From Armatimonadota bacterium (GTDB taxonomy: Bacteria > Armatimonadota > Fimbriimonadia > Fimbriimonadales > ATM1): a stretch of 64,000 nt of DNA. The stretch is from the NCBI GenBank assembly GCA_003577165.1, contig QEUM01000001.1:248001-312000 (forward strand). The letters are read 5' to 3'. The notes beneath the pieces were generated by a model that was not told where the DNA came from, did not search any database, and saw only the letters and a list, made by a program, of their open reading frames with translations. Below, piece after piece: positions 1 through 64,000 of this stretch (positions are counted from its first letter, which is position 1; every line of letters starts with the position of its first letter). The translations under genes were made by a program, and so were the position numbers.

Positions 1-1211
1 TCGAACCGCCGCGTCAAACGAGGATTCGCAGGATGCGTCTTCGCAAGAGGCGAGGTTTCCAGCGGATAGTTCTCAACGAAGGTCGGCTCCAGCAATTCGG
101 GCTCGACGAAGCGCTCCAGCAGCTTTTCGATGATTCCGCCCACCGAGTCCTCGTCCTCCGACGAAATACCGACTCGCTCTAAGGCTGCCTTCGCGGACTC
201 AAGGTCGTCGAAGGCGGATGGCGACACTCCAGCGTACCGTTCGATCGCTTCGAGCAGATCGATCCGATGCCACGGCTTCGAGAAGTCAACTGCCCTTCCG
301 TCGACTGTAATCGTCTCTGAATCGAACACCTCCACGGCAACGTGTCGAACCAGTTCCTCGACCAGTTGCTGGATGTCTTCCATCTTAGCGTAGGCTTGGT
401 AGAGTTCAAGAAGCGTGAATTCCGGGTTGTGTCGCGTGCTGATGCCTTCGTTTCGGAAAACCCTCCCGATCTCATAGACCTTGTCGAGGCCTCCCACGAT
501 GAGGCGCTTCAAGTGGAGTTCAAGGGAGATGCGCAGCTTCAGTTCGATTTCGAGCGCGTTGTGAAACGTGATGAATGGCCGAGCTGCCGCGCCGCCGACC
601 TCGTGTTCCAAAACCGGCGTTTCGACTTCCAAAAAGCCTCTTGCGTCTAGGTACCTTCTCGTCTCTTGCACGATGCGCGAGCGCGCGATGAGCAATTTCC
701 GACTCGTGGGATTCGCGATCAGGTCGAGATAGCGCCGCCTGTACCTCTCTTCGACGTCCGCGAGGCCGTACCACCTCTGGCCCTCTTTCTCCTTGCCCAA
801 AGGGAGCGCGTGGAAGCACTTTGCGAGAACAGCAAGTTCACGAACGTGAATGCTTGTTTCCCCGGTTCGAGTCTTGAATACCTCTCCCTTCACGCCGACG
901 ATGTCCCCTATGTCGACGAGTTTGAAGATCTCCCACGCCGGATCGCCGACGTCGTCTTTCTTTATGTAGACCTGGATGCGCGCGCCGTCGCGAGTAATGT
1001 CTGCGAAGGACGCCTTCCCCATTTCGCGGAGCGAGGTGATACGACCCGGAAGCGAAACCACGGTCCCCTCGAGTTCCGAGAATCGTTCATGAATCTCCGC
1101 AGGCAGATGGCTGGTCGGATACTCCTCGAAAGCGTAAGGGTCGTGACCCAAGCTTCTGAGCTGTTCGAGTTCACGAATTCGGATCGATCGGACGTCGCCT
1201 TCGGCGCTCAC
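1..1211 (-). CDS. lysS: Lysyl-tRNA synthetase, class II (C-terminal part beyond the window)
   Basis: The reverse strand encodes 403 residues of LysRS, which charges tRNA-Lys in the cytoplasm. The OB-fold anticodon-binding domain comes first. It is followed by the class II core, with motif 1 around RGFLEVETPVL and motif 2 FRNEGISTRHNPEFT. The reading frame runs off the left edge, so motif 3 is not seen. I place the start at the GTG at 1211, whose last bases overlap the greA stop (GTGA), the typical arrangement for a translationally coupled pair. It is cotranscribed downstream of greA. Confidence 0.96.
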   Translation of the reverse strand, partial: MSAEGDVRSIRIRELEQLRSLGHDPYAFEEYPTSHLPAEIHERFSELEGTVVSLPGRITSLREMGKASFADITRDGARIQVYIKKDDVGDPAWEIFKLVDIGDIVGVKGEVFKTRTGETSIHVRELAVLAKCFHALPLGKEKEGQRWYGLADVEERYRRRYLDLIANPTSRKLLIARSRIVQETRRYLDARGFLEVETPVLEHEVGGAAARPFITFHNALEIELKLRISLELHLKRLIVGGLDKVYEIGRVFRNEGISTRHNPEFTLLELYQAYAKMEDIQQLVEELVRHVAVEVFDSETITVDGRAVDFSKPWHRIDLLEAIERYAGVSPSAFDDLESAKAALERVGISSEDEDSVGGIIEKLLERFVEPELLEPTFVENYPLETSPLAKTHPANPRLTRRF

Positions 1212-1702
1212 TTCACGGATTTCCCGATCCGGAGGATTTCGTACGTGACCTTGCCGGCGGGCGCGTCGAAAGTGAATTTCTCACCCTTCTTTCTCCCGAG
1301 AATCGCCACTCCGAGCGGCGAGTCGTCCGATACGAATTCCGGACCGCGTTCTGCTTCGGCATCGCTTACGAGGATGACGTCAATCTTCTTGCGCCCCCTC
1401 GTGTCCAACAGGCTGACCCTCGAGCCGATGCCGACCGTCCTCGTGGGCACGTCGGCGGCGGAAAGGACGGCTGAGTTCGAGAGAACCTCCTTGAGGTACT
1501 CGATTCTCTGCTCGATCACCGCCTGCTCAAACTTGAGTTCGTCCAACTCGCTGTTGTCCTCACCGAATTCGCCGTGCTCGCGGCTCTCCCGGAGCCTCTC
1601 GGCCAACTCATGGCGGCGGACGGTGGAGAGATGCTCGAGTTCCTTGGTTAAGGCTTTGTGACCTTCCGGGGTCAGCCAGATTGCGTCTTCTCTCTCGGGC
1701 AT
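1208..1702 (-). CDS. greA: Transcription elongation factor GreA
   Basis: The 164-residue product is a GreA factor, which rescues backtracked RNA polymerase by stimulating transcript cleavage. The N-terminal coiled coil carries the acidic tip (GEFGEDNSELDELKFEQ), and the C-terminal FKBP-like domain ends in the usual GKVTYEILRIG. An upstream in-frame start at 1741 exists. I choose the ATG at 1702 because GGAG lies seven bases before it and the length then fits the family. It overlaps lysS by four bases, so the two form an operon that is divergent from the flagellar genes. Confidence 0.95.
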   Translation of the reverse strand: MPEREDAIWLTPEGHKALTKELEHLSTVRRHELAERLRESREHGEFGEDNSELDELKFEQAVIEQRIEYLKEVLSNSAVLSAADVPTRTVGIGSRVSLLDTRGRKKIDVILVSDAEAERGPEFVSDDSPLGVAILGRKKGEKFTFDAPAGKVTYEILRIGKSVK

Positions 1703-1755
1703 GCGGGTCTCCAGGGCGCGGGCCGCCCAGAGGGGGCCCACCTCAAAGTCGGCGC

Positions 1756-1761
1756 ATTATA
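1756..1761 (-). promoter_or_regulatory. Probable -10 box of the greA-lysS promoter
   Basis: On the minus strand this is a perfect TATAAT, 54 bases upstream of the greA ATG. No good -35 hexamer is visible at the right spacing. The rest of the greA-flgB gap (1703-1927) holds no gene. Confidence 0.5.
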
Positions 1762-1927
1762 ACCGAACCGCCGCACCTGCCACGGGGCCGGCCCCACGGC
1801 TGCCCGGACTGAGGAAACGGCGAATCGGACCGAATATCCAAGTGAGCCGGACTAGGTTAGTTCGGCCTGGCGTCAAAGGACTGCACGCCGAATAGACCAC
1901 GGATTGGCGCTCGATAGGAAGCGTCAC

Positions 1928-2350
1928 TTGAGAATACTGGACCGACTTTTCGGCCCGACCAGCGACCGGTTGGAACTCGCCCTTGGGCGAGCCGCCAAGC
2001 GACAGCACGTCCTCGCGTCGAACCTGGCGAACATCAGCACGCCGGGCTACAAGCGGCGCGACTTCGATTTCACGGTCGCGCTCGACGAAGTGGGCTCTCC
2101 GAAACTCGGCCCCGCTGCAGAACCGCAACAGGCGCTGTGGTCGGAAGTGGTTCCCGGCGAGGTCACCTCATTCGAGAACGGCCCGAAGGTGGCCCGTGAG
2201 AACCGGAGCATCCGTCTGGATGGCAACGGAGTCGATCTCGAGCGAGAGGTCGCAGCGCTCACGGAAACGCACCTCCACTTCGGCGCTTTGAGCCTGATGA
2301 GTCAGAGGTACTTCCAGGGTCTCAAGGACGTGATCAAGGAGGGACGCTAA
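1928..2350 (+). CDS. flgB: Flagellar basal-body proximal rod protein FlgB
   Basis: FlgB is a proximal rod subunit exported by the flagellar type III system. The N-terminal rod signature is clear (ASNLANISTPGYKRRDFDF), and the C-terminal half ends in the helical export and polymerisation segment. The frame is open from a TTG at 1904, but I prefer the TTG at 1928, which has AGGA eight bases before it and gives 140 residues, the usual FlgB length. It is the first gene of an eleven-gene flagellar operon and ends directly before the flgC ATG. Confidence 0.95.
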   Translation: MRILDRLFGPTSDRLELALGRAAKRQHVLASNLANISTPGYKRRDFDFTVALDEVGSPKLGPAAEPQQALWSEVVPGEVTSFENGPKVARENRSIRLDGNGVDLEREVAALTETHLHFGALSLMSQRYFQGLKDVIKEGR

Positions 2351-2743
2351 ATGAGCATGCTGGGAACTTTCGGCGTGAGCGCCAGCGCCTTGTCCGCTGA
2401 GCGCTTCCGCATGGACCTCATCTCATCGAACCTCGCGAACGCGAACACGATGCGCGTCGGAGGCATCGACCCCTATCGAAGGAAGATGGTCGTCCTCATG
2501 GAGGACGCCGAAGGCGGGGTTCGCATCCAGAGAGTCGTCGAAGACGAATCGCCGTTTCGCGAAGCGATCGAACCGGACAATCCGTATCGCGACAAGGACA
2601 ACAAGGTTTACTACAGCAACGTGGACCCGATCTCGGAGATGGTCGACATGATCAGCGCGAGCAGAGCCTACGAAGCGAACATCCAAGCGTTCAACCTCAC
2701 GAAGCAGATGCTTCAGAGCGTTCTTGACATCGGGCGCGTTTAG
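2351..2743 (+). CDS. flgC: Flagellar basal-body rod protein FlgC
   Basis: The 130-residue proximal rod protein has the paired signature SSNLANANTMRVGG at the N-terminus. The C-terminal motif VDMISASRAYEANIQAFN is typical of FlgC. The ATG follows the flgB stop without a gap, and GGAGGG lies within the end of flgB. It forms the rod together with FlgB and FliE, which flank it. Confidence 0.97.
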   Translation: MSMLGTFGVSASALSAERFRMDLISSNLANANTMRVGGIDPYRRKMVVLMEDAEGGVRIQRVVEDESPFREAIEPDNPYRDKDNKVYYSNVDPISEMVDMISASRAYEANIQAFNLTKQMLQSVLDIGRV

Positions 2744-2752
2744 CACATCCCT

Positions 2753-3046
2753 ATGAGAATCGACGCCCTCAGCCAACTCCAAAAGGCCCCAGTCACGCAG
2801 CCGACGGTCAGTTCCGGATCCGGCGGCGAAGACTTCGGGCAAATGCTGACGGACGCCTTGAAGGAGGTCAACGAGTCGCAAATTGCATCGCGCGACTTGC
2901 AGGCCGAGTTCATGGCGGGTCGCAAGGTCGAATACCACGAATTGGTGTTCGCCATGGAGCGGGCTTCGGTTGCCCTGCAACTCACGATGCAGGTTCGCAA
3001 CAAACTTCTGGAAGCGTATCAAACGATCGAGCGGATGCAGATCTAA
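2753..3046 (+). CDS. fliE: Flagellar hook-basal body complex protein FliE
   Basis: FliE, 97 residues, links the MS ring to the rod. The conserved C-terminal half shows the motif LVFAMERASVALQLTMQVRN followed by KLLEAYQTIERMQI, typical of the family. The N-terminal 35 residues are a low-complexity, export-signal type sequence. No good ribosome site is visible before the ATG, so translation probably depends on coupling to flgC nine bases upstream. Confidence 0.97.
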   Translation: MRIDALSQLQKAPVTQPTVSSGSGGEDFGQMLTDALKEVNESQIASRDLQAEFMAGRKVEYHELVFAMERASVALQLTMQVRNKLLEAYQTIERMQI

Positions 3047-3103
3047 ATCTGCTCGGCGCTTTCTGAGTAGGCCTAACCCGACCCGCGGCGTCTGGATAAC
3101 GCT

Positions 3104-4759
3104 ATGGGTGGAATGCTATTAAGGCTGCGTGCCTGGTGGGAAACCGCGGACCGGACCACGAAGACGGTAACAATCGTCGGTGGTGGTCTGTTCGCCGCGC
3201 TTCTGGTGATCGTCTTTTACACTTCGAGCACGCCGAACATGGAAGTTCTCTTCCCTCGGCTCGAAGCCGCGGAGCAGGGACGCATCATCCAGAAGCTCCA
3301 AGAACTGAAGGTCCCGTATCAACAGGACTCGGACGGGAGCATTCTGGTGCCTGCGCATCAGGTGATGGAGACGCGAGCCAAACTCGCGGTCGATGGCATT
3401 CCGACTTCGGGCGCGCTCGGCAACGTTCGTCTCGACAGCATGGGCTTCACAGACCCGGCCGCGCTCCAAGACGAGAAACTGCGAGTCGCAAAGGAAGAGG
3501 AACTCGAAAAGACGATCAACTTCATGTCCGCGATCGCCTCGAGCAAGGTCCACATCACTCCCGGCACAGACTCTCCGTTTGCCGACCTCGCCGAGCCGCC
3601 GAGCGCGAGCGTCCTCATTCAGCTTCGTCCGGGCGTGACCAACGGAGCCGAGGTCGCTGAGACCATCGTTCACACCGTCACAGGCGCAGTCCAAGGTCTA
3701 AAGCCGGAGAACGTCTCGGTCTCCGATGCTGAGGGAACGCTGCTCTGGGACGGAACCAGCGATACGGACGGCGGGACAGGCATCGCAAGCAAGAAGCGCC
3801 AAGCGGAACTCGCCGAAGCGGCGCGACTCGAGCGCGAAATCCAAGCGATGATCGGTCGAGTCGTCGGATCGGGCAAGGCCACCGTCAGCGCGGTGGTCGA
3901 GATGAATTTCGACACAGAGAACGTGAGCGAAGTCGCGGAGAATCCTACGAAGAACGCCACGTCGAGCGCAACGGTTACTGAGTCTATGCAGGATGGATCG
4001 GCTCCACCTGCCGGCGGCGTCGCTTCTGCAGGCGGAGCGCCGGCAATCGCGGGTGGGGGCACGCCGGGATCGGGGAATTACCAACTTTCGCAAAGCCACG
4101 CCGTATTCGGCGGAACCAAGACCACCAGTCAGAGGATCGTCGCCCCTGGCAAGATCACGGCCGCGAGGGTCAGCATTCTGCTCGACCAGTCCGCCGCGCA
4201 GAGCGCGAAGCAGATTGAGCAGTACGCTTCCAATCTGATCGGCGCGGACGGCACGAATCCGGCCTTCAAGGTCGCTCTGGCCACCGCCGGATTCGACCAG
4301 ACAGCGGCCGAAGAGACGAAGAAGCAACTCGCAAGCGCACAGTCCGGTCAACTCATGCAGCGGCTGATCTCTCTCATTCCCGTTCTCGCGCTCGTCGTCG
4401 TCGGCTTCCTGGTTGTGAAAGCGATCGCGAAGACAGCGAGCAACAATTCCAGCGTGCTCGTCGCCGCTGCCGCCCTGCCAGGCGGGCGCGGAGGATTCGC
4501 GCGAGTCTCGAACGTGGACGGCGGAGGGGTTCCGTCGGAAGCGATGTCGACCGCGATCGCACGACCGGCCGACGTTTCGGATGAACAAGCGTCCCACCAA
4601 GCGAGGGTCAAGCGGATTCGGCGCGCGATGGAACGCGAGGTCGCCGAAATCCCGGAGAAGTTCGACGCTGAATTGGAAGCGATTCTGTTGATGGCGGATG
4701 AACGCCCTGAATCCGTCGCGCTGCTCGTCAAGAGTTGGTTGCTGGAGGAAACGAGATAA
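3104..4759 (+). CDS. fliF: Flagellar MS-ring protein FliF
   Basis: The 551-residue FliF builds the membrane-embedded MS ring on which the basal body and export gate assemble. A first membrane segment lies near residues 21-40 and a second near 425-445, with the two ring-building modules and the periplasmic loop between them. The cytoplasmic tail (about 500-551) ends in the FliG-binding helices (ELEAILLMADERPESVALLV). An alternative ATG lies nine bases downstream. The stop overlaps the fliG start by one base (TAATG). Confidence 0.97.
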   Translation: MGGMLLRLRAWWETADRTTKTVTIVGGGLFAALLVIVFYTSSTPNMEVLFPRLEAAEQGRIIQKLQELKVPYQQDSDGSILVPAHQVMETRAKLAVDGIPTSGALGNVRLDSMGFTDPAALQDEKLRVAKEEELEKTINFMSAIASSKVHITPGTDSPFADLAEPPSASVLIQLRPGVTNGAEVAETIVHTVTGAVQGLKPENVSVSDAEGTLLWDGTSDTDGGTGIASKKRQAELAEAARLEREIQAMIGRVVGSGKATVSAVVEMNFDTENVSEVAENPTKNATSSATVTESMQDGSAPPAGGVASAGGAPAIAGGGTPGSGNYQLSQSHAVFGGTKTTSQRIVAPGKITAARVSILLDQSAAQSAKQIEQYASNLIGADGTNPAFKVALATAGFDQTAAEETKKQLASAQSGQLMQRLISLIPVLALVVVGFLVVKAIAKTASNNSSVLVAAAALPGGRGGFARVSNVDGGGVPSEAMSTAIARPADVSDEQASHQARVKRIRRAMEREVAEIPEKFDAELEAILLMADERPESVALLVKSWLLEETR

Positions 4760-5769
4760 TGAGGCCGGATCCACACGCTGTCGGGAATCGCGCGAAGGCC
4801 GCCATCATGATGATGGTGCTCGGCCCCGACCTAAGCGCAAAAGTCATGCACTACCTCGACGAGGATCAGGTAGAGCAGATCACGCTTGAGATCGCCAGGC
4901 TCGACCGGATCACGCCCGAAACTCGAACGAAGGTCATCTCCGAATTCCACAACCTCGCGCTCGCGCAAGATTTCATCGCGGAGGGGGGGTCCGAGCAAGC
5001 GAGGAGGCTCGTGGAGGCAGCGTTTGGAAAGTCGCGGGCCGACGACATCATGGATCGCATCACGCATGCGCTTCAGGTCGTGCCCTTCGACTTCCTCAGG
5101 CGTGCAGATCCATCCCAATTAGCCACCTTTCTACAGGAAGAACACCCGCAAACGATCGCCCTGGTCCTCGCCTACCTTCCGGCCAACGTAGCGGCCATGG
5201 CGCTCAGCAACTTCCCCGGCGAGATGAGAGCCGAGATCGCCGAGCGGATCGCGATGATGGATCGGACTCCGCCCGACGTAATTCACCGTGTCGAACGCGT
5301 ACTTCAGAAGAAGTTCTCGAACATTGCGCAGTCGGACATGGGCACCGTCGGCGGCGTAAAGGCGCTCGTCGACCTTCTCAATCGAGTCGACCGTGGCACG
5401 GAGCGCAAGATCCTCGAGGCGCTCAACCAAACGAATCCTGAACTCGCGAGCGAGGTCATGAACTTGATGTTCGTGTTCGAGGATATCGTCAACCTAGACG
5501 ATCGGGCCGTCCAGCAGATTCTGAGGGAAGTCGAAGTGAAGGAACTCGCCCTCGCCTTGAAGGGAACGAGCCCGGAAGTGCAGTCGAAGATTTTCAACAA
5601 CATGTCGGAGCGGGCCGCATCCATGGTGAAGGAAGACATGGAGTTCATGGGGCCGGTGAAGATGAAAAACGTCGAGGAGGCGCAACAGAAGATTGTGGCC
5701 GTAATCCGAAGGCTGGAAGAAGCGGGCGAGATTTCGATTGGCAGAGGAGACGAGGATGTTCTCATCTAA
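4759..5769 (+). CDS. fliG: Flagellar motor switch protein FliG
   Basis: FliG is the rotor protein of the C-ring that couples stator action to rotation. The middle domain shows EEHPQTIALVLAYLP, and the C-terminal domain carries the charged torque helix around FEDIVNLDDRAVQQILREV. I choose the ATG at 4759, which has GGAGG ten bases before it and gives 336 residues, over a TTG 24 bases upstream. It overlaps fliF by one base and fliH by fourteen. Confidence 0.97.
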   Translation: MRPDPHAVGNRAKAAIMMMVLGPDLSAKVMHYLDEDQVEQITLEIARLDRITPETRTKVISEFHNLALAQDFIAEGGSEQARRLVEAAFGKSRADDIMDRITHALQVVPFDFLRRADPSQLATFLQEEHPQTIALVLAYLPANVAAMALSNFPGEMRAEIAERIAMMDRTPPDVIHRVERVLQKKFSNIAQSDMGTVGGVKALVDLLNRVDRGTERKILEALNQTNPELASEVMNLMFVFEDIVNLDDRAVQQILREVEVKELALALKGTSPEVQSKIFNNMSERAASMVKEDMEFMGPVKMKNVEEAQQKIVAVIRRLEEAGEISIGRGDEDVLI

Positions 5770-6430
5770 GTCGAACCGCATCGATCCCGAGTCGCTCAGT
5801 TGGCGCCCACTCTCGGAGCAACTCGAAGAGGCGACGGGCCCATCGCAGTCGAAGCGTCGGGAGTCCGGTCTCCGAAGCGCGCTTGAGTCGTACGAGAAGT
5901 TGAAAAAGCAAACCGAGGCCGATCGCATGAAGACCTTCGAGGAGGCTTACGCCGCTGGATACGCCGCCGGCTTCCCGCACGGTGTCCAACAGGCTCTTGA
6001 GCGCGAAGGACAACGCCTGGCCGATTTCGATCACCAACTTCGCGACCTCATCGGCAGAATCGAGTCCGCTGTCAGTCTTTGGTATCAGAAAGCCGAACTC
6101 AGTCTCGCCGATCTCGGCCTGGAGATCGCGAAGCGAATCGTCAACGAAGAACTCACGGTGCGGCCAACCGCGATTCTGACGATCGTGCGAGACGCTTTCG
6201 GTCATGTCGAGCATTCCGCCTTCGTCAAGATACGACTGAATCCGTTCGACCTCCACACATTGGAAGAGCACCGCGACGAACTACACACGCTCGCCGGTGG
6301 CATCTCGAACCTGGAAGTCGTGGGCGATGAGCAGCTGTCTCGCGGCTCCGTAATCGTCGAGAGCCAATTCGGCACCGTGGACGCAACCGTCGAAACGAAA
6401 CTCGATCAACTTCGAAACGAGGCGGCTTGA
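5756..6430 (+). CDS. fliH: Flagellar assembly protein FliH
   Basis: FliH regulates the export ATPase FliI and tethers it to the C-ring. The 224-residue product has an Ala/Gly-spaced helical repeat (AAGYAAGFPHGVQQA) around residues 65-80, the glycine-repeat helix typical of FliH and YscL proteins. A conserved C-terminal domain follows, with IAKRIVNEEL and IRLNPFDL. The ATG at 5756 has AGGAG seven bases before it. An earlier TTG at 5738 would add six residues. The gene starts inside fliG and its stop overlaps the fliI start. Confidence 0.93.
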   Translation: MFSSKSNRIDPESLSWRPLSEQLEEATGPSQSKRRESGLRSALESYEKLKKQTEADRMKTFEEAYAAGYAAGFPHGVQQALEREGQRLADFDHQLRDLIGRIESAVSLWYQKAELSLADLGLEIAKRIVNEELTVRPTAILTIVRDAFGHVEHSAFVKIRLNPFDLHTLEEHRDELHTLAGGISNLEVVGDEQLSRGSVIVESQFGTVDATVETKLDQLRNEAA

Positions 6431-7752
6431 TGTTCGTGCCGCAGCCCACGTTCGCCAGACACCTCGACGCAGTCAATGCGCCGTCGCTCGTGCGCACCTA
6501 CGGGCGTGTCAAGAAGGTGGTCGGGCTCGTCGTCGAATCGACGGGTCCTACGTGCCGCGTTGGAGACTTGGTCGCGATCAGCCACGGGGATGAACGCCAA
6601 GAAATCACGGCGGAGGTCGTCGGCTTCCGCGATAACACCGTCCTGATCATGCCGTTCGGCGAAACGAACGGCGTGCGCGTCGGCGCGATGGTGCGAAATC
6701 TCGGATCGGACCACACGGTCCCGTTCGGGAGCGCAGTTCTTGGCCGAGTCCTCGACGGCCTCGGCAGACCCATTGACGGCATGCCGCTACCGGACAATCT
6801 CCACCGCAGGGCGGCGTTCAACGTCCCCCCGAACCCACTCCGTAGGCAGATGATTCATCGCAGCCTCTCGCTTGGCGTTCGCGCGATCGACGCTCTCGCG
6901 ACGATGGGAGTCGGTCAGAGAGTCGGCGTGTTTGCGGGCAGCGGTGTCGGAAAGAGCACTCTCCTCGGCATGGTTGCGCGGAACACGAGTGCGGATGTCA
7001 ACGTGATCGCCCTTGTCGGTGAGCGTGGCCGCGAAGTGCGCGAGTTCATCGAGCACGATTTGGGACCGGAAGGCCTTGAGAGAAGCGTCGTCATCGTCGC
7101 GACAAGCGAGCAGCCTGCCCTCGTTCGAGTTAAGGCGGCGTTTACTGCGACGGCCATTGCGGAGGGCTTCCGCGACGAAGGTCGTGATGTGCTGCTCATG
7201 ATGGACAGCGTGACAAGATTCGCGATGGCCCAACGCGAGATCGGCCTCGCGATCGGAGAACCGCCAAGCTCCAAAGGTTACACGCCGAGTGTCTTCGCGC
7301 TTCTTCCAAGACTGATGGAGCGCGCCGGCAACGCGGAGCGTGGCTCGATCTCCGCGATTTACACGATCCTAGTGGAGGGAGACGACACCACTGAGCCGAT
7401 CGCGGACACAGTCCGCGCGATTCTCGACGGACACATTGTCCTGAGTAGGAAGCTGGCGAACGCCGGCCACTTCCCCGCCGTGGATGTACTCTCGTCGCTC
7501 AGCAGGGTAATGCCCCTGGTCACGTCCGAACAGGAACTCGCCGCATCGAACCGACTTCGGGAGTTGATCGCTGCGTACGGCGATGTCGAAGATCTCGTAT
7601 CCATTGGCGCCTATCAAAAGGGATCGCGACCGGACGCCGACGAAGCGATCGAGAAGTGGGAAGTGATCAGGGGCTTCCTCCGCCAAGGCCGCAGCGACTG
7701 CACTGCACTCGCGGACTCCGTCGGGCGCCTGAGGGAGATCGTCGATGCGTAG
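6430..7752 (+). CDS. fliI: Flagellum-specific export ATPase FliI
   Basis: FliI is the F1-beta-like hexameric ATPase that energises flagellar protein export. The Walker A motif GSGVGKST lies near residue 168, and Walker B with its neighbours reads DVLLMMDSVTRFAMAQRE. The segment GEPPSSKGYTPSVFALLPRL is diagnostic of FliI/YscN proteins. I choose the ATG at 6430, which overlaps the fliH stop (TGATG); a TTG just before it is less likely. The 440-residue length is normal. It overlaps fliJ by eight bases. Confidence 0.98.
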   Translation: MFVPQPTFARHLDAVNAPSLVRTYGRVKKVVGLVVESTGPTCRVGDLVAISHGDERQEITAEVVGFRDNTVLIMPFGETNGVRVGAMVRNLGSDHTVPFGSAVLGRVLDGLGRPIDGMPLPDNLHRRAAFNVPPNPLRRQMIHRSLSLGVRAIDALATMGVGQRVGVFAGSGVGKSTLLGMVARNTSADVNVIALVGERGREVREFIEHDLGPEGLERSVVIVATSEQPALVRVKAAFTATAIAEGFRDEGRDVLLMMDSVTRFAMAQREIGLAIGEPPSSKGYTPSVFALLPRLMERAGNAERGSISAIYTILVEGDDTTEPIADTVRAILDGHIVLSRKLANAGHFPAVDVLSSLSRVMPLVTSEQELAASNRLRELIAAYGDVEDLVSIGAYQKGSRPDADEAIEKWEVIRGFLRQGRSDCTALADSVGRLREIVDA

Positions 7753-8164
7753 GTTCTCTTTCCGACTCGAGAAGATCATGGAGTACCGAGATCTTCGTGA
7801 ATCCTGGGCGAAGGACGCCTATCTCGCGGCCCGAAAGGCGCGATTCGACGCCGAGGCCGAACGAGCGAAGATCGTCGCGCGAAGGGAATTGGCCCTCCAC
7901 TGTCATCCAAAGACGCTCGAAGACTCGATCAGCCTGGAACAGTTCGTCAGCAGGCTCGACATCGAAGTGGAAAATGCAAACTCGATCCTCTCGATTCTGC
8001 TACAGGAAGAGGAGCAGGCGAGGTGCGAGTGGGTCGAGGCGAAGATCGCCGCCGAGGCGCTTCACAAACTGCGCGAGCGCGCCTACGAAGAGTGGCAGAT
8101 CGAACTGAACCGTGAAGAGCAGAAAGTGCTCGACGATTGGACTCAATCGAGGAGGTCGGCCTGA
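7745..8164 (+). CDS. fliJ: Flagellar export protein FliJ-like
   Basis: The 139-residue protein is predicted to be almost wholly helical and coiled coil, starting with FSFRLEKIMEYRDLRE. That is the usual N-terminal pattern of FliJ, the central stalk of the FliI hexamer and a chaperone-escort factor. Sequence conservation of FliJ is low, so the call rests on this N-terminal pattern, the length and the position directly after fliI. The stop overlaps the next ATG (TGATG). Confidence 0.88.
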   Translation: MRRFSFRLEKIMEYRDLRESWAKDAYLAARKARFDAEAERAKIVARRELALHCHPKTLEDSISLEQFVSRLDIEVENANSILSILLQEEEQARCEWVEAKIAAEALHKLRERAYEEWQIELNREEQKVLDDWTQSRRSA

Positions 8165-8751
8165 TGAAGATCGCACCCCTGGGCCCGGATGGCATCCGCG
8201 CCCGCATCGCCGAGATCCGGAACCGCCTCGACGCAATCTCTCAGAGGCGAACGCACGCGCAATTCGATGCGGGCGGAAAGACGTTCGCTGAGTCGCTCGG
8301 GCGCTCGCCCGTCGCAGGAGTCGGCCTCGGACCGCTCGTGCCCTTCGATATGATCCCCTCGAATGGTGGAGTGACGAACTCCGCTCTCCGAAGTCTCGCA
8401 GATCAGGCAGCCGATGAGGCAGGAATCGATCGCGATCTGTTCGCAGCCCTCATCACAGCGGAGAGTGCGTGGAACCCGAATGCGGTTTCGCCGGCCGGTG
8501 CGAAAGGACTCACGCAGTTGATGCCCGGGACAGCTCTCTCTCTTGGCGTATCTGATCCTTTCGATCCGATGCAGAATCTCCGCGGGGGGGCGAAGTATCT
8601 CAGGCAGCAGATCGAGCGCTTTGGATCGGTCGAGCTCGCGCTGGCCGCCTACAATGCAGGACCAGGCGCGGTCAAGAAGTACGGCGGCATTCCTCCCTTT
8701 CCTGAAACTCAGAATTACGTCAAAAAGATCCTCGGAGGTCTCTCGCGATGA
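8164..8751 (+). CDS. Lytic transglycosylase (SLT domain) of the flagellar operon
   Basis: The 195-residue product ends in an SLT lysozyme-like domain (about residues 80-195). The catalytic Glu lies in ALITAESAWNP, followed by GAKGLTQLMPGTA and the closing motif LALAAYNAGPGAVKKY. Such enzymes cut peptidoglycan. Placed between fliJ and a motE-like gene, it probably opens the wall for the rod, the job done by FlgJ elsewhere. The first 75 residues show no signal peptide, so it may be exported by the flagellar system itself (inference). The ATG at 8164 has GGAGG nine bases before it; an upstream TTG at 8137 is less likely. Confidence 0.9.
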   Translation: MKIAPLGPDGIRARIAEIRNRLDAISQRRTHAQFDAGGKTFAESLGRSPVAGVGLGPLVPFDMIPSNGGVTNSALRSLADQAADEAGIDRDLFAALITAESAWNPNAVSPAGAKGLTQLMPGTALSLGVSDPFDPMQNLRGGAKYLRQQIERFGSVELALAAYNAGPGAVKKYGGIPPFPETQNYVKKILGGLSR

Positions 8752-9212
8752 AACTCCTGACCATTGCGCTCAGCGCAGTCATCGTCATCGGGGCGCTGTT
8801 CATTGGCCTCGGGTACATCGGGATCGTGAACATCCCCGGAATCACGCCGCCAAAGCCGAAGAAGGTCGAAGACCTGTCTCCGATCGCAGAAGATGGCGAC
8901 GGCGGCGTCGAGCGCAGCATCCGCCTCATCGCTTCTGCACTACCCCCTCCCCCGCCGGAAGAGGAATCTCCCACGGCGGCGCAGCCCGCCGAAGATGGAA
9001 CGGACAGGCTCGCGAAGCTCTGGTCGTCCATGGACGCCGAGTCCGTGCTGCGAATCGTTGAGAAGTGGGACGCGGGTGATGCCTTAGCGGTACTCGTGAA
9101 GATGGACGACAAGAAACTCGCCGAACTGCTGCAGGCCATGAGCGAGAAGAACCCGGATCAAGCGGCTCGGATCAGTCAGGGGATCAAGTCCCTTGAACAG
9201 GGGGGGATCTAA
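8748..9212 (+). CDS. MotE-like flagellar protein (MgtE N-terminal type domain)
   Basis: The 154-residue protein has an N-terminal membrane segment (residues 4-27) and a proline- and acid-rich linker containing PPPPPEEE. A C-terminal helical domain (WSSMDAESVLRIVEKWD, LVKMDDKKLAELLQAM) resembles the MgtE N-terminal fold. This layout matches the MotE/FlbB family, which scaffolds stator or export components at the basal body. It overlaps the transglycosylase gene by four bases (ATGA) and precedes flhA, supporting a flagellar role. The exact function is inferred. Confidence 0.8.
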   Translation: MKLLTIALSAVIVIGALFIGLGYIGIVNIPGITPPKPKKVEDLSPIAEDGDGGVERSIRLIASALPPPPPEEESPTAAQPAEDGTDRLAKLWSSMDAESVLRIVEKWDAGDALAVLVKMDDKKLAELLQAMSEKNPDQAARISQGIKSLEQGGI

Positions 9213-9218
9213 GCGTCA

Positions 9219-11315
9219 GTGAAGTCTGTTGACAAGCTCCTTCGTCACAGCGACCTGATGCTCGCCGCAGGCGTGCTCGCGGTCGTGGTCATGCTGATCC
9301 TGCCGATCCCGCATTGGCTGCTCGATGCGATGCTCGTCATCAGCATCGGCGTTTCGATCGTCATCGCGCTCATCGCGACGAATGTCGATCACCCGCTGAA
9401 ATTCAGCACATTCCCGTCCGTGCTGTTGCTCTCAACTCTCTTGCGCCTCGCCCTCAGCATCGCGGCGACGAAACTCATCCTTGGTGAAGGAAACGCCGGA
9501 CACGTGATTCAAACGTTCGGCAACTTCGTCATGGGGGGTGACTTCATCGTAGGCCTCGTCGCCTTCCTCATCATCGTAATCGTTCAGTTCGTCGTCATTA
9601 CGAACGGCGCGGGACGAGTTGCCGAAGTGGTCGCGCGGTTTACGCTCGACGCGATGCCTGGTAAGCAGATGTCCATTGACGCGGACCTCAACAGCGGCCT
9701 CATCACGGAAGCCGAGGCGAAGCAACGCAGGAAAGAGATCAAACAGGAAGCCGACTTCTACGGCGCGATGGACGGCGCGAGCAAGTTTGTCAAAGGCGAC
9801 GCGATCGCATCGGTTCTCATCATCCTCGTCAACATCATCGGCGGCTTGATCCTCGGCTTCCTCCGCTCCGAAGGGTCCGTTATGGACATCCTTCAGCAAT
9901 ACGCTCTGCTGAGCGTGGGAGAGGGCCTGGTGAGCCAGATCCCCGCGCTCCTCGTCAGCACGAGCGCAGGCCTCATGGTGACGCGCTCCGGCCAGGACTC
10001 AGGCATGGGTAGCGCCGTGGCCGTACAAGTTCTGTCCCAGCCGAAGGCCCTGATGGGTGTCGCCGCTTCGCTGGCGGTTCTTGCGTTCATTCCCGGTTTC
10101 CCAACCGTGACCTTTCTCGCTCTCGCTGCGGGCGCCTTTGGTCTTTACAAGTTCTCCGAAACGAACTCGAAGTACATCGCTCACACAGCGCCGGCCGGAG
10201 GGGGGGTCGCCCATCCAGGCGAGCCGCAGCCATCACAGGCGGCCGCTCAGCCGCAGGGGCCAGAAGCGGTGATGCCGCTGCTGCACGTCGATCCGATCGA
10301 GCTTGAGATTGGCTACGGGCTCACCAAACTCGCTGATGCAAGGCAGGGCGGAGATTTGCCGACCCGCGTTGCCGGCGTGAGGCGGCAACTCGCGCTCGAA
10401 CTTGGATTCGTCATGCCGAGCGTGAGAATTCGGGACAACGTGCAACTTGCTCCGAACGAGTACGTCATCCGAATCCGGGGAGAAGAAGTCGCGCGTTCGG
10501 AGGCATTCGTAGACAGTTGCCTCGCGATTGACAGCGGCGGCGTGCTCAATCCTGTGCTCGGAACGCAAACGAAGGACCCGGTCTTCGGCATAGATGCCCT
10601 CTGGATCGAAAAGAGCCAGAGAGAGGCCGCGGAACGAAGCGGATACACCGTTATCGAGCCGAGCGCCATGATCAGCACGCATCTGAGCGAAGTCGTGAAG
10701 TCCCATTCTGCGGAGTTGCTCAGCAGGCAGGACGTTCAAACTCTCCTCGACAACGTCAAGGAACTCGATTCGGCGGTCGTCGAAGAGTTGGTCCCAACAA
10801 AGATGACTGTGGGCGAAGTCCAGAAGGTGCTTCAGCACTTGCTCCGAGAACGCATTCCGATTCGCGACATGGTGACGGTACTCGAAACGCTCGCGGACTT
10901 CGCGGACCGAATCAAGGATCCCGACTCCCTCGGCGAACTCGTGCGAGCCTCAATTTCGCGCACGATTACGAGGCAGCACCTCGATGATAGTGGCAAGATC
11001 TACTGCATCACCCTCGATCCCGGGCTGGAACGAAGCCTCGCCGAAGCGCTCCAGCAAACCCCGTATGGATCGGTGCTTGCGATCGAGCCGGAACTCAGCC
11101 AAGCGATTTCGCGCGATGTCTCGTCAGCGGCCGCCAAGGCCCTCGCCGACAGCAAATCCGCGGTCGTGCTGTGCGGCAACTCCACCCGCTTGCCTTTGAA
11201 GCGACTTCTGGAGCGACATCAGGTGACCACGCCGGTTCTGGCGTTCAATGAGATATCGGCTTCTGCGGACGTCGAGTTCGTCGCTCAGATTCAACACGCC
11301 GCAATCGCGGCGTGA
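9219..11315 (+). CDS. flhA: Flagellar biosynthesis protein FlhA
   Basis: FlhA, 698 residues, forms the nonameric export gate of the flagellar type III system. The N-terminal half holds about eight membrane helices with the FHIPEP-type loop (GRVAEVVARFTLDAMPGKQM and DGASKFVKGDAIAS). The C-terminal cytosolic domain (about 345-698) binds export chaperones. The GTG start lies seven bases after the previous stop with GGGGGG just upstream. It is the last gene of this operon. fliP, fliQ, fliR and flhB are not in the window. Confidence 0.98.
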   Translation: MKSVDKLLRHSDLMLAAGVLAVVVMLILPIPHWLLDAMLVISIGVSIVIALIATNVDHPLKFSTFPSVLLLSTLLRLALSIAATKLILGEGNAGHVIQTFGNFVMGGDFIVGLVAFLIIVIVQFVVITNGAGRVAEVVARFTLDAMPGKQMSIDADLNSGLITEAEAKQRRKEIKQEADFYGAMDGASKFVKGDAIASVLIILVNIIGGLILGFLRSEGSVMDILQQYALLSVGEGLVSQIPALLVSTSAGLMVTRSGQDSGMGSAVAVQVLSQPKALMGVAASLAVLAFIPGFPTVTFLALAAGAFGLYKFSETNSKYIAHTAPAGGGVAHPGEPQPSQAAAQPQGPEAVMPLLHVDPIELEIGYGLTKLADARQGGDLPTRVAGVRRQLALELGFVMPSVRIRDNVQLAPNEYVIRIRGEEVARSEAFVDSCLAIDSGGVLNPVLGTQTKDPVFGIDALWIEKSQREAAERSGYTVIEPSAMISTHLSEVVKSHSAELLSRQDVQTLLDNVKELDSAVVEELVPTKMTVGEVQKVLQHLLRERIPIRDMVTVLETLADFADRIKDPDSLGELVRASISRTITRQHLDDSGKIYCITLDPGLERSLAEALQQTPYGSVLAIEPELSQAISRDVSSAAAKALADSKSAVVLCGNSTRLPLKRLLERHQVTTPVLAFNEISASADVEFVAQIQHAAIAA

Positions 11316-12176
11316 TCAGATCATGTCGCGCAAGCGGCGTCGGCGTGCGATTTCTCGCAACTTGCGAATCGCCTGAATTTCGATCTGGCGCACGCGCTCG
11401 CGTGAAAGCCTGAGTTCGTCACCCACATCCCTCAGCAAGCCAACTTCTGCCTCTTCCAAACCCAAACGGATCTTGACCACTCGCCTCTCGCGTTCAGTTA
11501 GTTCTTCCAGCAGCTTCTCGAGCAATTGTGAGCGCTCGCTGTCGAGAACGCCCTCTTCCGGATCGATCGTCTGCTTCTCGCAGATCGATGACCGTAAAGA
11601 CGCGCCGTCCATTCCCGCGCGGACTGACTCCAGCGATACCGCGTCTTGGAAGGACTGCAGGAGAAACAGGAATCGCTGCTGGGAGATCCCCAGCTCGTAG
11701 GCCAACTCGTTTGCCGTTGGATCCCGGCCCAGGTCGGCCGACATAGTTTCGCGAAGCCTCGCGAGCTTGCGGTGCAGGTCGGACACATGGGCGGGCAGTC
11801 GGATCGTTCGGGACTTGACGTCGATCGCGCGGCTGATCGTCTGCCGAATCCAGTGTGTCGCGTAGGTTGAGAAGCGGAAGCCCCGGTCGGGGTCGAATCT
11901 TTCGACCGCGCTCATCAGACCGATTGCCCCTTCTTGGACGAGGTCCTCGAAGGCTACGGCCCTGTGGCGGTACTGCTTCGCGATGTTCACGACCAGGCGC
12001 ATGTTGGCCTCGACAAGCCGTTTCCTCGCCGCTTCGTCGCCTGACCTGGCCCGTCGCGAGAGTTCGCGCTCCTCTTCCGACGTCAGAAGCGGTGTCTGGG
12101 TAAGACGTGACAAATAGGATGGAATCCCGTCCGTCTGGTGGCTTTCAGCCTCCGCCGAGCCAATGGGCCTTTGCAT
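11316..12176 (-). CDS. RNA polymerase sigma-70 factor, RpoD-like (group 1/2)
   Basis: The 286-residue protein has region 1.2 ([15 protein letters not shown]), region 2 with [18 protein letters not shown] and the -10 reading segment [17 protein letters not shown], region 3, and region 4 ending in [20 protein letters not shown]. This is the primary-sigma type, but region 1.1 is missing. It could be the housekeeping factor or a group 2 paralogue. It converges on flhA with no intergenic base between the two stops. No ribosome site is obvious upstream. The gap to the next gene (12177-12399) shows no other gene. Confidence 0.93.
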
Positions 12177-12399
12177 CTAAGGTTCGCTTGGGCACAAACG
12201 GGCAACTCCCTCCGCCCGGTTGCACCACCACATTCGGTGTCGGCCAGCGCTTCCCTGCAAGCCGCCCATGACCACAGCAATTGGGATGCCAACTCCCCTG
12301 CCATCCCAAATCCGTGGCGCCCTCTCTCAGACGACCGCCGTCTCCTATCAAGACGCTCCGGGATGCGTCAGGGTTCTGTGAGCGAGCAGTAAACTGTCC

Positions 12400-13371
12400 T
12401 TGGCCGTGAACGAGAAGGACTTCGTCGAGCGTCGCCAGGCCGACTGGCAGAAGCTCCATGCCCTGATCGACATGGGGGAACACAACATCTCTCGCCTTTC
12501 CGGCAGGGACCTCCGCGACTTCGGCAGACTCTATCGGCGAGCCGCCCGCGATCTTGCCGTCGTTCGCACCCACTCGGGCAATCCAGGCCTCCGCGCCTAC
12601 CTCAACGACCTGATTGGCCGCGGGCACGGCGTTCTCTACAAGCGGCCGGGGAAACCGCTCCTCCAGGCATTGACGGGGGCCGCCCTCGAGGCGGCCAGGG
12701 TCGTTCGGAGGAGGTGGCCTTTCGTCATGGCCGCTGTCTCTATTGGGGTGGTCGGGGCCATCTTTGCCAGGAACGCGGTCTCCATGGAGCCCTCGACCCT
12801 CGACGTCATCGTCCCGGGCGGCCTGAAAGGCTCCCTGGAGCAGTGGAAGACGCAGGAATTCGGTCCCGTCGACACAGAGCAAGCGCTTGCGATGACTGGG
12901 TTCTACATCTACAACAACACCCTCGTCGCCGTCCGCATCGTCGCTGGCAGCGTGACCCTCGGCGCCCTCACCGTGAATGACCTTCTGGAGAACGGAGCCG
13001 TGATGGGCGCCTTCTGGCATGAACTTTCCGGGACCCCGCGGCTCTCCCGCTTCCTCGTCAGCGTCTATCCCCACGGCGTCCCGGAGATATCCGGCATCTT
13101 CATTGCCAGCGCAGCCGGCCTTCTCGTCGGCTACACCTTCCTCAATCCCGGTCGCCGGACTCGAGTCCAGGCCTTTCGCTTGGTGGCTCGCGACGTCGCC
13201 CACCTCCTCGGCCTTGGAGTCGTCCTGATCTGGATCGCCGCTCCCATCGAGGCTTCGTTTAGTTTCAATGCAGCAGTGTCAGACCCTGGCCGCATCCTCG
13301 TTGGGACGACCCTGCTCTTTCTCCTGCTTGCCTACATCACGCTCGCCGGTCGGACGAACGCACCTCGGTGA
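12400..13371 (+). CDS. SpoIIM-like membrane protein (stage II sporulation protein M family)
   Basis: The 323-residue protein has a helical soluble N-terminal region with LSGRDLRDFGRLYRRAARDLA, then membrane helices near residues 108-125, 185-205, 230-250 and 265-320. The central part (YNNTLVAVRIVAGSVTLG, HGVPEISGIFIASAAGLLVG) is the SpoIIM/DUF95 signature. In non-sporulating bacteria these proteins are of unknown role, often next to RDD or MoxR genes, neither of which is here. The start could be the TTG at 12400 or the GTG at 12406. TAAACT at 12390-12395 fits a -10 box very close to either. Confidence 0.85.
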   Translation: MAVNEKDFVERRQADWQKLHALIDMGEHNISRLSGRDLRDFGRLYRRAARDLAVVRTHSGNPGLRAYLNDLIGRGHGVLYKRPGKPLLQALTGAALEAARVVRRRWPFVMAAVSIGVVGAIFARNAVSMEPSTLDVIVPGGLKGSLEQWKTQEFGPVDTEQALAMTGFYIYNNTLVAVRIVAGSVTLGALTVNDLLENGAVMGAFWHELSGTPRLSRFLVSVYPHGVPEISGIFIASAAGLLVGYTFLNPGRRTRVQAFRLVARDVAHLLGLGVVLIWIAAPIEASFSFNAAVSDPGRILVGTTLLFLLLAYITLAGRTNAPR

Positions 13372-13398
13372 AAAGTGAAACCCGGCTGACCGACCCTC

Positions 13399-13407
13399 TG
13401 GTATACT
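13399..13407 (+). promoter_or_regulatory. Extended -10 promoter before speD
   Basis: TGGTATACT matches an extended -10 element (TG, one base, then TATACT). It lies about 160 bases upstream of the preferred speD start, giving a long leader. Confidence 0.45.
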
Positions 13408-13493
13408 TCGCGCCCGCCGCCGTAACCTCTGGCTCAGACGGCCCAGGCGGCCTCACGTGAAACGAGATGAATATTAGTTCGACTTTGGCTTGT

Positions 13494-13512
13494 CCGCGCA
13501 GACGCTGCGCGG
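13494..13512 (+). promoter_or_regulatory. Hairpin in the speD leader
   Basis: CCGCGCAG and CTGCGCGG form a perfect 8-bp stem with the three-base loop ACG, between the putative promoter and the speD ribosome site. A possible role in polyamine-dependent control is inference only. Confidence 0.4.
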
Positions 13513-13567
13513 GGGTTGGGTCGGCGCGTGGGCGCCACGGCTGTCTTATGCAGGGAGGTATGGGGCG

Positions 13568-14158
13568 GTGTTCTGGCTGACGGCCGCTGCACTCGCAATC
13601 GCCGTCGCCGCGCACGCCTTCTCTAACCCTCTCTCGGCCGTGCTCGCGCGTCTTCGCGGTTGGCTTCGTTCGACGTCCGCGGTTGAACCCGTTCAGGTTG
13701 ACCCTGGATGGACGGTGATTCCGGGTCGTGACGACTCATTCCGCGACTGGATTCACTCCGACGACTTTAAGCACCCCTCTGATCCAAACATCGAACCTTC
13801 CCTCGGCAGCCACCTTCTCATCGAGCTATACGGCTGCGAGCGACGCCAACTCGAACAGGAGTCCACCGTTCGCGCGGCAATGGAAGCCGCGGCGCACGCA
13901 AGCAACGCGACGGTCATCACGAGCGAGTTCCACGAGTTCAAACCGTACGGTGTCTCCGGCGCCGTAATCATCGCGGAATCCCACTTTACGATTCACACTT
14001 GGCCGGAGCACGGATACGCCGCCATCGATCTCTTCTACTGCAGTGAGTCGGTGCTGATCGACAAGGCGGTGGAGACTCTCCAGATCCGATTCCATCCCAC
14101 ACGGACTCGGTACTTGATTGTTCGGAGAGGCCTCCAGTCCGAAGTGAGCAGACCTTGA
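13568..14158 (+). CDS. speD: S-adenosylmethionine decarboxylase proenzyme with N-terminal membrane segment
   Basis: The C-terminal 120 residues are a complete bacterial AdoMetDC, which makes the aminopropyl donor for spermidine. The self-cleavage site is in AESHFTIHTWPEHGY, with Ser138 becoming the pyruvoyl group, and the proton donor Cys lies in LFYCSES. The start at GTG 13568 has GGAGG nine bases before it and gives 196 residues; a longer frame from TTG 13490 is open. Ahead of the enzyme lies a hydrophobic stretch (residues 2-22) and about 55 linker residues, which ordinary SpeD of 120-140 residues lacks. speE follows 72 bases downstream. Confidence 0.93.
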   Translation: MFWLTAAALAIAVAAHAFSNPLSAVLARLRGWLRSTSAVEPVQVDPGWTVIPGRDDSFRDWIHSDDFKHPSDPNIEPSLGSHLLIELYGCERRQLEQESTVRAAMEAAAHASNATVITSEFHEFKPYGVSGAVIIAESHFTIHTWPEHGYAAIDLFYCSESVLIDKAVETLQIRFHPTRTRYLIVRRGLQSEVSRP

Positions 14159-14230
14159 TCTGAGGTCTCCGTTCCGCGCCGCAGCCGATAAGGACTGCGC
14201 CCGAAAGAATCAAAGGAGTCAGTACGAATC

Positions 14231-15151
14231 ATGGCGTTTACGCAGCGAATGGGCATGTTCATCAGCGAGACACACACGACGGCCGCGGAGTGGTGCTTCA
14301 CTGTCGAGAAGATGCTTTTCGAAGGGGTCACCAAGTATCAAGAAGTTCAGATCTGCGAGATCCCAAGATTCGGCAAAACTCTGTTTCTCGATTACAAGAT
14401 CCAGAGCAGCATCTTAGACGAGTTCATCTTCCACGAGTGCATGACTCAACCGGCGATGTTTCTCCACCCGAATCCGAAGAGCGTCTTCGTTGCGGGTGGG
14501 GGTGAAGGAGCCACACTTCGCGAAGCATTGAGGCACCCTTCGGTCGAGCGCGCAGTTATGGTGGACATCGATGGCGAACTTATCGCGATGGTGAAGGAGC
14601 ATATGCCGGAGTGGCACCAGGGCGCGTTCGATGATCCTCGCACGGAATTGGTGCACATGGACGCCCGCAAATACTTGAAGGAAACCGACGAGAAGTTCGA
14701 CGTGATCTTGAGCGATCTGCCCGATCCTCTCGAAGGCGGGCCGGCTGTGTATCTATTTACCGAGGAGTACTTCGCGCTCTGCCGAGACCGCTTAACGGAC
14801 GACGGAGTGTTCGCGATGCAAGCCGGGTGCGCCAACATCAACTACCCCGACTGCTTTGCGCCCTGCCTTCGCACAGTTCAGCAAGTCTTCCCAGAGACTC
14901 ACGGATACTGGGCTATCATGACGACCTTTTTCCTGCCCTGGGGATTCGTGCTGGGCAGCAAGCAGCACAGCCCCCTCGATCTCACGGAGGCCGACCTCGA
15001 AGCACGCTTCGAGGAACGCGGAATCGTCAACCGCTATTACACTCCGCGCTTCCATCGGAGCGTATTCACTTTGCCGGATTACCTCGAAGAGGCGGTTCGA
15101 ACGAAGGGCTACGTCATGACCGATGCGGCTCCATTCATTTGGACCGCGTAG
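14231..15151 (+). CDS. speE: Spermidine synthase
   Basis: The 306-residue aminopropyltransferase uses decarboxylated SAM and putrescine to make spermidine. The nucleotide-binding loop reads VAGGGEGATLREALRH, the acidic residue is in MVDIDGEL, and the catalytic Asp motif is LSDLPDP. GGAG lies 12 bases before the ATG. It forms an operon with speD. Its length is normal, with the usual N-terminal beta domain. Confidence 0.96.
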   Translation: MAFTQRMGMFISETHTTAAEWCFTVEKMLFEGVTKYQEVQICEIPRFGKTLFLDYKIQSSILDEFIFHECMTQPAMFLHPNPKSVFVAGGGEGATLREALRHPSVERAVMVDIDGELIAMVKEHMPEWHQGAFDDPRTELVHMDARKYLKETDEKFDVILSDLPDPLEGGPAVYLFTEEYFALCRDRLTDDGVFAMQAGCANINYPDCFAPCLRTVQQVFPETHGYWAIMTTFFLPWGFVLGSKQHSPLDLTEADLEARFEERGIVNRYYTPRFHRSVFTLPDYLEEAVRTKGYVMTDAAPFIWTA

Positions 15152-15224
15152 GCGATTCGCCACCGCGAAACTTGGGGCGGTCGCGCGGATTTCGCTGACG
15201 CGACGTCCACACGGTGCTGCGACT

Positions 15225-15258
15225 CCCCCGACAGCCCACGGAGATGGGCGGCCGGGGG
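15225..15258. terminator. Possible bidirectional terminator between speE and the PEP-CTERM protease
   Basis: An imperfect hairpin: CCCCCG pairs with CGGGGG and, after a small internal loop, GCCC pairs with GGGC. It lies between two convergent genes. The T-run after it is weak on both strands. Confidence 0.35.
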
Positions 15259-15265
15259 TTGTTCG

Positions 15266-16225
15266 CTAGCTTCCTCTCGCTCTGCGTCGTCTCCCGACCA
15301 TCACCGAGAGCACGCCTGCGAGGACTGCAACGAGGCTCGCCGGCTCCGGCACGGCTGCGCACGAGGATTCGACCCAATTGAGATACGAACCAACCCGCAC
15401 ATCCCACCAAAGGGAGCCTTCGACGACCCGGGTGTAACCCACGTTCGTCTGGCTCGCCGAATGGACGCCGACCAGAAGCCACTGCCCGGACGATGGATCC
15501 TGCTGAACCGACGGCCCTCCGGAATCACCGCTGAGGAAGTGAGACTCGCCGGCATCGGGCGGCCATGCGCCGGGTGCCGGCGGAAGGAAGTCAAGGTCGC
15601 CTTCGAGCGAAACGTACCGGTAGTTCTTACCCGTCGCTGGATCGCCGATCTCCTTGATCGGCGTCGCGTCGATCGTATTCCGACCGTTCCGATACGTGCC
15701 GAATCCGGCGACGATGTCGTACTCCCTCGGAGCGCCGATCGTCCCCGTGTCACCGAAACCCTTCTGGATCACGCCGGGCGTCACAGGCGCCGCGGGAGTG
15801 GGCATGGTGAGCGCTGGGAGGGTCGTCAGGTCGTTGACCCGGACGCCGAGAAGCGCCAGGTCGACCCAGGTTCCTCCAGCGGGGTCGAACGGCCCCCGGA
15901 ACATGAGCGGAGCGTTGTACTGCCACGGTCCTGCGCCGGTGCCGTTGCCGAATCCAACCTGCCAGCCATCTGTGCCGTGCCCGACAACGTGGTCCGCGGT
16001 CAGAACACACAGCCAGCCTCCAGGACCTGAGGCGTCCGGCTTCACGTCGATGACGGTTCCAGTGCCAAGACCGAAGCCGATGGCCCGGACCCGTACGGTT
16101 GCGTTGATGAGTCCCACCGGGACTCCGATGTCTCCAGGATGGCGTGCAATGGGCCACGCGCCGGAGACAAACGAAAAGGCCAACAATGCGAAGGGGATCC
16201 TTCGCAGTAGGAGTTCTCCTTTCAT
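15266..16225 (-). CDS. PEP-CTERM anchored trypsin-like serine protease
   Basis: The 319-residue protein has a signal peptide (LLLRRIPFALLAFSFVSGA) and a chymotrypsin-fold domain. The probable catalytic triad is His in LTADHVVG, Asp in WVDLALLG and Ser in LSGDSGGPSV. The C-terminus has VPEPASL, a hydrophobic stretch and RRRRAR, the PEP-CTERM signal that is cut and sorted by exosortase. It is therefore probably an exported, surface-linked protease. AAGGAGG precedes the ATG. The minus-strand sequence TATACT at 16244-16249 may be its -10 box. The exosortase must lie elsewhere. Confidence 0.88.
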   Translation of the reverse strand: MKGELLLRRIPFALLAFSFVSGAWPIARHPGDIGVPVGLINATVRVRAIGFGLGTGTVIDVKPDASGPGGWLCVLTADHVVGHGTDGWQVGFGNGTGAGPWQYNAPLMFRGPFDPAGGTWVDLALLGVRVNDLTTLPALTMPTPAAPVTPGVIQKGFGDTGTIGAPREYDIVAGFGTYRNGRNTIDATPIKEIGDPATGKNYRYVSLEGDLDFLPPAPGAWPPDAGESHFLSGDSGGPSVQQDPSSGQWLLVGVHSASQTNVGYTRVVEGSLWWDVRVGSYLNWVESSCAAVPEPASLVAVLAGVLSVMVGRRRRARGS

Positions 16226-16354
16226 TGCTCCTCCTTGAGAACCAGTATAAATCGGCTTTTGGCGGATTTGAGAGACTTTTTTGGATGGGCGCGCGGAGCG
16301 GCCGACGGCCCCGCCTGAGGCAGGACTCCGGAGCAGTGGGTCGAAAGATGCCGA

Positions 16355-17200
16355 GTGCTTCGAACGCTCGCGAAGTTGGAGAAGATCGACGTTCGCTGGC
16401 TCTATGTCGCCCTGATCGGGTTCGTCGTCCTCGCTTACTTCAGCGCCGTCGAGCTGAAACTCCGCCCCAGCCCGGAGGCCGTGGGCTTCTTCAACGCCAT
16501 CGAAAAGCTGGATGGCTCGAAGCCGGTGCTTCTACACTCAGATTGGGACCAAGGGACCGTCGCCGAACTCAGCGCGCAGTTCGAAAACACCGTCAGGCAC
16601 TTGTTCGAGCGAGACCTCAAGTTCGTCCTCGCGTCCGGGATCGCGACCGGCATGCAGTTCGCGGAGCCGGTGGTGAACCGCCTCGCTGTCGAGTATGGAA
16701 AGGAATACGGACAGGATTGGGTGAGCATCGGGTTCAAGTTGCCCGACCCGAAAGGCATCTCCATCGAAGCCATCGCGAGGGACTTCCGATCGGTAGCACA
16801 GAAGGACATTCGGCTCGGGAAGCCGATGCAGGAGTTTCCGTGGCTTCGCCGCGTTCAGACCGCAGACGACTGGTCGCTGGTCATCAGCATCGCATACACG
16901 GAGTACCGAGAGTACATCACGTACTTCACAACTGAAGCGCGCGTACCTTACATTTGCGGAATATGCGCGATCTCTTCAACACCGCTCTATCCGTTCTTCA
17001 ACGCAGGGAACATCAAGGGAATGCTGGTTGGGGTTCGGGGGGGGAGTGAATACGAACGCCGAAACAACCGATCCGGATTCGGCACGAAAATGCTCCTCGG
17101 CCAAACGGCGGGCCACCTCCTTCTCCTCGTCGGCATCGTGCTCGGGAATCTCGGACAGTGGGCCAGAAGGAGACTCGACAAGGCGGAGGCGCAGCGGTGA
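16355..17200 (+). CDS. Conserved membrane protein of unknown function with a large periplasmic domain
   Basis: The 281-residue protein has one membrane helix at residues 15-33 and a second at about 250-270, with a domain of roughly 200 residues between them that should face the periplasm. Segments such as SKPVLLHSDWD, EYGKEYGQDWVSIGFK and FNAGNIKGMLVGVRGGSEYE resemble, from memory, an uncharacterised family found in several phyla beside a multi-pass membrane partner. That partner is the next gene here. I assign no function. The GTG start is the most upstream reasonable one, and the stop overlaps the next ATG. Confidence 0.75.
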   Translation: MLRTLAKLEKIDVRWLYVALIGFVVLAYFSAVELKLRPSPEAVGFFNAIEKLDGSKPVLLHSDWDQGTVAELSAQFENTVRHLFERDLKFVLASGIATGMQFAEPVVNRLAVEYGKEYGQDWVSIGFKLPDPKGISIEAIARDFRSVAQKDIRLGKPMQEFPWLRRVQTADDWSLVISIAYTEYREYITYFTTEARVPYICGICAISSTPLYPFFNAGNIKGMLVGVRGGSEYERRNNRSGFGTKMLLGQTAGHLLLLVGIVLGNLGQWARRRLDKAEAQR

Positions 17201-17856
17201 TGGAGGCGATCGGCCCCTGGATGGCCGTCCTGTGCGTCTTGATGGTCCTCAGCCTCTTGTGGCGCGAGAACCCCGCCTATCGCCTCGCGGAGCATCTGAT
17301 GATCGGCCTGACAGCCGGCTTCGCGTTTGCGACGACTTGGTTCCAATACCTGAAGCCGAAGTGGTTCGACCCCTGGGTCTCGAGTTTCGCTGATCGCAGC
17401 GTTACTGGGGTCTTCGGCGGCCTCTTCGTTCTATTGCTCGGCTTATGCTGGTACGGCCTCTATTTTCAGCGCACACGGTGGCTGATGCGAGTTGTGCTCG
17501 GAGCCGTCATCGGCGCGGGAGCAGGTCAAGCCATCCGCAACAACTTCACGCAGCAGATGCCCGTCATCACCGATTCCTTCCGTTCGCCCATCGTAATCCG
17601 CGAGGGAAGCGTCTTTCTGGGCGAGTCTTTTCGGAATGCGGTTTTCTTGATCGCTCTCATCAGCGTGCTCGTTTACTTCTTCTTCTCTTTCGATCACAAG
17701 CGAACGGTGCTGAGAGTTACCGGTAACATGGGGCGGATCTGGCTCATGGTTGGCTTCGGCGCCTATTTCGGCAACACGGTGATGACGAGAATGTCCGTGT
17801 TCATTGAGAGGATCTGGTTCGTCGTCGAGCAGTTCCAGAAGGCGATATTCCGATGA
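17200..17856 (+). CDS. Conserved multi-pass membrane protein of unknown function
   Basis: The 218-residue protein has about six membrane helices, starting at the N-terminus. The pattern LLWRENPAYRLAEHLMIGLTAG and, near the end, FGAYFGNTVMTRMSVFIERI recalls the known but uncharacterised partner of the preceding periplasmic-domain protein. The ATG at 17200 has GGAGG ten bases before it and overlaps the upstream stop; an earlier start at 17158 is unlikely. It overlaps the next gene by four bases, so three genes are translationally coupled. Confidence 0.75.
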   Translation: MEAIGPWMAVLCVLMVLSLLWRENPAYRLAEHLMIGLTAGFAFATTWFQYLKPKWFDPWVSSFADRSVTGVFGGLFVLLLGLCWYGLYFQRTRWLMRVVLGAVIGAGAGQAIRNNFTQQMPVITDSFRSPIVIREGSVFLGESFRNAVFLIALISVLVYFFFSFDHKRTVLRVTGNMGRIWLMVGFGAYFGNTVMTRMSVFIERIWFVVEQFQKAIFR

Positions 17857-18590
17857 ACACCGCTCACGAAGAGGCGCAGATCACGGTCCGAGCCCAGGGA
17901 CCCGAAGCGCTCTACGCGATTCTGTCCCGGCATCACCGCGTGCGGCTCGAGGACTTCGAAGACGCTGCCACACCCCAGATTGAATTCGCTGTTGGGACTT
18001 GGCACCGACGCGCCCTGTTCGGCCATCCGAGAGTGGAAGGCCCGTATGGGCTGATCGAACTGATGGACAACAACCCCATCGTCTGCGCGGACGCGGCGTC
18101 GTGCCCAGGGCCTGCGGCGACGCTCGCGCTCATCGGCCTCGGCCCACTCGCGAGGGCGAGCCTGCTGACCCTGCCCGCGTCGGTCGAACTCAACTTCCAG
18201 AAGGGCGCGGAGGAAGTCCCCACGGCGCTCGAGATGCAGGGCGGATCGGTTGACGTCCGCATAGAAACGCGGCTCGACGCGCCGGTGACCGTCCTCACCG
18301 CCACGTGCCTGGCCCAAATCCCGGAGGCTATTTCCGAAGCAGACATCCACGACGTCTACTCGGAGTGCTACGACAGGTCTTTCTTCGTCCGGCGCGTCTC
18401 CGAGGAACGCGTGACGGACGGGCTGCTCGGCGCCCCCTTCGCGAACTACTGCCTACGAGTCACCGAGCAAGGACCTCAGCGGGCTGTCGAGGTCAAGGTG
18501 GCGGCTGACCCGGACGGAAAGGCCGGCAGCGCCCAACTGGTGCACCTCATGAACGTCATGGGGGGCTTCGAAGAAGGCCTCGGCCTATAA
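17853..18590 (+). CDS. ArgC-like protein lacking the NADP-binding domain
   Basis: The 245-residue protein resembles the catalytic and dimerisation part of N-acetyl-gamma-glutamyl-phosphate reductase. YGLIELMDNNPIVCADAASC corresponds to the ArgC stretch before and at the nucleophilic Cys. The end, KAGSAQLVHLMNVMGGFEEG, matches the ArgC C-terminus. The N-terminal Rossmann domain of about 100 residues is replaced by roughly 55 unrelated residues, so it should not bind NADP in the usual way. It may be a pseudoenzyme or a structural protein serving the two membrane proteins before it. The homology is by eye. Confidence 0.6.
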   Translation: MNTAHEEAQITVRAQGPEALYAILSRHHRVRLEDFEDAATPQIEFAVGTWHRRALFGHPRVEGPYGLIELMDNNPIVCADAASCPGPAATLALIGLGPLARASLLTLPASVELNFQKGAEEVPTALEMQGGSVDVRIETRLDAPVTVLTATCLAQIPEAISEADIHDVYSECYDRSFFVRRVSEERVTDGLLGAPFANYCLRVTEQGPQRAVEVKVAADPDGKAGSAQLVHLMNVMGGFEEGLGL

Positions 18591-18693
18591 CCTGGCTCGC
18601 CCCCAGTTGCGGCGTGAGCCGAATTCGTGGAAAGTACGTCTATAGAATGGCCGGCCAACCAGGTGTCGGACGGCCGACTGGAGTAGTACCGAG

Positions 18694-19224
18694 ATGCGAC
18701 CAGTCAACCCACAGCGCGGAAGTCTCGAAGCCCACTTCGGGAACCTCGTCGCCACCAGCCTGCGAGTCCAGGTCGGCGTCAACGACCCCACGCTCGAGGA
18801 GTACCTAACCACCCTGGTGGTCGGCTTCCTTCGTGCGGACGCTCCACCGGTTCGAATCGGAATGCCTCTGCTCCCTCAGGTCGTCAAGTTGGCGACGGAC
18901 GCAGACGCGATCGACCCCTCGACTGGTCAGCGGGAGCGCGCAATCAGCCTCCATCAAGCCGTTGGTGATGCAGTCCTGTTCGTCGGCGGCATGTTCCCCA
19001 ATCAGCTGAGCGGCAAGCGGTTGCGCAAACCGAAAATCAGGCGGGTTCCGATCGTCGACGAGGTCGAGTTGGCCCGATGCAGTTACCGCCGCGCCGGCGA
19101 ACTCGCGCAGGCGGATGACTACGCGCGGGCAGGGCTCTTCCGGCGGCTCAGCCAGGGATTCGAGACGTTCATGTTCTCGCTGCAGATCGTCGGCGATGAA
19201 GTAAGGCTGCGCAAGCCCGCATAA
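18694..19224 (+). CDS. Hypothetical protein, 176 residues
   Basis: I do not recognise this protein. It has no signal peptide or membrane segment and looks mainly helical. It has a conserved-looking core (LEEYLTTLVVGFLR, SLHQAVGDAVLFVGGMFP) and a basic middle (SGKRLRKPKIRRVP). GGAG lies 11 bases before the ATG. It stands alone between the membrane operon and the CBS gene, 103 bases after one and 40 before the other, on the same strand. Confidence 0.7.
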   Translation: MRPVNPQRGSLEAHFGNLVATSLRVQVGVNDPTLEEYLTTLVVGFLRADAPPVRIGMPLLPQVVKLATDADAIDPSTGQRERAISLHQAVGDAVLFVGGMFPNQLSGKRLRKPKIRRVPIVDEVELARCSYRRAGELAQADDYARAGLFRRLSQGFETFMFSLQIVGDEVRLRKPA

Positions 19225-19251
19225 CCGACGCCGCAACCTCGCTCGGATCGG

Positions 19252-19257
19252 TATATT
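19252..19257 (+). promoter_or_regulatory. -10 box placed for a leaderless transcript of the CBS gene
   Basis: TATATT ends seven bases before the ATG at 19265, so transcription would start at or next to the A of the start codon. No Shine-Dalgarno sequence is present. Confidence 0.5.
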
Positions 19258-19264
19258 CGACTCG

Positions 19265-19672
19265 ATGACTCTGAGCGAGGCCATGCACGTTCACATACCG
19301 ACCCTCTCCCTGGACTCGACAGTTCGGGATGCGGTCGATAAGATGGACGTGTATCAGTTCCCCGCCCTCGTCCTCGTCGACGCTGATCGAATTCCGGTCG
19401 GCGTGCTCACGGAGGGAGACCTGTCGAGAGCGGTGAGCGCGAAGGGAGACGTAAGCGGCCTGCGCGACAGCAAGGCGCTCGACTTCGCGACGCGATCGCC
19501 GATCACGGCGCGCGGCGACATGGAGGTCTCCGAAGCGCTACACCTAATGCTCACGCGCGGCATCAGCCTGCTTCCCGTCCTCATCGAAGGAAAGCTCGGG
19601 GGCGTGGTCATGCGCGTGGACCTGATGCAGGCCCTTCTTACCGACTTGGCTTCGCCACTAACTTCGGAGTAA
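19265..19672 (+). CDS. CBS domain pair protein
   Basis: The 135-residue protein consists of two CBS motifs and nothing else. Each repeat has the usual pattern: a T/S-containing start (PTLSLDSTVRDAVDKM; SPITARGDMEVSEALHLM), a central strand, and G-V-hydrophobic then D (VGVLTEGDLSRAV; GGVVMRVDLMQALL). Such pairs bind adenine nucleotides and regulate partners, which cannot be named here. The gene appears to be transcribed alone and leaderless. Its 3' end overlaps the convergent NPCBM gene by 35 bases. Confidence 0.9.
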   Translation: MTLSEAMHVHIPTLSLDSTVRDAVDKMDVYQFPALVLVDADRIPVGVLTEGDLSRAVSAKGDVSGLRDSKALDFATRSPITARGDMEVSEALHLMLTRGISLLPVLIEGKLGGVVMRVDLMQALLTDLASPLTSE

Positions 19673-21617
19673 GAACAACGGGCAATGCACCGTGCGTTCC
19701 CTCCACTCGGAGGGTCAGCGTTCGGACTTTCGATACGTCGAGGGAAAACGGCTTCGGCGTTCCCTTCCCTATCTCCCCGCTCGACCAAAGTGCAACGCCG
19801 TCACCGAGAATTGTGAAGTTCGCCTTCGAGTCCGCGTCCGATGCATCGTCCAGAGCGACGGCGCCCGACATGGACTCATATCCGAGCGCAAAGCTGTACG
19901 TCGCTTCGGATTGCTGAGTCATCCCGAGTCCCGGCGACGGTTTTCCTCCGACGACGATCGTCCTTCCCGCGCCGGAGCGACTGATAGCGGGGGGGCTGAA
20001 GAACGGCTTCCAAGTCAGAGGGTCGATTGCATGAAGGAAAGTGTCCGCACACCTCGGAGTCGTCACGAGAATGGACGATGCCTGTGCGACCGAGTGGCCA
20101 TAGGTGGTCGGAGTGACGGTGTAAGTGTACGTGACGTTCGGTTCCACGTCGACGTCGAGGAGGAAGGAGTCCGCCGTGTAAGCGACGAGGGCGCCGTTGC
20201 GGAACAAGTAGCAACCCGCTGTACGAAGCGTAGGATCTTGTTGGCGTTCGAACACGACAGCCGTCGGCGCTCCGGGCGTGAATGCGACGCGTACCGACTC
20301 GGCCGTTTGTTCGGTGCGCGATTCGGCGAACTGCACCCTCCAACTGGCCTCCCCCCCACCGGTCGGCTTGACGGTCAAACGCCAGAAGCCTCGATTCTGA
20401 GACACCTCGACGCCCCCCCCGGAAACACTCCCGGCGGGATTCATCCACTCTTTCTGCGACGCAGAGCGAGCGATGTATATGTCCAAACTGCGATTGACGT
20501 TCTTCACGTTGCCGCTGAGCTCTCGCTTCGCCGCGTTCCAGGTCGCTCCCATGGTTGCCGAGCCGCCTGCACCCAGGACTGCGTCCGTCGCGAGGACGTA
20601 CGGCGCGTCCGCGGGCTTCCGAATGAGAACGCATCGAACACCCTCCGGTGGCACGTGCAGCGCGAACGTCCCTCCCGCGATTCCGAGATGCCGCACTGAC
20701 AGCACATCAAACAGCGCATACACGGCGAGTGGATTGAGACCCAGTTCAGCAAAGGACGCCAACGCGGTTCGATACTTCTTCGACGGATTGATCACGACGG
20801 CGAATGAGTACTCAATCGCGCCGTCGCGCACGTGACAGATCGTGACCTCTGGCGGCTCGCTCCTGGGATACAAATCGAGGATGCGGATGTTCTCCGCGCC
20901 GGTGAGTCGGTCGAGCAGCTGCTGAAGGTCTGGCGTCAACGTGGGGCGCGAATTCGCAGGCAGTCGGCGGCCGTACGCCGCCGAAATCACCGCCCAGGCT
21001 TGCAGCATTTCAGGAGTCTTCAGCGACCCGTCTAGCGTCGCTTCACGGCCGACGGAACCCATGCTCTCGTAGAGGTGTCGAATGATCGCGAGCCACTCCG
21101 GGTTCTCGTGCATCGTCCAGGCGGGATAACTCGGCGACGAGAACTCCGGATACGGGACGTCGGACACCTCAAGCGTGTCGGTCAACTTCGTGAACTCCAC
21201 TTTGATCGCGCCGCTGTCTCCCCCTGAATAGAGAGTGTAGAGCGGGCCCTCGAATTGAACCGCTCGCTTCAAATCTTCGAAAACGAGAGTGTCGCACGTG
21301 CTGCTCACAGCATCACCTGCCGCTAACTGGAAGACACGCTCGGAGTCCGGCGCAATGGTGCGTGCCGCTCGTGCCTTTCCCTTCAATCGGAATGACAGCA
21401 CGATCTCCTGCGGCGGTCGCAAGATCACCGACTTCCGACCGGAGTCGTCGCGCACGTAGAGGTCGAACTTGCGGACACCGGCCGTAAGGCGAAAACGGCC
21501 GTCAGAAATCCTCTCCGTAGCGACGGAATACTGCTTCCCGCCGTACCAAGCGCTGACAGGATCGAACGGCAGCGACTGATCGGCAGTAACGAGAGTGGCG
21601 AGCAAGATTGAGATCAT
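19638..21617 (-). CDS. Secreted protein with C-terminal NPCBM carbohydrate-binding domain
   Basis: The 659-residue protein begins with a short signal peptide (MISILLATLVTA). The last 90 residues (FALGYESMSGAVALDDASDA, GDGVALWSSGEIGKG, LRVEG) fit the NPCBM/NEW2 module, a sugar-binding domain found on glycoside hydrolases. The middle resembles the beta-sandwich of alpha-galactosidases (VRHLGIAGGTFALHVPPEGV), with fibronectin-like strands after it. I see no complete catalytic barrel, so enzymatic activity is doubtful. The ATG at 21617 overlaps the stop of the PAP2 gene (ATGA). The frame is open much further upstream, through the PAP2 gene, and those residues are not real coding sequence. Confidence 0.78.
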   Translation of the reverse strand: MISILLATLVTADQSLPFDPVSAWYGGKQYSVATERISDGRFRLTAGVRKFDLYVRDDSGRKSVILRPPQEIVLSFRLKGKARAARTIAPDSERVFQLAAGDAVSSTCDTLVFEDLKRAVQFEGPLYTLYSGGDSGAIKVEFTKLTDTLEVSDVPYPEFSSPSYPAWTMHENPEWLAIIRHLYESMGSVGREATLDGSLKTPEMLQAWAVISAAYGRRLPANSRPTLTPDLQQLLDRLTGAENIRILDLYPRSEPPEVTICHVRDGAIEYSFAVVINPSKKYRTALASFAELGLNPLAVYALFDVLSVRHLGIAGGTFALHVPPEGVRCVLIRKPADAPYVLATDAVLGAGGSATMGATWNAAKRELSGNVKNVNRSLDIYIARSASQKEWMNPAGSVSGGGVEVSQNRGFWRLTVKPTGGGEASWRVQFAESRTEQTAESVRVAFTPGAPTAVVFERQQDPTLRTAGCYLFRNGALVAYTADSFLLDVDVEPNVTYTYTVTPTTYGHSVAQASSILVTTPRCADTFLHAIDPLTWKPFFSPPAISRSGAGRTIVVGGKPSPGLGMTQQSEATYSFALGYESMSGAVALDDASDADSKANFTILGDGVALWSSGEIGKGTPKPFSLDVSKVRTLTLRVEGTHGALPVVLTPKLVAKPSR

Positions 21618-22183
21618 TTCGAATGCTTCGTACGTGAATCGGGAATCCACGAGTTTAACGTCCAGGCGACGGCCAGGGCGAGCAGAGTGCTTGCCGCGAC
21701 ATCCGAGGGCCAGTGAACTCCTCGGTAGATCCGCGACAACCCTACCCCCGCCGCCAATGTCAGCGCCGTCGCGCCGGCCAGCCACCGCGCCTTCCCTTGC
21801 AACGCAAGAGCCAACGCGAATGCGATCGCGAAAGCGCACACAGTGTGCCCGCTCGGAAAACTCCTCGTGTATATCTGCTCGTCGCTTGCGACAAGCGTCA
21901 TCTCTAGATTGCTCGGGCGCGGCCTCGCGACCAAGTCCTTGAACAGGAGGTTGAGCAGTCCCGCTGCGGCCCACGACAGGATTGCGACGAGCGCTGCTCG
22001 CCTCGTTGATGACAGGAAAAACAGAGGAAGCAGAAGTGGAACGAGCACGTAATCGAGCCCGAGGAGGGTGAGGCCTGCAAAAAAGCGATCTGCCTCCGGC
22101 GAGTGCCAGCCCCGATTAATGGAGTCCAGAAGCCGCAGGTCGAGCTCCCAGATCCGTTCCATGGCCGCCGAGTCTACTCTCAT
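21614..22183 (-). CDS. PAP2 superfamily phosphatase, membrane-bound
   Basis: The 189-residue protein has five or six membrane helices and the three PAP2 phosphatase motifs: KDLVARPRPS, then SFPSGHT, then SRIYRGVHWPSDV. These contain the catalytic His residues. Family members remove phosphate from undecaprenyl pyrophosphate, phosphatidic acid or lipid A; the substrate is unknown here. I place the start at the ATG 22183, which has AAGG eight bases before it. An ATG at 22162 is also possible. It is coupled to the NPCBM gene and divergent from queF. Confidence 0.9.
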   Translation of the reverse strand: MRVDSAAMERIWELDLRLLDSINRGWHSPEADRFFAGLTLLGLDYVLVPLLLPLFFLSSTRRAALVAILSWAAAGLLNLLFKDLVARPRPSNLEMTLVASDEQIYTRSFPSGHTVCAFAIAFALALALQGKARWLAGATALTLAAGVGLSRIYRGVHWPSDVAASTLLALAVAWTLNSWIPDSRTKHSK

Positions 22184-22217
22184 CCCAGGCGCCTTCTGCG
22201 TAGGGTAAACACCCCGC

Positions 22218-22583
22218 GTGAGCCGGGAACTACTCGAGACATTTCCGAATCCGCGCCCGGGCAGGGAGTACACGATCGAGCATGTCGCTCCTGAGTTTAC
22301 GAGCCTTTGCCCGAAAACCGGTCAGCCGGACTTCGCGACGATCACTCTCACGTACGCCCCTGCGGAACTTTGCGTGGAACTCAAATCGCTCAAGATGTAC
22401 TACCACTCTTTTCGCAACAAGGGCATCTTCTACGAAGCCGTCGTGAACGAAATGCTCGACGACTTCGTCGCGGCGTTCGACCCTCTCTGGATCGAGGTGC
22501 GCGGCGAGTTCCACGTCCGGGGCGGCATCTCATCGGTCGTGGTCGCCCAGAGCAGCAGGGCCGAAGAGCCCCCTAACCGGTAG
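22218..22583 (+). CDS. queF: NADPH-dependent 7-cyano-7-deazaguanine reductase
   Basis: QueF reduces preQ0 to preQ1 in queuosine synthesis. The 121-residue protein is the unimodular, Bacillus-type form. The catalytic Cys31 lies in [15 protein letters not shown], with the paired Asp a few residues later. The NADPH-binding motif [16 protein letters not shown] and the closing [11 protein letters not shown] are intact. The start is a GTG. The other queuosine genes are not in the window. Confidence 0.96.
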
Positions 22584-22586
22584 AAT
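22581..22586 (+). promoter_or_regulatory. -10 box placed for a leaderless transcript of the 22595 gene
   Basis: TAGAAT begins at the queF stop codon and ends eight bases before the GTG at 22595. There is no Shine-Dalgarno sequence. Confidence 0.4.
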
Positions 22587-22594
22587 TCTCACCC

Positions 22595-22975
22595 GTGGTT
22601 TGGCTCCACACGCTTCCAGCGTTCCTGCTCTGGCTCGCCTACGCCTGGGCCATTCGCCGTCGGATGTACGGCTCGCGCTGGCTACGTTCGTGGCCTCGAG
22701 GCGCGCGCACCGCTGCGTCCATCGGAGCCGTTTTGCTGTCCCTCGCGGTCTTGGCGGTGGGCTGGCAAATCCTTGCCAGCCAGGAATGGGTCCGCCCCGA
22801 GGGACTGTCGCCTGGCGGTCTCGCCGTCATAACACTCATGGGGCTGGCGTTCGTCCACCTGCAGATGCTCGCGACTGCCCTTACGCTCTCTCTCGTCACG
22901 AACGCCGAAACCGGACTGCCTGCGGCGGCGTCGAATCATGGAACTATCGAATCGCGCAAAGAAGGAGGCGCCTAA
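22595..22975 (+). CDS. Small membrane protein of unknown function
   Basis: The 126-residue protein has three hydrophobic stretches, at about residues 5-20, 40-62 and 75-100, with basic residues after the first (RRRMYGSRWLRSWPRGAR). I recognise no family. It starts at a GTG 12 bases after queF. Its stop overlaps the ATG of the next gene (TAATG), so the two are probably translated together. Confidence 0.7.
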   Translation: MVWLHTLPAFLLWLAYAWAIRRRMYGSRWLRSWPRGARTAASIGAVLLSLAVLAVGWQILASQEWVRPEGLSPGGLAVITLMGLAFVHLQMLATALTLSLVTNAETGLPAAASNHGTIESRKEGGA

Positions 22976-23556
22976 TGAAGTGGCTGTTGATCCCAATGCT
23001 GGGTCTCGCTATGATCGCCCCGGCCAACCTGACACAAACCTCAGATCCCTACAAAGTTGAACCGATTTTGACGATGCTCGAAGAGATCGACGTCGCGAAT
23101 CAAATCCTTCCCCTCGTCATGGATCGGGAGCAGCTGAACAAGATGCTACTGCAGATCGAGAAGTGCAGGGGCAATGTGCTTGCTCAGGAGAAGAAGGAGG
23201 CGGACGCCCTCAAGCGGGCGGAAGCCGAGATCAAGAAGGCGCACGAGGAAGCTCTCAAAGGCATCGTCCCGAAGGACGAGTTTCTGACGAAAATGAACAA
23301 GATGTTCGCCGACTTCACGAACGACCGCAATGGCGTCAAACTCGCGAACGCGCTGCTGCTCCGAGACGCAATGAAGGAAATCCTCAACCCAGGGCAGATC
23401 AAGGCGGCCGTCGGAGTCGTGGACAAAGTCTACAACGAACAAACGCGGCAGTGGGAACCCGGTGACACGGAGCGAAAACTCATCTTCTTCGCGACCCAAG
23501 TCTTGATGAACGAAGACACCTATCAGTTCTTGGTCAAGTACAAGCGCAGCCTCTAA
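22975..23556 (+). CDS. Exported helical protein of unknown function
   Basis: The 193-residue protein has a signal peptide (MKWLLIPMLGLAMIAPANL), and the rest is strongly helical and charged. The central coiled coil (EKKEADALKRAEAEIKKAHE) is typical of periplasmic helical-bundle proteins. GGAGG precedes the ATG at 22975. The frame is open upstream to 22600 but overlaps the preceding gene. The protein ends four bases into the convergent pcm gene. No function is assigned. Confidence 0.75.
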   Translation: MKWLLIPMLGLAMIAPANLTQTSDPYKVEPILTMLEEIDVANQILPLVMDREQLNKMLLQIEKCRGNVLAQEKKEADALKRAEAEIKKAHEEALKGIVPKDEFLTKMNKMFADFTNDRNGVKLANALLLRDAMKEILNPGQIKAAVGVVDKVYNEQTRQWEPGDTERKLIFFATQVLMNEDTYQFLVKYKRSL

Positions 23557-24188
23557 GCCTGCTCAAGAATGAACGGAACGAACCGGCAGTAGCGGCCGGT
23601 TCGTTCTGTCTTTTCGGCCGTCGCCCTCACGAGTTCCTGTTCGTTCCGCCCTCCGATCGGCGCCAGAACAAACCCACCAGGCTTCAAGAATCGCACCGCC
23701 CAGCTTGGGACCTCTGCGATCGCTGCGCTGAACACGACGCGGTCGAAGCCCCCCCCCACGACCGCAGTAGAGGCATCGCCTTGAATCACCCTTGCCTCAC
23801 ATCCCTCCCGATCGAGTGTCCTCTGCGACTCGGCCGCAAGACGTGGATTGATTTCGATCCCGACAGCCTCGCAACCCAAGTCTGACAGTAGCGCCAATAG
23901 ATAGCCGGAACCGCTGCCCACCTCAAGCACTCGCATCCCCCGCTGAACGCGCAGTTCCTTCAACATGATTGCGATCATCGAAGGCTGCGAAATCGTGGAG
24001 CCTTCCGCTAGTTCGAGCGCGCCATCGTAGTACGCGTAATCCAGAAGTGATTCGGGAACGAACTCCTCGCGACGAACGGCCAAAAACGCCTTCTCCGTCT
24101 CTTCAGTCAGGAGGCCTTGGGACTTCAGTCGCGCGACCAACTCACGCCGCCGACCTTCGAACGATCCCTCCACATGTGGAGGATACAC
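23553..24188 (-). CDS. pcm: Protein-L-isoaspartate O-methyltransferase
   Basis: The 211-residue enzyme methylates isoaspartyl residues of damaged proteins for repair. SAM-binding motif I is RVLEVGSGSGYLLALL, and EINPRLA follows. Before it lies the family segment GSTISQPSMIAIML, which contacts the isoaspartyl substrate. Length and motif order are normal. It lies six bases after the diguanylate cyclase gene on the same strand, so the two are probably cotranscribed. Confidence 0.94.
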   Translation of the reverse strand: MYPPHVEGSFEGRRRELVARLKSQGLLTEETEKAFLAVRREEFVPESLLDYAYYDGALELAEGSTISQPSMIAIMLKELRVQRGMRVLEVGSGSGYLLALLSDLGCEAVGIEINPRLAAESQRTLDREGCEARVIQGDASTAVVGGGFDRVVFSAAIAEVPSWAVRFLKPGGFVLAPIGGRNEQELVRATAEKTERTGRYCRFVPFILEQA

Positions 24189-24194
24189 CTCCGG

Positions 24195-25076
24195 TTAGGC
24201 AGCGCTGCCGTCGTAGGTGTGCATCTGGCTTCTTCCCTTTCGCTTCGCTTCGTAGAGCGCTTCGTCCGCATAGGCGGTCAACTGGTCGGCCGTACAACCG
24301 GGAAAGCTCTCGGCGATGCCGATGCTCAACGTGTACGGCACCGGGTCCGTCTGTTCCCTCGAAGCCTCCAGAACGCGCTCTGAGATTCGGATCGCAGTAG
24401 GCAGGTCGGCGTCCACTAAGAGCGCCGCGAACTCGTCTCCGCCCAACCGGGCCAGGAAGTCCCCACTCCGAAGATTCGCCTTCAGCGACGAAGCGACCCT
24501 TCGCAGGACCGAATCCCCCTCGGAGTGCCCGTACCGGTCGTTGAGCCGCTTGAAGCGGTCCACGTCCATCATCAGGAGGGCCATCGGCCTGCCTGACTTC
24601 GAGAACGCCTCGACAGCCCTACGAAGCCTCTCTTGAAAGGCGCGGCGGTTTCCGAGCCCCGTGAGCGGGTCCGTAAGGGCGAGTTTCTCCAGCCGCCGGT
24701 TGGCGTCCAGCAGCTTGGCGTTGTCGGACTCCAGTTCGTGGAGGCAGGCCACGACCTGGGCGGCCGAGTCCACGAGCCGATCGTTCATCTCGTCGCTCCG
24801 CTTTAGCCTCGCCTCGAGGAGTTCCGCCCTTTCGTGCGTTCTGGCTACCAGAGCCGCGAGCGCCTCGTTCCGCCTTCTGATCGCAAGCGCAAGTTCTCGA
24901 ACCGGCGATGGGGTCCAAGAAGGCAGTGACAGTCCGGAACTTGACTCATCACTCATGAGTTCCGACGCCAAAAGCTTGAGTGATCTGCGAAGGTTGCGCG
25001 TCGTCAACCAAGCGACGACGCAAAGCAGGACTGAGGCCGCAGAGATTAACGCTAACGTAATGGATTCGGTAGCCAT
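24195..25076 (-). CDS. Membrane-anchored diguanylate cyclase (GGDEF)
   Basis: The 293-residue protein has one N-terminal membrane helix (residues 7-26), a coiled-coil region (about 75-130) and a complete GGDEF domain. The domain begins with LTDPLTGLGNRRAF, contains MMDVDRFKRLNDRYGH, and has an intact GGDEF. An RxxD product-inhibition site (RSGD) stands exactly five residues before the GGDEF. It should make cyclic di-GMP. With only one membrane helix and no sensor domain, its signal may come through the coiled coil. The gap upstream (25077-25299) has no gene. Confidence 0.94.
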   Translation of the reverse strand: MATESITLALISAASVLLCVVAWLTTRNLRRSLKLLASELMSDESSSGLSLPSWTPSPVRELALAIRRRNEALAALVARTHERAELLEARLKRSDEMNDRLVDSAAQVVACLHELESDNAKLLDANRRLEKLALTDPLTGLGNRRAFQERLRRAVEAFSKSGRPMALLMMDVDRFKRLNDRYGHSEGDSVLRRVASSLKANLRSGDFLARLGGDEFAALLVDADLPTAIRISERVLEASREQTDPVPYTLSIGIAESFPGCTADQLTAYADEALYEAKRKGRSQMHTYDGSAA

Positions 25077-25266
25077 CGCAATAAGGCTGTTGGCGCAGTT
25101 CCCCTATTCTTTCCATTATCGGCCCGAATCCCAGTTGGTCATCATCTCCGTTCTCAACAATTTCCGTAGAATTGCCGGATTCATGACGGGGTGCATCAAA
25201 ACTTCCCATCGAATGCGGAAGATTTCAGTAGAAATCGCGCCTCTCGGTTCCGAACATCTAGGTTAG

Positions 25267-25284
25267 GCGCCCTCGCCAGGGCGC
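25267..25284 (+). promoter_or_regulatory. Hairpin directly before the pilC ribosome site
   Basis: GCGCCCT and AGGGCGC form a 7-bp stem with loop CGCC. It ends one base before the GGAGGG that serves the ATG at 25300. It could affect ribosome access, but this is inference. Confidence 0.35.
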
Positions 25285-25299
25285 GGAGGGACTCAGAAC

Positions 25300-26514
25300 A
25301 TGCCGAGGTTTGCATACAACGCTGTCGATCCATCAGGACGATCCATGAAGGGCGTCCTGGAAGCGGAAAGCGAGGCGTTTGCTCTCCAGAAACTTCACGA
25401 CCAGCAACTCCACGTAACGGACATTCGCGAGACGCGAGCCAAGGGCGAACCTCGAAGCGGCGGCCTCTTCAAGCCCAACAAGGCAAAGCTCAAGAACGTC
25501 GTGGTTTTCAGCCGCCAGTTCGCGACGATGGTGGACGCAGGAATCCCGATTCTCCGGTGCTTAGAGATTCTCAGCACGCAGACGAAGGACCCCGTCCTCA
25601 AGCAATCTGCGGCCGAGGTTGCAGGAGACGTGCGCGGAGGACTTACGTTGAATGAGTCGCTGGCCAAGCACCCGACCGTATTCAACAAACTCTATGTCAA
25701 CATGATTCGCGCGGCCGAAGTTGGCGGCATCCTAGACATCATTCTGGAAAGGCTTGCAAGCTTCCTCGAATACGAACTGGAAGTTCGAGGCAAGATCAAG
25801 AGCGCCATGATGTACCCCGTCCTGGTGCTCTGCTTCTCGGTCCTCATGCTCTTCGCACTCTTTACGTTCGTCCTTCCGAAGTTCAAGGAGATCTTCAAGG
25901 GCATGGACGTGGAGATCCCGCCCGTCACCAACTTTCTGTTCAGCGTCGGCGACATCTTCCAAGCATATTGGTGGCTATTCCTGATCCTTGGCGCAGGGCT
26001 CTTCGTCGGGGTGCACATGTGGAAGCGAACGGAGAAGGGCGCTTATCAACTCGACTTCATGAAGTTGAAGTTTCCCATCGTTGGCGAACTCGTCCTCAAG
26101 ATGTCGATTGCACGTTTCAGTCGAACCTTTGGCACCCTCATCTCCTCAGGCATTCCCATAATGCGCGCGCTGGAGATCGTCGGCGAGACTTCGGGCAACC
26201 GGGTCATCGTCGAGGCGATCGAGAACTGCCGCGTCTCCATTCGAGAGGGTCAGAAACTGAGCGCCCCGATGGCTACGAGCGGCCTCTTCCCGGCCATGGT
26301 TACGCACATGGTGGACATCGGCGAAGAGAGCGGCCGGCTCAGCGAGATGCTCGTGAAGGTCGGTGAGTTCTACGATGCTGAGGTCGAATCCACCGTCAAG
26401 GGACTCACTTCGATGATCGAGCCGATGCTCATCATCTTCATGGGAATCATCGTCGGATTCATTGCGATCTCCGTCATGACGCCCATCTTCAAACTCGTCA
26501 ACTCGGTCAAGTAG
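25300..26514 (+). CDS. pilC: Type IV pilus / type II secretion inner-membrane platform protein PilC
   Basis: The 404-residue protein is the polytopic platform of a type IV pilus or type II secretion system. Two repeated GspF domains are seen, each starting with the pattern FSRQFATMVDAGIPILRCLEI and FSRTFGTLISSGIPIMRALEI. Membrane helices lie near residues 170-190, 220-240 and 375-395, and the ending is typical (MTPIFKLVNSVK). GGAGGG precedes the ATG. The ATPase and pilin genes are not next to it. The sigma-GGDEF gene follows after a structured leader. Confidence 0.93.
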   Translation: MPRFAYNAVDPSGRSMKGVLEAESEAFALQKLHDQQLHVTDIRETRAKGEPRSGGLFKPNKAKLKNVVVFSRQFATMVDAGIPILRCLEILSTQTKDPVLKQSAAEVAGDVRGGLTLNESLAKHPTVFNKLYVNMIRAAEVGGILDIILERLASFLEYELEVRGKIKSAMMYPVLVLCFSVLMLFALFTFVLPKFKEIFKGMDVEIPPVTNFLFSVGDIFQAYWWLFLILGAGLFVGVHMWKRTEKGAYQLDFMKLKFPIVGELVLKMSIARFSRTFGTLISSGIPIMRALEIVGETSGNRVIVEAIENCRVSIREGQKLSAPMATSGLFPAMVTHMVDIGEESGRLSEMLVKVGEFYDAEVESTVKGLTSMIEPMLIIFMGIIVGFIAISVMTPIFKLVNSVK

Positions 26515-26534
26515 GCCGAACGATTTTCGTCGTC

Positions 26535-26628
26535 CCGCCTCTGCGAACACGGATGTAGCATCGCAGAGGCGGATCTGAAGCGGCTAGGAAGGCCGCTTCG
26601 ACAGGATCGCCGGAAGGAACCGGCGGTC
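26535..26628 (+). promoter_or_regulatory. Three-hairpin leader with GGA in every loop, before the sigma-GGDEF gene
   Basis: Three consecutive hairpins fill the gap between pilC and the next start. P1 (26535-26572) has a 12-bp stem and a 14-base loop containing ACACGGATGT. P2 (26577-26599) has an 8-bp stem and loop TAGGAAG. P3 (26605-26628) has a 9-bp stem with one G-U pair and loop AAGGAA. GGA in hairpin loops is what CsrA/RsmA proteins bind, and the P1 loop differs from the known high-affinity core ACARGGAUGU at one base. No T-run follows P1, so a simple pilC terminator is unlikely. The sequence could also be a separate small RNA. Confidence 0.55.
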
Positions 26629-26646
26629 GAATCAACGGAGGGATTA

Positions 26647-27903
26647 ATGTCGAGCAGCGCTGACCGCGTGAACTACGCGGAGCATCTGGTCCAGGAGTAC
26701 GTGCGCACGCGGGACACCGACGTCCGCGACAGAATCGTGCGTCTGCATACAGGCATGGTGGAGCGAATCGCGCGGCGATACGCCGGGCTCGAGCCCCATG
26801 AAGACCTCGTGCAGGCGGGATTCCTTGGGCTGCTGAATGCGCTGAATATGTTCGAGCCGCAGAAGGGCGTCAGGTTCAACACGTACGCGACGCACCTCGT
26901 AGCAGGCTCGATCAAGCACCACCTCCGAGACAAGACGAAGATCATTCGCGAGCCTGCCTGGCTTCAAGAAGTGCGGCATCGCGTGAACCGCACGGCTGCA
27001 CAACTTCAGCAGGAGTTCGGCCGCGGCGCCTCCCCCGAGGAGATCGCCAATCGCACGGGTCTTCCCAAGGAAACCGTCGAAGAGGTGCTGTCCACGGATG
27101 ATCTCTTCCGCGTTGCAAGCCTCACAGCCCCCCCCTCCTCGGAAGAAGACGATGGCGAGCAGTTCGACCTGGGCGACGATGGCAGGGATCAGATCTCCGT
27201 CGAAGACAGGTCCGTCCTCGAGAATGCGTTCCAGCAACTCCGCGACCTTGAGCGAACCGTGCTCGGCCTGTTCCACTTCGAGGACCTGAACCAAACCGAG
27301 ATCGCCGCGCGGCTGGGAATCTCCGGGAACTACGTCTCACATGTCTTGCGCCAAGCCACGGCGAGGCTCCGCGCGATCTTTGCGAACGACGATCGAATCG
27401 GCCGGGCTCTCATGAAGTCGGAGGGAGATCCCCAAACCGACGTTTTGTGCGAAGAGACGGGCGCGTACATGGAGGCTTACCTTCTCGCCCGACTCGACGA
27501 GGAGTGCGCTCGGGCATCCTGCAACGATTCCGTCGTTGGATTTGTCCATGTTCGTTTCGACGGGCTTGACAGCCTGAGCACTTTCTACGGGCCCACGGCC
27601 GTGATGTCGTTCCTTGCAGACGCTGCCGAGTTCCTAAGGGCCGGCGTGCGCAGGCTCGACATGGTCGGCCGTCTCGGCTCCACCGGATTCGGCATCATCC
27701 TTCCGGGCGCTGGAGAGTCCGTGGCATCCGTGCGAGAGCGCCTCGCGAGCCGCCTCACAGCGTGGGTCAGAAGGTCTGTCGGCTCGAGCAACTCCGTGAG
27801 AGTCATGATCGGAGACGCGTACTATCCGGCAAACGGACGCAACGCCAAGCGAATCGTCGAGTCGATCCACCTGGAACGGCTCGACGAGAAGAAGGCGGCG
27901 TAA
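26647..27903 (+). CDS. SigB/F-type sigma factor fused to a degenerate GGDEF domain
   Basis: Residues 1-245 are a sigma-70 factor of the SigB/SigF/SigG type. Region 2 has HEDLVQAGFLGLLNALNMFEP and VRFNTYATHLVAGSIKHHLRD; region 3 follows; region 4 has LNQTEIAARLGISGNYVSHVL. Residues about 262-410 follow the GGDEF fold pattern (FVHVRFDGLDSL, FLRAGVRRLDMVGRLGSTGF, IILPGAGESV). The signature is GSTGF (344-348) and the usual GH..GD region is lost, so it should not make c-di-GMP. It could still bind a nucleotide or act in dimerisation. GGAGGG precedes the ATG. Confidence 0.85.
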   Translation: MSSSADRVNYAEHLVQEYVRTRDTDVRDRIVRLHTGMVERIARRYAGLEPHEDLVQAGFLGLLNALNMFEPQKGVRFNTYATHLVAGSIKHHLRDKTKIIREPAWLQEVRHRVNRTAAQLQQEFGRGASPEEIANRTGLPKETVEEVLSTDDLFRVASLTAPPSSEEDDGEQFDLGDDGRDQISVEDRSVLENAFQQLRDLERTVLGLFHFEDLNQTEIAARLGISGNYVSHVLRQATARLRAIFANDDRIGRALMKSEGDPQTDVLCEETGAYMEAYLLARLDEECARASCNDSVVGFVHVRFDGLDSLSTFYGPTAVMSFLADAAEFLRAGVRRLDMVGRLGSTGFGIILPGAGESVASVRERLASRLTAWVRRSVGSSNSVRVMIGDAYYPANGRNAKRIVESIHLERLDEKKAA

Positions 27904-27921
27904 ACGACGCTCCGCTCCCGG

Positions 27922-27927
27922 TATGCT
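27922..27927 (+). promoter_or_regulatory. -10 box placed for a leaderless selD transcript
   Basis: TATGCT ends six bases before the GTG at 27934. No Shine-Dalgarno sequence is seen. Confidence 0.4.
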
Positions 27928-27933
27928 CCGCGT

Positions 27934-28944
27934 GTGACTCGTCTCACGCACATGGTCGACTGCGCCGGTTGAGCGAGCAAGCTGGGGTCATCCCAACTCG
28001 CGGAGGTTCTGCGAGCATTGCCGAACGTCGCTCACCCTGACCTGCTCGTCGGGTTCGATACCTCCGACGATGCGGGAGTTTTTCGCGTCTCTGACCATGT
28101 CGCCATCGTGCAGACGATGGACTTTTTCACACCCATCGTCGACGAGCCGTATGCCTATGGATCGATCGCGGCCGCGAATGCGCTGAGCGACGTGTATGCG
28201 ATGGGAGGCAAACCGATCACCGCAATGAACATCGCCTGCTTCGATCCGGAGATGGCCCCACCTCAGGTTTGGGCCGACATCCTCCGGGGGATGGCTGACA
28301 AGTGCGAAGAAGCGGGAGCAGTCCTCGTGGGCGGCCACACGGTCGAAGACAAGCAGCCAAAGTTCGGATTAAGCGTGACGGGCATCGTCGACCCTGACAC
28401 CGTGTTCGACAATCGCAATGCGAAAGAGGGAGATCGCGTCTACCTCACCAAGCCGCTCGGCATGGGCATCGCTACCACCGCAGCCAAATTCGACGACCCG
28501 GTCGTGAAAGAAGGCGGAGAGGAAAGCGCATACGCGACGGCCGTGAGGTTTATGGCGGAACTGAATCGAATCGGTGCGGAATTCGCCCACTCTGTCCACT
28601 CGCGCTGCGCGACGGACATCACCGGATTCGGACTCGCGGGCCACCTCTTCAACATCGCGCGCGCATCGAGCGTCACGATTCGGATCTATCACGACCAACT
28701 TCCGCTGCTGCCCAACATCGAGCAATTGATTGAGGCTGGGAACGTGCCTGCCGGAGCGAGGAAGAACGCGGCGCATCTCGGCGACGCGCTGCATTTCTCG
28801 GATTCGGTTCCCACGTGGATGCGAACTTTGGTAACCGACCCTCAGACGAGCGGCGGACTCGCTGTCTTTAGCAAGGAGGAGACGGAGGAGTATCCGCTCA
28901 TTGGATCTGTCGAGGCGGGCCCACCTCGAATCGTCGTGGATTGA
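27934..28944 (+). CDS. selD: Selenide, water dikinase, selenoprotein with in-frame UGA (Sec) at codon 13
   Basis: SelD makes selenophosphate from selenide and ATP for selenocysteine and selenouridine synthesis. From 28018 on, the frame gives a normal SelD core (QTMDFFTPIVDEPY, NALSDVYAMGGKP, TDITGFGLAGHL, DPQTSGGL). That core alone lacks the N-terminal catalytic part. Reading back in frame to the GTG at 27934 restores it, with a UGA at 27970-27972 in the context DCAG-U-ASKLG. There, Sec or Cys is expected three residues before the essential Lys. With Sec the protein is 336 residues, a normal length. A standard gene caller would start too late. Confidence 0.88.
27970..28001 (+). promoter_or_regulatory. 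Candidate bacterial SECIS hairpin after the selD UGA
   Basis: Directly after the UGA, GCGAG (27973-27977) pairs with CTCGC (27997-28001). Inside, TGGG (27983-27986) pairs with CCCA (27992-27995), closing the loop GTCAT. The loop starts with G-U, as in known bacterial SECIS elements. It begins 14 bases after the UGA, slightly closer than the usual 16 or more. Confidence 0.6.
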
Positions 28945-29000
28945 CGCCACCCGCCAGTACATGAGTGGTCAGCCGCTGCTTTCTTCGATTAGCCTCGAAC

Positions 29001-29042
29001 AAAGAAAGTGCGCCCCTGCAACATGCCGCAGCAGGGGCGCAC
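29001..29042 (-). terminator. Intrinsic terminator of the PEP-CTERM gene (may also stop selD)
   Basis: A perfect 12-bp stem, GTGCGCCCCTGC with GCAGGGGCGCAC, and an 11-base loop. On the minus strand it is followed by TTTCTTT, so it fits a Rho-independent terminator for the gene at 29061-29900. On the plus strand it lies after selD but has no T-run. Confidence 0.75.
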
Positions 29043-29060
29043 GAACTGTCGATTGATATC

Positions 29061-29900
29061 CTACGACTTGCGACGTCTCGAGGCTAGCCATGCGAGGCCG
29101 ATGCCGAGGCCGAGTAGGCTTGTCGGCTCCGGCACGATTCCGGGCGCCCAGGCAGCGGCCGAAAACGTGCCACTTCCTGTAAACGGCGATGCGATCGTGC
29201 CGACCTGAGTTCCGCTCGAAAGGTCGAACACATAGAAATTCGCCTGCGTAGTGTTTGGTCCGTCCGTAACGAAATACGCGCGGCCTCCACCGACCGCAAG
29301 TCCATCGATGTCCGTTTCGCCTGCCGGGTACCCGGCGATAAACGTCTCCGATCCGCCAACGTAGTCGATAGAGTACAGGCCGCGGCCGGTCGATGGCGTG
29401 TCGGTCAGACCGTACAACTTCGCAGTGTCGGGATCGTAGTCGAGCCCTCCGAAGTCGTACGTCGAGGCGTACGTGTATACAAGCGAGGCGACTCCGGTCG
29501 AAGGGTCAATCTCATACACAGCCTCCGTCGAGATATTTCGGGTCCCCAGCAGCTTCCCGGTAGTCGGGTTGTAGCCGAGGCCAACGAAGTTGACGGTGGC
29601 GCTGTTGTAGGTCATTGCGACCGAATTGATGGTCGGCGAACCGCCGAGCAAGTCGGAATATGTCGCGCTGTACAAAGTGGAACCGTTGTTCCAGTACAGG
29701 ATTGAATTGACGTTGTCGGCAGCCATTCCCCAGGGCTTAGCAGTCGAGCCTGAATTCGCATACAGCGGGCTTGCGACGCCCGTGGTCACGTCAATGGCGT
29801 AGATGGTCGCTGTTCCGGACTGGTCGTTACCCACGATCAGTTGTGCGGATGCACCGCCGGGAATCAGCGCCAGTGCGATAAGCGCTACTTGCGATCTCAT
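29061..29900 (-). CDS. PEP-CTERM surface protein, beta-propeller-like
   Basis: The 279-residue protein has a signal peptide (MRSQVALIALALIPGGASAQ) and ends in VPEPTSLLGLGIG followed by a hydrophobic stretch and RRRKS, the PEP-CTERM sorting signal. Between them, repeated strands such as ATIYAIDVTTGVAS, AVYEIDPSTGVASLVYT and GLDYDPDTAKLYGL suggest blades of a beta-propeller. I assign no enzyme activity. The ATG at 29900 has AGGAGG eight bases before it; an upstream ATG at 29927 has none. It is the second exosortase substrate in the window. Confidence 0.85.
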   Translation of the reverse strand: MRSQVALIALALIPGGASAQLIVGNDQSGTATIYAIDVTTGVASPLYANSGSTAKPWGMAADNVNSILYWNNGSTLYSATYSDLLGGSPTINSVAMTYNSATVNFVGLGYNPTTGKLLGTRNISTEAVYEIDPSTGVASLVYTYASTYDFGGLDYDPDTAKLYGLTDTPSTGRGLYSIDYVGGSETFIAGYPAGETDIDGLAVGGGRAYFVTDGPNTTQANFYVFDLSSGTQVGTIASPFTGSGTFSAAAWAPGIVPEPTSLLGLGIGLAWLASRRRKS

Positions 29901-30015
29901 TGTCCAAACCTCCTTTCGTTCATCCACAAGATCGGTGGATCTTTACACTCGAGACGATACTACAGGTATGTGGGTAGTTAGCGTACCGGCCAAAGTACCA
30001 GGTTTGCCAGCCAGC

Positions 30016-30867
30016 TTACGTGGCGACTCCAGACCGAGCCCTGACTCGTTGGATCTTCTCCTCGAAGATTCGCGCCTGCTTCTCGTCGAGCCCGCTTGGT
30101 TCGCCAGCCAGGAGACGCGAAAGCGCGGCGCACTCGGTTCGAGAGAACGTGACGCTGTTCAGCCAGTGCTCTTCGAAAGCCTCATACGCAAGGGGAGAAA
30201 CCGCGCTTGCGCACTTCGCCATCGCGTTTGCGTACTCCCGAATCTCATACTGCGCATGGGGGTCCATTCTCAGTCGCAAAAACCTGAAGAGATTGTGAAG
30301 ATCGATCTGCCAGTACCACTCGGTGTAGAGCGACAGAGGCAGGTTCATGCGCGCGAGTTCTCGTGCGATCCCTCGCTCGAGCATCGTTTCGTAATGCTTA
30401 TAGATCGCCGCCTGCTCGGTGGACAGGTTTTCCAGCAACCCCTGCGCTTCTTCCGGAGACACCGACTCATCGGATCGGCCTTGTTTGTTCGACTTGCTCT
30501 GAAGCCGAATCTGCTCCGGTTCCGGCAGATAGAACTCGTCCTGCATCACGCTGTATCGGCCGCTGATCTCGTTAAGCCGGGCAGTTCTGTGGCGGACCCA
30601 CTGACGCGCGACGAAGATCGGCATCTTGCAGTGAAAGGTGAGGATCACCTGCTCGAACGGACTCGTGTGTTCATTCCGCATGAGGTAATGGATAAGGCCC
30701 CGATCTTCGCGTACCGTTCGAGTTCCGGCTCCGTAACTCACCCTGGCGGCCTGAACGATGCGGGCGTCACCTCCGAGGTAGTCCACAAGCCGTACGAAGC
30801 CCTTGTCCAGAACTCGGATTTCCTGATCGAGCAGCGCTTCCGCCGCATCCACAATCTCGCGCGCCAT
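30016..30867 (-). CDS. thyX: Flavin-dependent thymidylate synthase
   Basis: ThyX makes dTMP from dUMP using FAD, NADPH and methylene-tetrahydrofolate. The diagnostic motif is complete (RHRTARLNEISGRYS), and the segment IHYLMRNEHTSPFEQVILTFHCKMP precedes it in the usual position. The 283-residue length is normal. It lies downstream of the HNH gene on the same strand, 20 bases apart. No thyA is seen in the window. Confidence 0.97.
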   Translation of the reverse strand: MAREIVDAAEALLDQEIRVLDKGFVRLVDYLGGDARIVQAARVSYGAGTRTVREDRGLIHYLMRNEHTSPFEQVILTFHCKMPIFVARQWVRHRTARLNEISGRYSVMQDEFYLPEPEQIRLQSKSNKQGRSDESVSPEEAQGLLENLSTEQAAIYKHYETMLERGIARELARMNLPLSLYTEWYWQIDLHNLFRFLRLRMDPHAQYEIREYANAMAKCASAVSPLAYEAFEEHWLNSVTFSRTECAALSRLLAGEPSGLDEKQARIFEEKIQRVRARSGVAT

Positions 30868-30887
30868 GACCGGGCGGTATTACCCGA

Positions 30888-31418
30888 TTATCCGATGTGC
30901 GAGAAGTCGCCGTAAACCGGCAGGTACAGCATCCAATCCTCCCGGCTCTGAGCCCGCAGGTACTCCGGCAACGAGATGTACGGGATGTACTTAGGCCGCG
31001 AAGGCCGGCGCCTCAGCTTCATGTTCGTCTTCTGGAGAGGCGTGTCTGCCTTTTTGAGGTTGCACCTTCGACAGCAGGCTACGACGTTTTCCCACGTGTG
31101 GCCCCCGCCCATCCTCCGAGGAATCACGTGATCGATCGTCAGGTCCTTGCCCGAGAAACCACAGTACTGGCAAGTGAAGTTGTCACGGGCCAAAACGCTG
31201 TGCCGAGTGAGGCGCAACTGCGGAAGAGGCCGTTTGACCGAATACCTCAACCGCAAGACGCTCGGGGCGTGAAGGGTGTTGGAGCCCGTCCTGACGATGT
31301 GCCCGTTCCGATGCAAGACTTCCGCCTTTCCCTTGAGCATAAGCGACATCGCTCGAACCATGCTGCACACGTTCAGCGGTTCGTAATTGTTGTTGAGCAA
31401 CAAGACGTCGTGTCTCAT
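30888..31418 (-). CDS. HNH endonuclease
   Basis: The 176-residue protein belongs to the common chromosomal HNH family whose N-terminus reads VLLLNNNYEPLNVCSMVRA. The nuclease core has a zinc site with CQYCG and CCRRCN and the HNH residues in LTIDHVIPRRMGGGHTWENVV. The cellular role of this family is not established; it is not clearly tied to a restriction system or mobile element here. It is followed by thyX. Confidence 0.9.
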   Translation of the reverse strand: MRHDVLLLNNNYEPLNVCSMVRAMSLMLKGKAEVLHRNGHIVRTGSNTLHAPSVLRLRYSVKRPLPQLRLTRHSVLARDNFTCQYCGFSGKDLTIDHVIPRRMGGGHTWENVVACCRRCNLKKADTPLQKTNMKLRRRPSRPKYIPYISLPEYLRAQSREDWMLYLPVYGDFSHIG

Positions 31419-31435
31419 CCTTCAATTGATCCAAA

Positions 31436-31473
31436 GTTAAAGCAAGAGGCCCGACACTTGGCATGGTCGGGCC
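31436..31473 (-). terminator. Probable terminator of the ileS-lspA operon
   Basis: GGCCCGAC pairs with GTCGGGCC (8 bp, 10-base loop). On the minus strand it is followed by TCTTGCTTTAACTTT, which is T-rich. It lies 156 bases after the lspA stop and just before the HNH gene. The rest of the 31419-31628 gap holds no convincing gene. Confidence 0.5.
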
Positions 31474-31628
31474 GCTTCGCAGAGACGCGCAATACGCCGT
31501 CTCACACGGGCGCCGGCCATGTAGAACCAGCTGCCGGTGCTCCAGCGAACGACCCAACTTGCTTTCATGCGGACAAGCATGATGACGGATAAGATACCGG
31601 TTTTGGCACCGGATGTGGGGCAGCTGCC

Positions 31629-32108
31629 TCAGGAGGCGGGCTGGTCGCCCTCTCGGGCCTTCCCTCCGAAAGCCTCTCCCAGCCACTTTACGAGGAGAAG
31701 CAGGACCCCGACCGTGATGCAGGCATCCGCCAGGTTGAACACGTGGATGATCTTGATGTCCACGAAGTCGGTCACCCTCCCCGAGTTCGCGACCCGGTCG
31801 ATAAGATTGCCCAGGGCGCCCGCGCAAACGAACACCATGGCGGCACGGAACGACCGCTCCCTCGCCGGCGCCCTCATGTAACTCACGGTCACGGCGATAG
31901 CCACGAGCAGAGCCACGGGCGAGAGCCAGAGCCCCAAATTGCGCAGCATTCCGAAAGCGACCCCCGTGTTGTACACGAGCGTGAACTCGATCGCGCCCGG
32001 AATCAGCGCGACCGTCTGGCCCTCAGCGAGCGCCGTGCGCGCCCAGTACTTCGAGAGTTGATCGAGTCCGAGTAGCAGGCCGACCCAAAAGAAGTAGCTC
32101 CATCTCAC
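31629..32108 (-). CDS. lspA: Lipoprotein signal peptidase (signal peptidase II)
   Basis: The 159-residue inner-membrane aspartyl protease cuts prolipoprotein signal peptides. Four membrane helices are visible. The catalytic Asp residues lie in GALGNLIDRV and FNLADACITVG, and the early motif is LDQLSKYW. It overlaps the ileS stop by four bases, the common ileS-lspA arrangement. A likely client in the window is the DUF192 lipoprotein. Confidence 0.97.
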   Translation of the reverse strand: MRWSYFFWVGLLLGLDQLSKYWARTALAEGQTVALIPGAIEFTLVYNTGVAFGMLRNLGLWLSPVALLVAIAVTVSYMRAPARERSFRAAMVFVCAGALGNLIDRVANSGRVTDFVDIKIIHVFNLADACITVGVLLLLVKWLGEAFGGKAREGDQPAS

Positions 32109-34885
32109 AGCCCCAGCACCTTGCGATCCCGCTCGCTCAACGCGACGCCGTTTACCAGGGCGACGTCAGGGCGCCTCAATCGGCTCCGCTCACACTTTAA
32201 GAAGTCCGAAACTTGGAATTCGTACGACTCGACTTCGCCTCCTCCCAGTTCAACCCAACTCACGCGAAGGAGCGTCGGTAGATCTTCTCCGAAAGACTGG
32301 AGCAGAGAAACCAGATCCTCCGGTCCCTTCACTCTCACGTAAATGTCCTGTGAGTCCTTCGTGTCCGATTCCGCTTTCCACTTCTCCATCTCCGCATACA
32401 AGCGATCTTTGAAGTCGAGGAATCGCGAGAAGCGATCGAGCAGAACGGGATCGTGCTCCGACATCCGCTTCGGCTCGATGACTTCCAGGAACACCGTCGG
32501 GTGTCTCTGCTGGAGTGGGATTCTTTCGTAGACTTCCTCCGCCGTGTGCGAAAGCACCGGGGCGATCAGTCTTGTGAGCACCAAGAGGATCTCGTGGCAG
32601 GCCGCTTGCGCGCTCCTCCGCGAAGGCCAGTCTGCGCCGTCGCAGTACATCCGGTCTTTGATGACATCGAGATAGAAGGCGCTGAGTTCGCGCGCGCAGA
32701 AGTCGTGGACGCGGCTCATCGCAGCGCTAAAATCGTACTCGTCGAAGTCCCTGCACGCGTCCGCTTCGAGAATTCGCGTTTTCGCGATCGCCCATCGGTC
32801 GACGTCCAGGATCGCCTCGAAGCCGCCGTTCGGATCGAAGTCGCTGAGGTTCGCGAGTAGGAACCTCAGGGTATTGCGAATTCGCCGATACTCATCGCTC
32901 ACTTGGCGAAGAATCTGCTCGCCGAAACTCACGTCACGACTGTAATCCACGCTTCCCGCCCACAGCCGCAAGATGTCTGCGCCGTATCGGTTCGCAGCGT
33001 CCACCGGCTCGATGACGTTGCCCTTCGACTTGGACATCTTCTCGCCGATCTCGTCCACGAGCCAGCCGTGAGTCACGACCTGCCGATAAGGAGCGGATCC
33101 CTTTATCGCGATCGCTGTGAGCAGGCTGCTGTTGAACCACCCGCGATGCTGATCGCTCCCTTCAAGATACAAGTCGCTCGGCCACTCCAGGTCCTCCCAG
33201 CCCATGTAGTTGTCGCTGAGCACAGCAAGATGGGTAACGCCGCTCTCGAACCAAACGTCGAGCGTGTCCGTCTCCTTCCGAAATTCCGTTTCTCCCGTCT
33301 CTGGATGCGCGTAGCCGGGGGGGATGATCTCTTTGACGCTCGCCTCGAACCACGCGTCGGATCCGCCCTGCTCCACAATTTTCGCAACCCGTTCGATGAT
33401 CTCAGGATCGAAACACGGCTTGTTCGAAGGGACGCCGTAGAGAATCGGTATCCCGACTCCCCACGTTCTTTGCCGGGACACGCACCAATCCGGCCGGCCT
33501 TCCACCATTGAGGAGATGCGCGCCTCGCCAGCCTTCGGGAACCACTTCACGCCCCGAATCGCTTCCAACGCGCGCTCCTTCAGGTTGTCGTGAGAGAGGT
33601 TGATGAACCACTGCTCCGTCGCCCGAAAGATGACCGGACTCTTGTCGCGCTCGCTGTGCGGATAACTGTGCACGTAATCGTATGCGAGCAGCAGATTCCC
33701 CTCTTCCTGAAGCCGCTTCGGTACCGCTTCGTCGGCCTCGTTGATGTGCAGGCCGGCGAATTCGAACGCCTCCGCAGTAAAGTGCCCCCCCTCGCCCACC
33801 GGACATAGGATTGGCAGGCCGTATTCTTTGCCCGTGTAGAAGTCTTCGGCTCCGTGGCCGGGAGCGGTGTGCACGACCCCAGTGCCTTCTTCGGTGTTGA
33901 CGTAGTCCGCGAGCACCACGATCGAGTCTCTGTCGAAAATGGGATGCTTGAACGCGACTCCGAGAAGGTCGCGACCCATGTGCCGCCCAACCGCTTGCAC
34001 ATTGGACCAACCCAACTGCTCCGACACTTTCGAAACTAGGTCGCTCAGAAGAAGATAGTGATCGCCATCGTGCTCGACAACGGAGTATTCCAGTTCAGGA
34101 TGAAAGGCGACTGCTAAGTTCGCGGGAATCGTCCACGGCGTCGTCGTCCAGATCACGGTGTACAAAGGCGAAAGGCCATCGAACACTCCGTTCGGATCCG
34201 ATCGCAGCGGAAATCGCACGAAGATCGCGCGCGAGGTGCGCTCTTCGTACACGAGTTCTGTGTCCGCAAGCGCGGTCTTGCTCTTGATAGACCAGTGCGT
34301 CGGCCGGAGGTCTTTGTAAACGTAACCTTCCTCAGCCAGTTTGCCGAACGCGCGAACTACGGAAGCCTCGAACCCGTAATGCAGCGTCGCATAGGAGCGA
34401 CCCCAGTCGCCGAACACCCCGAGCCTCTGAAACTGTTCGGTTTGAATCCTTATGTACTCTTCGGCGTGCTTTCTGCATGCCTTCCGCATCTCTGCAGGAC
34501 TGATGTTCGTTCCCAGCTTCGCCGCAACGGCAAGCTCGATCGGCAGGCCGTGTGTGTCGTATCCCGGAACGTACGGAGAGTGAAGCCCTCGCAGGGTCTT
34601 GTATTTGACCACGAAGTCTTTGAGGGCCTTATTGCGCGCAGTTCCCGTGTGCACGGGCGAGTTCGTATAGGGGGGGCCATCGTGAAGGATGAACTTCGGT
34701 CGGCCTCGCCGTGCATCTTGGATCACCTTGTACACGTCCATCTCCGCCCACTTTCTCTGCAGTTCGGGCTCACGGACGGGCAAGTCTGCCTTCATCGGAA
34801 TCGTGAAGTCTGGATTCGGCAGGTTAAGGGTCTCGCGGAGATTCACGGGAAGGCGGAGTTTACCTTTCGGAGTGCTTCTCAACAT
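32105..34885 (-). CDS. ileS: Isoleucyl-tRNA synthetase with altered HIGH motif
   Basis: IleRS, 926 residues, charges tRNA-Ile and edits valine. The class I core begins with FILHDGPPYTNSPVHTGTA, where the usual HIGH signature reads HTGT (residues 79-82). The second motif is intact (KMSKSKGN). The editing domain and anticodon-binding domain follow in the normal order. The C-terminal zinc knuckle is also degenerate: the expected C..C and C..C pairs are reduced to a single Cys in KCERSRLRRPDV. A GTG at 34846 is an alternative start. Only 29 bases separate it from the divergent pheA. Confidence 0.96.
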   Translation of the reverse strand: MLRSTPKGKLRLPVNLRETLNLPNPDFTIPMKADLPVREPELQRKWAEMDVYKVIQDARRGRPKFILHDGPPYTNSPVHTGTARNKALKDFVVKYKTLRGLHSPYVPGYDTHGLPIELAVAAKLGTNISPAEMRKACRKHAEEYIRIQTEQFQRLGVFGDWGRSYATLHYGFEASVVRAFGKLAEEGYVYKDLRPTHWSIKSKTALADTELVYEERTSRAIFVRFPLRSDPNGVFDGLSPLYTVIWTTTPWTIPANLAVAFHPELEYSVVEHDGDHYLLLSDLVSKVSEQLGWSNVQAVGRHMGRDLLGVAFKHPIFDRDSIVVLADYVNTEEGTGVVHTAPGHGAEDFYTGKEYGLPILCPVGEGGHFTAEAFEFAGLHINEADEAVPKRLQEEGNLLLAYDYVHSYPHSERDKSPVIFRATEQWFINLSHDNLKERALEAIRGVKWFPKAGEARISSMVEGRPDWCVSRQRTWGVGIPILYGVPSNKPCFDPEIIERVAKIVEQGGSDAWFEASVKEIIPPGYAHPETGETEFRKETDTLDVWFESGVTHLAVLSDNYMGWEDLEWPSDLYLEGSDQHRGWFNSSLLTAIAIKGSAPYRQVVTHGWLVDEIGEKMSKSKGNVIEPVDAANRYGADILRLWAGSVDYSRDVSFGEQILRQVSDEYRRIRNTLRFLLANLSDFDPNGGFEAILDVDRWAIAKTRILEADACRDFDEYDFSAAMSRVHDFCARELSAFYLDVIKDRMYCDGADWPSRRSAQAACHEILLVLTRLIAPVLSHTAEEVYERIPLQQRHPTVFLEVIEPKRMSEHDPVLLDRFSRFLDFKDRLYAEMEKWKAESDTKDSQDIYVRVKGPEDLVSLLQSFGEDLPTLLRVSWVELGGGEVESYEFQVSDFLKCERSRLRRPDVALVNGVALSERDRKVLGL

Positions 34886-34914
34886 GGCGGTAACATCGTT
34901 GATTCGCGGTTGCG

Positions 34915-36012
34915 ATGGACAACGACAACACGGAGATAACAGAAATCCGGCGGCTCATCGATGAGGTGGATGAGGAACTCCTCCGCATCCTGAACCGACG
35001 CGCGGAACTGGCCATCCGAGCGGGAGAGTTGAAGCGACGCGACGATCGCCCCTACTACACTCCGGAACGGGAGCGCGAGGTCTTCGACCGCCTCGCCAAG
35101 ATCAGCGGGGGTCCTCTCCAAAGGCGGCAGATCGAGGCGATCTTCCGCGAAGTCATCTCGGTCGCCAGGAGCCTTGAGAAGACGCTCGAGATCGGATACT
35201 GGGGCCCCGTCGGGACATTCACCCACCTCGCCGCCCTCAAGCAGTTCGGCCGCGAAGCCAACTTCAACCCTCTGGACAGCATCGAGGAGGTCTTCCGGGC
35301 CGTCGAGCAGTCCCAAGCGGACTACGGAGTCGTGCCCGTCGAGAACAGCCTGGTAGGTGTGGTCCCCGAGACCCTCGACATGTTCGCCCGGACGAACGTG
35401 AGGATTTGCGCCGAGGTGTACGTGGACATCGCGCACCACCTACTCACCGACTGCGAAAACCTCGACGCGATCGAGAGGGTGTACGCGGGCCCTCAGCCAG
35501 CCGCTCAGTGCCGCCGATGGCTGCGGACGAACCTGCCGAGAGCCGAGGTCGTCGAAGTTGTTCCGACAGCCAAAGCCGCCGAACGCGCGAAGGCGGACCC
35601 GTCCGGAGCTTCGATCGGGACGAAACTCGCCGCGGAGAACGTTGGCATCGGGGTTCTTCATGAGCACATCGAGGACAACCCGCACAACAGGACCCGATTC
35701 CTCGTCGTGGGCTACAACGAGCCCGCACCCACGGGCAGGGATCGTTGTTCCCTGATGTTCATTCTCCGCAACCGACCGGGCGAACTTTATCGCGCTCTTG
35801 GCGCTTTCGACCGATACGACGTCAACCTCACGATGATCGAAAGCCGACCCGCGCAGAGGGCCGGATTCGAGTACATCTTCTACTGCGATTGCCAGGGGCA
35901 CCACACGGACCACCTGGTCGCCAAGGCGATCGAGACGCTTCGCGCCTCCGCCCTGGAGTGCGTGATCCTCGGCAGTTATCCCGAAGCAGCCGACGCCCCA
36001 TCTCCCGCCTGA
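34915..36012 (+). CDS. pheA: Bifunctional chorismate mutase / prephenate dehydratase
   Basis: The P-protein takes chorismate to phenylpyruvate for phenylalanine synthesis. Residues 8-85 are an AroQ-type chorismate mutase (RRLIDEVDEELLRILNRRAELA). Residues 92-275 are the dehydratase with GPVGTFTHLAA, PVENSLVGVV and the catalytic NRTRFLVV. Residues 283-355 are an ACT domain with the phenylalanine-binding motif IESRPAQRAGFEYIF, so feedback inhibition is likely. It is 365 residues, complete, and divergent from ileS. Confidence 0.97.
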   Translation: MDNDNTEITEIRRLIDEVDEELLRILNRRAELAIRAGELKRRDDRPYYTPEREREVFDRLAKISGGPLQRRQIEAIFREVISVARSLEKTLEIGYWGPVGTFTHLAALKQFGREANFNPLDSIEEVFRAVEQSQADYGVVPVENSLVGVVPETLDMFARTNVRICAEVYVDIAHHLLTDCENLDAIERVYAGPQPAAQCRRWLRTNLPRAEVVEVVPTAKAAERAKADPSGASIGTKLAAENVGIGVLHEHIEDNPHNRTRFLVVGYNEPAPTGRDRCSLMFILRNRPGELYRALGAFDRYDVNLTMIESRPAQRAGFEYIFYCDCQGHHTDHLVAKAIETLRASALECVILGSYPEAADAPSPA

Positions 36013-36074
36013 CCAGTCCGCCTTGGCTTCAACGCGCCGCCGAACCGCCTCGTCCCCCGGGGTACAAACCGCCC

Positions 36075-37358
36075 GTGCTCCTCTGTCCTGCCATCGCCGC
36101 AGTGACCTTCGCGGAAGTGATCGCCGCGCATGCGAAGTTGGTGGATTGCGCTGTGTCGATCTCGGTCCTGGCGAAAACGTCGAGCGGCTCCACGTCGTTC
36201 GGGGCGTCCGTTTGGCGCACGCCGGACGGTCGCTTCGCTATGGACGTGAGGCTCGCAGGGTGGAAGCCCTCGGAGCCGCCCACCTGGAAGTTCGTCGGCA
36301 AGCCCGGGAGCCTTATCATCTTCCAGCCCAGCACGAACCGCTATCGCTCGCTCGTCGCGAACTCCGACGTAGGGGCTCTGGGACTCCTGCAGGGCGCAGA
36401 ATCCGTCCTCGATCCGGTCGTCACCCTGTTTCTTGAGCCGGCTACGGGTTTGCCGCGGTTGATCGCCGGCGTCGGAAGTCCCCAGATGCGCTTTATCGGC
36501 ACCGCGCAGGGCGAACTCGTCTTTCGCGGCCAAACCGCGGGACAAGGAAGTCCGACGACTCTTACGATCCGCGCCTCCTCGAAAACGAAACTCGCATCGC
36601 GAATCACCTTGGAATCGGCTGACTCGCAAATGGATTGGTTCATCAATCCTTCGGCAACGTCGAGCAAGTCGGCTGTCGCCTTTACTCTCCCCCCCGCTGC
36701 GAAGCGCGTGACCAATTTCGGGCCCGACGCGCGCCCGATCACCTACCGCGGCCGCGCCCTCGAATTGATCCGAAACTCGCAAGCGAAGTACGCGGATCTC
36801 TCGTCGCTCCACTTCGAAACCAGGAGTTTCTTGTTCGCTTCCGGTTCGGAGAGCCGAAGGCGCTCGACCTGCCACTTCGAAACGAACGGAAGGGTGCTCG
36901 TTCGCGGCACCTCCCCGTCCGGTCAAGAGTTCGAGTACGTGTGGGAGCGCGACAAGTTAACGGTCGTCCTCCATGCGGCCAAGTTGGTGCGAACCGGCGC
37001 GTGCCCAAGGCATCGACTTCTCCAGATGTTGGCTGCGACCGGTGTCGAGATTGATCCCTTCCTCGCCCAACTCGTTCGCGATGGCGACCCCTGGGTGCAA
37101 CTGCTCCTCGACGGCGGAACCGTAGATTCATCCGCGCGAGGGACGAATGCGCTTCTCACGATCACGACGACGTCCGGCCTGGTTCTCAGAGTTACGCTCG
37201 ACAGCGACGGCCTCATCACGCGCATCGAGCGCTCTTCCGAGGCATCCTCTTTCGCCGAGACCGTGCTCATCGAATACTCGCGCGCCGCGATTCCGGACTC
37301 GGAATGGCGAATTCAAATCCCGCCGAATTACGAAGTCAAACCTCTCTCAGGGAATTGA
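36075..37358 (+). CDS. Exported protein of unknown function with two LolA-like repeats
   Basis: The 427-residue protein begins with a weak signal peptide (LLCPAIAAVTFAEVIAAHA). Two halves of similar pattern each end in a strand such as VAFTLPPAAKRV or WRIQIPPNYEVK. This ending, and segments like FLEPATGLPRLIAGVG, recall LolA/LppX-type or DUF2092 folds that bind lipids, but similarity is weak. The GTG at 36075 has TACAAA six bases before it, a poor -10 match. The frame is open further upstream through pheA, which I take as chance. It is convergent with the SDR gene. Confidence 0.65.
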   Translation: MLLCPAIAAVTFAEVIAAHAKLVDCAVSISVLAKTSSGSTSFGASVWRTPDGRFAMDVRLAGWKPSEPPTWKFVGKPGSLIIFQPSTNRYRSLVANSDVGALGLLQGAESVLDPVVTLFLEPATGLPRLIAGVGSPQMRFIGTAQGELVFRGQTAGQGSPTTLTIRASSKTKLASRITLESADSQMDWFINPSATSSKSAVAFTLPPAAKRVTNFGPDARPITYRGRALELIRNSQAKYADLSSLHFETRSFLFASGSESRRRSTCHFETNGRVLVRGTSPSGQEFEYVWERDKLTVVLHAAKLVRTGACPRHRLLQMLAATGVEIDPFLAQLVRDGDPWVQLLLDGGTVDSSARGTNALLTITTTSGLVLRVTLDSDGLITRIERSSEASSFAETVLIEYSRAAIPDSEWRIQIPPNYEVKPLSGN

Positions 37359-37359
37359 A

Positions 37360-38151
37360 TCACATGCTCCGCGCGAGTCCGCCGTCCACGAGGATGCTCT
37401 CGCCAGTCACGTAAGAGGCTCGGTCGGAGCAAAGGAAAGCGACGACGTCGGAGATCTCGTGGGGCTGCGCCAATCGGCGCGCCGGAATCTCACGACTCAT
37501 CTTTTCAAAATAGCTCGCATGCGAGTCGCCCGTCTTCTCGGACCAGACTCTTGCAAGATGCATCTGACGATCCGTGTGCGTGTGCCCGGGCAGCACGCTA
37601 TTCACGGTGATGCCGTGAGGCGCGAGGAGATCGGACTGCAAGCGGGTGAGCGCTCTCAAACCCATCCGAAGCGTCGTCGAGATTGCCAACATCTCGTTGG
37701 GATCGAACGCGACGACGGAAGAGATGTGCACGATTCGCCCCCACCCGGATCGCTTCATTCCGTCCGCAACGAGATTCGTCAGCCGAACCGCCGTTAGCAG
37801 AGTCGCCTCGAATCCCGCGTGCCATTTCGAATCGTCGATCTCATTCAGCACCCCGGTCGGAGGACCGCCCGTATTCGTGATCAGGATGTCGGGCACGCCG
37901 AGGTTCTCACAGGTGGCCTCATGCCACTTGCTCAATGCGGACGGATCAGTCACGTCGCACCGAGTCCACAGAATTCGGGCCTGCGGGCAATCAGAGGAGA
38001 GTTCGTCGGCTGCGCGTCGCAAGGAGTCTTCGTTCCTCCCGCAGAGGGAAACGGCCGCCCCCTCCAAAAGAAGCGCTCGGGCGCATGCGAGCCCAATGCC
38101 CTTCGACGACGCGGCCACCATGGCCGTCCTCCCGGAAACTCCCAGATCCAC
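37360..38151 (-). CDS. Short-chain dehydrogenase/reductase lacking the YxxxK motif
   Basis: The 263-residue Rossmann protein has a variant nucleotide loop (AASSKGIGLACARALL), NTGGPPTG in place of NNAG, a catalytic-type Ser (VHISSVV) and the usual ITVNSVLPG and LVDGG ending. The expected Tyr-x-x-x-Lys is replaced by STTLR in LAISTTLRMGLRAL. The same change is known in a subgroup of proteins annotated as 3-oxoacyl-ACP reductases, so it is divergent rather than broken. I choose the GTG at 38151, with TATCTT six bases before it; an ATG at 38169 is possible. Confidence 0.88.
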   Translation of the reverse strand: MDLGVSGRTAMVAASSKGIGLACARALLLEGAAVSLCGRNEDSLRRAADELSSDCPQARILWTRCDVTDPSALSKWHEATCENLGVPDILITNTGGPPTGVLNEIDDSKWHAGFEATLLTAVRLTNLVADGMKRSGWGRIVHISSVVAFDPNEMLAISTTLRMGLRALTRLQSDLLAPHGITVNSVLPGHTHTDRQMHLARVWSEKTGDSHASYFEKMSREIPARRLAQPHEISDVVAFLCSDRASYVTGESILVDGGLARSM

Positions 38152-38157
38152 GACCCA

Positions 38158-38163
38158 AAGATA
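38158..38163 (-). promoter_or_regulatory. -10 box placed for a leaderless SDR transcript
   Basis: On the minus strand TATCTT ends six bases before the GTG at 38151. It supports that start over the ATG at 38169. Confidence 0.35.
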
Positions 38164-38277
38164 GCCCATCAGGCACGGATTGGGAATGCGCGGCCCTTTC
38201 TGTGGGTTCTGCAGTTACGGTCGACCACCCTCAGGCGGCCTGGACTGCTGGATCGGGTGGAACGGGGAAAAGAAAAG

Positions 38278-38353
38278 TGGTGCCGCAGGCCGGAATCGAA
38301 CCGGCGACACATGGATTTTCAGTCCATTGCTCTACCAACTGAGCTACCGCGGC
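38278..38353 (-). tRNA. tRNA-Phe (GAA), CCA encoded
   Basis: The minus strand folds into a full cloverleaf. The acceptor stem starts GCCGCGG, the D arm has GCTCAGTTGGTAGAGC, the anticodon is GAA in CTGAAAA, and the T arm has GGTTCGATTCC. The discriminator base is A, followed by an encoded CCA. It lies downstream of tRNA-Asp on the same strand, 41 bases away. Confidence 0.97.
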
Positions 38354-38394
38354 AACCTGGCAATCCCGACCGGATTCACCTCACAGGCTTCCTA

Positions 38395-38472
38395 TGGCGC
38401 GGACGACGGGACTTGAACCCGCGACCTCCGGCGTGACAGGCCGGCGCTCTAACCGAACTGAGCTACGCCCGC
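38395..38472 (-). tRNA. tRNA-Asp (GTC), CCA encoded
   Basis: The cloverleaf is complete: acceptor GCGGGCG with CGTCCGC (one G-U pair), D arm GCTCAGTTCGGTTAGAGC, anticodon GTC in CTGTCAC, and T arm GGGTTCAAGTCCC. The discriminator G is the aspartate identity base, and CCA is encoded. It is the first of two tRNA genes. Confidence 0.97.
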
Positions 38473-38496
38473 GCGAACCCTTCGGGAGGGCCCGCG

Positions 38497-38526
38497 ATTA
38501 TAGCAAACGGCCAGAAACACCCGCAA
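38497..38526 (-). promoter_or_regulatory. Promoter of the tRNA-Asp/tRNA-Phe pair
   Basis: On the minus strand TTGCGG (38521-38526) and a perfect TATAAT (38497-38502) are 18 bases apart. The -10 box is 24 bases before the tRNA-Asp 5' end. Confidence 0.65.
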
Positions 38527-38572
38527 GGCGACCCAACGGTATCATCGGCGGCCGGTTTCCCGCCCACTGAAC

Positions 38573-39928
38573 TTGTCCGAAAACGAACCCGCGAATCCGA
38601 CTCGATCGTTGCCTGTTTTGACGCAGGCGGCGATTCTGCGCATCTACTATCCCCTCGCAGCATCCTGGCTGCTCATGGCCATCGAGGCGCCGGTCGCGGT
38701 CGCAATCATCTCTCGATTGCCGGAGGCGACCATTGCGACCGCCGGCTTCCTGATCCTCGGCAGCCTCGCCCTCTGGATCGAGAGCCCGGTCATAGACTTG
38801 CTGGCGACCTCGACCACGCTCTCGACTTCGCGCGAGCGGTTCTGTCGAATCCGCAAATTCACCCTTCTGTTGATCGCGATCGTTACCGCGGCCCACGCGA
38901 TCTGCGCTTTCGGCCCTGTCTATCGGTGGATCACTCTCGGAGTTCTCGGTGTGAGCCGGGAGATTTCGGACGCCGTGCATCCGGGCATGGTGATCATGAT
39001 TCCCTGGAGCGGCTGCATCGGCTGGCGCAGGTTCCTTCAAGGCGTGTTGATACGCAATGGCTACACGAAGGCGGTCGGCGTCGGAACGGCGGTGCGGGCG
39101 ACCACCATGATCGCGGTGGGAGTCCTCCTCTACCAGTTCACGCAGATGCCCAGCATTCAAGTGGTTGCCTGGGCGCTCGTCTCTTCCGTGGCGACGGAGG
39201 CGGCGTTCGTCCACTTCGCCGCGCACAAACTCGCGATTCCGAGCCTGCCCAAGATTTCCTCTGCGCCTCTCGGTTTTCGAGACCTATCGAAGTTCCACTT
39301 GCCGTTGAGCGCAACGACGATGATCACGCTCACCTCGCCCCCAATCATCGCGGGATTTCTTGCGCGGACCGCCGACTCCGTAGCGGGAATGGCCGCGTGG
39401 CAAGTCGCGACCACGGTGCTCTTTCTGCATCGAACCGTCGTCTTCGCGCTTCCTGAAGTGGTGATCTACTTACAGAAGGACGAGCATACGCGAGGTGAAC
39501 TGAGGCGGTTTTGCCTGACCGTTGGCGCGGTCGCGTCCCTGACAGCGCTCCTGGTCTCTGTCTCCGGTCTGGGTGAGTGGATCTTTCGAGAACTCCTCGG
39601 TGCGGAGGCAGGAATTGCGAGCCTCGCCGTCATCGGCCTGGCGGTCGGCGCACTCACGCCTCTGATCGGCGCGATGCAGTCGTTTGCACGGGGCATGCTG
39701 ACGGCACGCCACATCACCATGGCACGCCTCGGCGGAATCGTCGTGGGAATGGTCGCGCTCATTGCGACCCTCGGAGGCGGCGTTGCCGCTCACATGAAGA
39801 ACGTCGCTCTTGCGCCGTTCGCTCTAACCGTGGCCCTCGCCGCTGAGTACGCGTTCCTCGCTTGGTCGCTCGTCCGGTCGGACGCGACGTACGTCATGCC
39901 CACCGCGGAAGAATCCGCTTCCCCATAA
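38573..39928 (+). CDS. MATE/MOP-superfamily membrane transporter
   Basis: The 451-residue protein has about twelve membrane helices in two halves and no soluble domain. The pattern YYPLAASWLLMAIEAPVAVA and WSGCIGWRRFLQGVLIRNG fits the MOP flippase superfamily and recalls the ANKH-like branch of MATE proteins. The substrate is unknown. It starts at a TTG with no good ribosome site, so the start is uncertain. It ends 35 bases inside the convergent arginase gene. Confidence 0.75.
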   Translation: MSENEPANPTRSLPVLTQAAILRIYYPLAASWLLMAIEAPVAVAIISRLPEATIATAGFLILGSLALWIESPVIDLLATSTTLSTSRERFCRIRKFTLLLIAIVTAAHAICAFGPVYRWITLGVLGVSREISDAVHPGMVIMIPWSGCIGWRRFLQGVLIRNGYTKAVGVGTAVRATTMIAVGVLLYQFTQMPSIQVVAWALVSSVATEAAFVHFAAHKLAIPSLPKISSAPLGFRDLSKFHLPLSATTMITLTSPPIIAGFLARTADSVAGMAAWQVATTVLFLHRTVVFALPEVVIYLQKDEHTRGELRRFCLTVGAVASLTALLVSVSGLGEWIFRELLGAEAGIASLAVIGLAVGALTPLIGAMQSFARGMLTARHITMARLGGIVVGMVALIATLGGGVAAHMKNVALAPFALTVALAAEYAFLAWSLVRSDATYVMPTAEESASP

Positions 39929-40871
39929 CCGACATCAGCCAGTCCACGGCCATCTCCGCCGTCTCGTTCGTTCGATCCAACGTCGGATTCACCTCGACGA
40001 CCTCGATGCCTGCCAAGCGAAGCGGCGACTTCTCACTGCCCAGCGCCTCGGCGAGCAGTTCAGCCAAAAGGTGCGCTTCGCGATAGCGCAGGCCGCCGCG
40101 GACGTCGGTCCCAGTTCCCGGAGCGATCGCAGGATCAAGAACATCGACGTCGAAACTGACCCACAGCCACTTGACGCCTGCCTTCTCCAATGTCTGAAAC
40201 GCCGATTGCACCATCTCCTGCATTCCAAATCGGTCGATCTCATGCATCGTGATGACTCGATGGAGTCCGTGAGTCCTCATGCGATCGACTTCTCCCGGAT
40301 CGAGTTCTCGAATCCCGATCCAAACGATGTGATTCGGGTCGAGAGGACGTGTCGGAACCATCTCGTCCAACAGCCTCTGCCACTGTCCTGCGACGACCTC
40401 GTCCGTGCCTTCGTAAGGAAATCGGCAGAGACCGGCCAACGGCATTCCATGGAGGTTTCCGCTCGGCGACGTGTCAGGTGTGTTGTAATCTCCATGTGCG
40501 TCTATCCAGAGCACTCCCATAGAATCCAACTGCTCAAGCGCGCCTGAAACTGTGCCGAACGCGAGGCTGTGATCGCCTCCGAGCACGAGCGGCACGGTTC
40601 CCTTGCCGACGGCGCCATAAACGGCTTCGCGAACTCTTGTAAAAATGCCCAGCAGGCTGTCGAAGTGGTGCAGGCCTTCACCGCGCGGCGAGAACAGGCT
40701 CGTCTGCGAAGACACCAAGTCTCCCCCGTCGATCACTTGTTTGGCGACTTTGAGCAGAGACTCCTGGAGTCGAGCGATTCGAATCGCAGCGGGTCCGAGG
40801 CTTGCTCCTTTGCGTCGCCCACCCAGACCCGAGGGGACGCCGATGATGTTGATTCGCTCGGCTATCGGCAC
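39894..40871 (-). CDS. Arginase
   Basis: The 325-residue ureohydrolase has all manganese motifs: LGGDHSLAFG, WIDAHGDYNTPDTSPSGNLHGMPL in part, and VSFDVDVLDP. Arginase-type features (SPSGNLHGMP and GVPSGLGGRRKGASLGP) favour arginine over agmatine as substrate. It would yield ornithine and urea, possibly feeding the polyamine route of speD/speE, though no ornithine decarboxylase is seen. The start is a GTG with TAGAAT six bases before it. Confidence 0.92.
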   Translation of the reverse strand: MPIAERINIIGVPSGLGGRRKGASLGPAAIRIARLQESLLKVAKQVIDGGDLVSSQTSLFSPRGEGLHHFDSLLGIFTRVREAVYGAVGKGTVPLVLGGDHSLAFGTVSGALEQLDSMGVLWIDAHGDYNTPDTSPSGNLHGMPLAGLCRFPYEGTDEVVAGQWQRLLDEMVPTRPLDPNHIVWIGIRELDPGEVDRMRTHGLHRVITMHEIDRFGMQEMVQSAFQTLEKAGVKWLWVSFDVDVLDPAIAPGTGTDVRGGLRYREAHLLAELLAEALGSEKSPLRLAGIEVVEVNPTLDRTNETAEMAVDWLMSVMGKRILPRWA

Positions 40872-40877
40872 GCTCGA

Positions 40878-40883
40878 ATTCTA
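40878..40883 (-). promoter_or_regulatory. -10 box placed for a leaderless arginase transcript
   Basis: On the minus strand TAGAAT ends six bases before the GTG at 40871. No Shine-Dalgarno sequence is present. Confidence 0.5.
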
Positions 40884-40923
40884 CCGGCGCCCGCCGGGAT
40901 GGTAGGATTCCTCTCCCGCTCCC

Positions 40924-42570
40924 ATGCTCCGCGACGACCTCACACACCGACTTCAGTCCGCCGTTGAGAGACTCAAGGGCTCTGTGATTGCGGACACGGA
41001 CTACTCCGTGGAGTTCACTGAGCCGAAGAATCCGGCGCATGGAGACTTCGCGACCGCATTCGCGCTTACGAACTCGAAAACGACTGGCGCGCCGCCCCCC
41101 CTCGTGGCGAGGGCCTTAGCCGAGGCGCTCCAGGCTGACTCCACCTTCACTTCGGCCTCAGCGGTGAGCCCAGGTTTCGTGAACGTCACCCTCTCCGACG
41201 CTTACTTGGCGGAATGGACCGTCCGCAGTCACCGCCGCGGGGAGGCGCTTGCGCTAAGCGAAACGGATAGGCCGTTGAAGGTCCTAGTCGAATTCGTGTC
41301 CGCCAACCCGAACGGACCCATTCACGTCGGTCACGGGAGGGGGGCAGCCTACGGCGATTCCCTCGCTCGCCTGCTGGAGGCCACGGGTCACAAGGTGAGC
41401 CGAGAGTTCTATGCGAACGACGGCACCAACTCCCTACAGATGCAGCTGTTCGCTTTGAGCGTTCGCTCACGCTATCGCGAACTCGTGGGTCTGCCGCCGG
41501 ACTTTCCCGAAGGCGGATATGCGGGCGACTATATAGGACAGATCGCCGAGGAGATTCGCGCGGCGCGCGGAGACCTGCACGGAGAGGATGGCCTCGAATT
41601 CTGGCAGCCGATCGCGCAAGACATGATGACGCATTGGCAAAGACGAGACCTCGAGGCAATGCACGTCGTGTTCGACACGTGGATTAGCGAACAGTCTCTG
41701 CACGATTCCGGGAAGGTCGCAGAATGCATGGAGCGCTTGAAGCAGTCCGGCGTCATTTACGAGGAAGATGGCGCGCTTTGGCTCGCCAGTTCCAAGTTCG
41801 GCGACGACAAAGACAGGATCGTCGTCAGAAGCAACGGACAGCCGACATACATCGCCAGCGACATCGCCTACCACAAAGACAAATTCGACCGCGGGTGGGA
41901 ACATCTCATCAACGTGTGGGGAGCCGACCACCATGGCTACATCGCCCGGGCGTCGGCTGCGATCCAAGCGTTGGGTTACCCAAAGGACGCTCTCGAAATC
42001 CTCGTCATGCAGTTGGTGAGGTTTCTTCAGGGAAATGAAGTCGTTCCGATGTCCAAGCGCAGCGGAGACATGGTGACCCTCCGCGAGTTGATGGAGGACG
42101 TCGGCCCGGATGTGGCGCGCTTCTTCTACCTGATGCGCTCCCATGACACCCACATGGACTTCGATCTCGACCTAGCTCGCGAGCACAGCGAGAAGAACCC
42201 TGTGTATTACATACAGTACGCCCACGCACGCATCTGTTCCCTGCTTGAGAAGGCAAAGGAGGCGGGATTCGTCGCCGACGAGACTTGTGCCTCAGACCTT
42301 GCTGATCCTGCAGAGAGGGACCTCATCAAGAAAGTCTGCGATCTCCCCTTCGAAGTGCGCCGATCTGCCCAGCTTCGCGAAGTTCATAGGATGACGACCT
42401 ACGCCATCGAGTTGGCTCGCACGTATCACAACTTCTATGAGAAGTGCCGGGTGCTGGCTCCTGAGAATCCTGAGCGGACGCGCGCGCGGCTCCTGCTGTG
42501 TGAACTGACGCGATCGGCCCTGCGAGCAACGTTTTCAATCCTCGGGATCTCCGCTCCCGAGAAGATGTAA
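40924..42570 (+). CDS. argS: Arginyl-tRNA synthetase
   Basis: The 548-residue class I synthetase starts with the ArgRS additional domain. The HIGH motif is present as HVGH in ANPNGPIHVGHGRGAAYGD. The KMSKS counterpart reads VPMSKRSGDMVTLREL, and GADHHGYI is typical. The C-terminal helical anticodon domain (DALR-type) ends the protein. All key residues are intact, unlike in IleRS of this window. It converges on sbcC with adjacent stops. Confidence 0.97.
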   Translation: MLRDDLTHRLQSAVERLKGSVIADTDYSVEFTEPKNPAHGDFATAFALTNSKTTGAPPPLVARALAEALQADSTFTSASAVSPGFVNVTLSDAYLAEWTVRSHRRGEALALSETDRPLKVLVEFVSANPNGPIHVGHGRGAAYGDSLARLLEATGHKVSREFYANDGTNSLQMQLFALSVRSRYRELVGLPPDFPEGGYAGDYIGQIAEEIRAARGDLHGEDGLEFWQPIAQDMMTHWQRRDLEAMHVVFDTWISEQSLHDSGKVAECMERLKQSGVIYEEDGALWLASSKFGDDKDRIVVRSNGQPTYIASDIAYHKDKFDRGWEHLINVWGADHHGYIARASAAIQALGYPKDALEILVMQLVRFLQGNEVVPMSKRSGDMVTLRELMEDVGPDVARFFYLMRSHDTHMDFDLDLAREHSEKNPVYYIQYAHARICSLLEKAKEAGFVADETCASDLADPAERDLIKKVCDLPFEVRRSAQLREVHRMTTYAIELARTYHNFYEKCRVLAPENPERTRARLLLCELTRSALRATFSILGISAPEKM

Positions 42571-44967
42571 CTACACGAACTCCAGGTCCTCGACGCGCTC
42601 TGTGATCGTGCTCTCCTTCTTGTCGAGGTCATAACGAACGACGAGGCACGTGTCCGCCGCCTCGTTGATGTCGTCGATATGGCTGATGAGCAGAATCTGC
42701 TCGAAGTGCTCCCGAAGAGAGCCGATCTGCTCCATGACGCTGTGCCGACGGTAGGCGTCGAGGCTCCCGAAGACCTCGTCGAGAATGAGAAGCCCCATCG
42801 GACTTCCTGCGCGATCTTGCATCATGCGCGCAAGCGCGAGCCTGAGGGCAAGGGCGACGATGTCCGACTCGCCGCCGCTGATCACGTCTTTCGCCACGTC
42901 CTCGTCGAGGAGGGTCGGCTCGTAATCATCGTCCAACGACAGAGCCATGTACCGCCCCCCCGAAAGCCCTTGTAGGATGTCGGAAGCGATGCGCTCTAAC
43001 TCCGGTCTCGCTGCTGAGTTGAGTTGCTCTCTCAGCTCGAGAAGCGCCTTCGCGGCTGCACCGTGAAGTTTGGCTTCCATCTCGCTTGCCTTCGCAGATT
43101 TGTGCCGATCCTCCAAGCCCTCGAGTTCGCTCACGGCCATGGCCAGCATCTTCTCCGTGCTGTCCTTTCGAGCCGACTCGACGTCCCTCAGTTTCTCCAA
43201 CTCGCGGATTCTCTCGCTGCGGCTCGCCGCTTCCTCCAAGACGCGCTGGCACTCTTCACGCGTCATGCCGATCTCTTTCAGTTCCTCCTTCGCCTCGTTC
43301 TGCTTCGCGCGTTCCGCCTCAAACTGTTTTTCCGCCTCCGCGAGTCGCCCCGCCAAGTTCTGGAACTCCTTTTGATGGTCACCGAGGCTCTGGAACTCCA
43401 CCCACATGGGCTTCAGCTGATCGGACTCCTTCGCGACCTCATCGAGGCTTTGCGCTTCACCGGCTATGGGGATGGCCTCCGCCTCTTCGCGCGCCTGCTT
43501 TGCCCTCTTCCTTGCTGCTTCGAGTTGTGCAGTCAACTTGGAACGATGATCCTGTTCCGCCTTGGCGCGCGCCAACTGAGCCTCAGCCTCGACCTCCTGC
43601 TGCCGAAGGCTCTCGATTTCCTTCTGCCTCGCCTCGATCTGCTTCCTCTCTTCTTCAAGTTCGAGCAGCCTCTGGTCCACGCCCCTCAGATCTTCCTGCC
43701 ATCGCTCGATCTCCTTCCGTAGCGCCTCCGTTGTCGGAAGTTTCCCCTCGGGGAGGGGCTGGCCGCATGTCGGACAACGCCCATCCTGAATTGCACTCAG
43801 CTCGCTCTCCTCGCGCAGCTCCAGGTTTGCCACGCGATCGCGCAGCGTCGTCTGCTCCGCATACAATTCCTGGTGTCGCTTCGCGACGTCTCTCTGCGAA
43901 GTGAGAAGCCGACTTTCCTCATCGGAGCGCTTCTCCTTGGCGCTTCGTACTGCCGACTCGATCTCATCCAAAGCGACGGCAGGCGGGCCCGCGAGTTGTG
44001 CCTCCGCTCTCTCGGCCTCTTGCTCATGGATTCGGGCCTCATTTAGGAGGCTCTCCTTGCGAGTGGCTGCCGCTCGCGCGGCTTCGAGTTCGCGGCGAGT
44101 CTTCTCGAGGCTCTCGTACTTCTCCGCAGCTTCGCGGAGGCCTTGGAGGCGTTGCACCGTCGCCTTTCGCGTCTCTAACTCCTCCTTGAAACTGTCGACG
44201 TCGCGCTTCAGCTTGATCCCCAACTCGCGCCTTGCCGCGATCGAGTCCTCGAGTTCGATCGCCCTCTGCGCTTTCTTGGCCATGTCGGCTCGATCCGCGT
44301 GTTCCTTCTGCAGCGCGTCAAGTTGTTCGATCGCGTCCTTGCGCTGCGCCTCGATCTTCGCCAACTCCTGCTTCACGGATTGAACTCTCGACTCTGCAGC
44401 GCGAACGGCCCCCTCATCAACGGACATGGCTTCGGAGGCTTGACGAAAATCGCGCTCCCTCTCCTTCCCCAACTTAGCAGCCCGCTCTAAGACCTGGAGG
44501 CCCAACATCCGACCAACTTCGTCGCTCTTGCGCCTCTCCGTCGGAAATTGAAGAAACGCGATGTCCTTCTGGTTGGTGCAGTAACTGTTCTTGAACTGAA
44601 CGTAGTTGAGTCCCAACAGTTTTTCTGCAAATTCAGTGCAGGCCTCTAGGCCGCTCGCCAGCACGGCCCTGCCGCCATCCTCCAGCGACACGGTGGCGGT
44701 TCGCAGGGAGCGGACGAAACGGTAGCGCGCTCCGCGTATTTCTGCTTCGAGAGTGACTTCGGTCGGCTCATCCGCTTCGGCCCAAAGCCGTCGGATCGTC
44801 GCCTTCTTGTTGCGATGCGCGCCGTAAAGGGCCCAAGAGATCGCTTCGAGGACGGTCGACTTTCCGGAGCCGTTCGCGCCGACGATCGCGACAACTCCGT
44901 CGCGGAACTCGACTTCCGCGTCACGGAACTGCCGAAAGTTCTTGAGGCTAAGCCTCAGCAGTCTCAT
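42571..44967 (-). CDS. sbcC: Nuclease complex ATPase SbcC (Rad50-like)
   Basis: The 798-residue SMC-like ATPase pairs with SbcD to cut hairpins and process DNA ends. Walker A is GANGSGKST near residue 31. Two long coiled-coil arms flank the zinc hook CPTCGQPLPEG (Cys398 and Cys401). The C-terminal half has the signature VISGGESDIVALALRLALA and Walker B LLILDEVFGSLD. It overlaps sbcD by 20 bases. Confidence 0.95.
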   Translation of the reverse strand: MRLLRLSLKNFRQFRDAEVEFRDGVVAIVGANGSGKSTVLEAISWALYGAHRNKKATIRRLWAEADEPTEVTLEAEIRGARYRFVRSLRTATVSLEDGGRAVLASGLEACTEFAEKLLGLNYVQFKNSYCTNQKDIAFLQFPTERRKSDEVGRMLGLQVLERAAKLGKERERDFRQASEAMSVDEGAVRAAESRVQSVKQELAKIEAQRKDAIEQLDALQKEHADRADMAKKAQRAIELEDSIAARRELGIKLKRDVDSFKEELETRKATVQRLQGLREAAEKYESLEKTRRELEAARAAATRKESLLNEARIHEQEAERAEAQLAGPPAVALDEIESAVRSAKEKRSDEESRLLTSQRDVAKRHQELYAEQTTLRDRVANLELREESELSAIQDGRCPTCGQPLPEGKLPTTEALRKEIERWQEDLRGVDQRLLELEEERKQIEARQKEIESLRQQEVEAEAQLARAKAEQDHRSKLTAQLEAARKRAKQAREEAEAIPIAGEAQSLDEVAKESDQLKPMWVEFQSLGDHQKEFQNLAGRLAEAEKQFEAERAKQNEAKEELKEIGMTREECQRVLEEAASRSERIRELEKLRDVESARKDSTEKMLAMAVSELEGLEDRHKSAKASEMEAKLHGAAAKALLELREQLNSAARPELERIASDILQGLSGGRYMALSLDDDYEPTLLDEDVAKDVISGGESDIVALALRLALARMMQDRAGSPMGLLILDEVFGSLDAYRRHSVMEQIGSLREHFEQILLISHIDDINEAADTCLVVRYDLDKKESTITERVEDLEFV

Positions 44968-46087
44968 CCTGCGATTCCTTAATTAGTTGCGCGCCCCGTT
45001 CCGCGAATCGAGCGCGATCGATGTCTGCCGGGAGGCTGTACTGAGCGGCGTACTCCGTCCACGCATGGTCAATGCTCCTCGGGCCCGCGCTCTCGCCGGC
45101 CCCCCCCGGCTCGACGATCTCCGTCTCCAGGGCCAAGCGGTAAAACGCGCAGCGAGACTTCAGTTCCCGCAGCACCGACCCGGAGATCTCCTTTCGCGCG
45201 GAGGGATGCACGCCTCGAACGCGCTGCCGAACGATGGGATCCTGCTCGGGCGGCCACGTCGCGTTGGCCTCCAATCGCCGAGAGATCTCGGCTCCGTCGA
45301 GGCCGGTCGCGTCGATTAGAGGAAGGTCGAACACCCCGCGAACCGGCTCGACCTCGATGAACTCCACCGTCCCACGATCGGAGTCGAACAAGCACCAGCC
45401 CTTCGGCGTGCCGACTTCCTCCCAGATGTTGCTGCTCGTGTAGTCGGTCGAGCCGGAGTAAACGACGTTCTTGCTGAGCGCTCGATGCACGTGATAGTCT
45501 CCGAGCGCCATGTAAGACCACTCGGACGGCCGAAACATTCGAGCATCGAAGTTCGCGCTCGGCAGTTTCAGCGACACGTCGAGGCCGTGTGCCACCAACA
45601 CTCCGACGTTCGAGCCACCCGCAGGAAGAATCGTCGTCGCCGCCACCTCCGACAGTCCTCGGCTCGGTATCGCCATGAGCGAAAGGCCCGGAACGATCTC
45701 GACGCTCGCGATCCCGTCGCAGAACACGTGAACCCCTGGTATGCCTCCCGTTCCGGAAGGGTCGCCAAACAGGCGAAGGATGTTGCCGGAATCCGCGGTC
45801 GAAGGCGTTTCGTGGTTGCCGGCCACGATGACGAAGGGCCTCCATCCGCGCCGCTCCTGAAACTTGTGCATCCGCTTGTAGGCGTTGACGATCGTGTGAT
45901 TGCTCGGGCGCACGCGATCGAAGAAGTCACCCGCATGGATGACGACGTCGACATCCGCATCGCAAATCGAATCGAGATTTCGCTCAAACGTCTTGAAGAC
46001 GTCGATTTCGCGCTGGTTGATCCCGTTGACCAACCGGGAGTAAGCGATGTACCCCAAGTGCGTGTCGCTGAAGTGGGCGATTCTCAC
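44948..46087 (-). CDS. sbcD: Nuclease complex exonuclease SbcD (Mre11-like)
   Basis: The 379-residue calcineurin-like nuclease has its metal-binding motifs in order: FSDTHLGY near the N-terminus, IHAGDFFDR, VAGNHETPS, and LVAHGLDVSL and GDYHVHRAL further on. The C-terminal capping domain follows. It is the partner of SbcC, whose gene overlaps its 3' end. Upstream it overlaps the small membrane protein gene by four bases, so four genes form one operon. Confidence 0.94.
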   Translation of the reverse strand: MRIAHFSDTHLGYIAYSRLVNGINQREIDVFKTFERNLDSICDADVDVVIHAGDFFDRVRPSNHTIVNAYKRMHKFQERRGWRPFVIVAGNHETPSTADSGNILRLFGDPSGTGGIPGVHVFCDGIASVEIVPGLSLMAIPSRGLSEVAATTILPAGGSNVGVLVAHGLDVSLKLPSANFDARMFRPSEWSYMALGDYHVHRALSKNVVYSGSTDYTSSNIWEEVGTPKGWCLFDSDRGTVEFIEVEPVRGVFDLPLIDATGLDGAEISRRLEANATWPPEQDPIVRQRVRGVHPSARKEISGSVLRELKSRCAFYRLALETEIVEPGGAGESAGPRSIDHAWTEYAAQYSLPADIDRARFAERGAQLIKESQDETAEA

Positions 46088-46611
46088 CGATTCTTTGGGG
46101 GGCGGGAGACGGAACCGTCCGCGTAGAGCACCGCTCCGTTCGGCAGCGCGGATTCCAGTGGAGTGTCGTCGTACGCGTTCCTCTTCGTCTTCTCGCTGTC
46201 GTAGAGGAGAGGAGTGCTGGCCAAGTCTTCCAACTGGTCAGCCGTCTTTCCTGCGACCGTCCCGTTGTAGGCGAAACCGTACTCGTCGGCTGAATCCTCG
46301 AATTCGGGACGCTTCAGTTTTTTCGCTTGCTCTTCCGGCTTCATGTCGTCGGTGTGAAGGTACACAGCGAGCGCGTCCATCCACCTTTCCGCAGGCGGAT
46401 ACGCTCCCTCCGCCTCCATGTACGTCTTCATCGCCTGTCCGAGCACCTTGAGAGTCTGTTCACTCGACTCGGCATGGAAAGAACGCTTCGGACTGCAGTA
46501 GATCTGGATCGCGGCCGGGATTTTGCCTAAGTACGGCCAGAGCCAGATCGCGAGCGCGGCCGGTACGCCGATTACGAAGAGTGTGAGCAGTCGCCCCTTC
46601 TTGAGTCTCAT
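46084..46611 (-). CDS. Membrane-anchored protein of unknown function
   Basis: The 175-residue protein has a basic start and one N-terminal membrane helix (residues 8-28), with the rest probably outside. Segments EQTLKVLGQAMKTYMEAEGAYPPAERWMDALAVY resemble, in spacing only, the post-helix region of pseudopilin-like proteins that end in a small exposed domain. I see no prepilin cleavage motif. It overlaps the mannosidase gene and sbcD by four bases each. No function is assigned. Confidence 0.7.
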   Translation of the reverse strand: MRLKKGRLLTLFVIGVPAALAIWLWPYLGKIPAAIQIYCSPKRSFHAESSEQTLKVLGQAMKTYMEAEGAYPPAERWMDALAVYLHTDDMKPEEQAKKLKRPEFEDSADEYGFAYNGTVAGKTADQLEDLASTPLLYDSEKTKRNAYDDTPLESALPNGAVLYADGSVSRPPKNR

Positions 46612-49600
46612 ACTTCCAATTTCATCGTGATGATTTCAAAAGGCTTGTAATCGAATTGTACGGCCCCGTCCTGCACTGCGAGCGAAGTGACCGGCTCCTC
46701 GAGGAGGTTGCAGAGAGTCGCGGACTTCACCTTCTTACTGCAGTGCAATTCCGCCGCTCCTCGCGCGTTGTGACATTCGTAGAGCCGAACCACGATCGAG
46801 TTGTCATCCTCCGCCTTCTTGACCGCCTCGATGACGATGTTTCGGTCTTCGCACGAGACGAACTTGTCTGTGGGTGCGCCGGTTCCCTTGCCCGGTTTCA
46901 AAGGACGCACGCGGAGCGGGGCGTTGATCGCGTACGCGGCCTGCACGACGCCTGCCCAATTGTACGGGCCGAAGTGAGGCATGAGCACGTAAGTGAAACG
47001 ATGCACGCCCATGTCCGCGTTCGGATCCGGGGCCTTCGGCGAGCGAAGCAGCGTGAGCCGGATGACGTTCTCGTGGACGTCATGCCCGTACTTCGAGTCG
47101 TTGATGAGCGCGACTCCATGATCCCCTTCGCTCACGTCCACCCATTTGTGCGCGCAGACTTCGAACTTCGCGGCATCCCACGAGGTGTTCCGGTGTGTCG
47201 GCCGCTCAAGATTCCCGAACTGGATTTCGTACGTTGCGCGCGAAGGGTTCACGTTTACGGGAAACGCGACTTTGAGCAGTTTTTCGCTCTCACGCCAGTC
47301 GATCCAGGTATCGAATCGAATGCCGGGAGTCGGCCCGAGGCTGATGCGCTGCACGATTCGGCTTTCACCGAACCGACGTTCGACCTCCGCCGCGACTCGC
47401 ACGGGGCCGCGCTCGACGATCTCGAACCGACTGGACTTGACCAAGTCGACGCCGGTCTCCAGCATGTAGGGATCCACGTCCCACGCGCTCCAGAATAGGG
47501 GCTTGTCTTCAAAGAGTTGAAAGAGATTCCCGAGGCTCCCTTCCTGCAAATACTCGCACTGGTCCTCCGTAGAGACGATGCTCGTTAGGTTGCCGTGGGA
47601 GTCGAATCGAATCGTCCAATGCTCGTTCTGCAGTTTCTTGCCGCTTGCGCGGAGTTTCTCGTCGCCCTCGCGGTCCCGGTCCGAAAGGACCGCCACAGCA
47701 ACCCGTCCCGACGCGGCATCGGGTGTCTTGAAGACGAGCGCCCGCTGCCCGAACTCCACGATCTCCTGCACCGGCACCTCTTCGTCGCCACACACGATGG
47801 ACTTTGCTCCCGACTTCTTAGTGAGCGGAATGCGCCCTTCCGTCGGCACGTCTGCGAACTGGAACATCGAGTAGGCTTGTCCCTGGTCCGGCGCGCTCTG
47901 CGAACTCGCGATCGCTTCCATCTTCTCGCCGAGGATTCGCTCTGCCGTTTCCAAAATCGAAGCGTACTCCCGATCGGTCTGGCGATAGACCTCCTGAACG
48001 CTCGTCCCAGGGATGATGTCGTGGAACTGATTGAACAGCACGCGCTTCCAAAGGTCTTCGATCTCGCGGGCCGCGTAGTCGGTCGGAAATCCTGGCGAAA
48101 AGCAGCTTAGCAACTCCACGTCGCGCAGGAGGAACTCCGCGTAGCGGTTGTACTTCTTGTTGTTGGCTTGCGTCGTGTAAGTCCCGCGGTGAAGTTCGAA
48201 GTAGAGTTCTCCTGACCAAACGGCCAGGTCTCGGCTTTCTTCCTTCGCCCTCTGGAAGAAGTCGGACGCCCTCATGCGACTGATTTGCGGGAGCCCGGGG
48301 GCCGCTTTGGCTCGCCTCAGCATCTCGAGGTGCTCGGCGGTCGGCCCGCCGCCGCCATCGCCGTATCCGAACACATAGGCGGAGTAATCGCAGCGGCCGT
48401 GGTCGCGGTGCTCGCGAACGTGCTTCATCAACTCTTCCGGCGTGCACATGCCGCAGTAGGTGTCGGCCGGCGGAAAGTGCGACCAAACCCTCGAACCATC
48501 GATCCCCTGCCACCAGAAGGTGTTGTGTGGGAACCGATTGAACTGATTCCAACTGATCTTCTGTGTGAGGAAGTAATCGATTCCGGCCTTCTTTAGGATT
48601 TGAGGCAATGCGGCCGAGTATCCGAACACATCGGGCAGCCACAGGTCCTTGACCCGCACTCCCAACTTCCGCTCGAAATAGCGAACGCCGTAAAGAAGTT
48701 GACGAACCAGCGACTCCCCGCTCGGGACGTTGGTGTCCGCCTCCACCCACATCGCCCCGACGGGCTCCCACTGCTTCGAGGCGATCTTCCCCTTCACTAA
48801 ATCGAAGAGTTTTGGATACTGCTGCTCCAGCCACTCGTACTGCGCAGGTTGACTGTGAACGAACAGGTGTTCTGGATAGCGATCCATCAGGGCGATCTGA
48901 GTCGCCGTCGTGTGCGCCATTTTCTTGACCGTGATCGGCACCGGCCAGAGCCAAGCGGAGTCGAGATGCGCGTGCCCGAACGGCGCAACGTTGTGATAAA
49001 GGTCCACCCTTCTGCCGGACGTCGCTTCCGCGATCAATTTCCTGCATTCGGACACGCTTTGCTTCCGAGATGCATCGTACTGGTTGACGACTGCGTTGAG
49101 CGCGCGGAGGATGTGTTCGCGCGCGGCGTCTCCTCTTGGCAGGGTCGTCATGAGGTTCTGGCAGAACTTGCAGTCTAAAAGCAGTTGCCACAGGTCTCGG
49201 TCGAATGGGGCCATCCACGCGCCCTTCACCTCGAACGGCTTCGGTTTCGGATCCTCGAACTGGCCGTGGACCCGCACGTTCGGGTTCGTCCCATAGGCCT
49301 CTACATAGACTTCGACCTTTTCTCCGCCTCGGGCTTGAGGCGTGATCGCGTACCAGGAGTGCGGCCCGTCCAAGCCCCACACAGGCACACTCCCTTTCCA
49401 AACGGTTCGTTCCCCACCGACTTCGATCTGCGCCGCCACTTCCCGGTCCGCCCATGCCCTTGGGATCGAGCCGAGCGCACGGAACCAGACCGTGCGCCAC
49501 ACCGGACCCCACTTGTAGCCCGGTCCCACCTTTGCGAACTTGCCCTTAGCAGCCTCCCGAGCGTCGCGGTGAGCCTCGGAACTGAACTCGATGGAGAGCG

Positions 49601-49688
49601 GCTGCCTGGCCCCGTATACGCGAGGCTCGAGTTCGGTGCGCAGGAAGAGGTCGATGCGTCGTTCGGTGATTTCAGGGTGCTTGAGCAT
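46608..49688 (-). CDS. Alpha-mannosidase, glycoside hydrolase family 38
   Basis: The 1026-residue enzyme has the GH38 layout: an N-terminal beta region, the catalytic barrel with the zinc site FGHAHLDSAWLWP and the nucleophile Asp in LWLPDVFGYSAALPQI, then the helical bundle and the beta-sandwich domains. No signal peptide is seen, so it acts in the cytoplasm. The ATG at 49688 is preferred by homology over one at 49757, whose extra residues look non-coding. It is the first gene of an operon with a membrane protein, sbcD and sbcC, an unexpected grouping. Confidence 0.92.
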   Translation of the reverse strand: MLKHPEITERRIDLFLRTELEPRVYGARQPLSIEFSSEAHRDAREAAKGKFAKVGPGYKWGPVWRTVWFRALGSIPRAWADREVAAQIEVGGERTVWKGSVPVWGLDGPHSWYAITPQARGGEKVEVYVEAYGTNPNVRVHGQFEDPKPKPFEVKGAWMAPFDRDLWQLLLDCKFCQNLMTTLPRGDAAREHILRALNAVVNQYDASRKQSVSECRKLIAEATSGRRVDLYHNVAPFGHAHLDSAWLWPVPITVKKMAHTTATQIALMDRYPEHLFVHSQPAQYEWLEQQYPKLFDLVKGKIASKQWEPVGAMWVEADTNVPSGESLVRQLLYGVRYFERKLGVRVKDLWLPDVFGYSAALPQILKKAGIDYFLTQKISWNQFNRFPHNTFWWQGIDGSRVWSHFPPADTYCGMCTPEELMKHVREHRDHGRCDYSAYVFGYGDGGGGPTAEHLEMLRRAKAAPGLPQISRMRASDFFQRAKEESRDLAVWSGELYFELHRGTYTTQANNKKYNRYAEFLLRDVELLSCFSPGFPTDYAAREIEDLWKRVLFNQFHDIIPGTSVQEVYRQTDREYASILETAERILGEKMEAIASSQSAPDQGQAYSMFQFADVPTEGRIPLTKKSGAKSIVCGDEEVPVQEIVEFGQRALVFKTPDAASGRVAVAVLSDRDREGDEKLRASGKKLQNEHWTIRFDSHGNLTSIVSTEDQCEYLQEGSLGNLFQLFEDKPLFWSAWDVDPYMLETGVDLVKSSRFEIVERGPVRVAAEVERRFGESRIVQRISLGPTPGIRFDTWIDWRESEKLLKVAFPVNVNPSRATYEIQFGNLERPTHRNTSWDAAKFEVCAHKWVDVSEGDHGVALINDSKYGHDVHENVIRLTLLRSPKAPDPNADMGVHRFTYVLMPHFGPYNWAGVVQAAYAINAPLRVRPLKPGKGTGAPTDKFVSCEDRNIVIEAVKKAEDDNSIVVRLYECHNARGAAELHCSKKVKSATLCNLLEEPVTSLAVQDGAVQFDYKPFEIITMKLEV

Positions 49689-49780
49689 GGGTGTCCGGGG
49701 GGCCTGAGGCCGGCGGCTATTGTGCCAGGTTTTGGGCCTGTCGCCCGCCCCGCTCATTTCTCCTACATATAGTATTTAGG

Positions 49781-49786
49781 TAATAT
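49781..49786 (+). promoter_or_regulatory. -10 box placed for a leaderless dprA-like transcript
   Basis: TAATAT ends six bases before the ATG at 49793, in an AT-rich patch (49764-49791) that stands out from its surroundings. Confidence 0.5.
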
Positions 49787-49792
49787 TCTTAC

Positions 49793-50659
49793 ATGCCGCC
49801 TCCGTCGCCAGCAGAGCGCCTCCTGCTTCGCCTATTCGGCCCAGGCGGTGTGGCGCAGCGCAGGCCCTCCGCCTGGCTTCCCGTCTGGCAGGTGCTGTCC
49901 GTCGCCGAGCCATCCTCTTGGCCCCAAGAGTTGCGCGCCCGGGGCCTCTTCGACGAGGCGGCGTTCGCCGAGCGCTTCCTCGCTGTGCCAGACCTCTCTC
50001 CCCCCAAACCGCCTCGCGGATGGCGCGTGGCCGCGCCGGCTTCTCGCATCCTCCCGGCGAGGGCCCTGCTTGCCCTCGGACGCGCTCTGCCCCCGATCCT
50101 TTGGCATCGGGGTGCTCTTCCCTCCCAGGAGTCGCACTGGCTCGCCGTGGTCGGGAGCCGGCGTCTCTCCGACGAGGAAGCACAAATGGCAGAGGCGGCG
50201 GGAGCAGCGGCGGCCAGGCTCGGCATGGCCGTCGTGAGCGGAGGTGCGGAAGGCGCGGACTCCCTGGCGCTTGGGACGTGCGTGTCATCAGGCGGGCTCG
50301 CTCTGTCTCTGCTGCCCGGCGGGGGACAGGGCGCGCGCCCACTCTGGGGCGAAGCCACGATCAACCCAGCGGCTCCGGCCTTCAGCGTCGAGGGTGCGCA
50401 TCGCCGCAACCGCTGGGTCTACGGATCCGCTTGCGCTGCCCTCGTGATCGCCAGCCGCTTTTCAGCGGGCGGGACATGGTCCGGCGTGATCGCCGCTCGG
50501 CGCCTGCGCCTTTGCCCGATCTTCGTGTACATGGCAGGAGAGCCGAGCAGCGGAAACGACGCGCTTGCGCGCATCGGGCTTCCGACCGTGTCGTCTCAAG
50601 CCGAACTCGAAGGCCGTCTTTTTGCGGTATTAGAATCCCTCAGCAGAGGGGCCGCGTGA
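49793..50659 (+). CDS. DprA/Smf-like DNA-processing protein
   Basis: The 288-residue protein has a Rossmann-like core similar to DprA, the loader of RecA on incoming DNA in transformation. The core shows WLAVVGSRRLSDEE, AVVSGGAEGADSLA, SLLPGGG and AFSVEGAHRRNRWVYGSACAALVIAS. These align with the DprA motifs, but the GID-AH segment is altered to GADSLA and the usual C-terminal winged helix is lacking. It could also be a DprA relative with another task. It is very GC-rich and stands alone. Confidence 0.72.
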   Translation: MPPPSPAERLLLRLFGPGGVAQRRPSAWLPVWQVLSVAEPSSWPQELRARGLFDEAAFAERFLAVPDLSPPKPPRGWRVAAPASRILPARALLALGRALPPILWHRGALPSQESHWLAVVGSRRLSDEEAQMAEAAGAAAARLGMAVVSGGAEGADSLALGTCVSSGGLALSLLPGGGQGARPLWGEATINPAAPAFSVEGAHRRNRWVYGSACAALVIASRFSAGGTWSGVIAARRLRLCPIFVYMAGEPSSGNDALARIGLPTVSSQAELEGRLFAVLESLSRGAA

Positions 50660-50666
50660 GATCCCG

Positions 50667-51356
50667 TCAGAACGAGTAGAAGAACAGCCTCGGCGCGCGG
50701 TTCGCCGCCTGCCCGACCGCTCCCATCGCCACCGCCGTGTATCTCGTTCCCGCGTTCGCACGGAACGTCGTCTTATAGAGTTCTTGCCCTGCGGCCGACA
50801 AGAGCCGTACCTCATACTCGTCCGGCGAATATCCGATCACCTTCGTCGAGGCGCCGAATTGGAGCACGGGGTATCCGTTTAGGGGCTTCTTGTCCAATTC
50901 GACCTTCACGGCTGCGCCGTCGGACATCGCGTTGACGAATTGAAACTGCGCGCTCGACATGGATGGCCGGCCCGCCGTCGAGTCTCGAAGAACCACGGTT
51001 TGGAAGTTCCCCGATACGGTTACGAAACCGCACAGGATGACCGTGTGAGGATACGCCGGCTGGAGTTCGATCATCACGTCGTTGGAGAGGCGCTCGCCTT
51101 GCCAAGTGAGCACGTGGGTCGGAACCCTGCGAGAGGGGACCTCGACGTCCGCATACGCCGTTCGCTGGCCGTAAGGGATCCCGGTCCATTGCCACTCGCC
51201 GATCTGAATTGTCAGAACCTGGTAGTCCACGATCGCGTTCAAAACGCGAACTTGGGCCGCGCGCGAGCGCGCGTATTGGCTTCCTGAGTAGGTCTGCGGC
51301 TCGAGAGAGCCGGTCGGTGTAACGAGGGCTGCGGCGGCAACAAAAACGGCGAACAT
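50667..51356 (-). CDS. Exported DUF4397-type protein
   Basis: The 229-residue protein begins with a signal peptide (MFAVFVAAAALVTP). The body shows two beta-rich repeats: AQVRVLNAIVDYQVLTIQIG at residue 34 and AQFQFVNAMSDGAAVKVELD near 138. This is the pattern of DUF4397, a family of unknown role in surface or secreted proteins. GGAGA lies before the ATG at 51356; an earlier start at 51419 has no ribosome site. It is divergent from the next gene. Confidence 0.75.
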   Translation of the reverse strand: MFAVFVAAAALVTPTGSLEPQTYSGSQYARSRAAQVRVLNAIVDYQVLTIQIGEWQWTGIPYGQRTAYADVEVPSRRVPTHVLTWQGERLSNDVMIELQPAYPHTVILCGFVTVSGNFQTVVLRDSTAGRPSMSSAQFQFVNAMSDGAAVKVELDKKPLNGYPVLQFGASTKVIGYSPDEYEVRLLSAAGQELYKTTFRANAGTRYTAVAMGAVGQAANRAPRLFFYSF

Positions 51357-51423
51357 AGACTTCTCCCAGTTCCAATACGAAGACCCCCGCCGGGAGTTTC
51401 GGCGACTTCCTCCCACCATTCGG

Positions 51424-52848
51424 GTGGACTTCCGTCAAACTCCTATCAGCATGTCGGTCGGTGCCTTCGCTTTGATTGTGGCCCAACTCGGTTGGCGAGC
51501 GGGCACGCCCGTGCCGATCGCAGACGGGACTCCCGAGTTCGTCGACCTGTACTGGAAGGCGTGGGAGAACTACCATGCACAGGTCCTCACAGTCCCGTCG
51601 CATCCCGGCCTCCCGGCCCGCGTGCTCGCGCCTGGCGGGGAACTGAGGTTCGACGACGCCTGGGTGTCCGCCCTGTACGCGAAGTGGGCGATCGCAGCGA
51701 CGCCTGCGATCGACAGCGTCGTAGCGGCGTCCCTTTTCGTCGAGGAGTCGGGTCTAGCGCCCGAGCGGGTCTCTCTCGATGACCTTTCGGTTGCCGGAGA
51801 AGCGACGGGATTTCCGATTTACGCCCTCGCAGCTTCTGACCTATACGGCGCAACCGCCTCTCGTGAAAAATTGAGTCCGCTGCTTTCGCAGGTCGCCCGC
51901 AGAAGCGCATGGCTTCGCGGCCGCTGTGCGGCCACGCCCGGCGTGCTGACCGTCCCCGCTCGCTACTCGATGCTGCCTGCGCAACAGACCGCCACTGGCC
52001 TCTCCGAGACGGCAGAGGCGGCGGCGGTTCTCCTCTACGACTCCGCCTCCCTTAGAGAACTCGCGGGTCGCCTGGGTCTGTCCAATGCTCTCGCAGCCTA
52101 TCGACAGATCTACGACGAGGATCGGCGTCGTCTCATGGACCTCTGGAGAAAGGACGCGAAGTTCTTCTTCGCAATAGATTCTGCCGACGCGCAGGCGGAG
52201 CCGCTCAGCCTGCTTCCGATCTGGGCTTCGTCGCTGAGCGACCTCGACGCATCGAAAACAGACGCCCTGGCCGCAGCTCTCAATGATCGCGCTCGGTTCG
52301 CGCGGCCCATGCTCTGGCCCATCGTGCCCCCCACCGCGCCTGGATACGACGGCACACGCGGAGTGAAGCCCCTCTTTCAATACCTGACGCTGCGTGCGCT
52401 CCGCGATTTCGGTTCAGAAGCCAGGGCCGAGTCCTCTGCCACCGAGATTCTGCGAAACCTCCTTCGATCGGGGGGGGAGAAGCATGACCTGTACGAAGAG
52501 TACGGCGCCGAGACGCGGCGTCCCGCAGAAGGAGCGGCGGCCAACACGCCCGTCGCCGGCTTGATCCCCATCGCAGGATTTCTCGAGTTCGTGCTGGGAT
52601 TTGAGATGGACGCTGAACATGACACTCTTGTCTGGCGAATCCGAAGATTGGATCGTCACGGGATACAGAATCTGCGGTTTGGCGACAATCACCTATCGGT
52701 GATCGCAGAGCCTCGGGCAGCAACGAGCGACCCGATTCGAATCGAAGTCACGACCGAAAATGCAGTCGTCCTCGAAGTGCGCAGTCACGGACACAAGAAG
52801 GCGCTGCGCTGCAAGCCCGGAACCAACAAGTTCACGGTTGCGCCTTAG
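51424..52848 (+). CDS. Putative exported glycosidase-like protein (alpha/alpha-toroid type)
   Basis: The 474-residue protein looks like a six-hairpin (alpha/alpha) glycosidase of the GH63/trehalase kind. It has PEFVDLYWKAWENYHAQVL, LRFDDAWVSALYAKWA, YDGTRGVKPLFQYLTLRALRDFG and DLYEEYGAETRRPAEG, followed by a small C-terminal beta domain. The catalytic acids cannot be assigned with certainty. The start is the GTG at 51424 or the ATG at 51451; from the latter the N-terminus (MSVGAFALIVAQLGWRAG) resembles a signal peptide. It overlaps the convergent DUF192 gene by 17 bases. Confidence 0.65.
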   Translation: MDFRQTPISMSVGAFALIVAQLGWRAGTPVPIADGTPEFVDLYWKAWENYHAQVLTVPSHPGLPARVLAPGGELRFDDAWVSALYAKWAIAATPAIDSVVAASLFVEESGLAPERVSLDDLSVAGEATGFPIYALAASDLYGATASREKLSPLLSQVARRSAWLRGRCAATPGVLTVPARYSMLPAQQTATGLSETAEAAAVLLYDSASLRELAGRLGLSNALAAYRQIYDEDRRRLMDLWRKDAKFFFAIDSADAQAEPLSLLPIWASSLSDLDASKTDALAAALNDRARFARPMLWPIVPPTAPGYDGTRGVKPLFQYLTLRALRDFGSEARAESSATEILRNLLRSGGEKHDLYEEYGAETRRPAEGAAANTPVAGLIPIAGFLEFVLGFEMDAEHDTLVWRIRRLDRHGIQNLRFGDNHLSVIAEPRAATSDPIRIEVTTENAVVLEVRSHGHKKALRCKPGTNKFTVAP

Positions 52849-53383
52849 CGCGAAGGTTGGAGACATCCACCTTCGCCCCCGGCCCGATGTTGTGCGATTG
52901 GAACCAACCAGCCTGCATTTCGAGTGCATATTGCGCCGGCCCGTCCGAGGAGTAGGATGCCTCCGAAAACGCCTTCATCGTCAAGATATTGATGATGGTT
53001 CCGTCCGACTTCAGGAACGCGATGTCCAAATCTTGAGGCGTGTTCTTCATCCAAAAGAACCGAAAGTCTTCGTTTGGATAGGCGAAGATCATGCCTTCGT
53101 CGGGCTTAAGAACTCCCTCCTGCACGAACATCAGCCCTTCGCTCATCTTCCGCTCGTCGTCGGCGACGTACACGCTCACCTTGCGCCCCGAAACGGTGAT
53201 CGTCGCCTTTTGGTATTGGTCGAGCGGGATCTCTCGGCCGCCGCTCTGAGAAGGCGGCCGTGGCTCGGGCTGGCTGGGCAGAGCGGGCTTCGCAGAGCCA
53301 CCCGGCGTCGAATCCTCCTGAGGCGGCGCGGGATCGCACGCGGCGATGAGCACGACCAGTCCAGCAAGAGCGACCCACTTCAC
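52832..53383 (-). CDS. DUF192 lipoprotein
   Basis: The 183-residue protein starts with a lipoprotein signal (MKWVALAGLVVLIAAC, lipobox LIAAC, lipid on Cys16) and a proline- and serine-rich linker. The DUF192 domain (about 60-180) follows, with FWMKNTPQDLDIAFL and GMIFAYPNEDFRF typical of the family. The function of DUF192 is unknown. It probably sits on the periplasmic side of a membrane and needs LspA for maturation. It overlaps the M20 peptidase gene by four bases. Confidence 0.9.
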   Translation of the reverse strand: MKWVALAGLVVLIAACDPAPPQEDSTPGGSAKPALPSQPEPRPPSQSGGREIPLDQYQKATITVSGRKVSVYVADDERKMSEGLMFVQEGVLKPDEGMIFAYPNEDFRFFWMKNTPQDLDIAFLKSDGTIINILTMKAFSEASYSSDGPAQYALEMQAGWFQSHNIGPGAKVDVSNLRAKAQP

Positions 53384-54510
53384 GGTCGAGCGCTCCGACT
53401 TGAAACTCGGATGATCTCGACGGCGAGTCGGGCCAAATCTACGAGGTCCTTCTTCGCAACGTGCTCGTCATGGGTGTGAATCTCTTTCATTCCGGTCCCC
53501 GCGACGATTGTCGGCACTCCCTTTGCGTTGAACGCGTTCGCGTCGCTGCCGCCGAGCGTGCAACGCAGCGGGAAGTCGAATCCGAGATTCGAAGCCGCCT
53601 CCAATCCGATCTGAACCACCGACTTCTCTTTTGGGATGTCGTAGCCTTCGTACATCCGCTGTTTTGAGATTTCGGCGGTCGCCCCGTACTGCTTCGCGCC
53701 CTCTTGGACGCAGGCGATCATGTGCTCGACCTGCGCGTCCAAGTCCGCCAGATTCATGCTGCGCGCTTCCATCCAAAACGCGACTTCGGCCGGCACTACG
53801 TTCGTCGCTGTGCCACCAGATATGAGGCCGACGTTCGCTGTCGTATCGCCGTCGAGTCTGCCGACTCTCATCTTCGCGATGCCGGCCGCGGCCGCCTGAA
53901 TCGCGTTGATCCCGTGTTCAGGGTCCTTGCCTGCGTGGGCTGGCTTTCCCTTGACGAGGGCGTGGATCTTGTCCTGCGTGCCGACCTTAGTGACGAAGGA
54001 CCCGACGGGCGGCCCCGTGTCGAAAACGTAGCCGAAGTCGACGCCGAGCGACTCGATCTCGCAAGCGAAGGCCCCCTTCAAGCCGATCTCCTCCGCCACG
54101 GATAACACAAGGTACACGTCTCCGTGCGGCTCTTTCGCCTCCTTTACCGAGAGGACGGCTTCGATGGCAGGAGCCATGCCCGCTTTGTCGTCAGCTCCGA
54201 GAATCGTGTCGCTCTTGCTGTAGTACACGTCGTCCCGGAGTTCGATCTCCAAGCCTGCCGTGGGCTCGACCGTGTCGAAGTGCGCCGAAAAGAAGATCGA
54301 GGGCGCGCCAGCGCTGTTGGCCGGCAGCTTCGCGATGAGGTTGTTGGCGTTCCCCCCCAGACGCTTGCCGGCGTCGTCCTCCCAGACTTCGAGTCCGTTG
54401 TCGGCGAGGAATCTCCGAGCGAACGACACGCAGTCTGATTCCATCAGCGGGGGCGCGTTGATCGCGCACAGGTCTTCGAAAAGGCGGAATAGGCGCGCTT
54501 CGTTCAACAT
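53380..54510 (-). CDS. M20 family metallopeptidase (PepT-like)
   Basis: The 376-residue dizinc peptidase has its ligands in order: FFSAHFDTVEP, ILGADDKAGM, LSVAEEIGLKG, YVFDTGPPVG and EIHTHDEHV. The catalytic Glu is the first of the EE pair. An inserted dimerisation domain lies in the middle. The closest known types are tripeptidase T-like enzymes; the substrate is not certain. TATACT on the minus strand, 12 bases before the ATG, may be its -10 box. It is cytoplasmic and cotranscribed with the DUF192 gene. Confidence 0.92.
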   Translation of the reverse strand: MLNEARLFRLFEDLCAINAPPLMESDCVSFARRFLADNGLEVWEDDAGKRLGGNANNLIAKLPANSAGAPSIFFSAHFDTVEPTAGLEIELRDDVYYSKSDTILGADDKAGMAPAIEAVLSVKEAKEPHGDVYLVLSVAEEIGLKGAFACEIESLGVDFGYVFDTGPPVGSFVTKVGTQDKIHALVKGKPAHAGKDPEHGINAIQAAAAGIAKMRVGRLDGDTTANVGLISGGTATNVVPAEVAFWMEARSMNLADLDAQVEHMIACVQEGAKQYGATAEISKQRMYEGYDIPKEKSVVQIGLEAASNLGFDFPLRCTLGGSDANAFNAKGVPTIVAGTGMKEIHTHDEHVAKKDLVDLARLAVEIIRVSSRSARP

Positions 54511-54650
54511 GGCGACCGCATGAGTATACGCCGGGAGAATCGGCGGCGCCCGCCGGGAGGGCGACCTCGACCTCCCGCGGATTGGGTCGAACTTCCCGCT
54601 GCGAATCGAAGAGACCCGTGGTGGCGTATTCTCTTGTAATCCTTCGCAAC

Positions 54651-55565
54651 ATGCCTGTCGCCGAACTCAACGCCCTGACGATAAAGTACGGCCAAAAGGC
54701 TGCCGTCCAGGATTTCACCTGCACGATTCCGGAAGGGAGCGTGGGCCTGCTTGGACCGAACGGAGCCGGAAAGACCACGCTGATCAAGGCCCTGATGGGA
54801 TTCCTGGAACCGGCGGCGGGAGGGGGCAGCCTGCTCGGCAGGGACATCCGCACGCAGGGCCTCGAGATACGAATGCACGTCGGGTTGATGCCCGAACTGG
54901 AGTGCCACATCCCCGGAATCACCGCTGTCGAGTTCGTGGCTTACGCAGGAGAACTCGCGGGCATGCCTCGGGAGCACGCGATCCGCAGGGCTCACGAAGT
55001 CCTCGACTACTGCCAACTCGGAGAGGCAAGGTACCGCAACCTCGAGACCTTCTCGACCGGAATGAAGCAGAGGGCGAAGTTGGCGCAGGCCCTCGTGCAT
55101 GGGCCCGACCTCGTATTTCTGGATGAGCCGACGAACGGCCTCGACCCCGCGGGCAGAGATGAGATGCTGGATCTGATCAAAGACATCTCGCACGGCAAAG
55201 GCGTGAACGTGATCGTCTCCTCCCACCTCCTGCCCGACATCGAGAAGTGCTGCGACTTTGTCATCGTAATGCAGAACGGTCGAGTCAAGGCACAGGAGAG
55301 CATTCGCACCATTCGCGAGACAAATCAACAGGTTTGGGACGTCGAGCTTCGCGATCTCTCCGACTCGTTCGGCCGTGCGCTGCAATCACTCGGGGCCACC
55401 GTCCTCTCCAACACGGGCACGCACTATCGAGTGGAGTTCCCGAACGGATCTGAATCTCCAGCGAAGGCTGCATTCCGTGCCGCGCTCGAATGCTCGAATC
55501 AGATCCGGACTTTCGCGCCCGCGCAGAGAACGCTTGAGGAGGCGTTCCTGGAGGCTCTCGAATGA
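54651..55565 (+). CDS. ABC-2 type exporter ATPase (first)
   Basis: The 304-residue ATPase has Walker A GPNGAGKTTL, Q-loop region MPELECHIPG, signature LETFSTGMKQRAKLAQAL (variant STGMK) and Walker B LVFLDEPTNGLDPAG. I choose the ATG at 54651; the frame extends upstream to 54582 but with promoter-like sequence rather than coding. It overlaps the following permease gene by four bases. Four genes alternate ATPase, permease, ATPase, permease, so two half-transporters may work together. Confidence 0.92.
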   Translation: MPVAELNALTIKYGQKAAVQDFTCTIPEGSVGLLGPNGAGKTTLIKALMGFLEPAAGGGSLLGRDIRTQGLEIRMHVGLMPELECHIPGITAVEFVAYAGELAGMPREHAIRRAHEVLDYCQLGEARYRNLETFSTGMKQRAKLAQALVHGPDLVFLDEPTNGLDPAGRDEMLDLIKDISHGKGVNVIVSSHLLPDIEKCCDFVIVMQNGRVKAQESIRTIRETNQQVWDVELRDLSDSFGRALQSLGATVLSNTGTHYRVEFPNGSESPAKAAFRAALECSNQIRTFAPAQRTLEEAFLEALE

Positions 55566-56491
55566 ACTCGCCGATTGCAGACCTGACTTATCGTCAGTAC
55601 GACGGCCCTAAGAGCCTGCCCGCTCTTCGCTGGTGGGTGGTCGCGAGGCACGGCATTCGCGTCGCTATGAGAAAGAAGGGGTTCTGGGTGCTCGCATCCT
55701 GCGCGATGATCCCGTCGTTCCTGCTTTTCGTCTTCTCGTACATTCGCTCAACGATCGAAGCCAACCCGAACATCGGACGAAACGCGAGGCTCATCGACAG
55801 CCTTCCGAATTTCGATGAACTCTATGCAGGAGTGTACGGATCGTGGTACTGGGTCTTCTTCCTGAGTCTGCTCCTCGGAGCCGGAGTCATCGCAGCGGAC
55901 AACCGCGCGAACGCATTGCAGGTCTATCTCTCCAAGCCAATCACGAAAGCCGACTACTTGATCGGCAAGTGGATGAGCGTGTTCATTCCCGTTTACTTAG
56001 TCGGATTGGCTCCGCTCCTGATATCCGTGCTGTATGGCATGTTCAGCATCGGCGTCAGTGACTTCTTCCCCTTGTACGGGTCGCTCCTTCCGAAGACGTT
56101 CATCCTTCCGGCGATTCCGGCGATCGTGCACTCGTCGTGCCTCATCGGCGTCAGCGCCCTGACGAAGAACCCGTGGGTCGCTGGCGTGTCGTACACAGCC
56201 GTTTATGTGTTCGCAAACTCCGCTGCGTTCATTCTCTACCAAACTTTGAGACATGGCCCCGCCAGGCTAAGCGCCGAGGCGGCGGAGTTTATTCGGTCCC
56301 TCAGCATTCAGGGGGCGATCTCGGGAATTGGGTTCGACCTGGTCGGAGCCATGCCTCGTGACATCGCACAGGCCCGTGTTCGGCCAAGCGTGGAGTGGGA
56401 GCCTCTCGCCATCATGCTGTTCCTCGTTTGTGTGTTGGGCCTCTTCATCGCCTATCGGAGGATTCGCGCTGTCGAGGTGATTCAGGGATGA
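55562..56491 (+). CDS. ABC-2 type exporter permease (first)
   Basis: The 309-residue protein has about six membrane helices and the ABC-2 permease pattern: a long first loop, then WVFFLSLLLGAGVIAADNRANALQVYLSKPITKADYLIGKW. That segment is typical of NosY-like and gliding-type permeases. The substrate is unknown. It is coupled by four-base overlaps to the ATPase genes on both sides. Confidence 0.88.
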   Translation: MNSPIADLTYRQYDGPKSLPALRWWVVARHGIRVAMRKKGFWVLASCAMIPSFLLFVFSYIRSTIEANPNIGRNARLIDSLPNFDELYAGVYGSWYWVFFLSLLLGAGVIAADNRANALQVYLSKPITKADYLIGKWMSVFIPVYLVGLAPLLISVLYGMFSIGVSDFFPLYGSLLPKTFILPAIPAIVHSSCLIGVSALTKNPWVAGVSYTAVYVFANSAAFILYQTLRHGPARLSAEAAEFIRSLSIQGAISGIGFDLVGAMPRDIAQARVRPSVEWEPLAIMLFLVCVLGLFIAYRRIRAVEVIQG

Positions 56492-57408
56492 TCTCCGTCG
56501 TCAACGCGAGCCGATGGTACGGACAGGTTATCGGCATCAACGACATCACCTGTGAAATCGGGACCGGCATCACGGCGCTCCTCGGTCAGAACGGCGCAGG
56601 AAAGTCCACGCTCATCAAACTGCTCACGGGTCAGCTGCGACCCACGACCGGCGAGGTTCGCGTGTTTGGCAGGAACCCGTTCGCAAACCCAGCCGTCCTC
56701 GGACAGCTCGGTTACTGCCCGGAAGTCGATGCCTTCTATGAAGAGATGACTGGGCGCGAGTTCGTGGAACTGATGGCGCGGATGGGACGAATCGAGAGGA
56801 GCCGGGTCAAGTCGGAAGCGCAGCGCGCGCTTGAGTTGGTGGAAATGCAAGATCGCGCCGACCGAAAGGTCGCGGGATTCTCGAAGGGGATGCGTCAGCG
56901 CATCAAATTGGCGGCTGCGCTCGTTCACGAGCCGGACATCCTGATTCTCGACGAGCCCCTCAACGGTCTCGATCCGCTTGGCCGAAGGCACGTTGGACAA
57001 CTTCTCAAAGACCTCGCGGGAGCCGGCAAGACCGTCCTGATCAGCAGCCACATCCTGCACGAAATCGAGGCGCTTACTTCGACGATCCTGCTGCTCCACC
57101 GAGGAAGGCTTCTCGCGCAGGGCGATGTGCGGACGATCCGATCTCTCATTGACCGGCATCCGCACCACATTCGCATCCGAACCGACGACGCGAGATCACT
57201 GGGCGTGCGAATCCTCGAACTGCCGTCGGTGCTCTCGGTCGAACTGTCTCAGAACGATCCGCATGCGATCGAATTACAGACGAATCAGCCGGACGCCTTC
57301 TACACGGCGTTCGGACAACTCGTCGTCGCGGAAAGCCTCAACGTGGAGTCCATGTACTCGCCCGACAACAACCTCGAATCCGTCTTTTCCTACTTGGTGC
57401 GCTCATGA
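56488..57408 (+). CDS. ABC-2 type exporter ATPase (second)
   Basis: The 306-residue ATPase has Walker A GQNGAGKSTL, signature VAGFSKGMRQRIKLAAAL and Walker B ILILDEPLNGLDPLG, with the H-loop His in LISSHILHE. The ATG at 56488 overlaps the permease stop (ATGA); the open frame upstream belongs to the permease region. It is clearly related to, but not a copy of, the first ATPase gene. Confidence 0.93.
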   Translation: MISVVNASRWYGQVIGINDITCEIGTGITALLGQNGAGKSTLIKLLTGQLRPTTGEVRVFGRNPFANPAVLGQLGYCPEVDAFYEEMTGREFVELMARMGRIERSRVKSEAQRALELVEMQDRADRKVAGFSKGMRQRIKLAAALVHEPDILILDEPLNGLDPLGRRHVGQLLKDLAGAGKTVLISSHILHEIEALTSTILLLHRGRLLAQGDVRTIRSLIDRHPHHIRIRTDDARSLGVRILELPSVLSVELSQNDPHAIELQTNQPDAFYTAFGQLVVAESLNVESMYSPDNNLESVFSYLVRS

Positions 57409-58172
57409 CGTTCTTCGAGATGTTCTCTTGGTCGCTGGTCGAGATGTGGAGGCCGAGGAGGGTTTGGCTGCACTCCATCATCAGCGCTGTCGGCCCTGCG
57501 TTCGCGATTCTGATGCGCTTCCTCGCCGATGGTTTCGCTGCCGAGCAGCGTTACTCCACTGTTGCCTCTTTGTCCGTTTACTCGTTCACCCTCGTGATTC
57601 TCGGAATCGTGCTGGGAACCGGCATCATCGCCTCGGACGTAACAGGCAAGACTGTTCAATACCTACTGACCCGGCCGATCTCTCGCCCGGCGCTGTTTCT
57701 CGCAAAGTGGCTCGCGGCAGCCGTTACGGTCTCGATCTTCACCTCTGTTTCCGCGCTCCTGTGCGCCTGCATACTGCTGGGGCCCGATTTCTTGCGGGTC
57801 CTCGAACGCGATCTCTTCATCATTCCCGTGGCGGCCGTCGCCTACACGTCGGTGTTCGCTGCGCTCTCTTCCCTCCTGACGAGACCCGTACTTTTGGCCG
57901 TCGCGTACACGATCGGGTTGGAGTCCTGGATTTGGGCCGTGCCGGGAGACTTCGCGAAACTCTCCCTCATGTCTTATGTCCGAGTCTTGAGCGGCCATGA
58001 GGCCGTCGGCGAACAGAACGAACTGAACGAACTGCTTCGCGCGCTGAATCCGCTCGTCATCACCGAGTCGGCAGCGTGGAACACGATCCTCGTCGTGACG
58101 GTGATCTCTCTGGCAGTCGGCGCGGCCGTCTTCGCGACCGGTCAGTACATTCCGAGAGAGGAGACCGTTTAA
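57405..58172 (+). CDS. ABC-2 type exporter permease (second)
   Basis: The 255-residue protein has about six membrane helices and the segment VLGTGIIASDVTGKTVQYLLTRPISRPALFLAKW, parallel to the equivalent part of the first permease. It is the last gene of the four-gene exporter operon and ends four bases inside the convergent TPR gene. The substrate is unknown. Confidence 0.88.
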   Translation: MTFFEMFSWSLVEMWRPRRVWLHSIISAVGPAFAILMRFLADGFAAEQRYSTVASLSVYSFTLVILGIVLGTGIIASDVTGKTVQYLLTRPISRPALFLAKWLAAAVTVSIFTSVSALLCACILLGPDFLRVLERDLFIIPVAAVAYTSVFAALSSLLTRPVLLAVAYTIGLESWIWAVPGDFAKLSLMSYVRVLSGHEAVGEQNELNELLRALNPLVITESAAWNTILVVTVISLAVGAAVFATGQYIPREETV

Positions 58173-59083
58173 GCGGCAAGCCGAACGCGCAGTTCGGACG
58201 CGCCCGGGTATCTCGGCGAGACTTCGTCGAGCCGACTCAGGAAATCCTCTGCATCGTTCGAGTTGCCAAGCGCGAGGGATGCGCTCGCCGCGTAATACAG
58301 TGCGTCAGCGTATTTCGCGTTTATCTCGAGGGCGCAGCGAAGGTGCTCGATCGCTTCGTTGAACTTGCCGAGTTCGATGAGACCGATGCCGAGCTTGCAG
58401 CGTAGGTCTGCGTAATTCGGTCGAATGCTGATCGCCTTGCGGTACTCGGCGACCGCGCTCTGAAACTGACCTTGCCGCATCGCCGCGTCGCCAAGCCGCG
58501 CGTGGTTGAGCGAGTCCTCGGTTTCGGTGGATGTCACCGACTCGAAGAGAGCCGCGGCTCCCGCGCTGTCGCCGGCCTGATGGCAAATCTGGGCCTGTTC
58601 CCAAATGCCGTTCTTGAGCGACGAATCCAGTTCGGTCGCGTGTGACATTCGGGCGAGCCCATCCTCCGTGCGACCGCCTTCGTACCAGATGAGCCCCTGG
58701 AGCAGAACTGCCTTGGCGTAGTTCGGGTTGATCTCAAGCGCCCTGTGCACGGCGGCAAGCGCGTCGCCGGGGCGGCCGAGTTTCCGCAGCGCAAATGCGT
58801 GGGTGTAGTGGAGGTCCGGGTACTTCGGGTGCAGGATCAGCGCTCGCTCCACATAGCGGACCACTTGCTCGAACGACTGTCCTCGGAGCGCGGCCTGCCC
58901 AAGTTGGGCGTAGCACTCGCTCACGTAAAACTTGGCAAGGCGAAGGGTTGCAGCGTCCCGCGACTCGGCGCAACAGGCCTCGAACGCCTCGATGGCTTCG
59001 TCGAACCGACCCTCGTCGTACGCGCGAATCCCCCGGTCGTAACTCTTGTTTCGGGCAAGCCCGAACCACTCGAAAATTGCCAT
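58169..59083 (-). CDS. TPR repeat protein
   Basis: The 304-residue protein is made of about seven tetratricopeptide repeats, seen as recurring W/Y-L-G-Y-A patterns such as RGIRAYDEGRFDEAIEAFEA and LGDAAMRQGQFQSAVAEYRK. Such proteins are scaffolds for other proteins. No signal peptide or membrane helix is clear. I choose the ATG at 59083; the open frame extends to 59185 but crosses into the divergent gene. The partner is unknown. Confidence 0.88.
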   Translation of the reverse strand: MAIFEWFGLARNKSYDRGIRAYDEGRFDEAIEAFEACCAESRDAATLRLAKFYVSECYAQLGQAALRGQSFEQVVRYVERALILHPKYPDLHYTHAFALRKLGRPGDALAAVHRALEINPNYAKAVLLQGLIWYEGGRTEDGLARMSHATELDSSLKNGIWEQAQICHQAGDSAGAAALFESVTSTETEDSLNHARLGDAAMRQGQFQSAVAEYRKAISIRPNYADLRCKLGIGLIELGKFNEAIEHLRCALEINAKYADALYYAASASLALGNSNDAEDFLSRLDEVSPRYPGASELRVRLAA

Positions 59084-59143
59084 TGCCGCTGGTAGGTATT
59101 GTCGGCGCATGGAGCGCAGCCCAGAAGGGCCAATTTCGCCGCG

Positions 59144-60124
59144 ATGACCCGCAGAATCGGATTCCTGTCCGTGGCTCACATGCACTCCTACGGCTACGCC
59201 GCGGCGATCACCGGCCGGCCTGACGCCCTGATCTCAGGCGTCTGGGACCCCGATCCAAACGCGGCGAGCGCGTTTGCCGAGCGGTTCGGCTCACGAGTCC
59301 TCGACACTCCGGAAGCCGTCGTCGCCGAGTCAGACGGGCTCATCGTCACCAGTTCGAACACGAGGCACGCAGACCTCTGCATCCTTGCCCTTGAGGCAGA
59401 CAAACCTGTGCTGTGCGAGAAGCCCTTGGTCACAAGCGAGGCGGATGGCCTCAGAATGCGCGCCGCCGAAGAGTCGTCTCGCGCGAGGTTGATGACCGCC
59501 TTTCCCTGTCGCTACAGTGGGGCGTTCGCTCGCCTATGCGACCGCGTGAGGTCTGGTGAGGTTGGAGCGGTTCTCGGCATCGCGGCGACGAACCACGGCA
59601 TGTGCCCGTTCGGTTGGTTCGTCGAAGTCGAAGAGAGCGGGGGAGGGGCCATGATGGATCACACCGTCCACGTCGCCGACCTGCTCCGAGTGTTGCTGGA
59701 GGAGGAACCGGTTGAAGTGTATGCCCAAACCGGCAACAACATGTACGGCTGCGACTGGGAGGACTCCGCCATGCTCCACGTCCGCTTCGGCAATGGCGTG
59801 TTCGCAACGATTGACGCAAGTTGGTCACGTCCGAAGAGTTGGAAGACGTGGGGTGACGTGAAGCTCACGGTTGTCTGCGAGCGCGGCGTGCTCGAACTCG
59901 ACATGTTCGCTCAGGCGCTCGACGTGTTCACCAACGGAGACATGAGGCATAAAGTGGCTTCGTACGGTTCGGACCTCGATGCGGGCTTGGTCACCGACTT
60001 CGTGAAGGTGATGGAGGGCGGCCTCCCTGCAATCAGCCTCACCGACGGACTCGTCGCATCCAAAGTTGCCATCGCAGGATATGAATCGGCCGCGTCCGGA
60101 GCGCCAGTCTCCTTGCGGAATTGA
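59144..60124 (+). CDS. Gfo/Idh/MocA family oxidoreductase
   Basis: The 326-residue protein has an N-terminal Rossmann fold with a variant nucleotide loop (IGFLSVAHMHSYGYAAAI) and the family signature LEADKPVLCEKPL. The C-terminal beta domain contains GGGAMMDHTVHVADLLRVL, placing a catalytic-type His near the active site. These enzymes oxidise or reduce sugars with NAD(P). The substrate is unknown. I choose the ATG at 59144; a start at 59099 would add 15 residues. Confidence 0.9.
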   Translation: MTRRIGFLSVAHMHSYGYAAAITGRPDALISGVWDPDPNAASAFAERFGSRVLDTPEAVVAESDGLIVTSSNTRHADLCILALEADKPVLCEKPLVTSEADGLRMRAAEESSRARLMTAFPCRYSGAFARLCDRVRSGEVGAVLGIAATNHGMCPFGWFVEVEESGGGAMMDHTVHVADLLRVLLEEEPVEVYAQTGNNMYGCDWEDSAMLHVRFGNGVFATIDASWSRPKSWKTWGDVKLTVVCERGVLELDMFAQALDVFTNGDMRHKVASYGSDLDAGLVTDFVKVMEGGLPAISLTDGLVASKVAIAGYESAASGAPVSLRN

Positions 60125-60165
60125 CCGGATCGGCCACAATTCCCCTGGGGAAAGACAGAACTTCT

Positions 60166-61026
60166 ATGACGGACCCGAATCGTACGCAGATGCTGCCCAC
60201 GGATCCCAACCGGACCGTAATGACGTTGGCGCCGACAGCCAACGTCACTCAGACCTTGCAGCCCGTGCAGTGTCCCGTGTGCAAGACCTTCAATGGGCCC
60301 GGCATGGTCTACTGCATCGAGTGCGGGCTGATCTTCTCCATGTCCGACGCGCTGCCCGACGACGCCTTCGGCGCGCCGGCGGTTCGACTTCCTTGCCTCG
60401 TCGACGAGAGTGGCCGAGAACAGCACCTCAGGCCGGGTGACAACCTTGTTGGACGCGAGGGCGACATCCTGCTGATGGATGCGAAGGTAAGCAGGAAACA
60501 CGCTGTCATCCGCATGGAAGGATCGAGCGTCTTTGTGAAGGACTTGGGCAGCACGAACGGCACAACGGTCCGAGGCGAGAAACTCGCGCCGGACGCCGAA
60601 ATCGAACTGATGGCCGGGGATCGCGTCGAGTTCGGAGGAGTCGGCTTGACGTTAAGTCTTCCTGGCGAGTCGGCCGCAACCCAAATTCCGGTTTCGTCGA
60701 AGACTCAGTCCATCGCCGCACCCCCAACCGTAGACGCATCGCGCGCGACGCTGGAAATCGACGGCGAGCCATTTCCTTTAAAGCCAGGCTCGAATACCCT
60801 CGGCCGGAAGGACTCCAACGACATCGTGATCTCCGATCCGTACGTCTCCGGATCTCACGCAACAATCGAGGTCACTGAGTCAGAGATCCTCCTCACCGAC
60901 GTCGGGAGCACAAACGGCACGATGCTAAATGGAGCGCGAATGGTGCCTAACGAGCCGGTGCGGATCAATCCGGACGATGAGATCATGATCGGCGCAAAAA
61001 CTTTGCGCATTCGCCTGAAAGAGTGA
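60166..61026 (+). CDS. Zinc-ribbon protein with two FHA domains
   Basis: The 286-residue protein begins with two near-repeats of DPNRT (residues 3-7 and 13-17), each with a Thr suited to phosphorylation. A zinc ribbon follows (CPVCK and CIECG), then two FHA domains (about 75-170 and 190-285). They show GREGDILLMDAKVSRKHAVI with GSTNGT, and GRKDSNDIVISDPYVSGSHA with GSTNGT. FHA domains bind phosphothreonine. It is followed by a PP2C phosphatase, so it belongs to a Ser/Thr phosphorylation circuit. A TTG at 60121 would add 15 residues. Confidence 0.9.
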   Translation: MTDPNRTQMLPTDPNRTVMTLAPTANVTQTLQPVQCPVCKTFNGPGMVYCIECGLIFSMSDALPDDAFGAPAVRLPCLVDESGREQHLRPGDNLVGREGDILLMDAKVSRKHAVIRMEGSSVFVKDLGSTNGTTVRGEKLAPDAEIELMAGDRVEFGGVGLTLSLPGESAATQIPVSSKTQSIAAPPTVDASRATLEIDGEPFPLKPGSNTLGRKDSNDIVISDPYVSGSHATIEVTESEILLTDVGSTNGTMLNGARMVPNEPVRINPDDEIMIGAKTLRIRLKE

Positions 61027-61027
61027 C

Positions 61028-61852
61028 ATGGAAGAAACCACGGCTGAGTACTCCCGCGAAGACCTGATTGTTGAAGAGCCGCTACGCGTCGTGCCTCGTG
61101 TGTCGATCGCCTGCAAAACCGATCTCGGCCGCGTTCGGGAAAACAACGAGGACAAATTCGAGTTCTTCATTCCCGAGTCGGACGCGCTGCTTGCCTCGAA
61201 AGGAATGGTGTTCGTTCTATGCGACGGCATGGGAGGGCACGCTGCCGGCCAGATCGCGAGCGAACTCACCTGCAAGACTTTCATCGACGTGTATCTCCAT
61301 CACTCTTCGCCGGATCCGTCCCGGGCCGCCCGGGAAGCGGCGAGAGCGGCGAATCGGTTCGTGCTCGACGTGGCAAGGCAAGTTCCGGGACGCCATGGCA
61401 TGGGCACGACCCTCTCCGCCTTGATTCTCTGCCAGGACAAGGGAATCTTGACGCAAGTCGGCGACTCTCGCATTTATCGGTTGCGCGAAGAGCGCCTTGA
61501 GCAGCTGACGTGTGACCACACCTTTGTCGAGGAACAGGTTCGCGCAGGCACGCTCACTCCTAAGCAGGCGGAAAGCCATCCGTACGCCCACGTGCTCACG
61601 AGAGCCATCGGCGCGGACGACTCCGTCGAGCCCGATGTTGAGATCTTTGACCTGATGCAGAACGACGTGTTCTTGCTCTGTTCGGATGGGCTAACGAATC
61701 ACGTCCAGGATGACGAAATCGCGCAGGCTTTGACGCTTCCGCCGTCCGAAGCGGCCTGGAAGTTGGTCGGCTCGGCTCTTATCGGGGGGGGACAAGACAA
61801 CTGCACCGTCTTAGTCGTTCGCGTGGATAGCCTCGAGCGTCGCGAAGGCTAA
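61028..61852 (+). CDS. PP2C-type serine/threonine protein phosphatase
   Basis: The 274-residue phosphatase has all PP2C motifs: VRENNEDKFEFF, FVLCDGMGGHAAGQ, HGMGTTLSALIL, QVGDSRIYRL, LLCSDGLTNHV and GGGQDNCTVLVV. The Asp residues bind two metal ions. It probably removes the phosphates read by the FHA protein encoded one base upstream. A PknB-like kinase would be expected but is not in the window. No membrane segment is seen. Confidence 0.95.
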   Translation: MEETTAEYSREDLIVEEPLRVVPRVSIACKTDLGRVRENNEDKFEFFIPESDALLASKGMVFVLCDGMGGHAAGQIASELTCKTFIDVYLHHSSPDPSRAAREAARAANRFVLDVARQVPGRHGMGTTLSALILCQDKGILTQVGDSRIYRLREERLEQLTCDHTFVEEQVRAGTLTPKQAESHPYAHVLTRAIGADDSVEPDVEIFDLMQNDVFLLCSDGLTNHVQDDEIAQALTLPPSEAAWKLVGSALIGGGQDNCTVLVVRVDSLERREG

Positions 61853-62727
61853 CACTCCCTTCGAATCGCGCGCTTCGCGAAGTTGCGAAGGGCCTCCGCC
61901 TTTTCACCAAAAGGTCCCGCGACCTTCATCGCTAAGTCGAGTATCCGTTCTGCCTCCCCGCGCGCTTCCTCAAGCCCGAGAATCGAAACGTAGGTCGCCT
62001 TCATTTTCGTTCTGTCCGACATTGCGTTCTTTCCCATCATCGAGGCATCGCCTTCTTCATCGAGAACGTCGTCCCAAATCTGGAACGCCAAACCCACCAA
62101 CTGGCCGAATTCGAAGAGGGCGCGCTGCTGTTCTTCTGCTGCGCCAGCGCAAGCGCCGCCCATCGCGCAGCTGGCTCCCACCAATGCTCCCGTCTTCCTC
62201 TCGTGGATTCCCCGAAGGTCGGATGGATCGAGGGCGCTGTTCTCGGCTTCGATGTCCATCGTCTGGCCGCCGACCATCCCTTTGGTGCCCGATGCTTCAG
62301 AGAGCCACTGGAGGCACCGAGTCGTCACGCTGGGCGGAGCCTCCATCCGGGCGAGCACCTCGAAGGCGAGCGCAAACAGCGCGTCGCCGGCCAACAGGGC
62401 CAGCCCCTCCCCGAAGACTCGATGGCACGTGGGCTTGCCCCTCCTCAGTGCGTCGTCATCCATTGAAGGCAGATCATCGTGGACGAGGGAAAAGCAGTGA
62501 ACCAACTCGGCCGCACACGCCGGATCTAAGGCTTGGTCTACGGACCCGCCCGTCGCGACCGAAGACGCGATGCAGACGAGGGCTCGAAACCGTTTGCCAC
62601 CCCCCAGCACCGAATACCGCATCGCTTCGTGCAGTCGGGTGGGCGGCTCCTCCGACGCTGGCAGCACCTGATCGAGCCGCGCCTCGATCAGATTGCGGAG
62701 TTGCTGTTCGCCAGGATATGGGAACAC
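61849..62727 (-). CDS. Short-chain polyprenyl diphosphate synthase (farnesyl/geranylgeranyl type)
   Basis: The 292-residue enzyme makes prenyl diphosphates from IPP. The first Asp-rich motif is HDDLPSMDDDALRRGKPTCH, the second IWDDVLDEEGD, with GGKRFRAL and GGQTMDIEAE between. The insertion within the first motif (DDLPSMDD) is typical of bacterial IspA and GGPP synthases, so a C15-C20 product is likely. The start is a GTG with TAAACT seven bases before it. It converges on the PP2C gene with a four-base overlap. Confidence 0.93.
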   Translation of the reverse strand: MFPYPGEQQLRNLIEARLDQVLPASEEPPTRLHEAMRYSVLGGGKRFRALVCIASSVATGGSVDQALDPACAAELVHCFSLVHDDLPSMDDDALRRGKPTCHRVFGEGLALLAGDALFALAFEVLARMEAPPSVTTRCLQWLSEASGTKGMVGGQTMDIEAENSALDPSDLRGIHERKTGALVGASCAMGGACAGAAEEQQRALFEFGQLVGLAFQIWDDVLDEEGDASMMGKNAMSDRTKMKATYVSILGLEEARGEAERILDLAMKVAGPFGEKAEALRNFAKRAIRREC

Positions 62728-62734
62728 AGTCCCG

Positions 62735-62740
62735 AGTTTA
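62735..62740 (-). promoter_or_regulatory. -10 box placed for a leaderless prenyl synthase transcript
   Basis: On the minus strand TAAACT ends seven bases before the GTG at 62727. No Shine-Dalgarno sequence is present. Confidence 0.45.
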
Positions 62741-62798
62741 GCGCGGAGGCGGCGAAGTTGATGGAAATCGAACAGTGCTGGGCTATAGTAAAGATGGC

Positions 62799-64000
62799 AT
62801 GGCTACCATTCGCCCCTTCCGCGGCCTTCGCTTCACCCCTGCCGCGGGCCGCCTCGAAGCTCTGGTCGCTCCACCATATGACGTCATCACTCCCGAAGAG
62901 CGCGAAGCCCTGGGAGCGCAATCGGAGCACAACGTCACCTGGCTGACGCTCCCTGAGCAACTGCCGGACGATCGGAGCAAGTTCGTCAAGTACGGACGCA
63001 GCGCCTCGAGGCTCGCGGAGTGGCGCAGAGAGGGGGCGCTGCAGCCGGAACCTACGCCCGCCTTCTATCGCTATTCGCAGACGTTCAATAACCCCGTTAC
63101 CGGGCAGCAGCACACTCGCAGTGCCCTCGTCTGCCTCCTCAAGTTGGAGCCTTACGAAAAAGGGATCGTGCTTCCGCATGAACAGACCTTCCCAAAACAC
63201 AAGGAGGACCGCCTCCGCCTGCTTGAGGCCACGCGGGCGCAATTGGAATCGATCTTTGGTTTGTATCAGGACGAGTTAGCGCGCGTCGAACACGCAATTT
63301 CCAGAGCGCATTTCGACGAAGCGGTCAGCGTCACCACCGACGATGGGATTCAACATCGCCTCGATGTTTGCACTCATCCCGAAGACGTGGCCTCGATCGC
63401 CGCTGCTATGGAGCGCGAGCGAGTTTGGATCGCGGACGGTCATCATCGTTACGAAACGGCGCTCGCCTTTCGGGAGGCTGCGGGCCCCCACGACGGCTTG
63501 ATCGCAGAAGACTTCATGCTGATCTCCCTTTCGTCCATGTCCGACCCGGGCCTTGTTCTTCTGCCGACTCACCGAATCATCACGAGGTGGAACATTCCGT
63601 TCGCACAGGTGGAGAACCGACTCCAACGGTACTTCAACGTGAGAAAGGTCGCAAATGACGACCTTCCCGAGGCAGTGATGTCCGCTGCTGCGTCAGATTG
63701 CAGGGCGTTCGGGATCGCGCTTCCTGGCAACATCGGGTTTTTCGCCACGCTGGCGAGTCCGCGCGATGCGCTTTCATTGTCGGACGCCTTGGGAAGCGAC
63801 CGTCTCAAGATGCTCGATGTCTCGATCCTGCACGACGTTCTGCTCAAGCGGGCATTCGAAATCGAGGGCCTCGAGCGCATCGAATACACGCGGAACGCGG
63901 CAGAAGCCCTCGCGAGGGTTAAGGAGAGCACGGACGTCGCCGCCGTGATTACAAATCCGCCCTCCGTCGAGGATATGCGCCTGATAGCGGAGGCGGGCGA
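62799..64000 (+). CDS. DUF1015 family protein (3' end beyond the window)
   Basis: The first 400 residues belong to DUF1015, a conserved family of unknown function often found near amino-acid genes. The N-terminus reads ATIRPFRGLRFTP and VAPPYDVITPEER. The central signature IADGHHRYETALAF, with its paired His, suggests a metal or phosphate site. TATAGT lies nine bases before the ATG, so the leader, if any, is very short. The gene runs off the right edge with no stop. Confidence 0.92.
   Translation, partial: MATIRPFRGLRFTPAAGRLEALVAPPYDVITPEEREALGAQSEHNVTWLTLPEQLPDDRSKFVKYGRSASRLAEWRREGALQPEPTPAFYRYSQTFNNPVTGQQHTRSALVCLLKLEPYEKGIVLPHEQTFPKHKEDRLRLLEATRAQLESIFGLYQDELARVEHAISRAHFDEAVSVTTDDGIQHRLDVCTHPEDVASIAAAMERERVWIADGHHRYETALAFREAAGPHDGLIAEDFMLISLSSMSDPGLVLLPTHRIITRWNIPFAQVENRLQRYFNVRKVANDDLPEAVMSAAASDCRAFGIALPGNIGFFATLASPRDALSLSDALGSDRLKMLDVSILHDVLLKRAFEIEGLERIEYTRNAAEALARVKESTDVAAVITNPPSVEDMRLIAEAG

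Follow-up and report, generated by a model that had tools for sequence, protein, structure and literature searches.

Organization of the locus

We analysed a stretch of 64,000 nt (hereafter the window) from a Fimbriimonadales genome of the phylum Armatimonadota (GCA_003577165.1, contig QEUM01000001.1). In this window, 132 nt separate pilC from a gene that encodes a sigma factor with a GGDEF domain (the sigma-GGDEF gene), and this intercistronic stretch folds into three tandem hairpins with GGA loops. The features, all on the plus strand, are as follows.

25300 to 26514, plus strand: pilC/gspF, type IV pilus or type II secretion inner-membrane protein, directly 5′ of the leader
26535 to 26572, plus strand: hairpin 1, outer stem CCGCCTCTGCGA/TCGCAGAGGCGG of 12 bp, inner ACA-CGGA-TGT element, GGA at 26551
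26577 to 26599, plus strand: hairpin 2, GAAGCGGCT-AGGAA-GGCCGCTTC, 9 bp including one G-U, loop GGA at 26587
26605 to 26628, plus strand: hairpin 3, GATCGCCGG-AAGGAA-CCGGCGGTC, 9 bp, loop GGA at 26616
26636 to 26642, plus strand: ribosome site CGGAGGG in an ACGGA context, GGA at 26637, 21 nt after the GGA of hairpin 3
26647 to 27903, plus strand: sigma-GGDEF gene, putative CsrA target, ATG at 26647, SigB/SigF-like sigma regions 2, 3 and 4 plus a degenerate GGDEF domain

A first, sequence-only reading had reported a GGA in every loop and one more in the ribosome site, and the letters confirm all four. The stem lengths given there (12, 8 and 9 bp) held for hairpins 1 and 3; hairpin 2 has 9 bp, one of them G-U, rather than 8. 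In hairpin 1, ACACGGATGT differs by one base from the CsrA SELEX core ACARGGAUGU, as had also been noted. The minimum-energy fold contains all three hairpins and reaches −84.2 kcal/mol versus a shuffle mean of −63.6 (z −5.3, with no shuffle as stable), and the leader sequence is present as a single copy in the genome.

According to published sequence rules, direct CsrA targets have ANGGA at the ribosome site, at least three sites, and pairs of sites 10-60 nt apart (PMC4066749), and this leader agrees with those rules. A(N)GGA sites start at 26549, 26586, 26603, 26614, 26635 and 26639, and the one at 26635, ACGGAGGG, is that of the ribosome site. The loops ACGGAT, AGGAA and AAGGAA present the GGA, preferably as ANGGAN, that characterizes the hairpin loops of a glgC-type leader, and the 21-nt gap between the last loop and the ribosome site is within the range that one CsrA dimer can bridge (10-63 nt). 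The length of the stems (9-12 bp) counts against a CsrA reading, as most SELEX ligands have at most four contiguous pairs (PMC7652899).

To set a within-genome background, we used 168 kb of this genome with 145 predicted gene leaders, and a fold-based scan took the place of a perfect-stem scan, to which hairpin 1 is invisible owing to its inner loop. Three GGA loops were reached by two of the 145 leaders, namely this one and another with weaker stems, and 112 leaders had none. Shuffles of the present leader gave an expectation of 0.48 GGA loops versus the three found (p ~0.02). The pattern CANGGATG was rejected as a marker, being uninformative with 390 occurrences in the genome. The single-genome evidence for the GGA loops is moderate, and the case rests on the comparison with relatives.

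Conservation of the leader in related genomes

Full-length orthologues of the sigma-GGDEF gene are encoded in 53 of 61 genomes (this one counted), and G040 carries a fragment at a contig end. The named records that encode the sigma protein and match best come from Fimbriimonadales and Armatimonadetes MAGs. In the relatives, pilC usually lies upstream of the sigma gene, an order that is conserved in most of them. The 53 orthologous leaders contain 101 GGA hairpin loops versus 15 expected from shuffles, and no trinucleotide is more enriched in loops than GGA and AGG, which overlap.

Hairpins further upstream in family f2 (genus g12) initially seemed to be strong support for CsrA and were then dropped. 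Their palindrome, GCACGGACANNNNTGTCCGTGC, recurs 30-97 times per genome, often in tandem, in each of the four genomes searched (G030, G034, G036 and G042); as a dispersed repeat it carries no information on CsrA. Because of this repetitiveness, we recomputed the key figures without f2. In 15 of the 16 f2 leaders, the ribosome site is itself part of a palindrome, GCTCAGGAGGAGC, with the stem GCTC/GAGC.

With f2 left out, 35 leaders have a ribosome-site GGA, and 31 of these also form a hairpin with GGA whose perfect stem has 5 bp or more; in 26 of those 31 this hairpin lies 20-31 nt upstream of the ribosome-site GGA (median 25 nt). Hairpin 3 is this ribosome-site-proximal hairpin, and its loop, position and spacing are kept in the relatives. 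A(N)GGA is present at the ribosome site in 34 of 37 leaders outside f2. A trinucleotide control for the region 24-45 nt before the start returned GGA in 25 of 37 leaders and AGG, which overlaps it, in 17; every other trinucleotide was limited to seven leaders or fewer.

Outside f2, the stems differ between genera. Covariation was counted in two register classes of the conserved hairpin, A2 and A8, the latter without f2. Having a stem was part of the reason for picking a hairpin, and each was aligned around its GGA, so that the share of paired cells (93.3% in A2 and 84.7% in A8) and the invariance of the GGA columns are biased upward; this selection does not produce the variety of pair types, the flanking A and T, or the position relative to the ribosome site. 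In both classes, 8 of 9 pairs changed on both sides, with 32 double-change cells versus 11.2 in shuffles for A2 and 21 versus 6.0 for A8, and slid registers of A2 paired at most 50%. Covarying stems around a fixed loop GGA, which the sequence-only reading had proposed to look for, are thus found in the orthologous leaders. A covariance model of the hairpin and ribosome site, built from eight leaders with Ns placed in the linkers to keep the stem register, yielded 14 matches in the 61 genomes at E 0.01 or better; all of them were located directly upstream of the sigma gene, and six came from outside the training set.

There are exceptions. The leaders of G004, G031, G039 and G049 contain GGAs and no stem of 5 bp. 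Two genomes of 1.5 Mb, G054 and G055, kept csrA, fliW and the sigma-GGDEF gene and lost both the pilC synteny and all leader GGA, for which a loss of CsrA control is a possible explanation. Among the orthologues of Chthonomonadia, a similar hairpin occurs in some leaders (L167, L168 and L175), and others are without it. We regard the comparison with relatives as decisive: judged from it, the leader exceeds chance.

CsrA, FliW and the sigma-GGDEF protein

An absence of csrA from the genome would have spoken against CsrA control. We found csrA (E 6.8e-25) adjacent to fliW (E 3.9e-34) in a flgK-flgL-fliW-csrA cluster, a neighbourhood of flagellar genes that is the one expected for flagellar control by CsrA-FliW. 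The CsrA protein matches solved CsrA chains across the RNA-binding domain and keeps the VHRxEIY motif with Arg44. Because csrA occurs in 59 of the 61 genomes, its absence is useless as a control. Six genomes (G001, G007, G017, G037, G041 and G043) are without flagellin, FliW and the sigma-GGDEF gene and yet keep csrA, so that CsrA probably has other targets there. We also examined the flagellin leaders of this genome, and the flagellin gene leader L096 (contig C23 of G000) has the hairpin GGAGCG-ACGGAT-CGCTCC shortly 5′ of a CACGGAGG ribosome site, so that CsrA probably acts on flagellin as well.

The distribution of the sigma-GGDEF gene coincides exactly with that of flagellin: 54 of the 61 genomes have both, and the remaining seven have neither. 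These seven comprise genus g2, four members of genus g10 and one genome that is 65% complete, and this grouping corresponds to at least two independent losses, not to seven. Because a canonical FliA is encoded separately, two sigma factors are linked to flagella, the sigma-GGDEF protein being the second.

The GGDEF domain of the protein is degenerate, with RRLD kept and GSTGF in place of GGDEF; the GG(D/E)EF site of an active diguanylate cyclase is therefore lacking. Among 25 aligned orthologues, RxxD (R335, D338) is invariant and the GG(D/E)EF motif is absent from all 25. An intact GGDEF diguanylate cyclase is encoded at 24195-25076 on the minus strand, divergent from the pilC-sigma gene pair, and in both proteins RxxD and the motif are equally far apart. 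GGDEF domains that keep only the RxxD site often are c-di-GMP receptors, and the sigma factor may sense c-di-GMP via this site.

On the other side of the sigma-GGDEF gene, selD (window positions 27934-28944, plus strand) has an in-frame TGA at codon 13 that is read through (VDCAG-U-ASKLG), for which reason selenide water dikinase is itself probably a selenoprotein. A plain ORF caller gives selD a late start, at TTG 28018.

A putative translational leader and its alternatives

Judged from the comparative evidence, this is a real, conserved translational leader of CsrA type. Because the motif and its distance to the start codon are kept while the other hairpin sequence changes, CsrA very probably controls the sigma-GGDEF gene, as the sequence-only reading had suggested; the presence of csrA and fliW, the retained loop GGA and the covarying stems support this view. 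We consider it highly likely that the stretch between pilC and the sigma gene is a cis-acting, CsrA-binding leader of the glgC type, in which CsrA bridges a loop and the ribosome site, translation is repressed and FliW probably provides relief. One face of a CsrA dimer would bind the loop GGA of hairpin 3 and the other the ribosome-site GGA 21 nt downstream. Bridged in this way, CsrA would keep the ribosome off the sigma-GGDEF mRNA and repress its translation, and hairpins 1 and 2 would offer extra CsrA sites that raise occupancy. Binding by CsrA is predicted here, and we infer repression from the architecture.

FliW counteracts CsrA in both B. subtilis and C. jejuni (PMC7652899, PMC4894983), and a relief of the same kind is likely here. 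Free FliW would remove CsrA so that the sigma factor is made, with FliW being freed as it is in those two systems once the hook is complete and flagellin is exported.

The sequence-only reading had offered a CsrB-like decoy as an alternative, and several tandem GGA hairpins are indeed what an RNA that titrates CsrA would have, be it a separate RNA of CsrB/RsmZ type or a sponge within the mRNA; in C. jejuni, the flaA mRNA acts as a sponge besides being a target (PMC4894983). We nevertheless consider a decoy very unlikely because the conserved hairpin is kept at a fixed distance from the ribosome-site GGA and the start codon, the stretch is intercistronic, and no Csr/Rsm family of Rfam matches it. 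Rfam searches of the leader, run with gathering as well as relaxed thresholds, returned no relevant family, and a Termite-flg match (E 0.83) was set aside as chance level. A CsrB/RsmZ decoy sRNA would be a separate, terminated RNA independent of the ribosome site, whereas scans of the leader found neither a sigma-70-like promoter nor a terminator. FliW and CsrB-type sRNAs are, moreover, anti-correlated (PMC7652899, PMC4894983). The intercistronic position and the long GC-rich stems, above all that of hairpin 1, would also suit hairpins that serve transcription, as a terminator, an attenuator or an RNA-processing site between pilC and the sigma gene, with GGA in the loops only incidentally. However, no T-run follows any of the hairpins, and the fixed GGA loop, the covarying stems and the fixed spacing to the ribosome site would be left unexplained, so we give this possibility just as little weight.

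Somewhat less improbable, if still unlikely, is that CsrA binds the leader as an activator that stabilises the mRNA, for instance, or opens a structure at the ribosome site, as CsrA activates flhDC, moaA and ymdA in E. coli (PMC7652899). Against this stands the layout, because a loop GGA about 25 nt from a ribosome-site GGA is that of the repressed glgC leader (PMC7652899). The leader might finally be a dispersed palindromic repeat (a REP-like element) that came to lie here by accident. This explanation is likely for the upstream hairpins of genus g12, given the copy numbers of GCACGGACANNNNTGTCCGTGC, but it is ruled out for this genome, which has no such palindrome and a leader of single copy; the stems also vary between genera outside f2, and its probability is close to nil.

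Comparison with known systems

The preferred reading, a repressing CsrA leader, has its closest model in E. coli glgC, where a CsrA dimer spans the distance from a hairpin loop to the ribosome site (PMC7652899). Both leaders have a loop GGA just upstream of a ribosome-site GGA and multiple sites (PMC7652899), whereas the present one differs from glgC in its longer stems, its three tandem hairpins, its target and its phylum. With B. subtilis hag and C. jejuni flaA, the latter having two repressing GGA stem-loops (PMC4894983), it shares CsrA together with FliW and a flagellar context. The putative target, unlike that of hag and flaA, is a sigma factor gene and not flagellin; one flagellin leader of this genome resembles the sigma-GGDEF leader. 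Stem-loop 2 of Pseudomonas RsmZ, CCCCG-AAGGAU-CGGGG, has a loop almost identical to that of the conserved hairpin, AAAGGATT, and binds RsmA with a Kd of ~276 nM (PMC4066749). That stem-loop is part of a decoy sRNA, whereas the hairpin described here belongs to an mRNA leader.

Two further mRNAs for comparison, E. coli rpoE and P. aeruginosa algU, encode sigma factors of the ECF type that, unlike the sigma-GGDEF protein, carry no GGDEF fusion. CsrA or RsmA acts on, or binds to, these two sigma factor mRNAs at the ribosome site (PMC7652899, PMC4066749), which is what we predict for the sigma-GGDEF mRNA.

Implications

CsrA regulons are little known outside Gammaproteobacteria (PMC4894983), and in the literature searched a single paper names both CsrA and Armatimonadetes, with just one passing mention of CsrA. 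The type of leader is known; its target, its occurrence in Armatimonadota and the strict link to flagella appear to be new in the literature searched. A CsrA target could be named from comparison alone, with a mechanism that is open to test, and this putative target is a sigma factor confined to the flagellated genomes of the order Fimbriimonadales.

It is possible, if on the doubtful side, that flagellated Fimbriimonadales have a motility switch in which CsrA-FliW acts on the translation of a sigma factor whose catalytically dead GGDEF domain is a c-di-GMP receptor, so that the state of flagellar assembly and c-di-GMP meet on one sigma factor. Binding of c-di-GMP by the degenerate GGDEF domain would mean that a sigma factor is a direct target of this second messenger. 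A CsrA leader at this position would also fit the proposal that flagellar control is the older role of CsrA-FliW.

Follow-up and report, generated by a model that had tools for sequence, protein, structure and literature searches.

To our knowledge, c-di-GMP controls transcription through activators, repressors, or, in the case of WhiG, an anti-sigma factor. In Rubrobacter, the WhiG/RsiG switch is linked to genes for a type IV pilus and for cyclases/phosphodiesterases (PMC8325347). In DgcR, residues R206 and D209 hold dimeric c-di-GMP in the crystal, and the I-site mutants in which they are changed (6zxb/6zxc) are insensitive to c-di-GMP (PMC8041772). The orphan Streptomyces sigma factor sigma-AntA ends in Ala-Ala in 67 of 71 orthologs, and its degradation by ClpXP has been proven (PMC7142297). 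CsrA binds GGA in hairpin loops, with the consensus RUACARGGAUGU (PMC7652899).

Here we describe a gene, located in a 64,000-nucleotide stretch of Armatimonadota DNA (the window), in which a sigma factor and a GGDEF-fold domain form a single protein, referred to below as sigma-GGDEF. Sequence, predicted fold, and conservation establish the fusion, its dead active site, an invariant I-site, a pilus gene neighborhood, a CsrA-type leader, and an Ala-Ala tail (Table 1). An earlier, sequence-only reading of this DNA had recognized the fusion and its altered signature; the I-site, the CsrA-type leader, the -AA degron candidate, the pilus neighborhood, and the phylum-wide conservation go beyond it. 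The literature that we searched, which covers few subscription journals, holds no description of such a fusion. We consider it rather likely that the sigma factor, SigB/SigF-like in type, has a c-di-GMP receptor built into its own chain, a domain in which catalysis is lost and RxxD kept, and that it is tied to type IV pili.

Table 1. Features of the sigma-GGDEF locus, in window coordinates
Feature	Position	Strand	Basis
Canonical diguanylate cyclase (RSGDFLARLGGDEF)	24195..25076	-	PF00990, 151.9 bits
pilC (type IV pilus inner-membrane protein), conserved upstream neighbor	25300..26514	+	NCBIfam PilC, 407 bits, below the model cut-off of 700
pilC-sigma leader, 132 nt, with three strong GGA-bearing hairpins	26515..26646	+	RNA fold, z = -5.0
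Leader hairpin 1, tip ACACGGAUGU, near the CsrA consensus	26535..26572	+	RNA fold
Leader hairpin 2, loop UAGGAAG counting its closing pair	26577..26599	+	RNA fold
Leader hairpin 3, loop AAGGAA	26605..26628	+	RNA fold
Sigma-GGDEF ORF, 418 aa	26647..27903	+	Uninterrupted; ATG at 26647 behind a GGAGG-type Shine-Dalgarno
Sigma-70 regions 2, 3, and 4 (residues 1-245), closest to the SigB/SigF type	26647..27381	+	Pfam, NCBIfam, solved chain
Linker, residues 246-263, longer in class-level relatives	27382..27435	+	Alignment; pLDDT low at 255-263
Catalytically dead GGDEF-fold domain, residues 264-410	27436..27876	+	PF00990, AlphaFold2, Foldseek
I-site motif R335-R-L-D338 (primary c-di-GMP site, by alignment)	27649..27660	+	Invariance; DgcR alignment
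GSTGF replacing GG[DE]EF, residues 344-348	27676..27690	+	Signature RLGSTGF, residues 342-348
R365, possible secondary I-site residue	27739..27741	+	R in 95/101 orthologs
C-terminal Ala-Ala, candidate ClpXP degron	27895..27900	+	Tail conservation

The fused gene and its two halves

The N-terminal half belongs to the sigma-70 family, with Pfam matches to regions 2, 3, and 4 at residues 31-98, 108-167, and 194-243 (55.5, 45.9, and 48.3 bits, all above gathering) and a TIGR02937 score of 92 bits against a cut-off of 42.9. Its top-scoring NCBIfam model is SigBFG (TIGR02980), at 163.8 bits below the cut-off of 234.35, which makes the protein a relative of the SigB/SigF/SigG group and, by this rule, no member of it; the FliA/WhiG model (TIGR02479) scores 106.8 bits against a cut-off of 189.6. 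Staphylococcus aureus SigB (8x6g_H) is the nearest solved chain. The model for anti-sigma factors of the RsbW/SpoIIAB type (PF13581, HATPase_c_2) gives five matches in the genome, all in long frames, one of them above the cut-off and none near the sigma-GGDEF locus.

The C-terminal half matches PF00990 at residues 276-408 (E=2e-11, 44.5 bits against a gathering threshold of 23.8), and when searched alone it scores 46.3 bits against the same threshold, as expected of a GGDEF fold. Both halves thus exceed gathering in one ORF, in agreement with the fusion that had first been read from the letters. The C-terminal fold is likewise that of a GGDEF domain: an AlphaFold2 model of residues 256-418 (pLDDT 90.1, pTM 0.85) was matched by Foldseek to the T. 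maritima GGDEF domain 4urs_A (TM 0.74) and to PleD with c-di-GMP, 2wb4_B (TM 0.75). A model of the full-length protein has good domains and leaves their arrangement unfixed (pTM 0.40).

The change of the signature to GSTGF and the loss of GH..GD, both noticed in the initial reading, were confirmed: the metal and GTP residues and the GH..GD segment are all replaced. GG[DE]EF is kept in none of 101 aligned orthologs, every position of the signature is variable, and the metal aspartate position is D in only 11 of the 101, a loss in about 90%. The domain scores 35.1 bits with TIGR00254, below the cut-off of 37.4. With GSTGF in place of the signature, and the signature gone in every ortholog, this is not an active diguanylate cyclase by the usual marks. 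The word "degenerate," applied to the domain earlier, describes the active site only; judged by its sequence, the I-site is intact and invariant.

Distribution and origin of the fusion

About 50 of the 61 genomes of the order and about 190 of the 291 genomes of the phylum Armatimonadota (counted from the listed scores) encode a full-length fusion in which both halves are read without an internal stop, so that the two parts are found joined in relatives as well; those among the matches listed include Armatimonadetes, Fimbriimonadaceae, and Chthonomonadales. Full-length orthologs in dozens of genera rule out an assembly chimera or a chance fusion. In a tree of the sigma half, all fused proteins form one clade (support 100/98), which includes families f6 and f17 and leaves an unfused SigF-like paralog outside. 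The C-domain is absent from f17 (L218, L219) and diverged in f6 (L216, L217, L220), natural deletion cases that indicate that the sigma part can function without it. The fusion thus seems to have a single origin and to have been retained since, with occasional erosion.

The fusion is not a property of every member of the phylum, as f24 and f40 to f45 appear to have the unfused SigF-like paralog alone. Among the matches listed, which come from named genomes, none lies beyond Armatimonadota except L117, a MAG filed under Actinomycetota; it carries pilT-pilC-sigma-GGDEF, falls inside the Armatimonadota clade, and is probably misfiled. In one genome (G047, locus L037) the fusion gene is shortened to 332 aa by a frame break, reflecting either recent decay or a sequencing error. 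No plasmid record covered at least 80% of the sigma-GGDEF query.

Invariance of the I-site and co-loss with GGDEF domains

R335 and D338 are present in all 100 orthologs that reach the RxxD motif (100 of the 101 aligned are long enough to cover it), which represent about 30 families, and adjacent positions vary freely. These two residues align with R206 and D209 of DgcR, the crystallographic c-di-GMP site. R342 is found in 96 of the 101 aligned orthologs, and R365 is presumably the counterpart of PleD R390, by our own alignment. Retention of RxxD in a catalytically dead domain is the pattern of the I-site receptors PelD and PopA, and every ortholog counted here conforms to it. Canonical GGDEF domains of relatives carry RxxD in about 23 of 30 cases (counted by eye), so the motif by itself is unremarkable and its presence in the fusion could be partly inherited; what is remarkable is its invariance in a dead enzyme. 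PilZ proteins are also encoded, which implies that c-di-GMP signaling is general here.

Among the genomes listed, the fusion is also missing where GGDEF domains are missing. Defined by the lack of any GGDEF match at 1e-20, 27 of the 291 genomes are GGDEF free, and none of the 20 that are listed has the fusion (raw genome counts). These 20 belong to about 10 genera in families f1, f4, f10, f12, f13, f30, f31, f32, and f35, whose other members carry it. Five of them match the sigma-GGDEF query only at 1e-31 to 1e-40, and the three of these that were inspected (G075, G220, and G221) are unfused sigma factors. One genome, G117 (64% complete), has the fusion with a best GGDEF match no better than 7e-24 and would be an exception at a stricter cut-off. 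Two 1.5-Mb genomes, G054 and G055, retain both the fusion with its RxxD and one strong GGDEF match; their fusions (L050, L049) lack -AA and a pilC neighbor. Several complete genomes (G037, G135-137, and G139) encode cyclases and no fusion, and a strict one-to-one dependence of the fusion on c-di-GMP is unsupported, as several GGDEF-rich genomes are without it.

It had been suggested from the sequence that the domain senses a nucleotide, perhaps c-di-GMP. An invariant RxxD in a dead GGDEF domain, the co-loss with GGDEF domains, and an adjacent canonical cyclase in several family members lend this idea strong indirect support, and the C-domain probably binds c-di-GMP. Degenerate GGDEF domains are often interaction modules, and R282, E285, E286, and R289 equal the I-site in invariance in the ortholog alignment. 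Both points would suit a domain that had lost c-di-GMP binding and served in dimerization or protein docking, the docked partner being, for example, an anti-sigma factor, a PilZ protein, or a pilus ATPase. From such a module, however, neither an invariant R335 and D338 amid freely varying neighbors nor a fusion that vanishes along with GGDEF domains would be expected, and we regard it as unlikely.

Gene neighborhood

A pilC gene on the same strand lies immediately upstream of the fusion in most orthologs, the exceptions being Chthonomonadales-type families and a few others, and the order pilT-pilC-sigma recurs in other classes (L114, L116, and L117). This conserved arrangement marks a type IV pilus gene neighborhood and connects the sigma factor with type IV pili, a link that we hold to be probable. 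The initial suggestion that the protein controls surface or motility genes can be narrowed to type IV pili on these grounds.

A canonical cyclase gene is found near the fusion in the window's family, and a GGDEF gene is nearby also in G002, G005, and G006; the cyclase in the window is a likely source of c-di-GMP. Its own tail reads ...DGSAA, and -AA-ending ORFs occur in several GGDEF-bearing loci (L186-L209), a hint that cyclases may be ClpXP substrates as well. Elsewhere in the window (29061-29927, minus strand) is a gene for a secreted protein whose sorting tail, VPEPTSLLGLGIGLAWLASRRRKS, is of the PEP-CTERM type.

Leader and C-terminal tail

In 57 leaders of the order, GGA occupies 72 of 145 hairpin loops, compared with 8.9 +/- 2.7 in shuffles; among the controls, the reverse complement gave 5 of 138 and coding sequence 8 of 99. 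When every gene of the window is taken, sigma-GGDEF included, GGA is found in 12 of 90 leader hairpin loops; leaders from other classes show the signal weakly (16 of 66 loops). The stems of the sigma-GGDEF leader hairpins exceed the length favored in SELEX. All 16 genomes tested from the order encode csrA, and GGA loops together with a csrA gene form the pattern of a CsrA-controlled mRNA, which is what this transcript is predicted to be. The gene at 4735-5769 (plus strand) of the window likewise has a leader with three predicted GGA-containing hairpin loops.

The distinct C-terminal tails of the orthologs end in -AA in 84 of 97 cases and in Val-Ala in 5, and the residues before them do not align, whereas -AA ends only 20 of 418 other ORFs (5%). 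A conserved C-terminal Ala-Ala is a mark of ClpXP substrates and makes the tail a candidate degron; a ClpP gene is present in the genome. Given the GGA hairpins and these tails, control might be exerted mainly on abundance, by CsrA at translation and by ClpXP at -AA, in which case the C-domain would present the degron and c-di-GMP would play a minor part or modulate proteolysis only. There are precedents in sigma-AntA, which is degraded by ClpXP (PMC7142297), and in PopA, whose c-di-GMP-bound form is required for CtrA proteolysis (PMC7526171). Such control by itself nevertheless leaves the invariant RxxD and the GGDEF co-loss unexplained, and G054 and G055 keep RxxD without -AA, so that as a main explanation it appears distinctly improbable.

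Proposed mechanism

We favor a model in which the sigma factor carries its own receptor. In this model, canonical cyclases, among them the one in the window, would supply the c-di-GMP that binds to the I-site, probably in the form of an intercalated dimer that bridges two C-domains. Binding would alter either the engagement of RNA polymerase by the sigma regions or the availability of the tail to ClpXP, and through either change the level of holoenzyme would track c-di-GMP. Type IV pilus genes and surface genes would be among the targets. CsrA, acting via the GGA hairpins, would set translation of sigma-GGDEF, and ClpXP, acting via -AA, would remove the protein. The switch could go either way, active or inactive when bound. 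In its widest form, the proposal is that sigma factors which are direct c-di-GMP receptors, with no separate anti-sigma factor, form a class found throughout the phylum, that the synthesis of each is controlled by CsrA and its decay by ClpXP, and that the class governs the type IV pilus program of Armatimonadota; on this broader claim we are evenly divided.

Two further readings concern the former active site. Degenerate GGDEF domains can bind GTP without turnover, and the C-domain might sense GTP, c-di-AMP, or ppGpp there, but the guanine- and metal-binding positions are unconserved and the I-site alone is conserved, which makes this very improbable. Residual cyclase activity, or synthesis of another product, on a sigma factor is hardly credible in spite of the GGDEF fold and of variant motifs such as AGDEF, some of which are still active (PMC3974145), when the whole signature varies among orthologs and the metal aspartate is substituted in most.

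Conservation of this design in most of the phylum, beside pilus genes, suggests that c-di-GMP may switch a sigma factor directly. If so, a sigma factor carrying its receptor would be the shortest path from messenger to holoenzyme and a modular switch, open to domain grafting or deletion, to mutation of R335 and D338, and to an AA-to-DD change. Genetics hardly exists for this phylum, and a switch shared by much of it would also offer a handle on lifestyle control there.

Comparison with known systems

The elements of sigma-GGDEF have counterparts in several described systems. DgcR and PleD have the same fold and the same RxxD c-di-GMP site as the C-domain, but they are active cyclases in which RxxD serves product inhibition, whereas the C-domain is dead. 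PelD is likewise a dead GGDEF fold used as an I-site c-di-GMP receptor, a binding that is predicted here, but it regulates exopolysaccharide and is no transcription factor, while the domain described here is part of a sigma factor. PopA of Caulobacter, also a GGDEF-domain receptor for c-di-GMP (PMC10519070), is linked to ClpXP proteolysis of the regulator CtrA (PMC7526171); it is an adaptor that acts in trans, whereas predicted receptor, regulator, and candidate degron lie here in a single chain. Sigma-AntA of Streptomyces shares the conserved C-terminal Ala-Ala and is degraded by ClpXP (PMC7142297), but it is of the ECF type and, unlike sigma-GGDEF, has no receptor domain.

The actinobacterial WhiG-(c-di-GMP)-RsiG complex places a sigma factor, linked in Rubrobacter to type IV pilus genes, under c-di-GMP control (PMC8325347), as is proposed here. 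There, c-di-GMP sits between WhiG and a separate anti-sigma factor with the RsiG motif, whereas here the I-site GGDEF domain belongs covalently to the sigma factor; the WhiG-RsiG sigma factor is of the WhiG/FliA type, in contrast to the SigB/SigF-like one described here. Sigma-GGDEF thus resembles the receptors PelD and PopA and would meet the same need as WhiG-RsiG, yet it is neither, for its predicted receptor lies within the sigma factor itself.
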